A model generated the notes under the pieces. It saw only the letters and a list, made by a program, of their open reading frames with translations. It searched no databases and was not told where the DNA came from. DNA of 64,000 nt from the NCBI RefSeq assembly GCF_000953855.2, contig NZ_DF970270.1, positions 1 to 64,000 on the forward strand, in the 5' to 3' direction. The stretch's first letter is position 1. Each line of letters begins with the position of its first letter. Positions 1 through 64,000 of the stretch are shown piece by piece. Both the position numbers and the translations under genes were made by a program. The DNA is from Mizugakiibacter sediminis (GTDB taxonomy: Bacteria; Pseudomonadota; Gammaproteobacteria; Xanthomonadales; Rhodanobacteraceae).

Positions 1-72
1 CGGCTCGGCCAGCGTCAGGGCCTGCGGCTCGGCCAGCGTCACGGCCTGCGACTCGGCCAGCGTCAGGGCCTC
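1..72 (+). repeat. 24-bp tandem repeat, three copies, coding
   Basis: Three direct copies of a 24-bp unit (CGGCTCGGCCAGCGTCAGGG plus CCTG, with 1-3 differences per copy) run from the window edge to about 72. In frame 2 each unit encodes eight residues of the type G-S-A-S-V-R-A-C. The array probably continues to the left of the window. It belongs to the gene that ends at 508. Confidence 0.85.
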
Positions 73-508
73 AAAGCTGGTCGCAGTCCACAAGCACAGT
101 GCGCGCGCCAAGATTTCCGGTGGCGTGGTTCTTGACCATACGGGCGTCGAAAAATTCAGCGCGGACGAATGGTGCGAATACCACGGCGTGAAGGTCTCCC
201 GAGGCGTCGCCACGCTTTACAAGGCCGTTAACGACGAGTGGACGACCAGCCGAGGCGTGGACTACTCGCCAGGAAGCAAGCCCGCATGCAACGACTTTAG
301 CGACACGGACGCGTGCGGAGGCGGTTTGCACTTCGGACCGACACCCGCACACGCGCTTTCGTACTTCCCGGAGGCGACGAAGTTTGTCGCAGTCGGCGTG
401 CGCGTGTCGGAGTTGCGTCCGATCAACGGCGGCCCCGCGAAAGCAAAGGCGCCGCGCGTGGTTAGCGCATGCGTTGAAGTCGATATCCACGGCAAGGAGG
501 TGACATGA
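2..508 (+). CDS. DUF7666-type phage protein with N-terminal octapeptide repeats (5' end outside window)
   Basis: The open frame runs in from the window edge, so the true start is not visible; the ATG at 125 is internal. The visible part begins with repeats of the form xSASVxAx (residues 1-24), which in related phage proteins form a long repetitive stretch. A globular C-terminal domain follows, with the motifs ATLYKAVNDEW, CGGGLHFGPTPAHAL and TKFVAVGV that I associate with the DUF7666 family of phages and prophages. Its biochemical function is unknown. The stop overlaps the next start (ATGA at 505-508), so the two genes are probably translationally coupled. The family call is from memory of motifs; the repeat and the overlap are seen directly. 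Confidence 0.7.
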   Translation, partial: GSASVRACGSASVTACDSASVRASKLVAVHKHSARAKISGGVVLDHTGVEKFSADEWCEYHGVKVSRGVATLYKAVNDEWTTSRGVDYSPGSKPACNDFSDTDACGGGLHFGPTPAHALSYFPEATKFVAVGVRVSELRPINGGPAKAKAPRVVSACVEVDIHGKEVT

Positions 509-780
509 CCGCCGTCGTATTCGAACTGCTGGCCGAGCGCCGCAAGCGCAACCCGACCGCGCTCACGCCAGAGCAGCGCGCAGCCCACGCCGTCCACTGC
601 GAGGGTGTGCGCATTGCGGCTCCCGACGACCTGGTGCAACAGGCGTGCGAGCTTGCCGCAGGCACCCTCGATTGCGGCGAGCAGATGCAGATCGCCATCA
701 GCCGCGCGAACACATGGCTGCGCAACGCCATGCGCCAGCGCCAGCACTACACGGGCGGCGACCTGCCGCCGGCTGCGTGA
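505..780 (+). CDS. Hypothetical phage protein, 91 aa
   Basis: The start ATG overlaps the previous stop and is preceded by GGAGGTG, a strong ribosome binding site. The product is a mainly helical, charged, soluble protein with no signal peptide or membrane segment. It contains one CEGVRI and one LDCGEQ segment but no recognisable zinc motif. I do not recognise a family. Position in a tight run of + strand genes (DUF7666, this gene, Lar-like, bet) suggests an accessory early gene of the same phage transcription unit. Confidence 0.6.
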   Translation: MTAVVFELLAERRKRNPTALTPEQRAAHAVHCEGVRIAAPDDLVQQACELAAGTLDCGEQMQIAISRANTWLRNAMRQRQHYTGGDLPPAA

Positions 781-790
781 GGAGATCGAC

Positions 791-988
791 ATGCAACGCG
801 AACACCGACTCGAAGGCCAGCTTGCGCCCTGCCCGTCCTGCGACCGCCAGCCGCGCGCGGTGAACACGCTGGGCCGCGACCTATGGCACCTGGAATGCGC
901 GCCGTGCGAGCTGCGCACGACCAAGCGCGCCACGTTACAGGAAGCGGTCGAGGCGTGGGAATCGCTCCCGCGTGCTGTGGCCGTCTGA
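791..988 (+). CDS. Lar-like zinc-ribbon protein, 65 aa
   Basis: The frame has an upstream extension, but ATG 791 follows GAGGAGA at good spacing, so that start is preferred. The protein has a CPSC pair near residue 14 and a CAPC pair near residue 36, followed by a helix ending EAVEAWESL. This is the layout of the Lar (restriction alleviation) zinc-ribbon family: CPxC, a strand, CxxC, then an EAxxAWN-like helix. Classical Lar from the Rac prophage modulates type I restriction-modification. Many family members are small phage proteins of unknown role, so anti-restriction activity here is inference. Confidence 0.6.
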   Translation: MQREHRLEGQLAPCPSCDRQPRAVNTLGRDLWHLECAPCELRTTKRATLQEAVEAWESLPRAVAV

Positions 989-1088
989 GTTCCCCCAGCC
1001 GGCCGCGCCGCGCAACCCCTCCGACACAAGCGGCGCGGTCGGCACCTACAACAACACCGCGCCGGACGGTTATCCGGCAGAGGACGAC

Positions 1089-1940
1089 ATGAACAGCGTA
1101 GCCACCATTGAACAATCCAAGTCTGTCGGCGTTCTGGCGACGCTAGCCAGTCATTACGGCATGGACAAGGGCGCATTCGTCCAGACGATCAAGGCAACCG
1201 TGATGAACGGCACCGACGTGAGCAACGAACAGCTTGCGGCGTTCTGCCTTGTCGCCAAGGAACACAAGCTCAATCCGTTCACGAAGGAAATCTTCGCGTT
1301 CCCGAGTCGCGGCGGCATCGTGCCGGTGGTCAGCGTTGACGGCTGGATGAAGCTAATCAATTCGCATCCCGACTTCGATGGGATGGAGTTCAAGGATAAC
1401 GTGACGCCGGATGGTCAACTCCTGTCGATCACCTGCCGCATGTTCCGCAAGGGCCGCTCTCACCCCGTCGAAGTGACGGAGTACATGGCCGAGTGCAAAC
1501 GCAATACCGATGTTTGGCGGCAATGGCCTGCTCGGATGCTGCGGCACAAGGCGACGATTCAGGCCGCACGTTATGCCTTCGGATTCGCCGGCATCATGGA
1601 GCAGGACGAGGCCGAGCGCATGGGCGATATCGACGGCGCACGAAAAGATGAAAACGTCGTCCCGGGCGTTTTTGTCGAGGACAAGCGGAAGGCAAGGCAC
1701 GACGAAGCGGCCGAGCAGTATGCCGCCTCAATCGAGCTGATCAAGGATCGCATCAGCGAGTGGGACGCGACCCAGGACAGTGACGCGCTTTACACCGCGG
1801 CCGAGGCTTGGGCGGAAATTCCTTCCGCAGCGCAAATGGATTTGTGGTTGGCCCCGACAAAGGGCGGCATCTTTACAACTCACGAGCGCGACGTAATCAA
1901 GTCGAAGCTCCCCAAGATCGAGCAGGAGAAGTCCGAGTGA
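1089..1940 (+). CDS. bet: Phage recombination protein Bet (RecT/Redbeta-type annealase)
   Basis: This is a single-strand annealing recombinase of the lambda Redbeta/RecT group, 283 aa from ATG 1089; the open frame starts earlier at 972 without support. Family motifs include the N-terminal FCLVAKEHKLNPFTKEIFAF block, the VVSVDGWMKLI block and the RMLRHKATIQAARYAFGF block. The protein would coat 3' single strands and anneal them during phage DNA replication and recombination. Its usual partner exonuclease (exo or RecE type) is not in the window and may lie to the left. The stop overlaps the next GTG start, which suggests coupled translation with the SSB-like gene. Confidence 0.92.
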   Translation: MNSVATIEQSKSVGVLATLASHYGMDKGAFVQTIKATVMNGTDVSNEQLAAFCLVAKEHKLNPFTKEIFAFPSRGGIVPVVSVDGWMKLINSHPDFDGMEFKDNVTPDGQLLSITCRMFRKGRSHPVEVTEYMAECKRNTDVWRQWPARMLRHKATIQAARYAFGFAGIMEQDEAERMGDIDGARKDENVVPGVFVEDKRKARHDEAAEQYAASIELIKDRISEWDATQDSDALYTAAEAWAEIPSAAQMDLWLAPTKGGIFTTHERDVIKSKLPKIEQEKSE

Positions 1941-2227
1941 GCGACGCACAATTTATCAGCGGTCTGATCGTGAAAGCGCCGCACGAGCGCGCGCCGGAGT
2001 ACGTCAAGGCGAAGCTGTCCATCAAGCGCGAGGAACTGATCGCGTGGCTGCAAGGGCAGGCTGGCGAGTGGATCAACGCGGACGTGAAGGTATCGGCTGG
2101 CGGGAAGTGGTACGCGGTGGTCGATATGTGGAAGCCGGACAACGCGAAACAGGCGCCGCGTGAGAAGCGGAAGAGCACGCCGGCCGGCAGAGACGTTCCG
2201 CCGCCAGACGACGACCTTCCGTTTTAA
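1937..2227 (+). CDS. Small protein with SSB-like acidic tail, next to bet
   Basis: I place the start at GTG 1937, which overlaps the bet stop (GTGA), giving 96 aa; the open frame continues upstream inside bet but out of its frame. The N-terminal half reads as a compact beta-rich domain (FISGLIVKAPHERAPEYVKA, then VKVSAGGKWYAVVDMWKP). The C-terminal 30 residues are lysine/proline-rich and end in DDDLPF, the kind of acidic-hydrophobic tip by which bacterial SSB recruits repair proteins. The body does not look like a canonical SSB OB fold to me. A single-strand binding or recombination helper role beside Bet is inference from tail and neighbour. Confidence 0.6.
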   Translation: MSDAQFISGLIVKAPHERAPEYVKAKLSIKREELIAWLQGQAGEWINADVKVSAGGKWYAVVDMWKPDNAKQAPREKRKSTPAGRDVPPPDDDLPF

Positions 2228-2305
2228 TGCCGCGCCCGGCCTGGTCCCGTGAAACGCGGTCAAAGCAGTCAGGCACGGAGGCAACGCGAGCCCGGCGCCT
2301 TTGCG

Positions 2306-2361
2306 GGCTAACGCCTGAATTAAGCCGCGCCATTGGCGTCGGCTTGAATGAATTGTTAGGG
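2306..2361 (+). repeat. attC site 1 (integron cassette recombination site)
   Basis: The outer boxes are GGCTAAC (2306-2312) and GTTAGGG (2355-2361). The inner boxes are ATTAAGCCG (2319-2327) and CGGCTTGAAT (2340-2349), closed by a CGCC-ATT-GGCG hairpin. The two inner boxes pair except for one unpaired base, the strand-selecting feature of attC sites. Sequence and length (56 bp) resemble the attC of aadA-type cassettes. The last base of the right box departs from the consensus GTTRRRY. Confidence 0.85.
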
Positions 2362-2381
2362 CGCTGCCCGAGGAGAATGAA

Positions 2382-2732
2382 ATGCCGAACAACTGCCATT
2401 GCGATCAGATGGGACTGGGCGATCCGACGCAAACATGCGGCGACTGCCCGGAGGACTACAAGCGCGCACGTGTTTTCAGCCCAGGTAGTGCGATTGAGCA
2501 GGAGGTTCAGATGCTCCGTGAGCTTCTGGCCGACGCCGATCACGCGCTTGCTGACCTGGGAGCGTGCGACATCCCGGATTGCGATGAACCGAACTGCTTG
2601 AAGGTGCGGCAGCGGATCGCCGCCATTCGGCTGCAACGCGTTGTTAGACCGCAGACATTGAGGGCTAGACATGAAAGAAACGAAGTGGCAAAGGGCCGAA
2701 CGCTACGCGAAGCGCCTGATTGCCAATCTTGA
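2382..2732 (+). CDS. Cassette-borne hypothetical protein (cassette 1), reads through a half attC
   Basis: ATG 2382 follows AGGAG (2371-2375) with six bases of spacing, and lies 20 bp after attC 1 as expected for a gene cassette. The 116-aa product is cysteine-rich at its N-terminus (CHC at residues 5-7, then CGDC near residue 19) with a second pair (DCDEPNC) near residue 65, so it may bind zinc. The central part is a helix with MLRELLADAD. The last ~35 residues are encoded by the attC right half and the start of the next cassette, so the native C-terminus was probably shorter. Function unknown. Confidence 0.5.
   Translation: MPNNCHCDQMGLGDPTQTCGDCPEDYKRARVFSPGSAIEQEVQMLRELLADADHALADLGACDIPDCDEPNCLKVRQRIAAIRLQRVVRPQTLRARHERNEVAKGRTLREAPDCQS
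2628..2649 (+). repeat. attC right half only (site 2, degraded)
   Basis: CGGCTGCAAC (2628-2637) followed by GTTAGAC (2643-2649) matches the right half of attC site 4 (3252-3273) at 20 of 22 positions. No matching left half (xYYYAAC plus GTTxCAGCCG) is found upstream. The site therefore looks truncated, probably by a deletion or an in-frame fusion with the cassette 1 gene. Confidence 0.65.
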
Positions 2733-2955
2733 AGGCAACAACGGAACTCTTGGTGAGTTGAGTCACGAGCGTATTGCACAAGTTGCTTTCCGGGATGGCG
2801 TTGAAACTGGGCTACGGGATGCAAAGCGCTCATATGGTATGAGCCGGGCGACTGCGACAAAACTTCTTGCTCTCGCGCAAGAGCGGGCGATGCTGAAGAA
2901 CAAGCTGCGGTCTAACACCGAAGCTAAGCCGACCCGCGAAGCGGGTTCGGCTTGA
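2671..2955 (+). CDS. Cassette-borne hypothetical helical protein (cassette 2), 94 aa
   Basis: ATG 2671 lies 22 bp after the half attC and follows GAGGG. The product is highly charged and probably all-helical, with a possible helix-turn-helix segment around YGMSRATATKLLALAQ (residues 55-70). The stop codon lies inside the L' box of attC 3 (2953-2955), which is typical of integron cassettes, and the last 14 residues are attC-encoded. The base composition is visibly lower in GC than the flanking chromosome. No family recognised. Confidence 0.65.
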   Translation: MKETKWQRAERYAKRLIANLEGNNGTLGELSHERIAQVAFRDGVETGLRDAKRSYGMSRATATKLLALAQERAMLKNKLRSNTEAKPTREAGSA

Positions 2956-2969
2956 GCGCCTTGTTAGGC
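2910..2969 (+). repeat. attC site 3, complete, 60 bp
   Basis: Outer boxes GTCTAAC (2910-2916) and GTTAGGC (2963-2969) fit RYYYAAC and GTTRRRY exactly. Inner boxes GCTAAGCCGA (2923-2932) and TCGGCTTGAGC (2947-2957) pair with a single extrahelical base. A perfect CCCGC-GAA-GCGGG stem-loop sits between them (2933-2945). This is the best-formed attC in the array. Confidence 0.93.
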
Positions 2970-2996
2970 GTCACGCGACAACAAACGGAGAACGAC

Positions 2997-3212
2997 ATGC
3001 AACATCGTGAACCTTTTTGGCTGGTCTGGAATCCGCAGGGTTACAACCCGCAGCGCAAACACAACACCAAGGAAGGCGCGACACGCGAGGCCGAAAGGCT
3101 TGCGCGAGCAAATCCCGGACAGACCTTCATTGTCATGGAGAGCGTTTGCGCGCTGGTGGTGGACAACATCCAGCGCACCGACTTGCGTCCCGGCAATGAA
3201 CTGCCCTTCTGA
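2997..3212 (+). CDS. Cassette-borne phage-like small protein (cassette 3), 71 aa, LPF tail
   Basis: ATG 2997 follows ACGGAG at good spacing, 28 bp after attC 3. The 71-aa product starts with FWLVWNPQGYNP, has a middle segment TREAERLARANPGQTFIVME, and ends GNELPF. The W-NP...A-RLARxNPGxxFxV layout is one I associate with small unannotated phage proteins. The acidic-hydrophobic end resembles an SSB-type tip, as in the gene at 1937-2227. The stop immediately precedes attC 4, as expected in a compact cassette. Function unknown. Confidence 0.65.
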   Translation: MQHREPFWLVWNPQGYNPQRKHNTKEGATREAERLARANPGQTFIVMESVCALVVDNIQRTDLRPGNELPF

Positions 3213-3213
3213 C

Positions 3214-3273
3214 GCCTAACAACCAAGTTCAGCCGTGACGCGATGCGGCATCGGCTGCAACGCGTGGTTAGGC
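3214..3273 (+). repeat. attC site 4, complete, 60 bp
   Basis: Outer boxes GCCTAAC (3214-3220) and GTTAGGC (3267-3273) are perfect inverted repeats. Inner boxes GTTCAGCCG (3227-3235) and CGGCTGCAAC (3252-3261) pair with one extrahelical base. The central stem is weaker than in site 3. Confidence 0.93.
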
Positions 3274-3300
3274 ATCAATTTTGAAAGGATGGTGGACGGC

Positions 3301-3684
3301 ATGGAATTGGTACTGATTCGCGGGCTTCCCGGTAGCGGCAAGACGACTATGGCGCGCACGTTGGCGCTGGTTGGTTACGAACACCACGAAGCTGACCATT
3401 ACTTTGAGCGTGAAGGCGCTTACAAGTTTGACCCTTCCGAGTTGCCAAAGGCCCATGCCCAATGCTTGGAGCGCACCAAGGACAGCCTCACTCGCGGGGT
3501 CAGCTGCGTTGTAGCCAACACGTTTACGCGGCGATGGGAGATGCAGCCTTACTTGGATGCCGCTAAGGCTATCGGCGTTCCGGTGCGCGTGATTGAGGCG
3601 AAAGGTGAGTGGGAGAACTGCCACGGCGTGCCGGCTGATGCGATTGAGAGGATGCGGGAACGGTGGGAATCAGTTGATGCCTAA
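3301..3684 (+). CDS. P-loop kinase-like protein, N4BP2/AAA_33 type (cassette 4)
   Basis: The product has a Walker A motif at its N-terminus (GLPGSGKTTMAR, residues 8-19), an AANTF-like strand, and the C-terminal block NCHGVPADAIERMRERWE typical of small polynucleotide-kinase-like P-loop ATPases related to N4BP2. Such proteins phosphorylate nucleic-acid ends or other small substrates; the substrate here is unknown. An in-frame ATG at 3289 sits too close to AAAGG, so 3301 is preferred, giving 127 aa. The stop overlaps attC 5 (3682-3684 lies in its R'' box). This is the only cassette with a clear enzyme signature. Confidence 0.75.
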   Translation: MELVLIRGLPGSGKTTMARTLALVGYEHHEADHYFEREGAYKFDPSELPKAHAQCLERTKDSLTRGVSCVVANTFTRRWEMQPYLDAAKAIGVPVRVIEAKGEWENCHGVPADAIERMRERWESVDA

Positions 3685-3766
3685 CACCTGAGCTAACCCG
3701 CGCCGCCGTGAGCGCGTGATTTCACAGTGAACCCGAAGCGGCGTCGGGTTGAATGAACTGTTGGGC
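3679..3766 (+). repeat. attC site 5, complete, 88 bp
   Basis: Outer boxes GCCTAAC (3679-3685) and GTTGGGC (3760-3766) fit RYYYAAC and GTTRRRY. Inner boxes GCTAACCCG (3692-3700) and CGGGTTGAAT (3745-3754) are complementary apart from an extra base. A long variable loop stem begins CGCCGC (3701-3706) and returns GCGGCG (3738-3743). Confidence 0.9.
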
Positions 3767-3787
3767 GGCAACGATATGGAGATACGT

Positions 3788-4111
3788 ATGGGAACAGAAC
3801 ACACGCCAGGCCCGTGGCATCAGCTTGCTGATGGATTCATCTACGCGAAGGATGGCGGGCGCGTAGCCGACCCTAAGCCATGGTCACCGGCGCATAAGGC
3901 GCGCACAGACGAGACGGTAAAGGCCAATGCTCGATTAATCGCAGCGGCTCCAGATCTACTCGACGCACTGATCGACCTTTTGCACCAATCCAAGCTCTCG
4001 AAAGACGAGGGTGGGTGGGATTTTGAGCAGGCCGAAGAGGCAATCGCGAAAGCAACCGGCTTGACGCCTAACAAGCGTTATCCGCCGAATCCGCTGGATA
4101 CCACCGACTGA
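3788..4111 (+). CDS. HTPGPW-type phage-like protein (cassette 5)
   Basis: ATG 3788 is chosen over 3776 because GGAG (3778-3781) lies six bases upstream of it. The 107-aa product begins TEHTPGPWHQ and contains ANARLIAAAPDLLDAL, a signature shared by many small phage and prophage proteins of unknown function. The gene follows attC 5 at cassette-like spacing. It continues through an attC-type R'' box (GCCTAAC, 4066-4072) and ends 39 bp later, so its last ~15 residues are probably not native. It marks the right edge of the cassette array. Confidence 0.65.
   Translation: MGTEHTPGPWHQLADGFIYAKDGGRVADPKPWSPAHKARTDETVKANARLIAAAPDLLDALIDLLHQSKLSKDEGGWDFEQAEEAIAKATGLTPNKRYPPNPLDTTD
4066..4072 (+). repeat. 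attC remnant (left outer box only)
   Basis: GCCTAAC followed by AAG sits where the attC of cassette 5 should begin, but no L', R' or stem follows in the next 60 bases. This looks like an attC cut just inside its left end, and so like the junction between the cassette array and the phage backbone. A seven-base match alone is weak; the position relative to the gene is what supports it. Confidence 0.45.
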
Positions 4112-4125
4112 GCGAGGTAGTAACC

Positions 4126-4797
4126 GTGGCTGAGAACATCAACGATGGTGAGGCGACTGACCACCTGCGGCCGGAGGTAAGGGAAGCTGTCGAATACTGC
4201 GCTGAGGTTTTCGACGCTTCCGACAATGGCGAATGGGCGACTGTTCGCGCCGAGCTTGAGCGCCAGGCGGCGGAGATTGCGGAACTGCGCAAGGAGCGCC
4301 GCAAGCTGCGGAAGGTATGCGCTGCGGCCTATCAGGCAGCCGGCGCGTACAGCCTGCCCGTGCGGTTCCTCGACGCGCTCTTTGACGCCGCGCAAGGCGA
4401 CATTGAGGCGAGGCAGAAAACGGACGCGCTGCTGCCGTGCGAAACGCCGGACTTTGTGCTTGAGCGCGACGAGCTGCGCGCGGAGATCGCGGAACTGCGG
4501 GCCAAATCAGCCGACCGCGACAGCCACGACCTGACCGAATGCATGCGTGAAATGTGCGTCGAACTGGCTGATGCCGGCGTCATCCCGCCGGGGTTTGCGC
4601 CCATGTTCGTAGTGGACGCCGTGCTGGCGCTGAAGACCGAGCGCGACGAACTGCGCGCCAAGCTCGACAACCCCGGCACCACGCACAGCGAGGGTTGCTG
4701 GACGTGGGGTCCAAAGCATTACGGGTGCGCGGAGAACCGCATCCAGGAACTGGAGGCCGAGCTTGCGGCGATGCGGGCGGAGTGGGATGCGGAATGA
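4126..4797 (+). CDS. Coiled-coil phage protein, possibly Ead/Ea22-like
   Basis: The start is GTG 4126, preceded by GCGAGG. The 223-aa product has repeated leucine-zipper-like segments: AEIAELRKERRKLRK near residue 50, ERDELRAEIAELRAK near residue 110, and ERDELRAKLDNPG near residue 170. A cysteine-containing stretch SEGCWTWGPKHYGC lies near residue 190 and the protein ends with another short coiled coil. This arrangement recalls Ead/Ea22-like early phage proteins, but that is a weak match. The stop overlaps the next start (ATGA). Confidence 0.55.
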   Translation: MAENINDGEATDHLRPEVREAVEYCAEVFDASDNGEWATVRAELERQAAEIAELRKERRKLRKVCAAAYQAAGAYSLPVRFLDALFDAAQGDIEARQKTDALLPCETPDFVLERDELRAEIAELRAKSADRDSHDLTECMREMCVELADAGVIPPGFAPMFVVDAVLALKTERDELRAKLDNPGTTHSEGCWTWGPKHYGCAENRIQELEAELAAMRAEWDAE

Positions 4798-4994
4798 CCG
4801 GCGACATGCAGCACGGCGGTACAAAGCCACGCGAGCCCGCGCGCTCTGGCGCCGAACAGGATGTTGTCTCGCGCTACTGGCGGCGGATGTGCTGCTACCT
4901 CGGCAGGCCCGGCGTTGCGGCATGGATCAAGCGCGCCATCCGCAGGCGCGAGCGGCGCGGCGCTATACCACTTGACGATGATTCGGTGGGGTAA
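4794..4994 (+). CDS. Small basic hypothetical phage protein, 66 aa
   Basis: ATG 4794 overlaps the preceding stop codon. The product is strongly basic in its second half (KRAIRRRERRG) and has one WRRMCCYLG segment, so it could bind nucleic acid, but nothing more specific can be seen. It lies between the coiled-coil gene and the excisionase-like gene in the same phage operon. Confidence 0.45.
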   Translation: MTGDMQHGGTKPREPARSGAEQDVVSRYWRRMCCYLGRPGVAAWIKRAIRRRERRGAIPLDDDSVG

Positions 4995-4997
4995 CGA

Positions 4998-5300
4998 ATG
5001 AGCGACGGCCAGACCTGGTTCACCGTGAAGGAGGCAGCCGAATACTGCCGCTGCTCCGTGCGCGCCTTCTACCGTATGGGGATCGCCGCGCATGACTCCG
5101 GCGGCAGGAAGACCTATCATCGCGCGACCTTGGACGCAGCATTGCTCGCACGACCATGGCAAGGCTCTACAAGCGCGGCCCCTGCTACTACCTCGACTGG
5201 ATCGAGAACGGCGAGCGTTTCCGCCGGTCCCTTGGCAAGATTGGCGCCCGTGAGGCTGAGGCCGTACAAGCCGAAAAAGAAGCCGAACTGCGCGGCCTGA
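4998..5300 (+). CDS. xis: Excisionase-like small DNA-binding protein
   Basis: Residues 7-52 form a MerR/excisionase-type winged helix: WFTVKEAAEYCRCSVRAFYR, then GRKTYHRATLDAAL. Excisionases of this type direct the neighbouring tyrosine integrase towards excision. The gene lies directly upstream of the integrase and overlaps it by 145 bases in another frame. The last ~48 residues are low-complexity (A, T, S, P, R) because they are read out of frame from the integrase start. A transcriptional regulator of the integration module is the alternative. Confidence 0.7.
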   Translation: MSDGQTWFTVKEAAEYCRCSVRAFYRMGIAAHDSGGRKTYHRATLDAALLARPWQGSTSAAPATTSTGSRTASVSAGPLARLAPVRLRPYKPKKKPNCAA

Positions 5301-6145
5301 TCACGCCGACCCGTGGCGTCACCGTGGCGACCGTCATCGCGGACTATCTGCGCTGGTACGAACACGCCCGGCCCACCACCTACCGGCGCGCCCGCAGCGA
5401 CCTGCAAAAGTTTCTCGACGCCTTCGCGCCGCTTGCTGCCGAGGGGATCGACCCGAACCAGGTGGAGATGTGGGTGATTCGTCACGCCGCCCGTGGATCG
5501 GCACATAAGGCCGTCAAGCTCGCCAAGGCCGCCTTCAAGCGTGCGATGAAGGCACGTCCCGCACTGATCCAGCACAGCCCGCTGGCGCTCGTGAGCGTGT
5601 CCGAGCCGCCCGTGAGCCGCGCGCCCGACTACTACCGCCCCAAACAGTTGGAAGCCCTCTACAAGACCGCCAGAGGGCCGCTGTGGCGCTTCCTTGCCAA
5701 CACGGGGCTACGCAGGGGGGAGATAGCGAAAGCGCGGCGTAGCGACGTACGCGACGGCTCAATCTACGTGCAGAGCACTTCCGAGGGCAGGACGAAATCC
5801 GGGAAGTGGCGGATGGTGCCGCTGAACGCGGGCGCGAGGGCTGCGCTCAAGCGGCTTGGGAAGGATCGACTGGTAGAGGCCCACGCTGATACGCTGGGCG
5901 ACTGGTTCGATGAGGACCGTCGGGCGGCCAAGGTGGGCGGCTCGCTGCACTGGCTGCGACACACGTTCTGCACGGCGCTCGTGCAGTCAGGCGTGCCGCT
6001 GAACGTGGTCAAGAATTTGGCCGGACATAGCTCGATCAGCGTCACGGAACGCTACGCCCATCATGCGCCCGGGCACGGCGTGGACGCCGTGAAAATGCTT
6101 GCGAAGTGGCACAGAAAAAGGCACAGTGGCACCGCAAGTGATTGA
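5156..6145 (+). CDS. int: Phage-type tyrosine integrase
   Basis: This 329-aa site-specific recombinase has an N-terminal arm-type DNA-binding segment (KRGPCYYLDWIENGERFRRS) that phage and genomic-island integrases have and integron integrases lack. A SAM-like core-binding domain covers roughly residues 55-140. The catalytic domain shows TGLRRGE (first Arg), LHWLRHTF (His, Arg), LAGHSS (His) and TERYAHH (Tyr nucleophile). The stop codon ends one base before tRNA-Arg, the usual kind of integration target. It presumably integrates and excises the element that fills the left of the window; the other attachment site is outside. Confidence 0.95.
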   Translation: MARLYKRGPCYYLDWIENGERFRRSLGKIGAREAEAVQAEKEAELRGLITPTRGVTVATVIADYLRWYEHARPTTYRRARSDLQKFLDAFAPLAAEGIDPNQVEMWVIRHAARGSAHKAVKLAKAAFKRAMKARPALIQHSPLALVSVSEPPVSRAPDYYRPKQLEALYKTARGPLWRFLANTGLRRGEIAKARRSDVRDGSIYVQSTSEGRTKSGKWRMVPLNAGARAALKRLGKDRLVEAHADTLGDWFDEDRRAAKVGGSLHWLRHTFCTALVQSGVPLNVVKNLAGHSSISVTERYAHHAPGHGVDAVKMLAKWHRKRHSGTASD

Positions 6146-6222
6146 GGCCCCGTAGCTCAGCTGGATAGAGCGTCCCCCTCCTAAGGGGAAGGTCGCACGT
6201 TCGAATCGTGTCGGGGCCGCCA
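6146..6222 (+). tRNA. tRNA-Arg (anticodon CCU)
   Basis: The gene folds as a 77-nt cloverleaf with acceptor stem GGCCCCG/CGGGGCC, anticodon stem TCCCC/GGGGA, loop CTCCTAA giving anticodon CCU, T loop TTCGAAT, and encoded CCA. Its 5' end directly follows the integrase stop codon, so its promoter must lie inside the integrase gene. A weak candidate is TTGCGA (6099-6104) with CACAGT (6122-6127), 17 bases apart. Confidence 0.95.
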
Positions 6223-6317
6223 TGCCTTCCCCGCCCGCCGGGTCCGGCGCCGGCCTCTGCTAGAATCGCGGCTTTACGCGGCGCCTCCGCGCCCGCCCGC
6301 TTTCCGCAGGAGCCTCC

Positions 6318-7853
6318 ATGTCGCAGCAGATCCTCCAGGCGCTCGGCCTCGCCGAGACCAACTCCGGCACCTACCTCGGCAACGGCGAGTGGTCGAAGAC
6401 CACCGACGCCGGCGTGCTCGCGCCGGTCAATCCGGCCACCGACCAGGTGATCGCCAGGGTGTACGCGAGCTCCGCCGCCGATTACGAGACGATCGTCCGG
6501 CGCGCCCAGGAGGCGTTCAAGGTCTGGCGCGCGACGCCCGCGCCGAAGCGCGGCGAGGCGGTGCGCCAGTGCGGCGAGGCGCTGCGCCGGCACAAGGACG
6601 CGCTCGGTTCGCTGGTCGCGCTGGAGATGGGCAAGATCAAGCCGGAAGGCGACGGCGAAGTGCAGGAGATGATCGACATCGCCGACTTCGCCGTCGGCCA
6701 GAGCCGCATGCTGTACGGCTACAGCATGCACTCCGAGCGTCCGGGCCACCGCATGTACGAGCAGTGGCACCCGCTCGGCCTGGTCGGCATCATTTCCGCG
6801 TTCAATTTCCCGGTCGCGGTGTGGGCCTGGAACAGCTTCATCGCCGCGATCTGCGGCGATATCAGCATCTGGAAGCCGTCGCCGAAGGTGCCGCTGTCGG
6901 CGATCGCGGCGATGAAGATCTGCAACGAGGCGCTGCGCGCCGGCGGCTTCCCCGACATCTTCTTCCTGTTCAACGACGCCGGCACCGAGCTGGCGGCGAA
7001 GTTCGTCGACGACCACCGCATCCCGCTGATCAGCTTCACCGGCTCCACCGCGGTCGGCCGCCAGGTCGGCGTGCGCGTGGCGCAGCGCATGGGCCGTTCG
7101 CTGCTGGAGCTGGGGGGCAACAACGCGATCATCCTCGACGAGAGCGCCGACCTGAAGCTGGCGATCCCGGCGATCGTGTTCGGCGCGATCGGCACCGCCG
7201 GCCAGCGCTGCACGACCACGCGCCGCCTGATCGTGCACGAAGCCATCGCCGCCGCGGTGGTGGAGAAGCTCGCCGCCGCGTACAAGCAGGTGGAGGCGAG
7301 GATCGGCGATCCCACGGACCCGAAGACGCTGATGGGCCCGCTGACCGACAAGGGCGCGGTGCAGCGCTACCTCGCCGCCATCGAGAAGGCCAAGGCCGCG
7401 GGCGGCACCATCGTCACCGGCGGCAAGGCGCTGACCGACCGCCCGGGCAACTTCGTGCTGCCGACCATCGTCACCGGTCTGAAGAATTCCGCCGAGGTGG
7501 TGCAGACGGAAACCTTCGCGCCGATCCTGTACGTGCTGCCGTTCAAGACGCTGGACGAGGCGATCGAGATGCAGAACGCCGTGCCGCAGGGCCTGTCCTC
7601 GGCGATCTTCACGCAGAGCGTGAAGGCCTCCGAACGTTTCCTGTCGGCGGCCGGCTCCGACTGCGGCATCGCCAACGTCAACATCGGCACCTCCGGCGCC
7701 GAGATCGGCGGCGCGTTCGGCGGCGAGAAGGACACCGGCGGCGGCCGCGAGTCCGGCTCGGACGCGTGGAAGGCGTACATGCGCCGGCAGACCAACACCA
7801 TCAACTGGTCGGACGCGCTGCCGCTGGCGCAGGGCATCAAGTTCGATCTTTGA
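6318..7853 (+). CDS. amaB: ALDH7-type aldehyde dehydrogenase (piperideine-6-carboxylate / aminoadipate semialdehyde dehydrogenase)
   Basis: The 511-aa NAD(P)-dependent aldehyde dehydrogenase has the ALDH7 hallmarks: [14 protein letters not shown], the LLELGGNNA block with general-base Glu264, and the nucleophile Cys298 in [14 protein letters not shown]7 enzymes oxidise L-piperideine-6-carboxylate (alpha-aminoadipate semialdehyde) to alpha-aminoadipate in lysine breakdown. A ribosome binding site, GCAGGAG, precedes ATG 6318. It is not in an operon with other lysine genes here, although glutaryl-CoA dehydrogenase lies at 19984-21153. Oxidation of another semialdehyde is possible; family assignment is firm, substrate less so. 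Confidence 0.88.
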
Positions 7854-7854
7854 C

Positions 7855-7914
7855 GGGACTCGGGACTCGGGACGAGCGAAACATCCGGCGTCATTCCCGC
7901 TTGCGCGGATGACG
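7855..7914. repeat. Composite intergenic repeat: GGGACTC tandem plus palindrome
   Basis: Two and a half copies of GGGACTC (7855-7873) are followed by an imperfect palindrome CGTCATTCCCGC (7889-7900) and GCGCGGATGACG (7903-7914). The same two-part structure appears at 58854-58944. It has the look of a dispersed REP-like element and could also act as a weak terminator after the aldehyde dehydrogenase. Confidence 0.7.
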
Positions 7915-7945
7915 ACGCTGCGATCGCTCCGGAGAGGACACCGCC

Positions 7946-8239
7946 ATGAGCACGCCACTGCCTGCACGCCGCACCAGCAGCCTCGCCATCATCAGCCTGG
8001 TGTTCGGCGTGCTGTGCTGGTTCGCGCTGCCGGTGATCGGCGCGCTGATCGCCGTGGTCTGCGGGCACATGGCGCGCGGCGAGATCCGGCAGAGCCGCGG
8101 CGAGCTGGACGGCGACGGCATGGCGGTCGCCGGCCTGGTGCTGGGCTGGCTGCATCTGGCCGCGGCGATCCTGGCCGTGATCTCGGCCTTCCTGTTCTTC
8201 GGCGGCCTGCTGTGGTTCGCGCACTTCTTCAACGGTTGA
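7946..8239 (+). CDS. DUF4190 small membrane protein
   Basis: The 97-aa protein has two hydrophobic membrane segments, about residues 12-38 and 62-94, separated by the conserved loop [29 protein letters not shown] (only part of which is diagnostic: GHxAxGxIxxS, then GxGxAxAGLxLG). This is the DUF4190 pattern, found in small inner-membrane proteins of unknown function. It sits eight bases upstream of pyrD and may be cotranscribed with it. Confidence 0.75.
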
Positions 8240-8246
8240 GCCCTTC

Positions 8247-9284
8247 GTGTACGCCCTCGCCCGCCCGCTGCTGTTCTGCCTCGACGACGAGCGCGCGCAC
8301 GATCTCGGCCTGGCCGGCATCGAGACCGCGCACCACCTCGGCCTGAGCGCGCTGCTGGCGAAGCGGCCCGCGCCGCTGCCGACGCGCGCCTTCGGGCTGG
8401 AATTCACCAACCCGGTCGGCCTGGCCGCCGGCCTGGACAAGAACGGCGCGCACGTCGACGCGCTGGCCGCGCTCGGCTTCGGCTTCGTCGAGGTCGGCAC
8501 GGTGACGCCGCGGCCGCAGCCCGGCAACCCGAAGCCGCGCATGTTCCGCCTGCCGGAACACCAGGCGGTGATCAACCGCATGGGCTTCAACAACGACGGC
8601 ATCGACGCGCTGGTGCGCAACGTCGAGCGCGCCCGCTACGGCGGCGTGCTCGGCATCAACATCGGCAAGAACAAGGACACGCCGAACGAGCGCGCCGCCG
8701 ACGACTATCTGCTCTGCCTCGAGCGCGTGTACGCGCGCGCCAGCTACGTCACCGTCAACATATCCTCGCCGAACACGCAAGGTCTGCGCGACCTGCAGGG
8801 CGAGGAGGCGCTGAAGCGCCTGGTCGGCACGCTGCGCGACGCGCAGGAGCGCCTGACCGTGCGGCACGGCCGCTACCGCCCGCTGCTGCTGAAGATCGCG
8901 CCGGACCTCACCGAAGCCGAGCTGGACGGCATCGCCGAGGCGCTGTCGCAGGTCGGCGTCGACGGTCTGATCTGCACCAACACCACCGTCGACCGCGACG
9001 CCGTCGCCGGCGATGCGCGCGCGCAGGAAAGCGGCGGGCTGTCCGGACGCCCGCTGTTCGCGAAATCCACCGCCGTGTTGCGCGGCATGGCGCAGCGCCT
9101 CGGCGACCGCATCCCGCTGGTCGGCGTCGGCGGCATCCTCGGCGGCGAGGACGCCGCCGCCAAGATCCGCGCCGGCGCGTCGCTGGTGCAGTGTTACACC
9201 GGCCTGGTGTTCCGCGGGCCGGCGCTGATCGGCGAATGCGTGGAGGCGATCCGCGCCCTGCGGACGCGCGCCGATGCGGCCTGA
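8247..9284 (+). CDS. pyrD: Dihydroorotate dehydrogenase (quinone), class 2
   Basis: This FMN enzyme oxidises dihydroorotate to orotate and passes electrons to quinone at the inner membrane, the fourth step of pyrimidine synthesis. The 345-aa length and the N-terminal membrane-associating helices (first ~40 residues) mark class 2. Motifs include [22 protein letters not shown], the catalytic serine region [14 protein letters not shown], and [11 protein letters not shown]. The start is GTG 8247, eight bases after the DUF4190 stop. It overlaps murB by 11 bases. Confidence 0.96.
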
Positions 9285-10317
9285 GCGCGTCGACATGGGC
9301 GGCTACGCGCTGACCGAGGACGCGCCGCTGGCCGGCCGCAACACGCTGCGCGTCGCCGCGCGCGCGGCGCTGCTGGCCGAGGTGCGCGACGACGCCGCCC
9401 TGCCCGGCCTGTTCGCGCAACCGGCGCTGCGCGACGGCCAGGTGTTCGTGCTGGGCGAAGGCTCCAACGTGCTGTTCACCCGCGACTACCCGGGCACCGT
9501 CGTGCACCTCGCCACGCGCGGCGTCGAGGTGCTGCAGGAGCGCGACGGCGTGGCGCGCGTGCGCGTCGCCGCCGGCGAGCGCTGGGACGATTTCGTGCGT
9601 TGGTCGCTCGGCCAAGGTTTCGCCGGGTTGGAGAATCTGATCCTGATCCCGGGCACGGTCGGCGCCGCGCCGATCCAGAACATCGGCGCCTACGGCGTCG
9701 AGGTCGGCGAATTCGTGCACGCGGTGGAGGCGTTCGATCGCCGCACCGGCGCCACCGAGCGGCTGGATCGCGCCGCCTGCGCGTTCGCCTACCGCGACTC
9801 CGTGTTCAAGCGCGAGCCGCAGCGCTGGGTGGTGATCGCCGTCGAATTCGACCTGCCGCACGCGCACGCGCCGAGGCTCGACTACGCCGGCGTGCGCGAG
9901 GAGCTGGCGGCGATGGGCGTGGACAAGCCCGCGCCCTACCACGTCGCCGAGGCGGTGGTGCGGCTGCGCACGCGCAAGCTGCCCGACCCGGCGGTGATCG
10001 CCAATGCCGGCAGCTTCTTCAAGAACCCGCGCGTGCCGGCGGCGCAGGCCGCGGCGCTGCAGCGCGAACATCCCGCGCTGCCGGTGTGGCCGGGCAGCGA
10101 CGGCATGGCGAAGCTGTCCGCCGCCTGGCTGATCGAAGCCAGTGGTTTCAAGGGCTTGCGCGAAGGTGATGCGGGCATTTCGAACCGCCACGCCTTGGTG
10201 CTGGTCAACCACGGCCGTGCCAGCGGCGCCGAGCTGTGGGCGCTGGCCGGGCGCGTGCGCGAAGGCGTGCGCGCGCGCTTCGGCGTGATCCTCGAGCCGG
10301 AGCCGGTGATCGTCTGA
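9274..10317 (+). CDS. murB: UDP-N-acetylenolpyruvoylglucosamine reductase
   Basis: MurB reduces the enolpyruvyl group to lactyl to give UDP-MurNAc in peptidoglycan synthesis, using FAD and NADPH in the cytoplasm. The FAD-binding signature LGEGSNVLF, the [17 protein letters not shown] block and the catalytic-serine block NAGSFFKNP are present. Length (347 aa) fits the E. coli-type enzyme. ATG 9274 overlaps the end of pyrD; ATG 9295 is an alternative start that removes seven residues and the overlap. Confidence 0.95.
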
Positions 10318-10360
10318 ACCGCGTGGGGCGGCGGGCGGCGACGGGCGCACATCGCCCGCC

Positions 10361-10468
10361 ATGCAAGCGCGCGGCCTCGGTTACCTCGCCGTGTTCGCCC
10401 TCGCCCTGCCGCCGCCGGCGGCCGCGGCGCCGGCGGACGCGGGACTCGCGCCCGGCCTCGCCGCGTGA
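10361..10468 (+). other. Tiny open frame resembling an orphan signal peptide (doubtful)
   Basis: A 35-codon frame in the 196-bp gap between murB and the exporter gene encodes MQARGLGYLAVFALALPP followed by an alanine run, which reads like a Sec signal peptide with no mature protein. It could be the stub of a lost secreted protein or chance coding in GC-rich DNA. No ribosome binding site is evident. The rest of the gap shows nothing else. Confidence 0.2.
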
Positions 10469-10513
10469 TGGAACGCCGCGTGCGCGACTGCTGCGAAGGC
10501 CCCGCGCCGCCGC

Positions 10514-11740
10514 TCACGCCGCGCGGCGCGGTCGCTCCAGGTTCGGCAGGAACACCGTGAGGATGCCGAGCAGCGGCAGGAAGGCGCACAGCCGGTAGAC
10601 GAACTCGATGCCTTGGTGGTCGGCGAGCCGGCCGAGCACCGCGGCGCCGATGCCGCCCATGCCGAAGGCGAGGCCGAAGAACAGGCCGGAGATCGCGCCG
10701 ACGCGGCCGGGAATCAGCTCCTGCGCGTAGACCAGGATCGCCGAAAAGGCCGACGACAGGATCACGCCGATGATCACCGTCAGCACGCCGGTCATCGCCA
10801 GGCCGGCGTAGGGCAACGCCAGGGTGAACGGCGCGACGCCGAGGATGGAACCCCAGATCACGTACTTGCGGCCGATGCGGTCGCCGACCGGGCCGCCGAT
10901 CAGCGTGCCCGCCGCCACCGCGGCCAGGAACACGAACAGGTGCAGTTGCGCGGCCTGCACCGACAGGCCGAACTTGTGGATCAGGTAGAAGGTGAAGTAG
11001 CTGCTGATGCTGGCGAGGTAGAAGTATTTCGAGAACACCAGCGCGAACAGCACCGCCAGCGATAGCGCGATCGTGCGCCGCGGCAACCGCGGGTGCGCAT
11101 GCTCGGCGGCGCGCGGACGCCTGGCGCGTTCGGCCAGGTGGTTGCGGTACCAGCCGCCCACCTGCACCAACACGACGATCGCCAGCAGCGCGGCCAGCGC
11201 GAACCAGGCGACGCTGCCGCGCCCGCGCGGCACCACGATCCACGCCGCCAGCAACGGGCCGAGCGACGATCCGACGTTGCCGCCCACCTGGAACACCGAC
11301 TGCGCGAGCCCGTGGCGGCCGCCGGACGCGAGCCGCGCCACGCGCGAGGATTCGGGATGGAACACCGAGGAACCGCTGCCGATCAGCGCGGCGGCGACCA
11401 GCAGCATCGGGAAGGTGCTCACCGTCGCCAGCAGCAGCAACCCGGTCAGCGTGAAGCCCATGCCGACCGGCAGCGAATACGGCATCGGCCGCCGGTCGCT
11501 GTACAGCCCGACCAGCGGCTGCAGCAGCGAGGCGGTGAGCTGGTAGGTCAGCGTGATCAGGCCGACCTGCGCGAAGCTGAGCGCGAAACCGCTCTTCAGC
11601 AGCGGATAGAGCGCCAGGATCAACGACTGGATCATGTCGTTGAGCAGGTGCGAGAAGCTGATCGCGCCGAGCACGGAAAAGGCGGTGCCGTCCCGGGACG
11701 GCGCGGCGGGAAGCGCGAGTTCGTCGGTGCGGGTCTGCAT
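10514..11740 (-). CDS. fsr: MFS exporter, fosmidomycin-resistance (Fsr) type
   Basis: The 408-aa protein has about 12 membrane helices and the Fsr signatures FSHLLNDMIQSLILALYPLL near residue 30, GSGSSVFHPESSRVAR near residue 125, and RFGLS-type loops between halves. Fsr proteins export fosmidomycin and possibly other small compounds across the inner membrane. ATG 11740 is chosen because upstream codons in the same frame are arginine-rich, non-membrane sequence. It is transcribed divergently from an AraC-type regulator whose start is 134 bp away, a likely control arrangement. Confidence 0.88.
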   Translation of the reverse strand: MQTRTDELALPAAPSRDGTAFSVLGAISFSHLLNDMIQSLILALYPLLKSGFALSFAQVGLITLTYQLTASLLQPLVGLYSDRRPMPYSLPVGMGFTLTGLLLLATVSTFPMLLVAAALIGSGSSVFHPESSRVARLASGGRHGLAQSVFQVGGNVGSSLGPLLAAWIVVPRGRGSVAWFALAALLAIVVLVQVGGWYRNHLAERARRPRAAEHAHPRLPRRTIALSLAVLFALVFSKYFYLASISSYFTFYLIHKFGLSVQAAQLHLFVFLAAVAAGTLIGGPVGDRIGRKYVIWGSILGVAPFTLALPYAGLAMTGVLTVIIGVILSSAFSAILVYAQELIPGRVGAISGLFFGLAFGMGGIGAAVLGRLADHQGIEFVYRLCAFLPLLGILTVFLPNLERPRRAA

Positions 11741-11874
11741 GGCGATGGACGGGGTTCGGGAGGTCGGCCGACGACGCGCCTGCCGTTGCGCGACCGCGAC
11801 GCGCACTCTAGAGTGCGCGGCGACGGCCCGCAAACGCGCTCGGGTCAATTTTCGTCGAATTCGGGCCATGCCCC

Positions 11875-12648
11875 ATGCGCAACACCCGCGTCGACGCCTA
11901 CGAAGACACGCCGCGCGACGTGGTCGCCGTCGGCAACGAATACGCGCCGCACCAGCGCCTGCCCGCCCACCGCCACTGCCGCGGCCAGCTGCTGTACGCC
12001 GCCACCGGCGTGCTGACCGTGACCACGCCGCAGGGCAGCTGGGTGGTGCCGCCCGAACGCGCGATCTGGATCCCGCCCGGCGTCGACCACGAGGTGCGCA
12101 TGGGCGGGCGCGTCTCCACGCGCAGCGCCTACGTGCGCGCGGCAAGCGCCGCGGCCGCCGGCCTGCCCGAGCACTGCCGCGTGATCGCGGTCTCGCCGCT
12201 GCTGCGCGAGCTGCTGATCGCCGCGGTCGACTTGCCGGCGCACTACGACCTCGACGGCCGCGACGGCCGCATCATGGCGCTGATCCTCGACGAGATCCGC
12301 ACCCTGCCGATGCTGCCGCTGAACACGCCGCTCGCGCGCACGCCGCGCCTGGCGCGGCTATGCCGCGCGTTGCTGGAAGCGCCCACGCTGGCGCTGCCGG
12401 TGGATGCGGCGGCGGCGAAGGCCGGCATGAGCCGGCGCCATTTCACCCGCCGGTTCCGCGCCGAGACCGGCATGAGCTTCGCCGCCTGGCGCCAGCAGGC
12501 CTGCCTGCAGGTCGCGCTGGCGCGGCTCGGCGCGGGCGAGCCGATCACGCGCGTCGCGCTCGACCTCGGCTACGCCAGCCCGAGCGCCTTCGGCGCGGTG
12601 TTCCGCCGCGTGCTGGGCGTGCCGCCCAGCCGCTACTTCGCCGCCTGA
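11875..12648 (+). CDS. AraC-family transcriptional regulator
   Basis: The 257-aa protein has an N-terminal cupin sensor domain (PAHRHCRGQLLYAATGVL, then PPERAIWIPPGVDHEV) and a C-terminal AraC-type double helix-turn-helix: AAKAGMSRRHFTRRFR, then VALDLGYASPSAFGAVFRR. The short cupin-type architecture is that of regulators often found next to MFS exporters. It is divergent from the fsr-like gene, so it probably controls it. Its stop is four bases from the stop of the convergent E1 gene. Confidence 0.88.
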   Translation: MRNTRVDAYEDTPRDVVAVGNEYAPHQRLPAHRHCRGQLLYAATGVLTVTTPQGSWVVPPERAIWIPPGVDHEVRMGGRVSTRSAYVRAASAAAAGLPEHCRVIAVSPLLRELLIAAVDLPAHYDLDGRDGRIMALILDEIRTLPMLPLNTPLARTPRLARLCRALLEAPTLALPVDAAAAKAGMSRRHFTRRFRAETGMSFAAWRQQACLQVALARLGAGEPITRVALDLGYASPSAFGAVFRRVLGVPPSRYFAA

Positions 12649-12652
12649 GGCT

Positions 12653-14920
12653 TCACGCCAGCGCCTCGGCGGCGGCGACGATGTCGGCCTCGCCCGGCAG
12701 CACCAGGAACGCGGCGCCGGCCAGCGGCGTGTAGGTGTCGGCGCCGACCACGCGCTGCAGCGGCATCTTGCCCAGCCCGGCCTCGACGATCGCGGTGATG
12801 ATGCCCTCGCCCACGCCGGCGCTGCGGCGGCCTTCGTCGACCACCAGGATGCGCCTGGCGGTCTTCGCCTGCTCGGCGATGAAGGCCTCGTTCAACGGCA
12901 CCAGCCAGCGCAGGTCGACCACGCGCACCTTCCAGCCGAGCTTGCGTTCGATCGTGCGCGCGGCGCGCAGGCTCATCGGCACGCCGTTGCCGAAGGTGAA
13001 CACGACGAGGTCCTTCGCCTTCGGCTCGTACACGCGGCCTTCGCCCAGCGGCATCGCCTGCTCCGGCGGCGGATAGGCGAACTGCCAGGCGCCGTCGCCG
13101 GCCTCGTGGAGGTCTTTGGTCATGTACAGCGCGATCGGCTCGAGGAACGCGCACACGCGGCCGTCGACCTTGGCCAGCGCCATCATCGTGCGCAGCATCG
13201 TCGCCGCGTCGTCGCCGCGCGAGGGGCAGCCGACCACCAGGCCGGGGATGTCGCGCAGCGCGGCGATCGAGTTGTCGTTGTGGAAGTGCCCGCCGAAGCC
13301 GCGCTGGTAGCCGAGGCTGGCGATGCGCATGACCATCGGGTTGCGGTACTGGTCGTTGGAGAAGAACTGCAGCGAGCAGGCCTCGCCGCGGATCTGGTCG
13401 CAGGCGTTGTGGAAGTACGCGAGGTACTGGATCTCGGGCATCGGCAGCATGCCCATGTTGGCGTAACCTTGGGCGAGGCCGAGGATGATCGTCTCGTCCA
13501 GCAGCGTGTTGAACACGCGCGTGCCCTTGAACGCCTTGTGCAGGCCCTTGGTCACCGTGTACACGCCGCCCTTCTGCGCCACGTCCTCGCCGAACAGCAG
13601 CGCCTCGGGATACTTGCAGAACAGGTCGTGCAGCGCGGCGTTGATCTGCAGCGCGAGATGCCGCGGCGGCAGCTTCTCCGGCAGCTTGTCGGCGCCGCCG
13701 AACACGGCGAGGCGCCGGTCGGCGTAATCGGCGCGCGCGGCCTCGGCGGCCACCGCGTCCGGCGTGTACGGCGCCAGCGGCGCCATCACGTCTTCCAGGC
13801 GGTCGAGCTTCGGCCGGCGGTCGGCTTCCTCGGCGGCGGCGAAGCAGCGCTTGCGGATCGCCTCGTAGTGTTCGAGCAAGGATTCGCGGGTGAACAGGCC
13901 GGACTCCAGCGCGATCGCCGCCGAGCGCAGCAGCGGGTCGGTGGCCTCGACCGCGACCAGCTCCTCGATCGAACGCCATTCGATCTCGAAGTCGGTGCCG
14001 GCGTGGCCCATCACGCGCGTGGTGCGCAGGTGCAGGAAGGTCGGCCGGCGCGTCGTGCGGCAATGCTCGATCGCGCGCGCCACGTCGGCGTAGCCGGCGG
14101 CGAGGTCGAGGCCGTCGGCGAAGAAATAGTCGAGGTCGCGGCGGCCGCGGAAATTGGCGGCGATCCAGTCGGTCGGCGTCTTCACCGAGATGCCGATGCC
14201 GTTGTCCTCGCACACGAACAGCACCGGCGCCGGCAGCTTCTGGTAGGCGGTCCAGGCGGCGGCGTTGAACGCCGTCTGCGCGGTGGCGTGGTTGCTGGAG
14301 GCGTCGCCGAACGAGCAGATCACGATGGAGTCCTGCGGCACCGGCAGCGCGTGGCCGATGCGCCGCGCCTGCTCGATCGCCACCGCCGTGCCGAACGCCT
14401 TGGGCAGGTGCGAGGCGATGGTCGAGGTCTGCGGCAGCACCCACAGCGGCTTCGAGCCCCACACCTTGTGGCGGCCGCCGGAAGCCGGGTCTTCCTTGCT
14501 GGCGGCGAACGACAGCGCGGAATCCATCACCGGGTCCATGCCCGGCAGCTTGCGGAAGCGCTCGGCCATGAAGCCGCCGGAGCGGTAGTGCAGGAACGCG
14601 GGGTCGGTGTGGCGGGTGAGGCGCGCCACCATGGCGTTGCCCTCGTGGCCGGAGGAGCCGATCGTGTAGAACACCTTGTTCTGCACGCGCAGCACGCGCG
14701 CCATCAGGTCGAGATGGCGGCTGATCAGCTGCGACTCGAGCAGTTCGAGGAAGTCGCGCACCGTGCACGCGCTGCCCGGCAGCACCGGCGCGTCGGCGGC
14801 CGGCGCGCGCCGCGGTTCGCCGCGCCACTCGCGCACGAACTCGCTGAAATTCTGGTCGACGATCTCGGCGCGGTTGAAACCCTTGTGGCGGGCGGGGATC
14901 GGGCGGGGCGTGGCGGCCAT
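12653..14920 (-). CDS. Fused alpha-beta E1 component of a 2-oxoacid (branched-chain type) dehydrogenase
   Basis: This thiamine-diphosphate enzyme decarboxylates a 2-oxoacid and hands the acyl group to an E2 lipoyl carrier. The N-terminal half (to ~residue 400) is an E1-alpha domain with [13 protein letters not shown] and the TPP site [20 protein letters not shown]. The C-terminal half is an E1-beta domain with [20 protein letters not shown] and [12 protein letters not shown]. Fused E1 proteins of this kind occur in several bacterial groups. ATG 14920 (755 aa) is preferred; codons upstream do not look like protein. No E2 or E3 gene is adjacent, so substrate (branched-chain or other) is unassigned. 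Confidence 0.88.
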
Positions 14921-15056
14921 GGCGGTCGGCGAAAGGGGGCGTGGCAAAGTCGCCAAGGATACCACCCCGCCCCTTCCGCTCCGGAAGGCGCTTGATCCCG
15001 GACAGGGCGGCCCGGCGGCCCTCCGGCTAGGGTGGCGCGCCCACGGGAGCGACGCC

Positions 15057-16541
15057 ATGAGCTACCACGACCTGCGCGAATTCCTGCAAGCCCTCGAGGC
15101 CCGCGGCCAGCTGAAACGGGTGACGGTGCCTGTCGACACCCGCCACGAGCTGACCGCGTTCTGCCAGCGAGTGCAGAAGCGTGGCGGCCCGGCCCTGCTG
15201 TTCGAGCGCGCCGGCGGCAGCCGCCTGCCCTTCCTCGGCAACCTGTTCGGCAGCGTCGAGCGCATCGAGATGGCGGTCGGCGGGCGTCCGCTGGCCTCGC
15301 TGCGCGAGCTGGGCGAGCTGCTGGCGGCGCTGAAGGAGCCGCGCTGGCCGGGCAGCCTGCGCGAAGCGCTGGGCGCGCTGCCGGCCTATGCGCAGCTGGC
15401 GCACGTGGCGCCGCGTCAGGTCGACACGGCCGCCTTCCAGGAGCACGTGCGCGAAGGCGCGGACGTGGACCTCGCCGAACTGCCGATCCAGACCTGCTGG
15501 CCGGAGGATGCCGGCCCGCTGATCACGCTGGGCCTGGTGATCACCCGCAGCGAGCGCCTCGGCCGCCAGAACATCGGCATCTACCGCATGCAGGTGCTCG
15601 GCCCCAACCGCGTGATCATGCGCTGGCTGGCGCACCGCGGCGGCGCGCAGGACTACGCCGAATGGCGCGAGCGCCGTCCGAACGAGCCGTTTCCGCTGTC
15701 GGTGGCGATCGGCGCCGACCCCGCCACCACGCTGGCCGCGGTGGCGCCGGTGCCGGACACGCTGTCGGAGCACGAGTTCGCCGGCCTGCTGCGCGGCAAG
15801 CGCGGCCAGGTGGTGCGCTCGACGCTGACCGGCCTCGACCTGCCGGCCTCCGCCGAGATCGTGCTGGAAGGCCACATCCATCCGGGCGACACCGCGCTGG
15901 AAGGCCCGTTCGGCGACCACACCGGCTACTACAACGCGCAGGACCACTTCCCGGTGTTCACCATCGATCGCGTCAGCCGCCGCAGCGACGCGATCTACCA
16001 GGGCAGCTGGATGGGCCGCTCGCCGCACGACGAGCCGTCGATGCTGGCGATGGCGCTGAACGAGCTGTTCGTGCCGATCCTGCGCCGCATCTTTCCCGAG
16101 ATCGTCGACTTCCACCTGCCGCCGGCGGCGTGCTCCTACCGCGTCGCCGTGGTCAGCATCCGCAAGCGCTACCCGGGCCACGCGCGCCGCGTGATGTTCG
16201 CGGTGTGGTCGTACCTGCGCCAGTTCACCTATACCAAGTTCGTGATCGTCACCGACGACGACATCGACGTGCGCAACTGGGACGAGGTGCTGTGGGCGGT
16301 GTCGACGCGTGTCGATCCGGCGCGCGACACCCTGCTGGTCGATCGCACGCCGGTCGACTATCTCGACTTCGCCAGCCCGCAGAGCAATCTCGGCGGCAAG
16401 CTCGGCATCGACGCCACGAACAAATGGCCCGACGAGACCGACCGCACCTGGGGCCGGCCGATCCGCGCCGATGCCGCCGTCGAGCAGCGCGTCGACGCCC
16501 TGATGCGCGAGGTGTTCGGCGCCGTTGACGCATGTCAATGA
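15057..16541 (+). CDS. ubiD: 3-octaprenyl-4-hydroxybenzoate decarboxylase UbiD
   Basis: UbiD decarboxylates the prenylated 4-hydroxybenzoate intermediate of ubiquinone synthesis using prenylated FMN made by UbiX. The 494-aa length and the motifs [42 protein letters not shown] and the catalytic-region [12 protein letters not shown] are typical. ATG 15057 is used; the frame stays open upstream without support. ubiX is not in the window. The gene begins a + strand ubiD-ubiU-ubiV run, tying decarboxylation to the oxygen-independent hydroxylation genes downstream. Confidence 0.96.
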
Positions 16542-16602
16542 GGCTCGCAGGCCGCGTGATTACGCTGCGCGGGCACCGCCCGGTGTGCGCAGGGAAACCA
16601 CG

Positions 16603-17598
16603 ATGCAGCTGATCTGCCCCGCCGGCAGCCTGCCTTCGCTGCAGGCCGCCATCGACCACGGCGCCGACGCGGTGTACGTCGGCTTCCGCGACGAAACCAA
16701 TGCGCGCGCGTTTCCCGGTCTGAACTTCGACGACCCCGACCTGCACGCCGGCGCCGCTTACGCGCACGCGCGCGGCCGCAAGCTGTACGTCGCGCTGAAC
16801 ACCTATCCGACGCCGGCCGGCCTGCCGCGCTGGCAGGAAGCGGTGGACCGCGCCGCCGACCTCGGCGCGGATGCGCTGATCGTCGCCGAGATGGCGGTAC
16901 TGGAGTACGCGACGAAGCGCTATCCGAAGATGGCGCGCCACCTGTCCGTGCAGGGCTCGGCCACCACCCGCGCGGCGCTGCAGTTCTACTACGAGGAATA
17001 CGGCATCGCCCGCGCGGTGCTGCCGCGCGTGCTGGCGATCCAGCAGGTCGAGCGTCTCGCCGAGAAGACGCCGGTGCCGCTGGAAACCTTCGCCTTCGGC
17101 AGCCTGTGCATCATGGTCGAGGGGCGCTGCCAGCTCTCCAGCTACACCACCGGCGTGTCGCCGAACCGCCACGGCGTGTGTTCGCCGGCCAGCCACGTGC
17201 GCTGGGGCGAGGAACCGGACGGCCGCACCGCGCGCCTCAACGACGTGCTGATCGACAAGTTCGCCGAAGGCGAGCCCGCCGGCTATCCGGTGGTGTGCAA
17301 GGGCCGCTACTACGTCAATGGCGAGGTGTTCCACGCGCTGGAGGAGCCGACCAGCCTGAATACGCTCGACCTGCTGCCGCGGCTCGCCTCCAGCGGCATC
17401 GCCGCGCTGAAGATCGAGGGGCGGCAGCGCAGCCCCGCCTATGTCGCTACCGTCACCGGCGTGTGGCGCAAGGCGATCGACCGCGTGATGAAGATGCGCG
17501 AGAGCTTCCGCGTCGAGAGCGCCTGGCAGAAGGATCTGTCGCGCGTCGCCGAAGGCACGCAGACCACGCTCGGCCCCTACCACCGTCCCTGGCATTGA
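16603..17598 (+). CDS. ubiU: Oxygen-independent ubiquinone hydroxylation protein UbiU
   Basis: UbiU is a U32-peptidase-family protein that, with UbiV, hydroxylates ubiquinone precursors without oxygen, using prephenate as hydroxyl donor in the E. coli system. With the start at ATG 16603, Cys169, Cys176, Cys193 and Cys232 fall at the positions known to hold the [4Fe-4S] cluster in E. coli UbiU, which supports both function and start. Other motifs are [15 protein letters not shown] and [14 protein letters not shown]. The stop is seven bases from the ubiV start, so the pair is surely cotranscribed. Confidence 0.94.
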
Positions 17599-17605
17599 GG
17601 TTCGC

Positions 17606-18478
17606 ATGCGCCTGACCCTGGGCCCTATCCAGTATTTCTGGCCGCGCCTGCGCGTGCTCGAGTTCTATGCCGAAATGGCGCAGCTGACGCTGGACACGAT
17701 CTATCTCGGCGAGACCGTGTGCAGCAAGCGCCGCGAGCTGCGCGGCGCCGACTGGCTGGAGCTGGCGCGCGAGCTCGCCGCGACCGGCAAGCAGGTGGTG
17801 CTGTCGACGCTGACCCTGCTGGAGGCGGAGTCGGAGCTGTCCAGCGCCAAGCGCATCGTCGAGAACGGCGAGTTCATGGTCGAGGCCAACGACATGTCGG
17901 CCGTGCAGCTGCTGCGCGAGCGCCGCCTGCCGTTCGTGGTCGGCCCCGGCGTGAACGTCTACAACCAGCGCGTGCTGGCGACGATGACGCGCTCGGGCAT
18001 GCAGCGCTGGGTGCTCGGCGTCGAGCAGGGCCGCGACCTGCTGCACGAGATGCGCGAGCACGCGGCGGCGGAATCCATCGCCATGCCCGAGGTCGAGGTG
18101 ATCGCCTGGGGCCGGCTGCCGCTGTCGTATTCCGCGCGCTGCTTCACCGCGCGCGCCTACAACGTACCGAAGGACGACTGCGGCTTCCGCTGCATCAACC
18201 ATCCCGACGGCATGCCGCTGACCACGCGCGAGGGCGAGCCCTTCCTCAACATCAACGGCGTGCAGGTGCAGAGCGCCAAGGTCTGCGACCTCGCTCCCGA
18301 GCTGCCCGAACTGGCCGCTGCCGGCGTCGACCTGCTGCGCCTGTACCCGCAGTCGGAAGGCACCGCGGACGCGGTGCGCCGCTTCCGCGCCGCGATCGAC
18401 AGCGGTGTCGCGCCGTCAGAGCGCGTCGGCGACTGCAACGGCTACTGGCACGGCGGCGCGGGCATGGCCACGCTTTGA
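17606..18478 (+). CDS. ubiV: Oxygen-independent ubiquinone hydroxylation protein UbiV
   Basis: This is the partner of UbiU in anaerobic ubiquinone synthesis, also a U32-family iron-sulfur protein. Four cysteines at residues 39, 179, 192 and 196 (TVCSKRRE and [20 protein letters not shown]) give the cluster-binding pattern. The 290-aa length is normal. It ends 90 bp from the end of the convergent chorismate mutase-UbiT fusion gene. That short gap contains G/C-rich inverted sequence that may terminate both. Confidence 0.94.
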
Positions 18479-18567
18479 GCCCTCCGCGCGGCGGAGGGGG
18501 CGGAAACGCGCCGCCAGGGGAATCGCCGCAAACGCTACTCGGTACGCGGCCTCGCCGCGCGCGGAGT

Positions 18568-19419
18568 TCAGGCAGCCTTGCCGCGATAGGCGTCGCGCGC
18601 GGCGGCCGCGAAGCGCGCGCTGCGGTTCAGCAGAATGCGCAGCGCGAGCGGCAGGCTCTCCCAGGGCAGCTGGTCGAGCAGGTTGCGCGCGGTCAGGCCG
18701 AGTTCGGTATCGCCGGTCACGGCCAGGCGGCGCTGGAAGAACAGCGTGTCCGGGTCTTCCATCCGGCTGGCCAGCAGCAGGAACTCGATCGCCTTGCCGC
18801 GCACCGCCGCCTCCGCCTCGGTACCGGGCGCGCAGGCGTGCAGACGCGTGTCGTCGCCCTCCAGCACCCAGCGCAGGTTGAGGTCGGTCACCTCGATCGC
18901 CAGCCGGCGTCCGCGCATGAAGGCGAGCTTGCCGGCGCGCTGCGGCGCAGCCAGCACGTGATTCACCGCGGCTTCCAGCAGGCGCGCGTGCCACGCGTAG
19001 GGCACGGCACGCAGCGGCACGGCCAGCCGCTCCGGCGGCGGCAGCAGGCGCAGCAGTCGCATGGCGGGGTCTCCGGCGTCGGGAAGGCGGACCATAGCGG
19101 GTAGCCGCGGGGCGCCGCCCTGATCCAGGTCAGGCCGCCGCTGCAGCTCCACCGCGCTATCGACGGCCGCACGCAGCAGGCGTTCACCGTCCTCTGCCGC
19201 GAGCCCACGTCGCTGCGCCCGCGAGCGTGCACGTTCCAGCACCGCGCCTTCCCGCGCCTCGTCGCGTATCGCCAGACCGAAGGCGCGTTTGCAGGCGCCG
19301 ATCCCGCGCACGATGCGCTGGCGCAATGCCAGCAGGTCCACCAGCGCGTCGTCGATGGCGTCGAGCACGCCGCGGCGCAGGCGCAGGGTCAGCGGAATCG
19401 CTTCGCGTTCGGTCGGCAT
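18568..19419 (-). CDS. Chorismate mutase-UbiT (SCP2) fusion protein
   Basis: Residues ~11-95 are an AroQ-type chorismate mutase. Arg16, Arg33, Lys44, Arg56 and Glu57 keep the spacing of E. coli Arg11, Arg28, Lys39, Arg51 and Glu52, and DSAVELQ (87-93) matches the last active-site helix with Gln one position off. Residues ~120-235 are an SCP2-like lipid-binding domain (LAFMRGRRLAIEVTDLNLRW) as in UbiT, the accessory protein of UbiU/UbiV. Chorismate mutase makes prephenate, reported as the hydroxyl donor for this pathway, so the fusion could supply it in place. ATG 19419 (283 aa) is preferred to 19479. It converges on ubiV. Confidence 0.85.
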   Translation of the reverse strand: MPTEREAIPLTLRLRRGVLDAIDDALVDLLALRQRIVRGIGACKRAFGLAIRDEAREGAVLERARSRAQRRGLAAEDGERLLRAAVDSAVELQRRPDLDQGGAPRLPAMVRLPDAGDPAMRLLRLLPPPERLAVPLRAVPYAWHARLLEAAVNHVLAAPQRAGKLAFMRGRRLAIEVTDLNLRWVLEGDDTRLHACAPGTEAEAAVRGKAIEFLLLASRMEDPDTLFFQRRLAVTGDTELGLTARNLLDQLPWESLPLALRILLNRSARFAAAARDAYRGKAA

Positions 19420-19495
19420 CGGCGGTCTCCGCGCGCATGGATACTCCAGCCGCGCGCCTCCCGCCTTGCCGCACGTCAAGCCGGCCAGGCTCGGC

Positions 19496-19960
19496 TTACT
19501 TGCCTGCCCCCTCCTTGGCGGCCGGCAGCTTCATCGCATTCGGATCGTAGGTGCAGCCCGGATAGACCGTGGCGATCTCCGCGATGTTCGGGCTGACGCA
19601 GGCGTACTGCACGGTCGGCTTGCCGTCGGCGCCCTTCACCACCCTGGGCAGGAAGCGCACGAAGGCGTTGTCCACGCCGATCGCGCCGGTGAACTTGATG
19701 GTGATCACGCCGCCGTGGCCGACGAACACCGCCTGGATCTCCTCGGTGGTGAGCGTGTACGGCGGCCCCATGTTGACGTCGCGGTTGCGCTCGGGCGGCG
19801 TCGAGCTGTTGAGGATGGCGTTCGCCACCGACTGCTTGGTGGTCGCCACCAGTAGCGAGTCGAGCGCCAGCCGCAGGGCTTCCGGCTTCAGCGCGGCGGA
19901 GGCGGTGCCGGCGGCCAGCAGGGCCGCGGCGGCGATGGAGGCGGTCAGCGTGCGGGTCAT
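19496..19960 (-). CDS. Secreted protein with pilin-like C-terminal domain
   Basis: The 154-aa product has a clear Sec signal peptide (MTRTLTASIAAAALLAAG, cleavage after TASA). The mature part has a helical start and a beta-rich end: GVITIKFTGAIGVDNAFVRF, then VQYACVSPN and a final cysteine in GCTYD. The last section resembles the globular domain of PilA-type pilins, including the Cys pair near the end. It lacks the class III pilin leader and hydrophobic helix, so it is not an ordinary pilin. It lies 23 bp after gcdH on the same strand; start choice rests on the signal peptide. Confidence 0.6.
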   Translation of the reverse strand: MTRTLTASIAAAALLAAGTASAALKPEALRLALDSLLVATTKQSVANAILNSSTPPERNRDVNMGPPYTLTTEEIQAVFVGHGGVITIKFTGAIGVDNAFVRFLPRVVKGADGKPTVQYACVSPNIAEIATVYPGCTYDPNAMKLPAAKEGAGK

Positions 19961-19983
19961 CTCGGTCTCCTGCCGTTCGGCAC

Positions 19984-21153
19984 TCAGAACGCGTTGATGC
20001 CGGTAAGTTCGCGGCCGACCACCAGCTGGTGCACGGTCTCGGTGCCCTCGTAGGTGATCACGGACTCCAGGTTCAGCGCGTGACGGATCGCGGCGTGCTC
20101 GGTGGTGATGCCGGCGCCGCCGAGGATGTCGCGGCACTCGCGGGCGATGTCCAGCGCCATGCGCACGTTGTTCCACTTCGCCAGCGACACCTGGGTCGGC
20201 TGCATGGCGCCCTTGTCCTTGAGGCGGCCGAGCTGCAGCGACAGCAACTGCGCCGTGGTGATGCGGCGGGCCATGTCGGCCAGCTTGAGCTGGATCGCCT
20301 GGTTGGCGGCGAGCTTGCGGCCGAACAGCACGCGCTCCTGGGTGTAATCCAGCACTTCCTTCAGGCAGGCCTGGGCGGCGCCGATCGGCCCCCAGGTGAT
20401 GCCGTAGCGGGCCTGGGTCAGGCAGCCCAGCGGGCCCTTCAGACCCTTCACGTTGGGCAGGCGGTTGGCCTCGGGCACGCGCACGTTGTCGAAGAACAGC
20501 GCCGAGGTCACCGAGGCGCGCAGGCTCATCTTCTTGTGCACTTCCTGCGCGGTGAAGCCCTTGCTGTCGGTGGGCACGATGAAGCCCTGGATGCCGTCCT
20601 CGGTCTGCGCCCAGACGATGGCGATGTGCGCGAGGTTGCCGTTGGTGATCCACATCTTCGCGCCGTTGATCACCCAGTCGCCGCCGTCCTTGCGCGCGTG
20701 GGTCTTCATGTTGGCGGGATCGGAGCCGCCGTGCGGTTCGGTCAGGCCGAAGCAGCCGATGACCTCGCCCGCCGCCATCTTCGGCAGGTAGTGCAGCTTC
20801 TGTTCTTCGCTGCCGTAGGCGTAGATCGGATACATGCACAACGAGCTCTGCACCGAGGCGAAGCTGCGCAGGCCGGAATCGCCGCGCTCCAGCTCCTGGC
20901 AGATCAGGCCGTAGCTGACGCCGCTCATGCCGGCGCAGCCGTACTTCTCGGGAATGGTCGCGCCGAGCAGGCCGAGCGCGGCGATCTCCGGGATCAGCTC
21001 CCTGGGGAAGCGCGCCTGGTCGAAACAGTCGCCGATGATCGGCAGCACCTTCTCGTCGACGAAACGCCCCACCGTGTCCTGCACCATGCGCTCCTCGTCG
21101 GTCAGCAGCGCACGCACGTCGTAGAGGTCGAGGGGGTTCAGGCTGGCGGCCAT
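19984..21153 (-). CDS. gcdH: Glutaryl-CoA dehydrogenase
   Basis: This acyl-CoA dehydrogenase oxidatively decarboxylates glutaryl-CoA to crotonyl-CoA in lysine and tryptophan breakdown. Family features are FGLTEPHGGSDPANMKT, KMWITNGNLAHIAIVWAQ, the FAD/substrate block ITWGPIGAAQACL and the catalytic glutamate in ITYEGTETVHQL near the C-terminus. The 389-aa length from ATG 21153 fits the family; the upstream extension is not supported. The ALDH7 enzyme at 6318 acts earlier on one lysine route, but the two are not linked in an operon. Confidence 0.93.
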   Translation of the reverse strand: MAASLNPLDLYDVRALLTDEERMVQDTVGRFVDEKVLPIIGDCFDQARFPRELIPEIAALGLLGATIPEKYGCAGMSGVSYGLICQELERGDSGLRSFASVQSSLCMYPIYAYGSEEQKLHYLPKMAAGEVIGCFGLTEPHGGSDPANMKTHARKDGGDWVINGAKMWITNGNLAHIAIVWAQTEDGIQGFIVPTDSKGFTAQEVHKKMSLRASVTSALFFDNVRVPEANRLPNVKGLKGPLGCLTQARYGITWGPIGAAQACLKEVLDYTQERVLFGRKLAANQAIQLKLADMARRITTAQLLSLQLGRLKDKGAMQPTQVSLAKWNNVRMALDIARECRDILGGAGITTEHAAIRHALNLESVITYEGTETVHQLVVGRELTGINAF

Positions 21154-21231
21154 TGCGGGTTCCCGGCGGAAGGTGAAAGCCGCCATTCTACCGGCGCCGC
21201 CGCCGGGGGTCACGGCGGGGCGCGACGGCGC

Positions 21232-22158
21232 TCAGCCGGCGTTGCGCACGCCGTGCGGGACGTGGCCGGCGGCGACGTGGCGACTGGCCGATTCGACGTT
21301 GGCGCGCAGGTCGTCGAAGAAGATGTCGGCGCCGAAGGCCTTCAGGAACGGCCCCTTGTCGCGCCCGCCGAGGAACAGCGCCTCGTCGATACGCACCCCC
21401 CACTGGCGCAGGGTGCGGATCACGCGCTCGTGGGCCGGCGCCGAGCGCGCCGTGACCAGCGCGGTGCGGATCGGCGCGTCCTCGGCGGGGAACGCGGCCT
21501 GCAGGCGGCACAGCGCGGCGAGGAAACCGCGGAACGGCCCGCCCGAGAGCGGCTCGCCGGCACGCTCGGCCTCGAGGCGGTGGAACGCCTCCAGCCCCTG
21601 CTCGTGCGAGACGCGCTCGGACTCGTCGCCGAACAGCACCGCGTCGCCGTCGAAGGCGATGCGCAGCTGCGCGGAGGTGTCGCCGGCCGCCCGCGCCGGC
21701 AGGATGGTCGCCGCCGCCACGCCGGCGTCGAGCGCGCGCGCCACGTCCTCGGCGTTGGCGGACAGGAACAGGTCGGCGCCGAACGGCTGTACGTAGTCGG
21801 AGGTCGGCGCGCCGCTGGTGAATGCCGCGCGCACGATGTCCAGGCCGTAGTGCTTGATCGAGTTGAAGATGCGCAGGCCGGTGTCGCCGGAATTGCGCGA
21901 CAGCAGGATCACCTCGACGCGCGGCGCCGCCGGCGAGCGGCTGTTCAGCGCCAGCAGCTTGCGCACCAGCGGGAAGGCCACGCCCGGCGGCAGCACCTCG
22001 TCCTCGTGCTCGATCTGGTAGCGCCGGTAGGCGTCCAGCCCCTCGCGCTCGAACAGCGCGTGGCTGTCGCCGAGATCGAACAGCGCGCGCGAGGAGATCG
22101 CCACGACCAGACGGTCGTCCCGCACGGATTCGGGGGCATGCACGTTGGGCGCGGCCAT
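21232..22158 (-). CDS. 5'-nucleotidase (cN-I family)
   Basis: The 308-aa protein matches the 5'-nucleotidase family that includes cytosolic nucleotidase I: LVVAISSRALFDL with the nucleophile region, VILLSRNSGDTGLRIFNSI, the acidic block RIAFDGDAVLFGDESE, and the final FLGGRDKGPFLKAFGADIFFDD block. These enzymes dephosphorylate nucleoside monophosphates such as AMP or IMP in the cytoplasm. It follows nadK on the same strand after a 126-bp gap rich in repeats, so cotranscription is possible. Substrate preference cannot be read from sequence. Confidence 0.85.
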   Translation of the reverse strand: MAAPNVHAPESVRDDRLVVAISSRALFDLGDSHALFEREGLDAYRRYQIEHEDEVLPPGVAFPLVRKLLALNSRSPAAPRVEVILLSRNSGDTGLRIFNSIKHYGLDIVRAAFTSGAPTSDYVQPFGADLFLSANAEDVARALDAGVAAATILPARAAGDTSAQLRIAFDGDAVLFGDESERVSHEQGLEAFHRLEAERAGEPLSGGPFRGFLAALCRLQAAFPAEDAPIRTALVTARSAPAHERVIRTLRQWGVRIDEALFLGGRDKGPFLKAFGADIFFDDLRANVESASRHVAAGHVPHGVRNAG

Positions 22159-22170
22159 GCGTCAAGTGTA

Positions 22171-22284
22171 GCGTCGGGAGGGAGCGGCGAGCAGGGCGCG
22201 GGGTCGAGGGAGCCGGGTAAAGGGAGCGGCCAATGCGTTGTCGTCGCAGCCTCGTCCCCCGCTCCCTGCTCCATCCCCCCGCCC
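22171..22284. repeat. G-rich/C-rich inverted intergenic repeat
   Basis: The gap between nadK and the 5'-nucleotidase holds a G-rich left arm (GGGAGGGAGCGGCGAGCAGG near 22172) and a C-rich right arm (CCCCGCTCCCTGCTCC near 22258) that are imperfect inverted copies. Part of the left side, GGGTAAAGGGA near 22214, recurs near 28276 upstream of gdhB. It belongs to the same general class as the repeats at 7855 and 58854. Confidence 0.5.
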
Positions 22285-23049
22285 CTAAAGCACGAACTGC
22301 TCGTCCAGGATGCGTTGCTCCAGCCGGTGGTCGGCGTCGAACAGCAGGGTGACGCGGTGTTCGCGCGCTTCGGCGATTTCGACGTCGGCGACGTCGCGCA
22401 CCTCGATGAAATCGGCGGTGGCGCTGACCGGCCGGTTGCGCGGGTCGCGCACGCGGAAGCGCACTTCGGTGGTCGCCGGCAGGATCGCGCCGCGCCAGCG
22501 CCGCGGCCGGAACGGGCTGATCGGCGTCAGCGCCAGCACGTTGGCGTCCAGCGGCAGGATCGGCCCGTGCGCGGACAGGTTGTAGGCGGTGGAACCGGCG
22601 GGCGTCGACACCAGGATGCCGTCGCAGACCAGTTCGGCCAGCTTCACCGCGCCGTCCAGCGATACTTCCAGGTGCGCGGCCTGGTTGGTCTGCCGCAACA
22701 GCGACACCTCGTTGAAGGCCAGCGCCTCGTGGCGCCTGCCGGCGGCGTCGGTGGCGCGCATCGCCAGCGGGTGCAGCGTCGCCGGATGCGCCGTCGCCAG
22801 GCGCTCGCGCAAGCCGTCGGCGTGGTAGCGGTTCATCAGGAAGCCGACACGACCGAACTTCATGCCATAGACCGGCAGGCGGCGCGCGAACGGCTGGTGC
22901 AGCGTGCGCAGCATGAAGCCGTCGCCGCCCAGCGCCACCACCACGTCGGCCTCTTCCACCGGCACGTCGCCATAACGGCGCGCCAGCTCGGCGCGCGCGC
23001 CCTGCGCCTCGGCGGTGGGGTTGGCGACGAAGGCGATGCGTTGCGACAT
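22285..23049 (-). CDS. nadK: NAD kinase
   Basis: The enzyme phosphorylates NAD to NADP in the cytoplasm. It shows the GGDGFMLR motif near residue 42, AFNEVSLLR near residue 112, and the substrate-binding [17 protein letters not shown] block, with the family's C-terminal beta-rich domain. The 254-aa length is on the short side for the family but typical of xanthomonad-type NadK. ATG 23049 starts [13 protein letters not shown], a normal first strand. Confidence 0.93.
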
Positions 23050-23307
23050 GCGGCTTCCCCGCTGGGACGACGGCGCATGTTAGCTCACCACCGGGGCGGC
23101 ATCGCGAGCCCGCCCCGCGCGCCGCCGAAACGGCGCCGGCGCGCGCTGCGCTTCGGGCACATCTCGCACCAGCCTGCGCGCAGGCGACCGCGACGCGCGT
23201 CGCAACGTGCATCGGCGCGCCGGTCGCGGGCACGCTCGCCCCTGCCGGCGCGGGGTGATGCGACCCTGTGGCGGGAGCCTGCCTGCAATCCCTGAGCGGG
23301 CGGCGGA
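23050..23307. other. 258-bp gap between gdhB end and nadK start
   Basis: The sequence is very GC-rich and holds no credible gene, RNA or clear terminator. The nadK promoter should lie in it but no convincing -35/-10 pair is seen. Confidence 0.5.
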
Positions 23308-26300
23308 CTACGCCGCGCCGGCCTGCGCGAGCTGCGCCAGCCGCCGCAGCGCCACCGAGGCGATCGGGTAGTCGACGCTCTGGCTGCGGATCTCCGCCAG
23401 CATGCCCAGCGTGAACTTCAGCCCGGCGTCGTCGCGGCCGAGCCACGCGGCGACGGCGCCGTCGGCCTTGCCCTTGCCGATGCGCGAAAGCACCTGCACC
23501 GCCAGCGTGCGGTGCTGCGCGTTCAGCTCGTCGCGCAGCGAACCGCGTGCCTGGGCGTGCCAGCGGCTCTCGACGGGCAGCAGCTCGATCTGCTCGCGCA
23601 GCCAGTCCAGTTCCAGCGCCTCGCCCAGCTCGAAGAACACCGCCGCCACCTGCGCCTCCGGCTTGCCGCTGTCGCGCGCGACCTCGACCACGTCCAGCGC
23701 CGCGCCCAGCACCGGGATGGTCGCCAGCTGCTGCGCCAGCGACGGCGGCAGGCCGCGTTCCTTCCACGCTTCGACGTCGGCGGCGAACGCGGCCTGCCCC
23801 GCCGCGGTCAGCGCGGCGGGCAGCGCGCGGCGCAGTTCGGCGACGCCCGGCGCGTAGCGCTCGACGTTGCCGGCGATGTCCAGGCTGCCGCCCGGCCGGT
23901 TCAGCAGCCAGCGCGTCAGGTGGCGCAGCAGGTGCCAGATCTTCAGCATGGCGTCGCTCTGCACGGCGTCGCCCACCTTGCCGTCCAGCGCCTCGATCTC
24001 GCCCCACAGCGTGCGCGCGTCGAGGATCTCGCGCGCCGCGGAGTAAGCCTTGGCGATCGCCGCCGGCCCCTGGCCGGTGTCCTCCTGCATGCGCAGCATG
24101 AAGGTGGCGCCCATGCGGTTGATCGTCGAGTTGGTCACCGCGGTGGCGATGATCTCGCGCTTCAAGCTGTGCCGCTGCATGTGCGCGGCGTACGGCACGT
24201 GCAGCGGCTCGGGGAAGTAGCGCACCAGCTCCTTCGACAGGTACGGATCCTCCGGCACGTCGGAGTCGAGCAGCTGCTGGTAGAGCTTGATCTTGTCGTA
24301 GGAGAGCAGGATCGCCAGCTCCGGACGCGTCAGGCCCATGCCGCGCGCCTTGCGCTCGGCCAGTTCGGCGTCGCTCGGCAGCGACTCCACCTGGCGGTCG
24401 AGCAGGCCTTCGCCCTCCAGCGTGCGGATGAAGTGCGCCATCGAGCCCAGACGCGACACCGACATGCGCTCCATCAGGCTGATCGCCTGGTTCTGCCGGT
24501 AGTTGTCCCACAGCACCAGGCGCTCGACCTCGTCGGTCATCGCCGCCAGCAGCCTGTTGCGCGCCTCCAGCGTCAGCTCGCCGCGCTGCACGGCGTCGTT
24601 CAGCAGGATCTTGATGTTCACCTCGTGGTCGGAGGTGTCGACGCCGGCGGAGTTGTCGATGAAGTCCGTGTTCAGCAGCACGCCGTGCTGCGCGGCCTCG
24701 ATGCGGCCCTTCTGCGTGAAGCCGAGGTTGCCGCCCTCGCCCACCACCTTGCAGCGCAGATCGGCGCCGTTGATGCGGATCGCGTTGTTGGCGCGGTCGC
24801 CGGCGTCGGCGTTGGTTTCCGAGGACGCCTTGACGTAGGTGCCGATGCCGCCGTTCCAGAGCAGGTCGACCGGCGCCTTCAGGATCGCCGACATCAGCTC
24901 GGCGGGCGACATCTGCGTCACGCCCTCGGCGATGCCGAGCGCGGCGCGCACCTCGGGCGAGACCGGGATCGACTTCAGCGAGCGCGCGTAGACGCCGCCG
25001 CCCGCGGAGATCAGCGACTTGTCGTAGTCGTCCCACGACGAGCGCGGCAGCTTGAACATGCGCTGGCGCTCGGCGAACGATTTCGCCGCGTCCGGGTTCG
25101 GGTCGAGGAAGATGTGGCGATGGTCGAACGCGGCGACCAGGCGGATGTGCCGCGACAGCAGCATGCCGTTGCCGAACACGTCGCCGGACATGTCGCCGAT
25201 GCCGACGCAGGTGAAGTCCTCGCGCTGGCAGTCGCGGCCGAGCGCGCGGAAGTGGCGCTTGACCGACTCCCAGGCGCCCTTGGCGGTGATGCCCATGCCC
25301 TTGTGGTCGTAGCCGTTCGAGCCGCCGGAGGCGAAGGCGTCGCCCAGCCAGAAGCCGTACTCGGCGGAGATCGCGTTGGCGATGTCGGAGAACGTCGCCG
25401 TGCCCTTGTCGGCGGCGACCACCAGGTACGGATCGTCGCCGTCGTGGCGCACCACCGCGTCGGGATGCACCACCTTGCCCTCGACCAGGTTGTCGGTGAC
25501 GTCGAGCAGGCCGCTGATGAAGATGCGGTAGCAGGCGATGCCCTCGGCCAGCACCGCGTCGCGGTCGCCGCCGGCCGGCGGGCGCTTGACGAAGAAGCCG
25601 CCCTTCGAGCCGACCGGCACGATCACGGTGTTCTTCACCATCTGCGCCTTGACCAGGCCCAGCACCTCGGTGCGGAAGTCCTCGCGGCGGTCGGACCAGC
25701 GCAGGCCGCCGCGCGCGACCGGGCCGAAGCGCAGGTGCACGCCTTCGACGCGCGGGCTGTAGACGAAGATCTCGCGGTACGGCCGCGGCTTCGGCAGGTC
25801 CGGCACCTGCGCGCAGTCGAACTTGATGCTGATGCAGTCCTTCGGCCTGCCGTCGCGGGTCTGGTAGTAGTTGGTGCGCAGGCTGGCGCGAATCACGCCC
25901 ATGAAGCTGCGCAGGATGCGGTCCTCGTCCAGGCTGGCGACGTTGTCGAGCAGGGTCTTGATCGCCTCGATCAGCGCGTCGATCTGCGCCTGGCGCGGCT
26001 CGCCGCGCGCGGCGACCAGGCGCGCGACGAAGTCCGGGTGCGCCTTCGCGGTGGTTTCCGGCAGCAGCGCCGCCAGTTCCTGCTCGAACTGGCGGCGCGC
26101 GGCGGCCAGCGCTTCCGGCGCGGCGCTCTCGCGCTGCGGATCGAACTTCGCCTCGAACAGCTCGACCAGCAGGCCGGCGACCAGCGGATAGCGGTTGAGC
26201 GTCTCCTCCATGTAGCTCTGCGAGAACGGCACGCCGACCTGCAGCAGGTACTTGCAGTAGCCGCGCAGCAGCGCCACCTGGCGCCAGGACAGCCGCGCGC

Positions 26301-28245
26301 CGAGGATCAGGCGGTTGAAGGCGTCGTTCTCGGCCTCGCCGCGCCAGATGCGCTCGAACGCGTCCTCGAACGTCGCGCGCACTTCGGCGACGTCGAAGGT
26401 CATCGCCTGCGCGGGCTGCACCTTGATGTCCTGGATGAACAGCCGCGTGCCCTGCACGTCCAGCTGGTGCAGGTCCTCGGTCAGCACGCGCATGCCGAGG
26501 TTCTCGAGCAGCGGCAGCACCTCCGACAGGGCGATGTCGGCGCCGGAACGGAACACCTTGAAATGCAGCTCGTCGGGGCGGTTCGGCGAGCGGTACAGCG
26601 ACTGGCGGATCGCGTCGGGCCCTTCCAGCGAGGCGGCCATCTCGACGTCGCCCGCGGCGACCGCCGGCGTGACCTCCTCGATGTAGCCCGGCGGCAGCGC
26701 GCGGCCGTAGCGGTTGGCCAGCTCCAGGCCGCGCTGCTCGCCGAGGCGCTGCACCAGCGTCTCGCGCAACTCGTCGTGCCAGTCGCGCACGATCTGCGCG
26801 AGGCGCGCCTCGATTTCCTCGGCGTCGAACTGCACGTGGTCGCCCGGCCGCGGGCGGATCACCAGGTGCAGGCGCGCCAGCGGCGACTCGCCCAACAGCA
26901 TGGCGGAGTCGAGCCGCTCGCCGTGCAGCGCCTGCTTCAGCGTCGCCTCGATGCGTTCGCGCACGCCGGTGCTGAAGCGCTCGCGCGGCACGAACACCAG
27001 GCAGGAGACGAAACGGCCGTACTTGTCGCGGCGGGCGAACAGGCGCGTGCGCGCGCGCTCGCTCAGCTCGAGGATGCCCATGGCGATCGCGTACAGCTCG
27101 TCCTCGCCGGCCTGGAATAGCTCGTCGCGCGGCAGCGTCTCGAGGATGTGGCGCAGCGCCTTGCCGGAGTGCGAGTCGCGCTTCAGGCCGGAACGGTTCA
27201 TCACCGCCTCGAACTTCTGCCGCACCAGCGGCACGTCCTGCGGGCGGCGCATGTAGGCGCTGGAGGTGAACAGGCCGAGGAAGCGCTGCTCGGCGATCGG
27301 GCGGCCGCCGGCGTCGAATTTCAACACGCCGATGTAGTCCATGTAGCCCGGACGGTGCACGGTGGCGCGTGCGCTGGTCTTGGTCAGGATGATCGCGTCC
27401 ATCGAGCCCGACTGCGGCAGGGTGGCCGCCACCAGCGTCTTCAGCGAGCGCAGCGCCAGCGAGCGCTCGCGGCCGCTCATGATGCCGAGGCCGGAGCCTT
27501 CCACCGCCTTCAGCACCTCGTCGCCGTCGACCGCGGCGACCTCGTATTCGCGGTAGCCGAGGAAGGTGAAATGGTCGTCGGCCACCCAGCGCAGGAACTC
27601 CTGCGCCTCGGCCACGCCGCGGGCGTCGACCGGCATCGTGCGCCGCGGCAGCTCGTCGGCGATGGCGAGCATGCGCTCGCGCATCGCGCGCCAGCCGCCG
27701 ACGGCGGCGCGCACGTCGTCCAGCGCGGCGGCCACGGCGGCGCGCAGGCGCTCCAGCTCGGCCGCGTCGGCGACGCGGTCGATCTCGAAGTGGGAAATCG
27801 ACTCGGCCGCGCCCTCGCCCAGCTTCTGCAGGTGGCCGGCGGCGTCGCGCGCCACCGGCAGCACCGGATGCAGCACCACGTGGATCTGCAGGCCCGCGGC
27901 GGCCAGCGCCATGCCGATCGAGTCGACCAGGAACGGCATGTCGTCGGTGGCCACCTGCACGACGGTGCGCGCGCATTCCCAGCCGTTGCGCGAACGTTCG
28001 GGGTTGAACACGCGCACCGCGGCCACGCCCGGCGTGCGCACGCGCATGAACTCCAGCAGGTCCGCCGCCAGCGCGGCCCAGGTCGGCGTATCGTGCAGCG
28101 GCGTGTCGCCCGGCGCGATGCGCGCGAACAGGGCCGAGGCCAGCGCCCGCGCCAGCTCGAGGCGCGCTCCGGCTAGCGTGGGGGCGAATTCGCGAACGAC
28201 CGTGGCGGCGAAGGCTGCGCCGTCTGCAGAACGCTGGGCATTCAT
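23308..28245 (-). CDS. gdhB: NAD-specific glutamate dehydrogenase, 180-kDa type
   Basis: The very large NAD-dependent glutamate dehydrogenase (1645 aa from ATG 28245) deaminates glutamate to 2-oxoglutarate and ammonia. Its length and order fit the bacterial L-GDH-180 class: a long N-terminal regulatory half, a central catalytic dehydrogenase domain with FRTEVLGLVKAQMVKNTVIV, VGSKGGFFVKRPP and GIGDMSGDVFGNGMLLSRHI, and a long C-terminal helical part. The start is placed after a proline-rich upstream stretch that does not look coded. Homologues in Pseudomonas and Streptomyces are allosteric and catabolic. It stands alone in its transcription unit. Confidence 0.96.
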   Translation of the reverse strand: MNAQRSADGAAFAATVVREFAPTLAGARLELARALASALFARIAPGDTPLHDTPTWAALAADLLEFMRVRTPGVAAVRVFNPERSRNGWECARTVVQVATDDMPFLVDSIGMALAAAGLQIHVVLHPVLPVARDAAGHLQKLGEGAAESISHFEIDRVADAAELERLRAAVAAALDDVRAAVGGWRAMRERMLAIADELPRRTMPVDARGVAEAQEFLRWVADDHFTFLGYREYEVAAVDGDEVLKAVEGSGLGIMSGRERSLALRSLKTLVAATLPQSGSMDAIILTKTSARATVHRPGYMDYIGVLKFDAGGRPIAEQRFLGLFTSSAYMRRPQDVPLVRQKFEAVMNRSGLKRDSHSGKALRHILETLPRDELFQAGEDELYAIAMGILELSERARTRLFARRDKYGRFVSCLVFVPRERFSTGVRERIEATLKQALHGERLDSAMLLGESPLARLHLVIRPRPGDHVQFDAEEIEARLAQIVRDWHDELRETLVQRLGEQRGLELANRYGRALPPGYIEEVTPAVAAGDVEMAASLEGPDAIRQSLYRSPNRPDELHFKVFRSGADIALSEVLPLLENLGMRVLTEDLHQLDVQGTRLFIQDIKVQPAQAMTFDVAEVRATFEDAFERIWRGEAENDAFNRLILGARLSWRQVALLRGYCKYLLQVGVPFSQSYMEETLNRYPLVAGLLVELFEAKFDPQRESAAPEALAAARRQFEQELAALLPETTAKAHPDFVARLVAARGEPRQAQIDALIEAIKTLLDNVASLDEDRILRSFMGVIRASLRTNYYQTRDGRPKDCISIKFDCAQVPDLPKPRPYREIFVYSPRVEGVHLRFGPVARGGLRWSDRREDFRTEVLGLVKAQMVKNTVIVPVGSKGGFFVKRPPAGGDRDAVLAEGIACYRIFISGLLDVTDNLVEGKVVHPDAVVRHDGDDPYLVVAADKGTATFSDIANAISAEYGFWLGDAFASGGSNGYDHKGMGITAKGAWESVKRHFRALGRDCQREDFTCVGIGDMSGDVFGNGMLLSRHIRLVAAFDHRHIFLDPNPDAAKSFAERQRMFKLPRSSWDDYDKSLISAGGGVYARSLKSIPVSPEVRAALGIAEGVTQMSPAELMSAILKAPVDLLWNGGIGTYVKASSETNADAGDRANNAIRINGADLRCKVVGEGGNLGFTQKGRIEAAQHGVLLNTDFIDNSAGVDTSDHEVNIKILLNDAVQRGELTLEARNRLLAAMTDEVERLVLWDNYRQNQAISLMERMSVSRLGSMAHFIRTLEGEGLLDRQVESLPSDAELAERKARGMGLTRPELAILLSYDKIKLYQQLLDSDVPEDPYLSKELVRYFPEPLHVPYAAHMQRHSLKREIIATAVTNSTINRMGATFMLRMQEDTGQGPAAIAKAYSAAREILDARTLWGEIEALDGKVGDAVQSDAMLKIWHLLRHLTRWLLNRPGGSLDIAGNVERYAPGVAELRRALPAALTAAGQAAFAADVEAWKERGLPPSLAQQLATIPVLGAALDVVEVARDSGKPEAQVAAVFFELGEALELDWLREQIELLPVESRWHAQARGSLRDELNAQHRTLAVQVLSRIGKGKADGAVAAWLGRDDAGLKFTLGMLAEIRSQSVDYPIASVALRRLAQLAQAGAA

Positions 28246-28590
28246 GATGGGCGGGAATGGGACCGGAAAAAGTGAGGGTAAAGGGATGGGCGGCGGATAA
28301 TCCGCGGAAGCATAGCGCCGGCCGACGGAACGAATCCACAACCGCGGCCGCATCCGCGGCGCGCGGCGGCGGATCGCGCGCGATTCGGCGCCATCGCGGG
28401 CCTCTAGGCCATTGGTTGGATTGGAGCCGTTGCGGGGCCGATATTAAACTTGCGGGTATACCGAAATCCGTTCGGACCCGGTTGTGCGGTGCCGTTCCGG
28501 TCCGTCGATCTCGCCCGCCGTTCCTGCCGCGACCCGCGCAGACCGCGCGACCGGGCGCGCAGCAAGCCTGTATCGGAAGAGAGACTGGGA
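28246..28590. other. 345-bp divergent control region, gdhB / RND operon
   Basis: This region separates the divergent gdhB and RND adaptor genes. The left part carries G-rich repeat-like sequence (GGGTAAAGGGA near 28276). The middle (28410-28465) is clearly more AT-rich than its surroundings and holds the best promoter candidate, listed separately. No regulator gene or RNA is seen. Confidence 0.5.
28417..28445 (+). promoter_or_regulatory. Possible promoter of the RND efflux operon
   Basis: TTGGAT (28417-28422) and GATATT (28440-28445) are 17 bases apart, in the only AT-rich stretch upstream of the adaptor gene. Match to the sigma-70 consensus is moderate. Confidence 0.3.
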
Positions 28591-29751
28591 ATGTCCATGC
28601 CGTCGTTTTCCGCGCGCGCCCTGATGCTGGGAACCTTCGCCGCGCTGCTCGCCGCCTGCGGCGGCTCCAGGCAGGTGCCTCCGCCTGCCGCGCCCGAGGT
28701 GGGCGTGGTGCGCGCGCACGCCGAGGACGTGCCGCTGGTGCGCGACTTCGTCGGCCGCCTGAGCGCCTACCGCACCGCCGACGTGCGCGCGCGCGTCGCC
28801 GGCATCCTGCTGAAGCGCGAGTACACCGAGGGCACCGACGTCGCCCAGGGCCAGGTGCTGTTCCGCATCGATCCGGCGCCGCTGCAGGCCGCCCTGCGCG
28901 CCGCCGAGGCCGCGCTGGCGCAGGCCCGCGCCAACGCGCGGAACGCCGAGGAGACGGTGCAGCGCGTGCGTCCGCTGGCGGCCAAAGGCTGGGCCTCGCA
29001 GCAGGACCTCGACAATGCGCTGGCGAACGCGCGCAGCACCGCCGCCGCGGTCAAGCAGGCCGAGGCCAACGTCGCCAGCGCGCGGCTCAATCTCGGCTAC
29101 GCCACGGTCACCGCGCCGATCGCCGGCCGCGCCGGCCAGCAGATGGTCACCGAGGGCGCGCTGGTCGGCCAGGACGGCCCGACCGAGCTGACCGTGATCC
29201 AGCAGATCGATCCGATCTACGTCAACTTCAGCCAGTCCTTCGCCGAGCTGCAGCAGCTGCGCCGGCAGCAGGCGCAGGGCCTGCTGAAGCCGGCCGGCAA
29301 GGGCCAGGTCGAGGTGCAGGTGGTGCTGCCCGACGGCACGCTGTATCCGCAGCCGGGCAAGCTCAGCTTCGCCGACATCGCCGTGGACCCCGGCACCGGC
29401 GCGCTGTCGCTGCGCGGCACCCTGCCCAACCCGGACCGGATCCTGCTGCCCGGCATGTTCGTCAAGGTGCGCCTGATCCAGGGCCGGCAGACGCACGCCT
29501 TCCCGATCCCGCAGGCGGCCGTGCAGCGCGACGCGGACGGCGCCTACGTGCTGGTGGTCGGCGCCGACGGCAAGGTGGCGCGCAAGCGCGTCGACCTCGG
29601 CGACATGCGCGACGGCCAGTGGGTGGTCACGCGCGGTCTCGCCGAAGGCGAGCAGGTGATCGTCAGCGGGCTGCAGCACGTGAACCCCGGCGACGCCGCC
29701 CGCGCCGTGCCCTACAAGCCGCTGCCGGCCGCCCGCGCCGGCGCGCGCTGA
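28591..29751 (+). CDS. RND efflux periplasmic adaptor lipoprotein (MexA/AcrA type)
   Basis: The adaptor links the inner-membrane RND pump to an outer-membrane channel. ATG 28591 gives a lipoprotein signal peptide with lipobox LAAC (Cys ~26). Barrel-sandwich (FVGRLSAYRTADVRARVAGI), helical hairpin rich in A/E/Q (residues ~95-165), lipoyl half (TVTAPIAGRAG) and beta-barrel domains follow in normal order; total 386 aa. An upstream in-frame extension lacks a signal and is not used. The pump gene starts 10 bp downstream, so the two form an operon. Confidence 0.93.
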   Translation: MSMPSFSARALMLGTFAALLAACGGSRQVPPPAAPEVGVVRAHAEDVPLVRDFVGRLSAYRTADVRARVAGILLKREYTEGTDVAQGQVLFRIDPAPLQAALRAAEAALAQARANARNAEETVQRVRPLAAKGWASQQDLDNALANARSTAAAVKQAEANVASARLNLGYATVTAPIAGRAGQQMVTEGALVGQDGPTELTVIQQIDPIYVNFSQSFAELQQLRRQQAQGLLKPAGKGQVEVQVVLPDGTLYPQPGKLSFADIAVDPGTGALSLRGTLPNPDRILLPGMFVKVRLIQGRQTHAFPIPQAAVQRDADGAYVLVVGADGKVARKRVDLGDMRDGQWVVTRGLAEGEQVIVSGLQHVNPGDAARAVPYKPLPAARAGAR

Positions 29752-29761
29752 GGAGCCGCGC

Positions 29762-32700
29762 ATGGCGCGCTTCTTCATCGACCGCCCGGTGTTCGCCTGG
29801 GTGATCGCCCTGCTGATCACGCTGGCCGGCACCATCGCCATCTTCAACATGCCGGTCGAGGCCTACCCCTCGATCGCGCCGCCCAGCATCAACGTCTCCG
29901 CCACCTATCCTGGCGCCAGCGCGCAGGTGATCGAGCAGTCGGTCACCTCGGTGATCGAGCAGCAGCTCACCGGCCTGGACGGCCTGCTCTACTTCAGCTC
30001 GACCTCCAGCCAGAGCGGCCAGGCGCAGATCACGGTGACGTTCGAGAACGGCACCAATCTCGACATCGCCGCGGTGCAGGTGCAGAACCAGGTCGACCGC
30101 GCCATGCCGCGCCTGCCGCAGGAAGTGCAGCGGCAGGGCGTGCGCGTGCAGAAGGCCAGCGCCGGCTTTCTGGAGGTGGTGGCGCTGCGCGCGACCGACG
30201 GCCGGTACGACAGCTACGCGCTCAACAATCTGGTCGCCTCGCAGGTGCTCGACCAGATCCAGCGCGTGCCGGGCGTCGGCAGCGCCAACCAGTTCGGCTC
30301 CGAATACGCCATGCGCATCTGGCTGAACCCGGAGAAGCTGCAAGGTTATGCGCTGACCGCGACCGACGTGCTCGACGCCGTGCGCGCGCAGAACGTGCAG
30401 GTCGCTGCCGGCTCGATCGGCGCGCAGCCGAACGTCGGCGGCCAGGCGCTCACCGCCGCGGTGACCGCCGAGAGCCGCTTCACCGACCCGCAGCAGTTCC
30501 GCGACATCATCCTGCGCGCCAACGCCGACGGCACGGTGGTGCGTCTAGGCGACGTCGCCCGCGTCGAACTGGGCGCCTACGCCTATACCCTCGACTCGCG
30601 CGTCGACGGCCAGCCGATCGCCGCATTCGGCATCCAGCTGCTGCCGGGCGCCAACGCGCTGCAGGTCGCCGAGGCGGTGAGCGCGCGCATGAACGAGCTG
30701 GCGCGCAACTTCCCGCCGGGCGTCAGCTGGTTCATTCCCTACGACAGCTCGACCTTCGTGCGCACCTCGATCGAGGAAGTGGCGAAGACGCTGTTCGAGG
30801 CGATCGTGCTGGTCGTGCTGGTGATGTGGCTGTTCCTGCAGAACATCCGCGCCACGCTGATCCCGACGCTGGTGGTGCCGGTGGCGCTGACCGGCGCCTT
30901 CGCCGGCATGTGGATCGCCGGCTTCTCCGTCAACGTGCTCAGCCTGTTCGGCCTGGTGCTGGCGATCGGCCTGGTGGTCGACGACGCCATCGTGGTGGTC
31001 GAGAACGTCGAACGCATCATGAGCGAGGAAGGCCTGCCGCCGAAGGAAGCGACGCGCAAGGCCATGGACCAGATCACCGGCGCGATCGTCGCCATCACCG
31101 TGGTGCTGGCCGCGGTGTTCATCCCCTCGGCGCTGCTCTCCGGCAGCGTCGGCGCGATCTACCGGCAGTTCGCCCTGACCATCGCCATCTCGATGGGCCT
31201 GTCGGCGCTGATGGCGCTGACCTTCACGCCGGCGCTGTGCGCCAGCCTGCTGAAGCCGGTGCACGGCGAGCCGAAGGGCATGGGCTGGTTCAACCGCGGG
31301 TTCGCGCGCGTCAGCGGCGCCTACCTCGACCGCGTCGGCAAGGCATTGCGCCACGCGCCGCGCTGGGTATTCGCCTACCTGCTGGTGGTCGGCGCCTGCG
31401 TGCTGCTGTTCTGGCGTCTGCCCACCAGCTTCCTGCCCGACGAGGACCAGGGCTACGTGTTCGCGCTGGTGCAACTGCCGCCGGGCGCGACCATGGACCG
31501 CACTGTGTCGGTCGAAGCGGAGATGACGCGCATCCTGAAGCGCCATCCCGCCGTGCAGCACGTGCTGACCGTCGCCGGCTTCAGCTTCATCGGCCAGGGC
31601 GAGAACGTCGGCCTCGGCTTCATCCGCCTGAAGGACTGGGACCGGCGCGACGTCGGCGCGCTGCAGTTCATCGACTGGGCGAACCGGCGCTTCGCGGGCA
31701 TGCCGGAGGCGCGCGTCTTCTTCTCCAACCTGCCGACCATCCGCGGCCTCGGCCAGTTCGGCGGCTTCGACTTCCGCCTCGAGGACCGCGCCGGCCAGGG
31801 CCACGACAAGCTGGTGGCCGCGCGCGACCTGCTGCTGGCCAAGGCGGCCAGCGATCCCGACCTGCAGAACGTGCGCCAGAACGGCCTCGCGGACGCCCCG
31901 CAACTGCAACTGCACCTCGACCGCGTGCAGACGCAGTCGATGGGCGTGTCGATCGGCGACGTCTACAACGCCCTGCAGCTGATGCTGGCGCCGGTCTACG
32001 CCAACGACTTCTTCTACCAGGGCCGCGTGCTGCGCGTGGTCATCCAGGCCGACGCGCCGTTCCGCATGCACCCGGACGACCTGCAGCACTACTACACCAA
32101 GAACGCCGCCGGCGCGATGGTGCCGCTGTCGTCGGTGATCGACGCTGGGTGGACGGTGGGCTCGCCCAGCCTGGACCGCTACAACGGTTACGGCGCCGTC
32201 GCCATCACCGGCAGCGCGCCGCCGGGCAAGAGCTCGGGCGACGCGATGAAGGCGATGGAGCGCATCGTCGCCAACGACCTGCCGCAGGGCTTCGGCTTCG
32301 AGTGGTCCGGGCAGTCGTACCAGGAGATCCTGTCCGGGGCGCAGGCGCCGATCGTGTTCTCGCTGTCGCTGATCGTGGTGTTCCTGTGCCTGGCCGCGCT
32401 GTACGAGAGCTGGTCGATCCCGTTCGCGGTGATGCTGGTGGTGCCGCTGGGCGTGTTCGGCGCGCTGGTGCTGACCACCCTGCGCGGCCTGCCCAACGAC
32501 ATCTACTTCAAGGTCGGCCTGATCGCGATCATCGGCCTGTCGGCGAAAAACGCCATCCTGATCATCGAGTTCGCGGTCGCCGCGCAGCGCCGCGGCATGG
32601 GCGCGATCGCCGCCACCCTGCAGGCCTGCCGGCTGCGCCTGCGTCCGATCCTGATGACCTCGATCGCCTTCATCCTCGGCGTGCTGCCGCTGGCCGTCTC

Positions 32701-32884
32701 CACCGGCGCCGGCGCCAACAGCCGCCACGCCATCGGCACCGGCGTGATGGGCGGCATGCTCGGCGCCACCCTGCTCGGCGTGCTGCTGGTGCCGGTGTTC
32801 TACCTGGTGGTGCGCCGCCTGCTCGGCGACCGCACCGACGGCACCGAGGACAGCGGCGACGACGTGATCCGGCCGTTCGACTGA
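29762..32884 (+). CDS. RND efflux pump permease (HAE1, MexB/AcrB type)
   Basis: The proton-driven multidrug exporter of 1040 aa has 12 membrane helices and two large periplasmic loops. The N-terminus MARFFIDRPVFAWVIALL, the proton-relay aspartates in GLVVDDAIVVVEN (TM4), the loop start TSFLPDEDQGYVFA and the Lys in SAKNAILIIEFA (TM10) are all conserved. The gene follows its adaptor. No outer-membrane channel gene or TetR regulator is adjacent, so the complex probably borrows a TolC/OprM-type channel encoded elsewhere. Substrates cannot be predicted. Confidence 0.95.
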   Translation: MARFFIDRPVFAWVIALLITLAGTIAIFNMPVEAYPSIAPPSINVSATYPGASAQVIEQSVTSVIEQQLTGLDGLLYFSSTSSQSGQAQITVTFENGTNLDIAAVQVQNQVDRAMPRLPQEVQRQGVRVQKASAGFLEVVALRATDGRYDSYALNNLVASQVLDQIQRVPGVGSANQFGSEYAMRIWLNPEKLQGYALTATDVLDAVRAQNVQVAAGSIGAQPNVGGQALTAAVTAESRFTDPQQFRDIILRANADGTVVRLGDVARVELGAYAYTLDSRVDGQPIAAFGIQLLPGANALQVAEAVSARMNELARNFPPGVSWFIPYDSSTFVRTSIEEVAKTLFEAIVLVVLVMWLFLQNIRATLIPTLVVPVALTGAFAGMWIAGFSVNVLSLFGLVLAIGLVVDDAIVVVENVERIMSEEGLPPKEATRKAMDQITGAIVAITVVLAAVFIPSALLSGSVGAIYRQFALTIAISMGLSALMALTFTPALCASLLKPVHGEPKGMGWFNRGFARVSGAYLDRVGKALRHAPRWVFAYLLVVGACVLLFWRLPTSFLPDEDQGYVFALVQLPPGATMDRTVSVEAEMTRILKRHPAVQHVLTVAGFSFIGQGENVGLGFIRLKDWDRRDVGALQFIDWANRRFAGMPEARVFFSNLPTIRGLGQFGGFDFRLEDRAGQGHDKLVAARDLLLAKAASDPDLQNVRQNGLADAPQLQLHLDRVQTQSMGVSIGDVYNALQLMLAPVYANDFFYQGRVLRVVIQADAPFRMHPDDLQHYYTKNAAGAMVPLSSVIDAGWTVGSPSLDRYNGYGAVAITGSAPPGKSSGDAMKAMERIVANDLPQGFGFEWSGQSYQEILSGAQAPIVFSLSLIVVFLCLAALYESWSIPFAVMLVVPLGVFGALVLTTLRGLPNDIYFKVGLIAIIGLSAKNAILIIEFAVAAQRRGMGAIAATLQACRLRLRPILMTSIAFILGVLPLAVSTGAGANSRHAIGTGVMGGMLGATLLGVLLVPVFYLVVRRLLGDRTDGTEDSGDDVIRPFD

Positions 32885-32948
32885 GCGGCGCGGCGCGATC
32901 CGCGGCGGCGGGTCCGCGGCTGCGCGCGGATCCGCCCTGCGCGGAGAC

Positions 32949-34112
<1,164 letters not shown>

Positions 34113-34199
34113 GCGTGACTCCTGCGCCGCGCTGCTGGCGGCAATCGCTGCCTGAAGGGTGTCCGCGAACGCGACGAAGGCGCGTTGAACCGGACTATT

Positions 34200-34979
34200 T
34201 TAGCGGCTTTTCCCCGCCGGCGGCGCCGGCAGGCGCTGGTGCAGCATCCAGTCGAGCAGGCCGGGCGTGGCGTAGGCGCGCGGCCAGATCACGTGCGTCG
34301 CCGGCTGCGGGCCGTGCGCGTACTCGGTGTAGCGCGGATGGCCGCCGGCGGCGCGCAGCGCGCGCACCACCGCGCGCGAGCCGACCATCGCGCCGCCGTA
34401 GCCGGTCTCGACGTCGGTGTCGTTGTCGTCGGCGGCGTGGAACACCCACTCCGGCACGTCGACGATCGACGCCAGTCCGGCCAGTTCGGTCATGCCCGAC
34501 ATCGGCACCGCCGCGGCGAAGCGGTCGGGATACGCCTTCAGCAGGTCCCATACGCCGGTGCCGCCCGACGACAGCCCCGTGAGGTAGATGCGCCGCCGGT
34601 CCACCGGCCAGCGCGCCTCGATGTCCGCGATCACCGCCATCACGTCGGCGGGCTTCCAGTAGTCGACCGGATTCTGCGGCGCGGCGAACAGTACCGGGAT
34701 GCACCGGCGCACCGCTTCGTCCAGGAGCTGCAGCGCGCCGTTGGCGCCGTAGGCGATCTGCGCCTCGTTGTCGTCGCCGTTCTGGCCGGCGCCGTGCAGG
34801 AACACGATCAGCGGCAGGCGCGCGCCCGCCGGCGCGAACGGCGGCACGTACAGGCGGTACGGCAGCCCGCCGGGCGCGCGCGCGCGCAGGAAGTCGTCCG
34901 CGCCGACCGCCGGCGCCGCGGTCGCGGCGCGCGCGGCGGGCATCAGCAGCAGGATCAGCGCGAGCAGCAGGCTTCGCAT
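34200..34979 (-). CDS. Secreted alpha/beta-hydrolase, polyhydroxybutyrate-depolymerase/esterase-like
   Basis: ATG 34979 gives a Sec signal peptide (MRSLLLALILLLMPAARA) and a 259-aa product. The alpha/beta-hydrolase core shows the strand-turn PLIVFLHGAGQNGDDNE, the nucleophile elbow GLSSGGT and a C-terminal histidine in ATHVIW. The set resembles the PHB-depolymerase-like/feruloyl-esterase-like family (predicted peptidases included), so it probably cleaves esters in the periplasm or outside. Exact substrate unknown. It is isolated and divergent from the ArsR-type gene. Confidence 0.75.
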   Translation of the reverse strand: MRSLLLALILLLMPAARAATAAPAVGADDFLRARAPGGLPYRLYVPPFAPAGARLPLIVFLHGAGQNGDDNEAQIAYGANGALQLLDEAVRRCIPVLFAAPQNPVDYWKPADVMAVIADIEARWPVDRRRIYLTGLSSGGTGVWDLLKAYPDRFAAAVPMSGMTELAGLASIVDVPEWVFHAADDNDTDVETGYGGAMVGSRAVVRALRAAGGHPRYTEYAHGPQPATHVIWPRAYATPGLLDWMLHQRLPAPPAGKSR

Positions 34980-35023
34980 CGGCGTCGTCGCAGTCGGCAA
35001 AAGCGCGCAGCATACCGCGCGTC

Positions 35024-35079
35024 TTGACGCTGCGCGCAGGCGCCCCTAGGCTTATATCTTTCTATCGTGATGGAAGGAT
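35024..35079 (+). promoter_or_regulatory. Promoter and palindromic operator of the ArsR-methyltransferase gene
   Basis: TTGACG (35024-35029) and TAGGCT (35047-35052) are 17 bases apart. Downstream, TCTTTCTATC (35057-35066), GT, and GATGGAAGGA (35069-35078) form an inverted repeat with 8 of 10 pairs matching. The right arm contains the ribosome binding site GGAAGG (35072-35077), so a bound regulator would block the start of its own gene. Confidence 0.5.
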
Positions 35080-35085
35080 GAAAGC

Positions 35086-36012
35086 ATGGACCTGGCCGCG
35101 GTATCGTCCCTGCTGCGCCTGCTTTCCGATCCCACCCGCGTGCGCCTGCTCGCCCTGCTGCAGCGCGAGGAGCTGACCGTCGCCGAACTGGCGGAGGTGC
35201 TGCACCTGGCGCAGCCGCGCGTCTCCACCCACCTCGCCAAGCTGAAGGAGGCCGGCCTGGTGCGCGACCGCCGCGCCGGCGTGTCCGCCTACTACCGCTT
35301 CAACGCCGATCTCGACGCCCGCGAGGAAAGTCTGCTGCGCGCGCTGGAGGCCAGCGTCGACGACGCCCTGCTGGCCGACGACGCCGCGCGCCTGCCTGCC
35401 GTGCTGGCGCAGCGCGCCCGCGCCTCCGGCTGGGCCGACACCGTGGCCGGCGACATGGAACGCCACTACTCGCCCGGCCGCACCTGGGAGACGCTGGCGC
35501 GCACGCTGCTGCAGTTGCTCGAAACCGGCGACGTGCTCGACGTCGCCTCCGGCGACGGCGTGCTGGCCGAGCTGCTGGCGCCGCACGCGCGCTCGATCGT
35601 CTGCGTGGACTCCGGCGAGCGCGTGGTCGAGGCCGCGCGCGAGCGCCTGAAGGCGCAGCGCAACGTCGAGGTGATCCGCGGCGACATGCACGCGCTCGAC
35701 CTCGGCGCCCGGCGCTTCGACCTCGTGCTGATGATGCACGCGCTGACCTACAGCGACCATCCCGCGCAGGCCGTCGCCGAGGCCGCGCGCGTGCTGAAGC
35801 CCGGCGGCCGCCTGCTGGCGGCGACGCTGGCGCGGCACGCGCACAAGGCCGCGGTCGCGCCGTTCGACCACCGCAACCTCGGCTTCCGCCGCGAGGACCT
35901 CACCGCCTACGCGCGCCGCGCCGGCCTGGAGGTGCTGAGCTGCACCCGCGTCTCGCGCGAACGGCGGCCGCCGCATTTCGAGGTGCTGTCGCTGCTGGCG
36001 CGGAAGACATAG
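35086..36012 (+). CDS. ArsR-type regulator fused to a SAM-dependent methyltransferase domain
   Basis: Residues 1-75 are an ArsR/SmtB winged helix: [18 protein letters not shown], then [19 protein letters not shown]. No metal-binding cysteine pair of the classical metal sensors is visible. Residues ~130-300 are a class I methyltransferase fold with the SAM-binding glycine motif [16 protein letters not shown] and [20 protein letters not shown]. The gene lies 71 bp upstream of metH on the same strand. Sensing SAM or S-adenosylhomocysteine to control methionine synthesis is a reasonable inference from fold and neighbour. A palindrome covers its own ribosome binding site. Confidence 0.88.
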
Positions 36013-36083
36013 AAGCGCGCGGAAGCGCGCACCGTGCCATTTCGCCTCGCCCCCTTCTCGCTTCCACCCCTATCGCTCGACCG

Positions 36084-39848
<3,765 letters not shown>

Positions 39849-39855
39849 ACGCGCC

Positions 39856-40185
39856 TCAGCTTTCCTCGGGACCGCCCGGGCGCACCACCTCGGGACGATG
39901 GTGGCGCAGGTGCACGACGACGTTGTACAGCGACACGAACATCGGGAAGGCGTTCTGGATGATGCCGACGGAGTCGTTCTTGCCCCAGATGAAGTAGCCC
40001 AGCGTCATCACGCTGCCGACGATCGACAGGTACCAGAACGACATCGGCATCACCACGCGCTTCAGCTTCTTGGTCGCGTACAGCTGCACGAACCAGCGCG
40101 CCGTGAACAGGAAGGTGCCGATGTAGCCGATCAGCTTCCACGGCGTGACCACGAGATGGCCGAGCTCGAGCAGGATCTGGTCCAT
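39856..40185 (-). CDS. Lipid-A-disaccharide synthase N-terminal-like membrane protein (LAB_N)
   Basis: From ATG 40185 the 109-aa product is a small membrane protein with three hydrophobic segments and the motifs LIGYIGTFLFTARWFVQLYA and MPMSFWYLSIVGSVMTLGYF. This is the LAB_N domain found at the N-terminus of some lipid A synthesis proteins and as a stand-alone protein near glycosyltransferases. Its role is not well established. The gene is convergent with metH, eight bases apart. A longer frame upstream has no membrane or signal features and is not used. Confidence 0.8.
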   Translation of the reverse strand: MDQILLELGHLVVTPWKLIGYIGTFLFTARWFVQLYATKKLKRVVMPMSFWYLSIVGSVMTLGYFIWGKNDSVGIIQNAFPMFVSLYNVVVHLRHHRPEVVRPGGPEES

Positions 40186-40443
40186 GGGAGTGTTCCGCGA
40201 GGGGCAAGCGGCGGATTGTAGCAACCGCCCGCCGCAACGCCGGCCGGATCGCGCGCGCCGCGACGGGCAGCCCTCCGGCGCGGCCGGCAAGGGCCGGGTT
40301 TGAAAACCGGTCCGCCCCCCGAGCGCGGGCGCGCAGGGCCGAAGCCGAAGGGCGATCGCGTTGCGGCTGCGCGCGCTCTGCGAGCTGCGTCCGGCGCGAA
40401 CGGCAGGGATCCGGACCATACCGCGGCTGCGCGGCCGCAGGTA
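40186..40443. other. Gap upstream of tRNA-Val
   Basis: About 260 GC-rich bases without a credible gene. Promoter elements for the divergent LAB_N gene are not obvious; the tRNA promoter follows and is listed separately. Confidence 0.4.
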
Positions 40444-40472
40444 TTGACCGCACCCCGCGCAGCTCCTAGAAT
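40444..40472 (+). promoter_or_regulatory. Promoter of tRNA-Val
   Basis: TTGACC (40444-40449) and TAGAAT (40467-40472) are 17 bases apart and end 13 bases before the tRNA, a near-consensus sigma-70 promoter. Confidence 0.8.
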
Positions 40473-40485
40473 TCCGCGCTCTTTC

Positions 40486-40560
40486 GGGCGGTTAGCTCAG
40501 CGGTAGAGCACTGCTTTCACACGGCAGGGGTCACAGGTTCGAACCCTGTACCGCCCACCA
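40486..40560 (+). tRNA. tRNA-Val (anticodon CAC)
   Basis: A 75-nt cloverleaf with acceptor GGGCGGT/ACCGCCC, anticodon stem CTGCT/GGCAG, loop TTCACAC (anticodon CAC), T loop TTCGAAC and encoded CCA. It has its own promoter upstream and a strong terminator 10 bases downstream, so it is a single-gene unit. Confidence 0.95.
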
Positions 40561-40570
40561 GTCACGCAAA

Positions 40571-40600
40571 CGAAAGGCCGGGCATCGACCCGGCCTTTCG
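40571..40600 (+). terminator. Hairpin terminator after tRNA-Val
   Basis: CGAAAGGCCGGG (40571-40582) and CCCGGCCTTTCG (40589-40600) form a perfect 12-bp stem with a 6-base loop, followed by CGTTTCG. It also faces the end of the convergent fimT gene and may serve both strands. Confidence 0.85.
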
Positions 40601-40615
40601 CGTTTCGCGCCGTGC

Positions 40616-41218
40616 TCAGTTGCAGGTGTCGGTGGCCGCCATGGCCGATGCGTACGGCCGGCCCGACGAATCCACCCTGAGCAGGCTGCCCGGCACCTTC
40701 GCCGTGTTGCTGCCGACGCTGTCGCCGTCGCTGGCCTTGGCGCACACGCGCACGGTGGCGACGCTGCCGCTGTCGAGCCCGCCGGTCGGCAGGAACGTCA
40801 ACGACGTCGCGCCGCGCATCGTCATGCCGGCGGCGGCCTGGCCGACGCGCATGACCGTGTTCGCGGTCGGGCAGGTCGGCCCCAGCGACAGGGCCGTGCC
40901 CGCCACCGTGGACGCGCCGGCGGGCGCGTTGCACAGCACCACCCAGCCGGCGTCGAACGGCGTCGAGCTGGTGCAGGCGGTGCCGTTGGTGCTGCCGCAC
41001 ATCGTCACCTGCATGTGCTGCGCGATCGCCTCGCCGCGCGCGAACTGGATGTCGGCGAGCAGATGGTTGGTCGCCGTGGTCACCGCGTTGCGGCGCATGA
41101 AGTCGCGAAAGTTCGGCAGCGCGATGCCGGCCAGGATCGCCAGCACGAAGATCGTCACCATCAGCTCGACCAGGCTGAAACCGGCGTGGCGTCTCGTCCG
41201 CATCTCGCTCGTCCTCAT
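40616..41218 (-). CDS. fimT: GspH/FimT-type minor pseudopilin
   Basis: The 200-aa product has a class III prepilin leader (TRRHAGFSLVELMVTI: cleavage before Phe, Glu at +5) and the GspH/FimT globular domain (ATNHLLADIQFARGEAIAQ). FimT proteins are minor pilins of type IV pili; in some bacteria they bind DNA for uptake. ATG 41218 overlaps the preceding stop (ATGA), which decides the start over the in-frame ATG at 41203. It is the last gene of the minor pilin operon. Confidence 0.9.
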   Translation of the reverse strand: MRTSEMRTRRHAGFSLVELMVTIFVLAILAGIALPNFRDFMRRNAVTTATNHLLADIQFARGEAIAQHMQVTMCGSTNGTACTSSTPFDAGWVVLCNAPAGASTVAGTALSLGPTCPTANTVMRVGQAAAGMTMRGATSLTFLPTGGLDSGSVATVRVCAKASDGDSVGSNTAKVPGSLLRVDSSGRPYASAMAATDTCN

Positions 41219-41622
41219 GGCTTGTCGCAGGTCTCGGCGATCCGGGCGCGCGCATCGGCGAGTGCCTTGGCGCGCTGCTCGGCGCTCAGCTTGGTGCCCT
41301 CGTCGACGCCGCCGCTGACGATCATGCGCTGCCCGCTTTCGAGCAGACGCAGGTTCTCGCGCGCCGTCGCGCACGCCTGCTCGCGGTAGCGGGCATCGGC
41401 CTCGCGCAGCGACCTGCCCTGGTCCGCGGGCCGCGTCGCCTCGGGCGGCGGGGCGATGCCGCTGCCGGCATCGACGCTGACGCGCTGGCTGGGGCGGCCC
41501 TGCGGCGGCCGTTGCGTGTAGTGCACCGTGCCGCTGGCATCGGTCCACTTGTAGTAGTCGCCGCCGGCGGCGGTCGCGGCCACGGCCAGCAGCACGAGCG
41601 GGAGCCACCGACGGACGTTCAC
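41215..41622 (-). CDS. DUF4124 secreted protein
   Basis: GTG 41622 starts a 135-aa protein with a Sec signal peptide (MNVRRWLPLVLLAVAAT) followed directly by the DUF4124 motif DYYKWTDASGTVHYTQRPP. The rest is a charged helical region with two cysteines that could pair. DUF4124 proteins are envelope proteins of unknown role, frequent in this group of bacteria. The gene is wedged between pilE and fimT with a one-base gap upstream and an ATGA overlap downstream, so it is part of the pilin operon. Confidence 0.8.
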   Translation of the reverse strand: MNVRRWLPLVLLAVAATAAGGDYYKWTDASGTVHYTQRPPQGRPSQRVSVDAGSGIAPPPEATRPADQGRSLREADARYREQACATARENLRLLESGQRMIVSGGVDEGTKLSAEQRAKALADARARIAETCDKP

Positions 41623-41623
41623 G

Positions 41624-42034
41624 TCACTTGCCCCAGCAGTCGTCCGGCGTGGATGCGGAAGTGCCGCTGACGGTGCGCCGGCCGGCGCTGTCGAGGCCCA
41701 GCGTGCCGCACTGCGTGTCCTGCGTCTGCGCGCCGACCGGCGTCGCCTGCAGCGCGTACGCGGTGGTGCTGGCGCTGACGATGCCGAACGTGTAGTAGCT
41801 GCCGGCCGAGCTGCTGGACAGGCCGATCGAGGCCGCCGTCGCCGCATAGCGGTTGTTGGAATAGAAATACCGCTCCTGGCGCTGCGCGGCGTCCATCAGC
41901 GTGCGCTTGGCGTCCGTGCGGTGCGCACGCAGCGCGTACTGCCGGTAGGACGGAATGGCGATCGCGCCGAGGATGACGATGATCGCCACCACCACCATCA
42001 GCTCGATCAGCGAAAAACCGCGCGTGGTTCGCAT
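41624..42034 (-). CDS. pilE: Type IV minor pilin PilE
   Basis: The 136-aa prepilin has a perfect class III leader (MRTTRGFSLIELMVVV; cleavage after Gly6, Glu+5) and the PilE-type start of the globular domain (RAHRTDAKRTLMDAAQRQERYFYSNNRYA), of which AKxxLxxAAxxxExYxxxxxxY is the diagnostic pattern. Two cysteines near the end (TQCGTL and DDCWGK) form the D-region. PilE is part of the pilus-priming minor pilin complex with PilV, PilW, PilX and PilY1, all encoded directly upstream. Confidence 0.92.
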   Translation of the reverse strand: MRTTRGFSLIELMVVVAIIVILGAIAIPSYRQYALRAHRTDAKRTLMDAAQRQERYFYSNNRYAATAASIGLSSSSAGSYYTFGIVSASTTAYALQATPVGAQTQDTQCGTLGLDSAGRRTVSGTSASTPDDCWGK

Positions 42035-42043
42035 GCTTCCCCC

Positions 42044-45000
42044 TTACTTGTCCGTCATTTCGCGCCAGGAGACCTCGCCCGGCTGCACCGACTGCAGCGT
42101 CAGGATCTTCTTGCAGATGATCGCGCCGGTCGAGGTCTGCACGCAGGCGGTCACCTCGCGAGCGCCGGTACCCTCGCCGACGTGCAGGCTGGGGGCCGCC
42201 GGCAGGCCGGCGCCGAGGGCGATCGCGCGCTTCACCGTGCCGTCGCTGGCGGTGCCGAAGGTCGCCTGCAGCGTGGGATCGGCGGTGCCGGTCTTGTAGT
42301 TCTGCCCGTACAGGAAGCCGCTGCCCACGTCCGTGCAGGTGTCGGTGCCCGGAACGTAGGTGGTGGTCAGCAGCACGCCGCCGATCAGCGCCTGGCTGGC
42401 GATCACGCGTTCGGCCGCGCCGACCGTCGTGCCGTCCGGCGCGGTGGTGGGCGTGGCCGGGGACGGTGCGGCCAGATTCATGAACCAGCCCAGTTGCGAG
42501 GCGGTGTCGAAGCTGTTCAGCAGCTGGCTGAAGGTGGACACGCCGGTGGGTATGCCGCTGCCGGTCAACGCGCCCGCAGTGGTGACGTTGAGGCTGGTGA
42601 CGTCGACCAGGTCGCTGGTCGCCAGCGGCAGCGCCTTGTGCTGCACGTCGGCGTTCGGCAGCAGCGAGGTGTCGATCAGCCCGACGATCTTCTGCTGGCC
42701 CTTGGTCGCCATGTCGTACTTGGTGAAGATGCGGCCGGTGCCGAAGAACACCATCGGCGCGCCGCGGTTGTTGCGGCCGATGGTCGGGTGCGCGGTGATC
42801 GGCCGGTCGACGTTGTAGACCAGGTTCGCGGTCCAGTTCGCCGGATTGGCGTCCTCGTTGATGCCGATCTTGTACAGCGAACCGGAGAACTCGTTGGCGT
42901 CGGTGTTGCCGGCCGGGCGCTGATCGCGCACGCTGCCGAAGTACATCGACTCCGCCGCGTAGTTCAGATCGTAGTCGGAGGCCAGCAGGTCGCCGGCGAA
43001 GCTCTTCTGGCCGAGGCCGGTGGCGCCGACGTCGGTGAAGTCGAAGGTGCGCACCGGCGTGATCGAGTGGCTGGCACCGGCCAGGGTGGCGAGGTCGTAC
43101 ACGGCCACCTTCATGCCCACGGTGGACGCCGCGCGCCCGCCCTGGCTGCCGATGCCGCCGTTGTCGGTCGGGCCCGAGCCGACGAACAGGAAGAACTTGC
43201 CGACGCTGCCGCCGGAAGTGCCGCCGGTGATGATCTGGCCCTGCTGCACCGTCGGATGCACCACCGCGATCGCCGGCATGGACGCCGCGTAGGTGTTGCC
43301 CGGCGCCATGATCTCCGCCAGCAGCGTCGGCGCCTTCTCGGGGTTGGTGATGTCCAGCACCGCGAAGCCCGAGTACGAGGCCTTGGTGACGCACTTGCCG
43401 GTGCCGATCACCGGATTGGTCGGGTCGCAGCCGCTGGAGCCGTTGTCGGCCACCGGCTGGTTGATGGGGCCGCCGCCCAGGCGGAACGGCACGATCATGA
43501 TCGTGCCCCAGCCGTCGACGTGGCCGGCGCTGTCGACGCAGGGATCGTCCGTGGGCGTGCACGAGCCGGTGTCGAACACGCGGGCGTCGGTGACCACCGG
43601 GTTGCCGTCCACGTAGAACACGTGGGTGTAGTCGGTGCGGGTCAGCCAGCGCAGGTGCGGCAGCAGGTTGCCCGGCACGTACGCCCACAGCTCGCTGCCG
43701 AGCGGCTGGGCGGTCGGATCGGCGGGCTGCGGCCCTCCGTTGGGCGTCGGCTGCACGGGGACGAAATTGCCGTTCGCGTCCTTCGGCGGCTGGGTTCCGA
43801 TCTTCTGCTGCCGCGCGTTGAAGAACCCGCCGTTGAAGGCGTGCAGCATGCCGTCGTTGGCGCCCACGTAGACCACCTGGCGGCGGTTGCGGTAGGCGTT
43901 GCGGAACGCGCCGTAGGTGTCGTCGCCGTACAGCAGGTCGAAAGCCTCCGAGGGTGCGCTCACCACCACCGGCGTCGAGTTCACGATGTCGCCGAGGCGC
44001 ATGGTGCGCAGCGTGCCGTTGTCGTCGTAGTCGATCACGCGCGAACGCAGACCCGACACTTCGTAGCCGCGGATCCAGTTGACGATGTTTTCGGCCTCGC
44101 CGCTGGTGCCGTCGCCCGGATCGTCGGTGTTGAGGAACTCGAAGTTGCCGGTATAGGTCGTGGTGGTCGTCTTGCCGGTCTTGGTGGTCGTCTTGCTGCC
44201 CCAGAAGCCGGGGCCGGCCGTGGCGCCGCTCCACACGAACGGCTGCTGCTCGCCGCTGTCGACCACGCCGTTATGGTTGGCGTCGATCCAGGTGAAGATG
44301 TAGCGGCTGGGGCCGGTGCCGGTAATGCCCGCCTGGTAGGTGCTGCGCTGGCCGGCGAAGGTGCTGCTGTTGCTCCACAGCTGCTTCTGCGCGCTCCACA
44401 CCGTGCGCAGTTCGTCCAGCTCGTGCACCGTGTAGTTCGGCGAGGTCTCCGGATTGAAGGTCGACGGATCCTGCTGCTCGGACGCCGTCAGGGTGAAGCG
44501 CTTGAACTTGGTGCGCCGATCGACGGTGTCGTAGAAGAACGCGATCGCCGGATCGGTGTCGTAGTCGTCGAGCACGGCGTTGGCGTTGCCGTCCTCGCGC
44601 AGCAGGCCGAAGGTGTCCGTCCAGATGCCGTTCAGCGAGCCGATCCAGCTGACGACGCGGCCGGCCGCGTCCTTGCGCTCGGGCAGGTACAGGGCCTGGT
44701 AGGTCAGGCCGATGCCGCGCGCGCTGTTCGACACCACGGCCGCGGCGGTACCGGAACCGGCGCGCTTGAGGATGGAGTCGAACACCTGCGACAGGCGCGC
44801 GTACAACTGCGCCGGATTGCGCACCAGGAAGTAGTTGTCCGGGATGCCGTCGGCGCCCTTCTGGCCGGTGAAGTTGTTGGTGATGTCCCACTCCGACGGA
44901 TCGCTGTAGGTGGGCAGGTTGTTGCCGTCCTTGTCGTTGAAGCCGCCGTACTTGGCGGCGAAGAACAGCGGGTTCTCCAGCGCACGCTGCTCGGCCGGGC

Positions 45001-47617
45001 CGGTGGTGTACTTCTCCACCGACGGCGGCGTCCAGTTGCGCGCGCCGCCGTAGCTGCCGAACAGCAGGCTGCCGTTGGTGTTGCCCGGCCGCAGCACGGT
45101 GAACTTGGCGCCGCTGGCGGCCTGGCCGTTGCCGGCGTTGAACGCGCCAGCGGTGGTGTAGCCGATCTGCAGGGCGTTGCCCGCGAAGGCGACCAGCGCC
45201 TCGGTGCGCACCAGGATCTGGCTGTCCTGGATGTTGCTGGCGTTGCAGGCGTTGGACGGCGTGCCCTCGCAGATGTCGGGCGTGCCGTCGTTGTTGCCGT
45301 CATAGCGGCACATGGCGCCGCGGCAGAAGCTCAGCAGCTCGGTGACGTCCTGGTCGTGGTCGTTGCCCCACTGCGAGTCCTCCCAGACGATCTCGAAGCT
45401 GCCCGAGGTCGGGCCGTGCGAATCGGACGTCGTCGGCAGGCCGAACACCCGGCAACTGGTCGACTTGTTGGTGGTCGTGGCATCGCAGGTGCCGGGACTG
45501 CTGGGCGACTGGTTGTTGACGATCTTCAGCCAGTCGCTCTGCGACAGCGTCGTGGACACCTTCTGACCGATCACCAGGTTGCCGAGATAGCAGCTGCGCC
45601 AGCCGGTGGTGCTGCCCAGCGTGGCGCCGCCGTTGTTGTTGGCCTGGCAGGCCGGCGTGATGGTGATCAGGTCGTAGTTGCCGCCGCCGGTGGAAACCGG
45701 GATCTGGAACGTCGGCAGGGTCTCCGCCAAGGCGATGGCGTAGGTCTGCACCTTCTGCGTGCCGCTCAGGTCCGGGCGGAGGTCGCTGGTCCAGGCCTCG
45801 TAGGCCAGGCCGGCGAGCTGGTAGCCGCCTTCCAGCGAGGGGATGTCTGGGCAGATGCCGTGCGCCTGCGCCAGGTCGGTCACCGTCTGCGGCAGGCAGG
45901 TGTCCTGGTAGGTCGTGCTGGTCAGCGGGCCGACGCGGCCCAGCAGCCACTGCGGCGGCGCGCCCGTGCTGGTCTTGGTATTGAGCTGCTCGTTGTTGCC
46001 GACCAGGGTGGTGGCGGCGTCGGCCTGCAGGTTCAGGTTCGGCACCGTACCGATGCCGTCGGAGTCGAACGAGTTGAGGCCGGTGGTGAGCACCACGATG
46101 TTGCAGTTGGCGCAGTACGGCGCGCCGTCGGGGTTGCTGGCGGTCTTGTACGGATCCTTCCAGGTCGCGTTCGGCAGGCCGGTCATCGACGGCACCGTCG
46201 CCGGCCGGTTGGACAGGTCGCTCAGCGACGATTCGCTGGGGTTGTAGCTGCTGGTCGGCGTGGCGCCGTTGCCGACGATGTAGCGCAGCGCCTCGGCGTA
46301 CATCTCGGCCAGCGGATTGCCGGAGTCCTTGCACTTGTAGGCGGTCGTGTAGCCGCCGGAGCCGTCGGGGTCGAGCAGGTGGCCGTTGGCGCCCTGCACG
46401 TCGCGCTGCAGGATGCCGTAGGTGGGGCAGTCGGTGTAGACGTCGCTGTTGGCGTCCCAGCCGACGATGTGGAAACGGTTGAGGGTGTTGACGATGCCCT
46501 CGTTGCCGGAACTCTGGTTGCAGAACTGGCCGGTCTGCAGGTTGATTTCGTTCTTGCTGTTCGCGCAGGTGGCGTCGCCGCCGTTGTTGGCGATGAAATT
46601 GATGTTGCGGCGCAGGATGCCGCCGGTGCGCGGCGCCGAGTAGCTGCCGGAGATCAGGCCGAAGCGCATCTGCTGCTTCTCGCCGTACTTCTGCAGCAGG
46701 CCGACCGGCTTGTAGTGGGTGACGCCGCTGCCGTCGACGTAGGCCTGGCAGAACGATTCGCGCGTGCCGCTGGCGTTGCACACCTGCACGCGCACGTTCA
46801 GCTCGTCGAGCTTGTCGTTGCTGCGCGAGGCGTAGTCGCCCGGATTGATGTCGGCGCCGCTCCACTTGGCCGTGATGGTCTCGCGCCACAGGCACTGCTC
46901 GCGCGCCGTCGAGCCCCACTCGGTGTAGGCGCCCTTGGCCACGCGCAGCAACGGCGGGCTGTTGTTGGACAACGTCGTCGTGCTGTCGGCGATCGACACG
47001 TTGCACATCGAGATCGGATAGGTGCTGTACGGCGTGTACAGATTGACGTCGGCGTTGTTGTAGACCTTCACCCACGCGTGCAGGTCGCTGGGGATGAACG
47101 AGCGTTCCAGCACGGTCTGGGTGGTGGAGTCGACGGCGCGATAGCCGCCATACAGCACGTAGCGCAGCACGTCGATGCGGCTCATCGCCGCCCAGTTGAG
47201 GAAGTTGCCGCTCCACTGGCCGCTGCACTGGTGGTTGGTCGCCGCGCCGGAGGCGGTGAAGGCGCCGGACTGGCTGTTGACGCTGATCGTGGTGTCGTAG
47301 GTGTAGCAGACGTTGGGGTCGAAATAGCCGGAATAGTTGAAGTTGTTGTTGTAGGTGGTGTCGACGATGCCGTCGCCGTCGAGGTCCGTGTAGTCGGTAT
47401 AGGCCTTGATGTAGAGCTGCTCGTCGCGCGACATCACGAACATCGTCAACGGCGGCACGGCGCTGGTGTTGATCACCGGATAGGCGGTGAAATCGCCCAT
47501 CGTCTTGTCGGAGATCTGCGCGGCGGAAACGGGCGGCGCCGCCAGCATCGGCAGGGCGGCCAGTACCGCCGCCAGGCCGGCGGCGAAGCCCTTGGGGGAA
47601 AAGGTCCGGGTCAGCAT
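42044..47617 (-). CDS. pilY1: Type IV pilus tip/biogenesis protein PilY1, unusually large
   Basis: ATG 47617 gives a Sec signal peptide (MLTRTFSPKGFAAGLAAVLA...SAA) and 1857 aa; Pseudomonas PilY1 has about 1160. The C-terminal part is the PilC beta-propeller domain (AYVPGNLLPHLRWLTRTDY, VYVGANDGMLHAFNGG, LFVGSGPTDNGGIGSQGG). A calcium-type loop lies near residue 1110 (DANHNGVVDSGE), and similar Asp-rich loops occur near residue 75 (DLDGDGIVD), in DGNNDGTPD and in DYDDNGTLR. The large cysteine-containing N-terminal half is variable and presumably surface-exposed at the pilus tip. It lies between pilX and pilE. Confidence 0.93.
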   Translation of the reverse strand: MLTRTFSPKGFAAGLAAVLAALPMLAAPPVSAAQISDKTMGDFTAYPVINTSAVPPLTMFVMSRDEQLYIKAYTDYTDLDGDGIVDTTYNNNFNYSGYFDPNVCYTYDTTISVNSQSGAFTASGAATNHQCSGQWSGNFLNWAAMSRIDVLRYVLYGGYRAVDSTTQTVLERSFIPSDLHAWVKVYNNADVNLYTPYSTYPISMCNVSIADSTTTLSNNSPPLLRVAKGAYTEWGSTAREQCLWRETITAKWSGADINPGDYASRSNDKLDELNVRVQVCNASGTRESFCQAYVDGSGVTHYKPVGLLQKYGEKQQMRFGLISGSYSAPRTGGILRRNINFIANNGGDATCANSKNEINLQTGQFCNQSSGNEGIVNTLNRFHIVGWDANSDVYTDCPTYGILQRDVQGANGHLLDPDGSGGYTTAYKCKDSGNPLAEMYAEALRYIVGNGATPTSSYNPSESSLSDLSNRPATVPSMTGLPNATWKDPYKTASNPDGAPYCANCNIVVLTTGLNSFDSDGIGTVPNLNLQADAATTLVGNNEQLNTKTSTGAPPQWLLGRVGPLTSTTYQDTCLPQTVTDLAQAHGICPDIPSLEGGYQLAGLAYEAWTSDLRPDLSGTQKVQTYAIALAETLPTFQIPVSTGGGNYDLITITPACQANNNGGATLGSTTGWRSCYLGNLVIGQKVSTTLSQSDWLKIVNNQSPSSPGTCDATTTNKSTSCRVFGLPTTSDSHGPTSGSFEIVWEDSQWGNDHDQDVTELLSFCRGAMCRYDGNNDGTPDICEGTPSNACNASNIQDSQILVRTEALVAFAGNALQIGYTTAGAFNAGNGQAASGAKFTVLRPGNTNGSLLFGSYGGARNWTPPSVEKYTTGPAEQRALENPLFFAAKYGGFNDKDGNNLPTYSDPSEWDITNNFTGQKGADGIPDNYFLVRNPAQLYARLSQVFDSILKRAGSGTAAAVVSNSARGIGLTYQALYLPERKDAAGRVVSWIGSLNGIWTDTFGLLREDGNANAVLDDYDTDPAIAFFYDTVDRRTKFKRFTLTASEQQDPSTFNPETSPNYTVHELDELRTVWSAQKQLWSNSSTFAGQRSTYQAGITGTGPSRYIFTWIDANHNGVVDSGEQQPFVWSGATAGPGFWGSKTTTKTGKTTTTTYTGNFEFLNTDDPGDGTSGEAENIVNWIRGYEVSGLRSRVIDYDDNGTLRTMRLGDIVNSTPVVVSAPSEAFDLLYGDDTYGAFRNAYRNRRQVVYVGANDGMLHAFNGGFFNARQQKIGTQPPKDANGNFVPVQPTPNGGPQPADPTAQPLGSELWAYVPGNLLPHLRWLTRTDYTHVFYVDGNPVVTDARVFDTGSCTPTDDPCVDSAGHVDGWGTIMIVPFRLGGGPINQPVADNGSSGCDPTNPVIGTGKCVTKASYSGFAVLDITNPEKAPTLLAEIMAPGNTYAASMPAIAVVHPTVQQGQIITGGTSGGSVGKFFLFVGSGPTDNGGIGSQGGRAASTVGMKVAVYDLATLAGASHSITPVRTFDFTDVGATGLGQKSFAGDLLASDYDLNYAAESMYFGSVRDQRPAGNTDANEFSGSLYKIGINEDANPANWTANLVYNVDRPITAHPTIGRNNRGAPMVFFGTGRIFTKYDMATKGQQKIVGLIDTSLLPNADVQHKALPLATSDLVDVTSLNVTTAGALTGSGIPTGVSTFSQLLNSFDTASQLGWFMNLAAPSPATPTTAPDGTTVGAAERVIASQALIGGVLLTTTYVPGTDTCTDVGSGFLYGQNYKTGTADPTLQATFGTASDGTVKRAIALGAGLPAAPSLHVGEGTGAREVTACVQTSTGAIICKKILTLQSVQPGEVSWREMTDK

Positions 47618-47637
47618 GTCGACGCTCCTGCCGGGAT

Positions 47638-48312
47638 TCAGTTGCGTACCGCGATGCGGTACTGGCTGATGGTGACCGCGCGGCCGTTGCCGGCCGCGGT
47701 GGCGACGCTCATCACTTCGAAGAACTTGGAAGCGCCGCCGCCGGCGGCGCCGCTGCCGATGCCGCGGTAGCCCGCCGCCTGCGCGCCGCCGCTGCCCTCG
47801 GAGAGCACGGTGCCGTCGGGCACCACGGCCAGCGCGGCGGTCGGATAGCCGTTGCAGCTGTTGCCGACGGGCGGCAGGCACAGCATCACGTCGGTCTTCC
47901 AGGTGTTCGGCGCGTACAGGTCCTCGCCCGCCTGCAGGCTGCCGTAGAGCAGCTCGGGATGGCCGTTGCTGTCGCGGGTGAGGCCGCGCTCGAACGCGTT
48001 CCAGGGCGCCTTGCTCGGGTCGAAATCGAAATTGTCGTCGGGAATGTCGCCGCTCCAGGACGCCGGCCAGCCGCGGTTGAAGATGTGCTCCTCGAAGATC
48101 GAGGTCGATCCGGACGTGGTCAGCGCGGTGCGCATCGTCTCCGATGTTTCGAAGGCGTGCTCGCTGCTGGCGACGTTGTTGACCATGCGCATTTCCAGCA
48201 GCGTGCCCTGCATCGCGATCACCGCGACCACGGACAGCACGACCAGGAACACCAGTCCCACGAACAGGGCGACGCCTCGTTGGCGACGCGCGGTGGTCAC
48301 GTTGCTGCTCAT
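47638..48312 (-). CDS. pilX: Type IV minor pilin PilX
   Basis: The 224-aa protein starts MSSNVTTARRQRGVALFVGL with a PilX_N-type leader: G-V-A-L rather than G-F-S-L and a hydrophobic helix to residue ~38, then MRMVNNVASSEHAFETSE, the conserved first part of the globular domain. PilX is a core minor pilin that links to PilY1, whose gene follows 20 bp downstream. Its ATG overlaps the pilW stop. Confidence 0.9.
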   Translation of the reverse strand: MSSNVTTARRQRGVALFVGLVFLVVLSVVAVIAMQGTLLEMRMVNNVASSEHAFETSETMRTALTTSGSTSIFEEHIFNRGWPASWSGDIPDDNFDFDPSKAPWNAFERGLTRDSNGHPELLYGSLQAGEDLYAPNTWKTDVMLCLPPVGNSCNGYPTAALAVVPDGTVLSEGSGGAQAAGYRGIGSGAAGGGASKFFEVMSVATAAGNGRAVTISQYRIAVRN

Positions 48313-49454
48313 CACTTGTTCCTGATGCGGTTGCGGATCTGCACGGTCTGCACGAAGGCCGTGCGCACGAACTTGCCGGCGGTGAAGCTGCCGCGCGAAT
48401 ACGGCGTGAAGCCGACGCACTTGCTGGTGTCGACGCTGGTCGGCGTGACCGAGTAGGTGCAGGCGTTGGCGTCGCCGGTCGCGAGATCGGGCGTCAGCGC
48501 GAACGTGCCCGAGTAGCCGACGCCCTGATCCGGCGTCTGCCCCACCGCCACCAGGCCGAGCTTGACCGCGATCACCTGCGGCCACAGGTTGCCGGAGGTC
48601 ACCGCCGCGGCGGACAGGTAGCGCACCGGCACGATCTGGTTGGGGTTGGCGGGATCCATCACCCCGTACTCGACCTTCAGCTGCTCGATGCCCTCGACCA
48701 CCGGCTCGGCGACGAGACCGGAGCTGCCGAGGCGCAGACGCATCAGCGTGGGCACCGGCTCCGCGGCGTCGCCGTCGTCGGCGGTGCCGCAGATGCCGTC
48801 GGCGCCGGCATCGCTGCAAGGCTGCAGGTAGTACATCTCGACGTGGTAGGGATAGACGTAGCGGCCGATCGCGCTGGCCGCGGGCGTCGTCGGCACGGTC
48901 TCGCCGTTCTTGAACATCGCCGCCTGCTGGCCGACCGCGGATACCACGAACGCCGCGACGGGCGTCGCCGCGATGGTGGAGGCCGCCGCCGGGTTGATGC
49001 CGTCGGGGCCGGAATAGCGCACCACCACCACGTCGGAGCCCTTGATGTAGTTGCTGTTGGGCACGCAACCGGCCAGCGGGAAGGAGCTGCCGCCGACGTA
49101 GCCGTAGATCTCGTTGGTGACGTCGCGCACCCAGCTCGAATCGCAGCCGCTGCGGCTGCTGAAGGTGGCGGTGTTCGCCTGGCTGGTGAACGTCACGTTG
49201 CCGGCGCGGTTGCCGCCCCAGAAGCCCGCCTCGCGCAGCGAGTAGCCGATGGCGCCGCTGGCGAAGCGCATGTTCTGCTGCGTGTAGTTGCCGCTCTCCT
49301 GCAGGTGGAAGGCCTTGCGGTTGGCGAGCAGGACGTTGATCAGGCCGGCCACGACGATCAGGCCGAGCACCATCGCGACCATCAGCTCGATCAGCGAAAA
49401 GCCGCGCTGGCGCGGCGCGCGGCGGATGCGGGATTGACGGCTCACGGCGCGCAC
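48312..49454 (-). CDS. pilW: Type IV minor pilin PilW
   Basis: The 380-aa prepilin has a class III leader (RQRGFSLIELMVAMVLGLIV) and the PilW-type following region YTQQNMRFASGAIGYSLREAGFWG. Its length is normal for PilW, the largest of the core minor pilins, with several cysteines in the C-terminal domain. It starts two bases after the pilV stop and overlaps pilX, showing tight operon packing. Confidence 0.9.
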   Translation of the reverse strand: MRAVSRQSRIRRAPRQRGFSLIELMVAMVLGLIVVAGLINVLLANRKAFHLQESGNYTQQNMRFASGAIGYSLREAGFWGGNRAGNVTFTSQANTATFSSRSGCDSSWVRDVTNEIYGYVGGSSFPLAGCVPNSNYIKGSDVVVVRYSGPDGINPAAASTIAATPVAAFVVSAVGQQAAMFKNGETVPTTPAASAIGRYVYPYHVEMYYLQPCSDAGADGICGTADDGDAAEPVPTLMRLRLGSSGLVAEPVVEGIEQLKVEYGVMDPANPNQIVPVRYLSAAAVTSGNLWPQVIAVKLGLVAVGQTPDQGVGYSGTFALTPDLATGDANACTYSVTPTSVDTSKCVGFTPYSRGSFTAGKFVRTAFVQTVQIRNRIRNK

Positions 49455-49455
49455 C

Positions 49456-49929
49456 TCACGGCAGGTAGTCGAAACTGTAGGTGTCGCTGGCGTTGGTGCC
49501 GGTCGCGCTCTGGCCGGACCAGGTCACCGTGACCGTGTAGGCGCCGGTGACGCTGGACGGCCCCGCGATCGTGCCGCCGGCGCCGGCGGACTCCGTCTGC
49601 AGCCGCTGCAGCCACGAGTACACGTCGTTCGCCGCCACCTGGTCGGGCGTGCAGTTGCTGGCGCAGCTGACCAGCGCCGTGGGCGGCGTCGCGGCGGCGG
49701 TCACGTAGGCGCCGTGGCTGACGCCGACCGGATTGGCGCGCATGGCGTCGGCGATGCTGCGCGCCTGCATGATCGCGTGCGTGCGCGAGCCCGCCTCCTT
49801 GCCGAACTGCGCGCCCTTGATCTGCATCAGCGCCAGCCCGAGCAGGCCGAGGCTGAAGACGACGATCGCGACCATGACCTCGAGCAGGGACACGCCCCGC
49901 GCGGCGCGCGCCGAACCGAAATGCATCAT
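49456..49929 (-). CDS. pilV: Type IV minor pilin PilV
   Basis: The 157-aa prepilin begins MMHFGSARAARGVSLLEVMV, a class III leader with Glu+5, and continues with FSLGLLGLALMQIKGAQF, characteristic of PilV. The two adjacent Met codons (49929, 49926) leave a one-residue uncertainty in the start. It is the first gene of the - strand minor pilin operon; about 216 bp upstream lies the tRNA-Thr terminator, leaving room for its promoter. Confidence 0.9.
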   Translation of the reverse strand: MMHFGSARAARGVSLLEVMVAIVVFSLGLLGLALMQIKGAQFGKEAGSRTHAIMQARSIADAMRANPVGVSHGAYVTAAATPPTALVSCASNCTPDQVAANDVYSWLQRLQTESAGAGGTIAGPSSVTGAYTVTVTWSGQSATGTNASDTYSFDYLP

Positions 49930-50078
49930 CGACGGGACCCCCGATGGTCTTCCCCGCCTTCAGCATAGTCGGCGCCCGGGCGCCGGCCAGCGCCGGACGG
50001 ATCGCCGGCGCGATTTCCCCGACGAGCGGCATGCGTCCGGCCGCGCCGTGTGACGCGGTTCACGCGCCCCGCGAAACG

Positions 50079-50107
50079 CGCGAGGCCCGGCAGGGCCGGG
50101 CCTCGCG
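50079..50107 (-). terminator. Hairpin terminator after tRNA-Thr
   Basis: CGCGAGGCCCGG (50079-50090) pairs perfectly with CCGGGCCTCGCG (50096-50107) around a 5-base loop. On the - strand the hairpin is followed by CGCGTTTCG. It lies 38 bases past the tRNA-Thr 3' end. Confidence 0.75.
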
Positions 50108-50145
50108 CGGGCGCCCGTCCGATGGCCGGAGCGGAGCGCGGGATC

Positions 50146-50221
50146 TGGTGCCGGAAAAGGGATTCGAACCCCCGACCTACGCATTACGAATGCGCCGCTC
50201 TACCAGCTGAGCTATTCCGGC
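50146..50221 (-). tRNA. tRNA-Thr (anticodon CGU)
   Basis: The - strand folds as a 76-nt cloverleaf: acceptor GCCGGAA/TTCCGGC, anticodon stem GCGCA/TGCGT, loop TTCGTAA (anticodon CGU), T loop TTCGAAT and encoded CCA. A promoter and a terminator flank it. Confidence 0.95.
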
Positions 50222-50234
50222 TGAAGAACGCGAA

Positions 50235-50263
50235 ATTCTAGAAGGCGGCGCCGCGCCGCGCAA
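50235..50263 (-). promoter_or_regulatory. Promoter of tRNA-Thr
   Basis: Read on the - strand, TTGCGC (50263-50258) and TAGAAT (50240-50235) are 17 bases apart and end 13 bases before the tRNA. Confidence 0.75.
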
Positions 50264-50268
50264 GCCGA

Positions 50269-51210
50269 TCAGCCGGCCAGCCGCAGCTCCTTCGGCAGGG
50301 CGAAGGTGACGTCCTCGCTCTCGCCGTACAGCTCGCGCACGCCGGTCGCGCCCCACTCGCGCAGACGCGCCAGCACCTGCTTGACCAGCTGCTCGGGCGC
50401 GGAGGCGCCGGCGGTCAGGCCGATGCTGGTGACGCCCTCCAGCCATTCGCGGCGGATGCAGTCGGGGCCGTCGATCAGATAGGCCGGCACGCCCTGCTTC
50501 TCCGCCAGTTCGCGCAGGCGGTTGGAATTGGAGCTGTTGCGCGAGCCCACCACCAGCACCAGGCCGACCTGGCTGGCGAGCTGGCGCACGGCGTTCTGGC
50601 GGTTCTGCGTGGCGTAGCAGATGTCGTCCTTGCGCGGGCCCTCGATGCCGGGGAAGCGCGCGCGCAGCGCCTCGATGATCGCCTTGGTATCGTCCACCGA
50701 CAGCGTGGTCTGGGTGACGTAGGCCAGCGCATCCGCGCGCCGCGGCGCCAGCCCGGCGACGTCGGCCACGGTCTCGACCAGATGGATGGCGCCTTCGTTC
50801 GAAGCGTCCCACTGCCCCATCGTGCCCTCGACCTCGGGATGGCCGGCGTGACCGATCAGCACCACGTCGCGGCCGGCGCGGCCGAGCCTTGCCACCTCCA
50901 TGTGCACCTTGGTGACCAGCGGGCAGGTGGCGTCGAACACCTTGAGGCCGCGCCGCGCAGCTTCCTCGCGCACGGCCTGCGAGACGCCGTGGGCGCTGAA
51001 GATCACGGTGGCGCCGTCCGGCACCTCGTGCAGCTCGTCGACGAACACCGCGCCGCGTGCGCGCAGGCCGTCGACCACGTAGCGGTTGTGCACCACCTCG
51101 TGGCGCACGTAGATCGGCGCGCCGTAGGATTCCAGCGCGCGCTCGACGATGGCGATGGCGCGGTCGACGCCGGCGCAGAAACCGCGGGGATTGGCGAGCA
51201 GGACTTCCAT
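50269..51210 (-). CDS. ispH: 4-hydroxy-3-methylbut-2-enyl diphosphate reductase
   Basis: IspH is the last enzyme of the MEP isoprenoid pathway, an iron-sulfur protein making IPP and DMAPP. Cluster cysteines are in RGFCAGV (near residue 12), [11 protein letters not shown] (near 96) and [10 protein letters not shown] (near 195); the substrate-site SSNSNRL follows. ATG 51210 (313 aa) is preferred to 51228 because [15 protein letters not shown] is the usual N-terminus. In E. coli fkpB lies between lspA and ispH; here no such gene is present in the 142-bp gap. Confidence 0.96.
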
Positions 51211-51352
51211 CGGCGCCTCGAGGAACACAAGCGATCCGGATCATGCCCCCGCAAAGCGGCCATGGTCGCGACCGCGCTTGCGGGTCTGCGCCATGCGCCG
51301 CGGCCACGGTCGCTGCTGCAGGGCGGTACGCCGCGGATCCGGCGACGGGGCA

Positions 51353-51856
51353 TTATCGCCCAGCCTGCGTCGCTTTCCCACCGAACAGGCCGAACGCGAT
51401 CAGCAGCACCGCGCCGACGCTGATCGCCGAATCGGCCACGTTGAACGCCGGAAACGCCCACTGCCGCCAGTAGACCTGGACGAAATCGACCACGTGGCCG
51501 AGGCGCAGCCGGTCGATCAGGTTGCCGAGCGCGCCGCCCACCACCAGCGCCAGCGGCAGCGCGGTGCGCCAGTCGCGCCGACCGGTGCGCGCCAGCCACA
51601 CCGCCAGCACCCCGCTGACCAGCACCGCCAGCGCCACGAAAAACCAGCGCTGCCAGCCGGCGGCGTCGGCGAGGAAGCTGAAGGCCGCGCCGGTGTTGAA
51701 CGCCAGCGTCCAGTTCAGCAGCCCGGGGATCACCGCGTGCGGCATGTACGGCTCCAGCGCGGCCAGCACCCACTGCTTGGTCGCCTGGTCGAGCGCGATC
51801 ACCGCGGCGGACAGCCACAGCCAGGACAGCGCGTTGGGTTTGGAGGTCGGGGTCAT
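51353..51856 (-). CDS. lspA: Lipoprotein signal peptidase
   Basis: The inner-membrane aspartic protease cuts prolipoprotein signal peptides after lipidation. The 167-aa protein has four membrane helices and conserved blocks IALDQATKQW, FNTGAAFSFL, GGALGNLIDRL and the catalytic-Asp region FNVADSAI. It starts seven bases after the ileS stop, in the conserved ribF-ileS-lspA order. Confidence 0.96.
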   Translation of the reverse strand: MTPTSKPNALSWLWLSAAVIALDQATKQWVLAALEPYMPHAVIPGLLNWTLAFNTGAAFSFLADAAGWQRWFFVALAVLVSGVLAVWLARTGRRDWRTALPLALVVGGALGNLIDRLRLGHVVDFVQVYWRQWAFPAFNVADSAISVGAVLLIAFGLFGGKATQAGR

Positions 51857-51863
51857 GCGCGTC

Positions 51864-54716
51864 TCAGAAGTAGCGGCGATCCTCGCCGGCGCCGACGACG
51901 TTCTCGACGCAGCGGCCGCACAGTTCCGGATGGTCCGCGTGCGCGCCGACGTCGGCGCGATGGTGCCAGCAGCGCACGCACTTCGCGGCGCCGCTGGCGG
52001 CGGCGGTCACCCACGCCTCGCCGTCCGCCAGCGCCACGCGCGCGGCGTCGGCGGGCCTGGTCGCGGCATCGGCCAGCGCCAAACCTGAAGTGATGAAGAA
52101 AAAGCGCAGCTCGTCGCCGACCTCCGCATAGCGCGCGCGCAGCGCGGCATCGGCGTGGACGACGACCTCGGCTTCCAGCGACGCGCCCAGCGTGCCGGCC
52201 TTGCGCATCTCCTCCAGCACCTTCGAGGCGCCCTCGCGCAACGCCAGCAGGTCGGCCCAGAAACGGCGCTGCTCGGGCGTGCCCTGCGTCGCCTGCAGGC
52301 CGGCGTACCAGGTCTCGAACAGCACCGACTCGCCGCGCGCGCCCGGCATGTGCCGCCAGATCTCCTCGCTGGTGAACGCCAGGATCGGCGCCAGCCAGCG
52401 CACCATCGCCTCGAGGATGCGGTACATCGCGCTCTGCGCGCTGCGCCGGCCGCGGCTGTCGGTCGGCATGGTGTAGAGGCGGTCCTTGGTGATGTCGAGG
52501 TACAGCGCGCCCATCTCGTTGGTGCAGAAGTTCTGCACGCGCTGCACGATCTCCGGGAAGTCGTAGCGCTCGTAGGCGGCGACGATCGCCTGCTGCGCGT
52601 CGTGGGCCTGCTGCACCGCCCACTGGTCCAGCAGCAGGCACTGGTCCACCGGCAGCAGGTGGCGCCCGGGATCGAAGCCGTCGAGGTTGCCGAGCAGGAA
52701 GCGCGCGGTGTTGCGGATGCGCCGGTAACTGTCGGCGACGCGCTTCAGGATCTCGTCGGACACCGACATCTCGTTGCGGTAGTCGGTCGCGGCCACCCAC
52801 AGGCGCAGGATGTCGGCGCCGAGCGTGTCCATCACCTTCTGCGGCGCGACCACGTTGCCGACCGACTTCGACATCTTGCGGCCCTGCGCGTCCACGGTGA
52901 AGCCGTGGGTGAGCACGTGGTCGTACGGCGCGCGGCCGTGCATCGCCGACGAGGTCAGCAGCGAGGACTGGAACCAGCCGCGGTGCTGGTCGGAGCCTTC
53001 GAGGTACATCACCTTGTATTCGGCCGCGCCGTTCGCCTGCAGCTCGGGCCGCGCGCCGATCACGCAGGCGTGGGTGACGCCGGAGTCGAACCAGACGTCG
53101 AGCACGTCCTCGACCTTCTCGTAGCGCTCGGCCTCCGCGCCCAGCAGCTCGCGCGCGTCCAGCTCGTACCAGGCGTCGATGCCGCCCTGCTCCACCCGCC
53201 GCGCGACCTGCTCCAGCAGCTCGACGGTGCGCGGATGCGGCTCGCCGCCGGCGCGCTCGACGAACAGCGCGATCGGCACGCCCCAGGTGCGCTGGCGCGA
53301 GATGCACCAGTCCGGACGGCCCTCGATCATGCCGGCGATGCGCTCCTCGCCCCACGCCGGCACCCAGCGCACGCGCTCGATCGCGTCCAGCGCGGTCGCG
53401 CGCAGGCCGGCCTGCTCCATGCCGATGAACCACTGCGGGGTGGCGCGGAACGCCACCGGCGTCTTGTGCCGCCAGCAGTGCGGGTAGCTGTGCGTCAGCT
53501 TCGCCGCCGCCAGCAACACGCCGCGCTCGCGCAGCAGCTCGACGATGGCGTCGTCGGCCTTCCAGATGTGCTGGCCGGCGAACCGTTCGGTGCCGGGCAG
53601 GTACACGCCGCGTCCGTCGACGGGGTTCAGCACGCCGAGGCCATAGCGCTGGCCGACCGCGTAGTCCTCCTGGCCGTGGCCCGGCGCGGTGTGCACGGCG
53701 CCGGTGCCGGCGTCGGCGGTGACGTGCTCGCCGAGGATCAGCGGCACTTCGCGCGCATGGAACGGATGGCGCAGCCGCACATGTTCCAGCGTCGCGCCGT
53801 GCGCGCGGCCGAGCACCCGCACCGCGTCGACGCCGTAGCGCTTCAGCGCGGCCGCCGCCAGCGGCTCGGCCAGCACCAGCAGCACGCGACGGCCCGCGCG
53901 TTGCGGGCCCTCGACCAGCACGTACTCGAAATGGCCGTGTACCGCGACCGCGAGGTTGGCCGGCAGCGTCCACGGCGTGGTGGTCCAGATCGGCACGGCG
54001 ACGATGGCGTCGCCGGCGTCCACGCCGAACTTGGCGGCCAGCACACGCGGATCGACCGCGTCGAAAGCCACGTCGATCGCCGGCGAGGTCTTGTCCTGGT
54101 ATTCGATCTCCGCCTCGGCCAGCGCCGAGCCGCAGTCGAAGCACCAGTGCACCGGCTTGAAGCCGCGCGTGACGTGGCCGTTGGCGTAGATCTTCGCCAG
54201 CGCGCGCAGCATGTTCGCCTCGTAGGCGAAGTCCATGGTGCGGTAGGGGTTTTCCCAGTCGCCGAGCACGCCGAGGCGCTTGAAGTCGGCGCGCTGCAGG
54301 TCGATCTGCTGCGCGGCGTACTCGCGGCACTTCTGCCGGAACGTGCGCGCGTCCACGCTCTGGCCGTGGCCGACCTTGCCGAACTGCTTCTCGACGGCGA
54401 TCTCGATCGGCAGACCGTGGCAGTCCCAACCCGGCACGTAGGGCGCGCGGTAGCCGGCCAGCAGCTTCGAGCGCACCACCATGTCCTTGAGGATCTTGTT
54501 GACCGCGTGGCCGATGTGGATCGCGCCGTTGGCGTACGGCGGGCCGTCGTGCAGGACGAACACCTTGTCGCGCGCGGCGGTGCGCTGCTGGATCTGCGCG
54601 TAGCGTCCGGCCCGCTCCCATTCCGCCAGCCAGCCGGGCTCGCGCTTGGGCAGGTCGCCGCGCATGGGGAAATCGGTGGCGGGCAGGTTGATGGTGTGCT
54701 TGTAGTCGATGCTCAC
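51864..54716 (-). CDS. ileS: Isoleucyl-tRNA synthetase
   Basis: The class I synthetase charges tRNA-Ile. With GTG 54716 as start (overlapping the ribF stop as GTGA) it is 950 aa. ATP-binding HIGH ([11 protein letters not shown]) and KMSKS ([10 protein letters not shown]) motifs, the editing domain block ([14 protein letters not shown]) and a C-terminal zinc site with KCVRCWH and [10 protein letters not shown] are all present. This layout is the normal bacterial IleS1 type. The GTG start is chosen because the overlap is the usual coupling in this operon and upstream codons do not resemble the family. Confidence 0.96.
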
Positions 54717-55669
54717 GTTCGGGCTCCGGCGGCCGCGCGCGCGCCGCCCAGCAGGCGGCGCGCCTCGGCGGCGTCGCGATCCATCTGGCGCTTGAGCGCG
54801 TCCAGGTCGGGGAACTTCGCCTCCTCGCGCAGCTTGGCGACGAACTCCACCTCGATGCGGCGGCCATAGAGGTCGCCGTCGTAATCGAACAGGTGCGCCT
54901 CGAGCAGCGGCTCGCGGCCGTCCACCGTCGGGCGCACGCCGAGGCTGGCCACGCCCGGCCACGGGGCGTCGCCGATGCCGCGCACGCGCACCGCGAAGAT
55001 GCCGCCGACCGGCGCGACGCGCCGGCCGAGGCGCAGGTTGGCGGTGGGATAGCCGAGCTTGCGGCCGAGCCGTTCGCCGCGCACCACGCGCCCGCCGATC
55101 GCGAACGGCCGGCCCAGCAGGCGCGCCGCCGACGCGAATTCGCCCGCGGCCAGCAGCGCGCGGATGCGCGAGGCGGACACGCGCTCGCCGTCGGCCGACA
55201 CCGGCGGCAGCGCGTGCGCCTCGAAGCCGAGCGCGCCGCCGAGGCGCTGCAGCATGGCCAGATCGCCGCCGCGCCGGTGACCGAAGCGGAAATCCTCGCC
55301 CACCCAGATCTCGCGCGCGCCCAGCCGCGCGGCCAGCACCTCGCGCACGAAGGTCTCCGCGGGCATCGCCGCCAGGGCGGCGTCGAAGCGCAGCAGCAGC
55401 GTCGCCTCGATGCCGGCCTCGGCGAAGCCGAGCAGCTTCTCGCGCAGCGAGGACAGGCGCGGCAGCGGCTCGCCGCGCGCGAAGAACTGCCGCGGCAGCG
55501 GCTCGAAGCTGACCGTCACGGGAACCAGCGAGCGCGCCGCGGCGCGCTCGCGCACGCGCGCGAGCAGCGCGCGGTGGCCGCGATGCAGCCCGTCGAACGC
55601 GCCCACGGCGACGACGCTGCCGCCGGGGGCCAGGCACGGCCCCGCGACATCCCGGAAAACCTTCACCAT
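54713..55669 (-). CDS. ribF: Bifunctional riboflavin kinase / FAD synthetase
   Basis: RibF phosphorylates riboflavin to FMN and adenylates FMN to FAD. The N-terminal adenylyltransferase domain has [15 protein letters not shown] and the [12 protein letters not shown] block; the C-terminal flavokinase domain has [10 protein letters not shown] and [11 protein letters not shown] 55669 (318 aa) fits the family; the earlier in-frame start adds an unlikely tail. Its stop overlaps the ileS GTG start. Confidence 0.95.
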
Positions 55670-55718
55670 GCCGCGAGTATAGCGGTTGCGCTGCGGTGCA
55701 TCATGGCCGCGGCGCGCT

Positions 55719-57332
55719 TCAGTGCGCGCGCAGGTCGCGCAGACGGAAACCGGCGGCGAACAGCGCGCCGACATAGACCGCGCCGCCCGCGGCCACCAGC
55801 GCCGCCAGCCGCCACGCGCGCGTCGCCACCCGCACCTCCGTCCATTGCGCCCACGGCCAGAGCCAGAGCCCCGCGGCCAGCACCGCGACCATGGCCGCGC
55901 AGGCGAGCCCCAGGCGCAGCCAGTGCCGCGTCCAGCCGGGCTGGCGCCGGTACACCCCGGCGCGCTCGAGGTAGTGCCACAACTGCAGGAAATTGAGCCA
56001 GCTCGACAGCGAGCTCGCGAACGCCAGCCCGACGTGCAGCCCCGGCTGCCGGGCGACGCCCGCCAGCCACGGCAGGCGCTTCAGTTCGGGCGGCGCCCAC
56101 AGCACGAACAGCAACGCGATCAGCGCGAAGTTGAACAGCATGTTGGCGACCAAGGCGACCACGCCCGCACGCACCGGCGTCTTCGTGTCCTGCCGGGCGT
56201 AGAACGCCGGCAGCAGCGTGCGCACCAGCGCGATCGCCGGCACGCCCAGGCCCAGCGCGAGGATCGCCAGCGCCGTCATCCGCGTATCGAAGGCCGTGTA
56301 TTCGCCGTTCTGGAAGAACGTCGCCACGATCGGCTGCGCCAGCAGCATCAGCGCGAACATCGCCGGCATCGCGATCAGCAGGGTGACGCGCAGCGCCCAG
56401 TCCAGCGCGCCGGAGAAGCCGGCGCGGTCGGTGGCGACGTGGTGCCGCGCCAGCGAAGGCAGGATCACGGTGCCGAGCGCGACGCCGAACACGCCCAGCG
56501 GCAGCTCGAGGAAACGCGTGGCCTGGTACAGCCAGGTCTGCGAGCCGGTGACGAGGTAGGTGACCAGGATCGTGTCCAGCAGCAGGTTGAGCTGGGCGAT
56601 CGAGGAGCCGAACAGGGTCGGCACCATCAGCCGCAGGATGCGGCGCACGCCGGGATGGTTCCAGCCCCAGCGCGGCAGCGCGAGCAGGTCGAGCCCGCGC
56701 ACGGCCGGCAGCAGGAACAGCAACTGCAGGACGCCGGCGACCAGCACCGCCCAGCCCATCGACAGGATCGGCACCTGCAGGCGCGGCGCCAGCCACAGCG
56801 CGCCGGCGATCATGCACAGGTTGAGGATCACCGGCGCCAGCGCCGGCAGGGCGAAACGATGGAAGCTGTTGAGCACGCCGCCGGCCAGCGCCGTCAGCGA
56901 GACGAACAGCAGGAACGGAAACGTCAGCCGCAGCAGCTCGATGGTCAGGTCGAACTTGTGCGGCTCGTCCAGCGCGCCGGGCGCGAACAGCGACGCCACC
57001 TGCGGCGCGAAGAGCAGGCCGAGCGCCGTGACCACCAGCAGCACCCCGCCGAGGGTGCCGGCGACGCGCGCGGTCAGTTCCTTCAGCTCGGCGTGGTCGC
57101 GGGTTTCCTTGACCTCGGTGAACACCGGCACGAAGGCGGTGCTGAAGGAACCTTCCGCGAACAGCCGGCGCATGAAGTTGGGGATGCGGAACGCCACCAC
57201 GAAGGCGTCGGTCGCGGCGTTGGCGCCGAAGACGTGGCTCATCGCCACGTCGCGCGCCAGACCCAGCACGCGCGAGAGCATGGTCATCGAACTGAACGAC
57301 AACAGCCCGCGCAGCAGGCTGGGCCGGCTCAT
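55719..57332 (-). CDS. murJ: Lipid II flippase MurJ
   Basis: MurJ flips lipid II across the inner membrane for peptidoglycan synthesis. From ATG 57332 the 537-aa protein has about 14 membrane helices and the family blocks MTMLSRVLGLARDVAMSHVF, ATDAFVVAFRIPNFMRRLFA, EGSFSTAFVPVF and FFQNGEYTAFDT. Sequence upstream of this ATG in the same frame is the rpsT promoter region. It precedes ribF by 49 bp and is divergent from rpsT. Confidence 0.95.
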   Translation of the reverse strand: MSRPSLLRGLLSFSSMTMLSRVLGLARDVAMSHVFGANAATDAFVVAFRIPNFMRRLFAEGSFSTAFVPVFTEVKETRDHAELKELTARVAGTLGGVLLVVTALGLLFAPQVASLFAPGALDEPHKFDLTIELLRLTFPFLLFVSLTALAGGVLNSFHRFALPALAPVILNLCMIAGALWLAPRLQVPILSMGWAVLVAGVLQLLFLLPAVRGLDLLALPRWGWNHPGVRRILRLMVPTLFGSSIAQLNLLLDTILVTYLVTGSQTWLYQATRFLELPLGVFGVALGTVILPSLARHHVATDRAGFSGALDWALRVTLLIAMPAMFALMLLAQPIVATFFQNGEYTAFDTRMTALAILALGLGVPAIALVRTLLPAFYARQDTKTPVRAGVVALVANMLFNFALIALLFVLWAPPELKRLPWLAGVARQPGLHVGLAFASSLSSWLNFLQLWHYLERAGVYRRQPGWTRHWLRLGLACAAMVAVLAAGLWLWPWAQWTEVRVATRAWRLAALVAAGGAVYVGALFAAGFRLRDLRAH

Positions 57333-57362
57333 GCCCGCCCCCGGGGCGCACCCCCCAAGTAG

Positions 57363-57391
57363 TTGACCCTGTGGCGATTCTTCCGCATACT
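57363..57391 (+). promoter_or_regulatory. Promoter of rpsT
   Basis: TTGACC (57363-57368) and CATACT (57386-57391) are 17 bases apart, 39 bases before the rpsT start codon. Confidence 0.75.
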
Positions 57392-57429
57392 TAGCGCCTT
57401 TTTCCGACACCGGCGTTTGGAGTTTTCCC

Positions 57430-57693
57430 TTGGCTAACATCAAGTCCGCGAAGAAGCGCGCGAGGCAGGCGGAAGTGCGCCGCATGCGCAATGCCAGCCA
57501 GCGTTCGATGCTGCGCTCGGCGATCAAGAAGGTCGTGAAGGCCCTGGAGGCGAAGGACAAGGCCGCCGCCGAGGCCGCCTACAAGGCCGCCGAACCGGTG
57601 CTGGACCGCTACGCCAGCCGCGGCCTGATCCACAAGAACAAGGCCTCGCGCCACAAGAGCCGCCTGACCGCGCACATCCGCGCGCTGGGCTGA
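57430..57693 (+). CDS. rpsT: 30S ribosomal protein S20
   Basis: The 87-aa, very basic protein ([20 protein letters not shown] at its start) is S20, which binds the 5' domain of 16S rRNA. The start codon is TTG, as in E. coli rpsT, where the weak start takes part in autoregulation; GGAG lies 10-11 bases upstream. It has its own promoter and a strong bidirectional terminator, so it is a single-gene unit. Confidence 0.97.
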
Positions 57694-57714
57694 GCCCGAC
57701 CGCGGCGCGAACGC

Positions 57715-57742
57715 AAAAAGGCCGGCGCGAGCCGGCTTTTTT
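57715..57742. terminator. Bidirectional terminator between rpsT and obgE
   Basis: AAAAAG, then GCCGGC-GCGA-GCCGGC (57721-57736), then TTTTTT (57737-57742): an intrinsic terminator that reads well on both strands, serving convergent rpsT (+) and obgE (-). Confidence 0.92.
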
Positions 57743-57773
57743 GTTGCCTCGACCTCCCGCGCGCGGACCGGCA

Positions 57774-59027
<1,254 letters not shown>

Positions 59028-59285
59028 TCAGCCCGCTTTGACGTTCACGGTGCGGCGGCTCTGCGGGCCCTTGGTGGTGAACTCCACCGTGCCGTCGACC
59101 AGCGCGAACAGCGTGTAGTCGCGGCCGCAGCCGACGCCGACGCCCGGATGGAACCGGGTGCCGCGCTGACGCACGATGATGTTGCCGGCCTCGACCTTCT
59201 GGCCGCCGTAGATCTTGATGCCCAGGTACTTCGGGTTGGAATCGCGGCCGTTACGCGTGGAGCCGCCAGCTTTTTTGTGTGCCAT
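59028..59285 (-). CDS. rpmA: 50S ribosomal protein L27
   Basis: The 85-aa protein starts [20 protein letters not shown], the conserved L27 N-terminus that reaches the peptidyl transferase centre, and continues with [15 protein letters not shown]. It is 23 bp downstream of rplU in the standard L21-L27 operon. Confidence 0.97.
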
Positions 59286-59308
59286 GGCTACTTACCTCCG
59301 GCCCGCGC

Positions 59309-59620
59309 TCAGGCGCTGATGCCCGTGATCTCGATTTCGGTGTAGTGCTGCCGGTGGCCCATCTGCTTGCGATGGTGCTTGCGGCGGCGGAACTTGACGA
59401 TGCGGACCTTGTCCGCGCGGCCGTGCGCGCGCACCTTGGCGCTCACCGTGGCGCCGGCGACCAGCGGCGTGCCGACCTTGACCGACTCGCCCTCGCCGAC
59501 CATGAGGACCTGGTCGAACTGGACGGTGCTGTCCACTTCGGCGGGCAGCAGCTCGACGCGCAGGACTTCGCCCTGCATCACGCGGTACTGCTTGCCGCCG
59601 GTCTTGATGACTGCGTACAT
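59309..59620 (-). CDS. rplU: 50S ribosomal protein L21
   Basis: The 103-aa protein begins [18 protein letters not shown] and has the C-terminal RNA-binding basic block [19 protein letters not shown] typical of L21. ATG 59620 is used; the longer upstream frame covers the promoter. First gene of the rplU-rpmA operon. Confidence 0.97.
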
Positions 59621-59668
59621 GGCGGATGACCCTTCTGTAGTTCTTCTGGATGGTGTTGCGAACGCGCG

Positions 59669-59698
59669 AGTATAGCGGGGGGCCGGGCCGCAGGTCAA
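59669..59698 (-). promoter_or_regulatory. Promoter of rplU-rpmA
   Basis: On the - strand TTGACC (59698-59693) and TATACT (59674-59669) are 18 bases apart, about 49 bases before the rplU start. It is the strongest promoter match in the window. Confidence 0.8.
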
Positions 59699-59733
59699 AC
59701 CGCGCCCGCGTCGCCCCCCCGAGCCCGCCGCAG

Positions 59734-59812
59734 GGCGGAACCGCGCAGCGGTTTCCGCCGGGGCCGGCACCGGGCGCGGACGGCGGAAGCGCCGCTGCGC
59801 GGCGCTTCCGCC
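59734..59812. repeat. Two REP-like hairpins between rplU and uvrA
   Basis: A hairpin with arms near 59734-59744 and 59748-59759 (GGCGGAACCGC / GCGGTTTCCGCC) is followed by a perfect 14-bp palindrome GGCGGAAGCGCCGC (59782-59795) / GCGGCGCTTCCGCC (59799-59812) with a 3-base loop. Both share a CGGAA core. They lie between divergent genes, so they are not simple terminators. Confidence 0.65.
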
Positions 59813-59898
59813 CTGCGCCGGCTGCGACCGGCGGCCGTCTCCGGGGGTGAGATCGGGCGGTTGTTATAGTAGCGGACCCGCCCCCATCTCCCCGCGTC

Positions 59899-62756
<2,858 letters not shown>

Positions 62757-62760
<4 letters not shown>

Positions 62761-63224
62761 CCCCGAGGAAAGGCCGCAAGCACGCCGGCGAAGCCGCCAC
62801 CGACACCGCGTCCGCCGCAGCGCCGGCGCCGAAGCTGCTGATCGCCGCGCCGATCGCCGTGCGCTGGCGCGACCTCGACGCCTTCAACCACGTCAACAAC
62901 TCGACCTATCTCACCTATCTCGAGGAAGCGCGCCTGCAATGGCTGCGGCAGGTGCCCGGCCCCTGGTTCGACGCGCACGCGATGCCGCTGCAGGCGGCGG
63001 CCGAGGTGAACTACCGCCGGCCGATCGAATGGCCGGCGCAGATCGTGGTGCAGCTCTACTGCGAGCGCCTCGGCAACAGCTCGCTCACCCTCGCCCACCG
63101 CATCGTCGACGCCACGGATGCGGATCGGCTGTACTGCGACGGCCGCGTGGTGATGGTCTGGGCCGACCCGGAAAACGGCCGGCCGGTCACGCTGCCGCAA
63201 GCGATCCGCGCCGCCTGCGGCTGA
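62757..63224 (+). CDS. Hotdog-fold acyl-CoA thioesterase (4HBT family)
   Basis: After a 27-residue low-complexity lead, the 155-aa protein shows the 4HBT/YbgC-type motif [25 protein letters not shown], where the Asp in RDLDxFNHVNN is the catalytic position, then a second block [13 protein letters not shown]. Such enzymes hydrolyse acyl-CoA thioesters; the natural substrate is unknown. ATG 62757 overlaps the uvrA stop, so the two are cotranscribed although unrelated in function. Confidence 0.88.
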
Positions 63225-63292
63225 ACCGGCGCGCATCGGGTTGCCGATCACGTGGCGCGCCGCGGCGTCGAGGTCGCGCCGGCGCGCCGCGA

Positions 63293-63721
63293 TCAGCGCA
63301 CCGCGAACTCGACCGGCGTGGCCGCGCCGTCGGTCTGCATCAGCCGGATCGTGACCCGGTCGCCCGCATGCAGCGCGCGCTTCGGCTGCATCAGCATCAG
63401 GTGCATGCCGCCCGGGGCGAACACGACGCGCTGGCCGGGCGCCACGCTGACGCGTTCCAGCGGACGCATGCGCGCGACGCCGTGTTCCTCGACCGTGCGG
63501 TGCATCGACACCTCGCCGAAGGCATCGCTGTCCGCGGCGGCGAGCACCACCGGCGCGTCGCCGGCGTTGCCGAGCACCATGTAGCCGGCCAGCATCATCG
63601 CGCCCGGCGGCGCGGCGCGGATCCACGCATCCTCGACGGTCAGGCGGCCGGCGGCGTGGACCTCCGTGCCGGCCATCAGCGACAACGCGACGGCGAGGCC
63701 GCGCAGCAGGGCAACGTTCAT
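63293..63721 (-). CDS. Periplasmic copper chaperone PCu(A)C
   Basis: The 142-aa protein has a Sec signal peptide (MNVALLRGLAVALSLMAG...HAA) and the PCuAC copper-binding pattern: Met in MMLAGYMVL, VSMHRTVEEHGVARM, and the final GGMHLMLM, giving the H-x10-M-x21-H-x-M type site. PCuAC proteins deliver Cu(I) to cytochrome oxidase in the periplasm. ATG 63721 is preferred over 63727 because GGAGG lies six bases upstream of it. It is divergent from the DUF4139 gene, 59 bp apart. Confidence 0.9.
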   Translation of the reverse strand: MNVALLRGLAVALSLMAGTEVHAAGRLTVEDAWIRAAPPGAMMLAGYMVLGNAGDAPVVLAAADSDAFGEVSMHRTVEEHGVARMRPLERVSVAPGQRVVFAPGGMHLMLMQPKRALHAGDRVTIRLMQTDGAATPVEFAVR

Positions 63722-63780
63722 GGGCATCCTCCAGGCGCGGCTATGATAGCCCGCGTCCCCTGACAGGAGGTTGTCGCGAC

Positions 63781-64000
63781 ATGACCCGCTCCCTGCTCGC
63801 CGCATCGCTCGCCGCGCTGATCGCCGCGCCCGCCGTCGCCGCCGACGGCCCCGCCCTCACCGTCTACCGCAGCGACAGCCCCGCGCTGTACGCCGGCGGC
63901 GAAGGCGCCAGCGGTGACGGCTACGCGCTGGTGCACGAACGCCGCACGCTGCAGCTCGACGGCGGCGTGCAGACGCTGACGCTCGCCGGACTGCCCGCCA
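63781..64000 (+). CDS. DUF4139-type secreted protein (3' end outside window)
   Basis: ATG 63781 follows AGGAGG and starts a Sec signal peptide (MTRSLLAASLAALIAAPAVA). The mature part begins LTVYRSDSPALYAGG and TLQLDGGVQTLTLAGLPA, the N-terminal pattern I associate with DUF4139 envelope proteins. Only 73 codons are visible, so domain content cannot be confirmed. Confidence 0.65.
   Translation, partial: MTRSLLAASLAALIAAPAVAADGPALTVYRSDSPALYAGGEGASGDGYALVHERRTLQLDGGVQTLTLAGLPA

Follow-up and report, generated by a model that had tools for sequence, protein, structure and literature searches.

A cassette array with reversed genes in a prophage of Mizugakiibacter sediminis and its probable relation to integrons adapted to phages

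The results of this work suggest, with a probability that we put at roughly 0.8, that the small-gene array near the start of the window (i.e., the whole stretch of 64,000 nucleotides analysed) is the cassette array of a phage-adapted integron with inverted cassettes, the integrase gene of which is missing here. The argument rests on the attC sites themselves, on the orientation of the genes between them, on the movement of single cassettes between phages, and on phage contigs in which the integrase is still present.

The attC sites, the cassettes and the prophage around them

Four complete sites lie on the + strand, at 2306–2361 (site 1, the distal or tail end of the array; 65.7 bits, E 5.1e-15), 2910–2969 (site 3, belonging to cassette c3; 62.7 bits, E 3.2e-14), 3214–3273 (site 4, belonging to c4; 52.1 bits, E 2.3e-11) and 3679–3766 (site 5, with a long central stem, belonging to c5; 52.8 bits, E 1.4e-11). 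These scores (overall 52.1–65.7 bits, E 5e-15 to 2e-11) come from a covariance model, R2, made from 39 attC sites that adjoin intact intI genes on chromosomes, with the window sequence excluded; under it the rest of the 64-kb window gives no further match above 16.1 bits. The converse model, made from the four window sites, detects tens of intI-adjacent sites in the same family, and Rfam at gathering thresholds returns only tRNAs from the window. All four complete sites share one fold, in which the outer boxes form 7 pairs, the inner stem 9 pairs plus one extrahelical base, and the central stem carries a second extrahelical base; 95% of the cells of this fold are paired, against 22–41% after sliding the partners, and 7 pairs show two-sided changes. 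The outer boxes are of the RYYYAAC/GTTRRRY type (that of site 1, GGCTAAC, is one base off the consensus), the inner boxes are paired, the central stem is variable and the extrahelical bases are one-sided. By score and by fold, then, the repeats are shown to be true attC sites, which is what the original prediction had expected a covariance model to detect, and the coordinates that it had given for sites, half site and final box were all correct.

The cassette boundaries on the + strand fall at RYYYAA↓C in the left-hand box (2312, 2916, 3220, 3685 and 4071/4072). Unit 1 (2312–2915), delimited by core boxes and end complementarity, holds two genes without relatives or known family, c1 (2382–2732; 116 aa, with the Shine-Dalgarno sequence GAGGAG) and c2 (2671–2955; 94 aa); viral contigs contain no relatives of c1, and for c2 they yield a match confined to the attC-encoded tail of the reading frame. 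At 2628–2649 stands the right half of an attC site (an inner box and GTTAGAC; direct repeat D3, inverted repeat I3) that has lost its left half and is the mark of a fusion of two former cassettes into this unit; the ends of c2 still match (GTTAGACCGCAG / CTGCGGTCTAAC, repeat I3). The c3 unit (2916–3219) carries a gene for 71 aa (2997–3212), distantly related to DUF2188 / phrog_17352. The c4 unit (3220–3684) carries a gene for 127 aa (3301–3684) with a P-loop AAA_33 domain (Pfam E 4.1e-16; phrog_2071 E 6e-32), polynucleotide-kinase-like, with its TAA stop within the next core box. The c5 unit (3685–4071, delimited by core boxes) is the first cassette at the array head and its gene (3788–4111; 107 aa) matches phrog_1273 (E 5.7e-20). 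The lone core box at 4066–4072 (GCCTAA↓C) had been taken for the remnant of a decayed attC, a reading dropped on inspection of the array heads of phage contigs L086, L109 and L110; it is the leading core box, i.e., the array head, and a lone core box likewise stands at the heads of L109 and L110.

The array lies, as had been claimed, inside a phage element, marked by a 43-bp tRNA-Arg core at both ends, an integrase, RecT and, at the far end, tail genes of lambda-like type. Upstream, also on the + strand, are a phage early gene for a RecT/Bet-type single-strand annealing protein (1089–1940; Pfam RecT E 2.7e-23, phrog_252 E 7.1e-67) and a gene at 1937–2227 whose small product may be SSB-like, given its position after RecT and a weak match to phrog_378 (E 0.09); in phage L087 an SSB-like gene also precedes the array. 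Downstream, likewise on the + strand, are an HTH protein (4998–5300; Pfam HTH_17 E 5.8e-5), excisionase-like by position, a phage tyrosine integrase (5156–6145; PF00589, phrog_1 E 1.2e-49) and the attachment core (6146–6188), which is the first 43 nt of tRNA-Arg(CCT) (6146–6222) and is repeated at the other prophage end (G000:C108:13914–13956). The integrase at 5156–6145 is not an IntI and scores far under the IntI cut-off. No integron integrase was found in the 6.1 kb of prophage seen here; base 1 is where the contig begins, and the central part of the prophage therefore sits on other contigs. An integron-type cassette array without a nearby integron integrase gene was thus correctly foreseen: with four same-strand attC sites in 1.5 kb and intI absent nearby the region is a CALIN, and it is not a complete integron, intI and an adjacent attI being absent from the window. 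The further suspicion of a chromosomal integron in the same genome held only in part; there are a decayed IntI C-terminus (C79:253–423) and, on C36 and C92, a small number of dispersed attC sites, but no fuller integron and no IntI above the cut-off.

Orientation of the cassette genes

The + strand at the window sites is the canonical attC bottom strand, and all five genes, c1 to c5, lie on it, i.e., reversed relative to their attC sites. In a canonical array the genes occupy the attC top strand and read away from attI and intI, so that the earlier view of an arrangement ‘as in integrons’ has to be turned around: the window genes are shown, by strand assignment, to run on the bottom strand, in the reverse of bacterial cassettes. 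By the longest open reading frame, chromosomal arrays are canonical in 130 cases and inverted in 5 (64 to 1 where linked to intI, 29 to 0 in CALINs, 37 to 4 in the arrays of other families), whereas cassettes in phage contigs without IntI are inverted in 36 and canonical in 12 (13 of the 61 being uncallable by length), and those of the phage IntI clade in 18 and 6 (30 of 54 uncallable); Fisher's test gives 4e-22 and 2e-14. By this measure roughly one in four of the phage cassettes that can be called is canonical, so that the phage cassette pool is not pure.

It could be argued that the reversal is an artefact of misread attC polarity or coding strand, since GC-rich DNA is given to long antisense reading frames and the uncallable cassettes are many. 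We regard this as very improbable. The polarity is fixed by sites linked to intI, with 131 of 133 matches in IntI-bearing viral loci on the intI strand, as are the matches in chromosomal integrons, and the reverse strand of the window scores below 15 bits against 52–66 on the + strand. As to the coding strand, a call by codon usage, with host genes as the training set, failed for cassettes of low GC and was replaced by three measures, namely open reading frame length, Shine-Dalgarno sequences and codon position, the last two of which concur with the reversal. The Shine-Dalgarno rule gives inverted-to-canonical ratios of 37:1 and 26:0 in phages and 2:32 in chromosomes, with three of three inverted in the window; substitutions between cassettes found in more than one array are most frequent at codon position 3 of the inverted strand (41/57, 96/145 and 48/65); and it is on that strand that c3, c4, c5 and the methyltransferases carried in cassettes match protein families.

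Exchange of single cassettes and the integrases of phages

Phage arrays are shown, by end-to-end alignment, to share single cassettes whose ends lie at the IntI cut, RYYYAA↓C. The c3 unit aligns over 304 of 304 nt with L072:6674–6977 (94.7%, i.e., 95%), both ends falling at the integrase cut point, and its neighbours in the L072 array are unrelated to the window flanks; attC site 3 accompanies it there, with the central stem changed on both arms. Cassette c4 aligns over its full unit length with the L109 array (74.7%) and over the length of the gene with the L110 array (77.6%), and relatives of c5 in the arrays L099 and L081 share a 399-nt unit end to end (399/399). Related phages thus vary cassette by cassette, with breakpoints at the core box, and not as the fixed block that would have told against the prediction. 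An empty site, predicted by joining the flanks (GCGGGCTAA to CAAGCGTTATCC), was not found in the examined loci or phage records; a BLASTN search of phage records with the first 6 kb gave matches chiefly in the RecT gene, and the G052 prophage, whose RecT is the most similar (76%), shows no attC in the 16 kb examined around that gene.

Two rival explanations bear on these data. The first is a chance pickup, by a phage, of a piece of an ordinary bacterial chromosomal array, which would now be a passive CALIN. The host family is rich in integrons (110 of 233 genomes have a full-scoring IntI), chromosomal attC sites belong to the same type as those of the window, and integron capture by Vibrio phages has been published (PMC9892861). 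We nevertheless find this improbable, because five of the five window genes are reversed as opposed to 5 of 135 callable chromosomal cassettes, and because the cassettes recur in phages: c3 in phage contigs, with 92% identity at the protein level, and c4 at 82–83% in phage arrays, whilst c4 is near-absent from the family (in 229 other genomes, nothing save one 26% partial match) and has only distant kin among 84,980 species genomes (the best being 44–45% over the whole protein). The second, slightly less probable still, is that the attC-like repeats are now mere short homologies, with the phage RecT annealase, not IntI, shuffling the modules. It would fit an array that immediately follows RecT and an SSB-like gene, the L087 array that follows RecT, an exonuclease and SSB, and a window prophage part devoid of IntI; however, the ends of the c3 unit coincide exactly with the IntI cut point and do not fall randomly within 60-bp sites, the two arms of the central stem change together and the strand-specific extrahelical bases are retained, neither of which would be required by homology exchange, and several phages retain intI and attI at the array head.

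These phages bring us back to the reading of the window as part of an inverted-cassette integron. In other phages the reversed layout is shown, from gene order, to have at its head attI together with an intI that is intact and co-directional, beside the phage integrase: among IMG/VR contigs (i.e., fragments classed as viral by software), L168, L171 and L182 have this arrangement, and L086 has attI and intI at the array head with a truncated IntI, of which the only close relative found is the fragment itself. Like the window, the four have inverted cassettes in an array near a phage integrase; they keep attI and intI, whereas the window array lost intI or never had one. Of the phage IntI proteins, 32 form a virus-only clade, shown to contain no bacterial sequence among those sampled from ~630 genomes. 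Methyltransferases and Ssp/Dnd-like enzymes are cargo of L168, L171, L182 and L086.

How the phage integron might work and what it would mean

An array inside a phage, which had been thought unusual as such, is not new in itself. Among 10,705 phage genomes, Qi et al. 2023 (PMC9892861) reported 3 integrons, 1 In0 and 17 CALINs, and phage attC was recombined by IntI1 in their assay. Their arrays, like those here, have attC with or without an integrase and methyltransferase cargo; unlike those here, their layout is described as typically bacterial, and that account, as far as it was available to us, mentions neither an inverted class nor an IntI clade of phages nor the exchange of cassettes from one phage to another. 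Under the present model their phage TJE1 is canonical, with one weak match, and the attC of PH101 has extrahelical bases that are ambiguous as to polarity. Integrons in phages are hence already known, and we found no published report of an inverted class. In the host family, the sedentary integrons of the chromosome (cf. those of Xanthomonas, PMC12444791) have attC sites of the same fold and lengths as the window array, with the same extrahelical bases and the same polarity relative to intI, but differ in that their genes lie on the attC top strand and face away from intI (130:5), in having intI opposite to the cassette genes, and in their chromosomal setting.

We propose that an IntI, borne by the phage, by a coinfecting phage or by the host, would recombine the folded single bottom strand, and that new cassettes would enter at the head (4071/4072), where the phage operon has its 3′ end. 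The cassette genes would be transcribed from an upstream phage promoter (on the RecT–SSB side) rather than an integron Pc promoter, which would leave cassettes with reversed genes as the only ones useful to the phage, and a separate phage cassette pool may be maintained in this way. The cargo probably serves the conflict between phage and host, in view of the DNA methyltransferases, likely Mom-type modifier and Dnd/Ssp-like enzymes of related arrays, and of the polynucleotide-kinase resemblance of c4. We also lean, with less confidence than for the array itself, towards the wider interpretation that phages possess a distinct class of integrons with its own IntI lineage, attI where a phage operon has its 3′ end and a separate pool of integrase-facing cassettes, largely for counter-defence, traded between unrelated phages, the array in the window having lost its integrase.

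Integrons are the chief gene-capture platform in Gram-negative bacteria, best known for the spread of antibiotic resistance. Both chromosomal and mobile integrons have been termed libraries of anti-phage defence (recent papers cited in PMC12444791), and a class belonging to phages, with a separate integrase lineage and reversed cassettes, would, if true, be their counterpart on the phage side, as well as a new route of cassette flow. For annotation, pairing phage genes with attC sites in the customary orientation would place the cut at the wrong box. The finding is relevant, too, to the origin of cassettes, since an attC at the 5′ end of the gene, as here, means that the site can join a gene in either polarity, and it would be the direction of transcription from outside that decides which gene–attC polarity survives.

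attC sites of the array and its prophage setting

The four complete sites (2306-2361, 2910-2969, 3214-3273 and 3679-3766), the half site (2628-2649) and the lone core box (4066-4072) lie exactly where the original prediction placed them. All four complete sites fold alike, with outer boxes of 7 pairs, an inner stem of 9 pairs with one extrahelical base and a central stem of 6 pairs, adjoined in each by a second extrahelical base. Under this shared fold 95% of the cells of the four-site alignment are paired and 7 pairs show two-sided changes; sliding the partners by 1-3 columns leaves at most 1 such pair. A covariance model built from these sites (R1) found no further convincing site in the 64 kb window, and it matches tens of sites that lie right next to an intact intI in host-family genomes. 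A second model (R2), used as the independent check and built from 39 such intI-adjoining sites that were gathered using R1, window sequence excluded, scores the window sites at 65.7, 62.7, 52.8 and 52.1 bits (E 5e-15 to 2e-11), as was predicted for an attC model, its next-best match within the window reaching 16.1 bits. The complete sites are attC. The array belongs to the clusters of attC lacking an integrase (CALINs); it is neither a complete integron nor a canonical cassette array, the latter on account of its orientation. Cassette ends are mutually complementary over 12-16 nt (2639-2654/2905-2920, 2961-2973/3210-3222, 3267-3278/3674-3685) and, since this exceeds the 7-bp core, a circular cassette would carry an extended attC stem.

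RecT (phrog_252, E 7e-67) flanks the array together with an HTH protein and a phage-type tyrosine integrase, whose gene abuts a tRNA-Arg. The first 43 nt of this tRNA (6146-6188) recur with 98% identity on another host contig (C108:13914-13956), bordering a lambda-like tail module with major tail, tape measure and minor tail proteins and fiber J. The element is a prophage, and the terminase/portal contig C105, with a large terminase of family phrog_9, is probably its middle part. As its attachment core the prophage uses the 5′ half of tRNA-Arg with the anticodon loop, and the tRNA is therefore rebuilt from its 5′ side. The window starts at a contig end, where positions 1-70 hold short direct repeats of CGGCTCGGCCAGCGTCAGGGCCTG type; such repeats may be the reason why the assembly broke off within the prophage.

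A chromosomal integron with similar sites, proposed for the same genome, was found in part: scattered attC and an IntI C-terminus exist, and no intact integrase. The C-terminus is decayed and lies at a contig start (G000:C79:253-423, locus L002), adjoining a dinG-like helicase, and further attC sites away from the prophage lie on contigs C36 (L104:280-1714, minus strand) and C92 (L105:2718 and 7419). In the chromosomal integron of the host itself the integrase has been lost; in the sister species (G001) a full one remains.

Orientation of the cassette genes

In an integron, intI points away from its array and the cassette genes are transcribed in the direction leading away from intI, so that the bottom strand of attC coincides with the strand of intI and the genes lie on the other one. 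Matches of R1 and R2 adjoining intI do lie on its strand (131 of 133 in IntI-bearing viral loci, and likewise in chromosomal integrons). The window sites, however, match on the + strand, that of all five genes, which are thus inverted and not arranged as in integrons, as had been supposed.

When gene strand is called by the longest ORF between neighbouring attC sites, canonical genes outnumber inverted ones by 64 to 1 in intI-linked arrays of the host family, 29 to 0 in its chromosomal CALINs and 37 to 4 in chromosomal integrons of other families, whereas IMG/VR contigs without IntI, collected by a strand-neutral attC pattern, give 12 canonical versus 36 inverted. A sharper rule, requiring a start near an attC site and a Shine-Dalgarno motif, finds 37 inverted versus 1 canonical in phage arrays, 26 versus 0 in the phage IntI clade, 2 versus 32 in chromosomal arrays, and 3 of 3 inverted in the window. 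The inverted strand carries matches to known protein families in the window (third to fifth genes, c3-c5), methyltransferases in three phage contigs (L087, L168, L182) and PAPS-reductase/SspD-like genes in two (L168, L171). Where a cassette is shared by two contigs, substitutions peak at third codon positions of the inverted strand, as in c4, a polynucleotide-kinase-like gene (L109/L110, 41/57), a methyltransferase (L087/L098, 96/145) and a gene like c5 (L099/L081, 48/65).

Phage integron integrases and the array head

IntI relatives are encoded on no fewer than 142 IMG/VR contigs, of which 80 were kept. When a tree is built with 30 host-family IntI, 32 IntI from viral contigs fall into a single clade (100/99), which stays virus-only after adding the 30 nearest bacterial IntI from a set of 398 genomes of the phylum (SH-aLRT 98); the best bacterial identity to the L168 IntI is 64%. 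Arrays of this clade are 18 inverted versus 6 canonical by ORF length, and the phrog_9 large terminase was matched in 8 of 24 viral IntI-bearing contigs examined. On two viral contigs (L165, L166) the IntI falls among the chromosomal ones, which means that capture between chromosome and phage, or mis-calling of contigs, also occurs; the sole contig that combines a clearly chromosomal-type IntI with a long array (L094/L165) carries that array in canonical orientation.

In L086, a phage contig with tail genes, an inverted array ends in GCCCTAAC, followed by a spacer of ~75 bp and the opening ~95 codons of an IntI gene, which are joined to other sequence and read in the direction of the cassettes. 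In L168, L171 and L182 an intact intI stands at the array head, followed by the phage integrase (after a phage primase in L168). The window shares their inverted layout and the order array, HTH gene, phage integrase, without intI, and by this comparison the box at 4066-4072, formerly read as a site remnant, is the array head, the predicted entry point for new cassettes. We infer that the window array either lost its intI or never carried one. SspD/DndC-like (PAPS reductase family) genes are the head cassettes beside intI in two phage integrons (L168:4917-5843, L171:3718-4479).

Cassette movement and its possible meaning

If the polarity is as described, the mobile unit on the + strand runs from the C of one left-hand box to the RYYYAA of the next. 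Cassette-wise variation among phages, which was anticipated, is seen in the c3 unit (2916-3219), which aligns over 304/304 nt (94.7%) with phage contig L072, where the preceding gene, next attC and next gene are all unrelated. The attC travelling with c3 is the 5′-side one (interior 87% identical; next attC 51%), its central stem differing on both arms (ACCCGC/GCGGGT to AGTGGC/GCCACT) with the hairpin kept; in the L099/L081 pair the travelling attC is 98% identical. The c4 gene also occurs in L109, as first cassette at the array head, and in L110 (82-83% protein identity). The nearest prophage by RecT (G052, 76%) has no attC within 16 kb around RecT. A chromosomal control pair (L137/L136, 477/477 aligned) has its break at the same box, its genes being canonical; phage and chromosomal arrays therefore have their chemistry in common and differ only in the turned genes. 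Two integron loci lying far apart in one genome (L130 and L129 of G030) have in common a 372-bp cassette and another stretch of 1,224 bp, in opposite sense and with 100% identity, which suggests that sequence moved recently inside a chromosome.

Qi et al. 2023 (PMC9892861) already reported integrons and CALINs carried by phages and found that IntI1 recombines phage attC. For inverted phage cassettes and a phage IntI clade no report was found in the literature searched, subscription papers and preprints being outside its reach.

In the likeliest mechanism the substrate of IntI is the bottom strand in its folded form, which in this array is the gene-sense strand; the enzyme would add cassettes at the array head, and transcription of the phage early operon, coming from the RecT side, would run on through the array. 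Any cassette of canonical polarity entering at this place would lie antisense to the operon, and this would account for reversed cassettes forming a pool of their own. A simple scan from RecT to the array end found no promoter-like site, in keeping with read-through. In the window sequence, c4 is closed by a TAA inside the core box. The head-most gene of the inverted L072 array (L072:7418-8038) is likely a Mom-like DNA modification gene, and the predicted cargo of related arrays points to DNA modification, defence or counter-defence.
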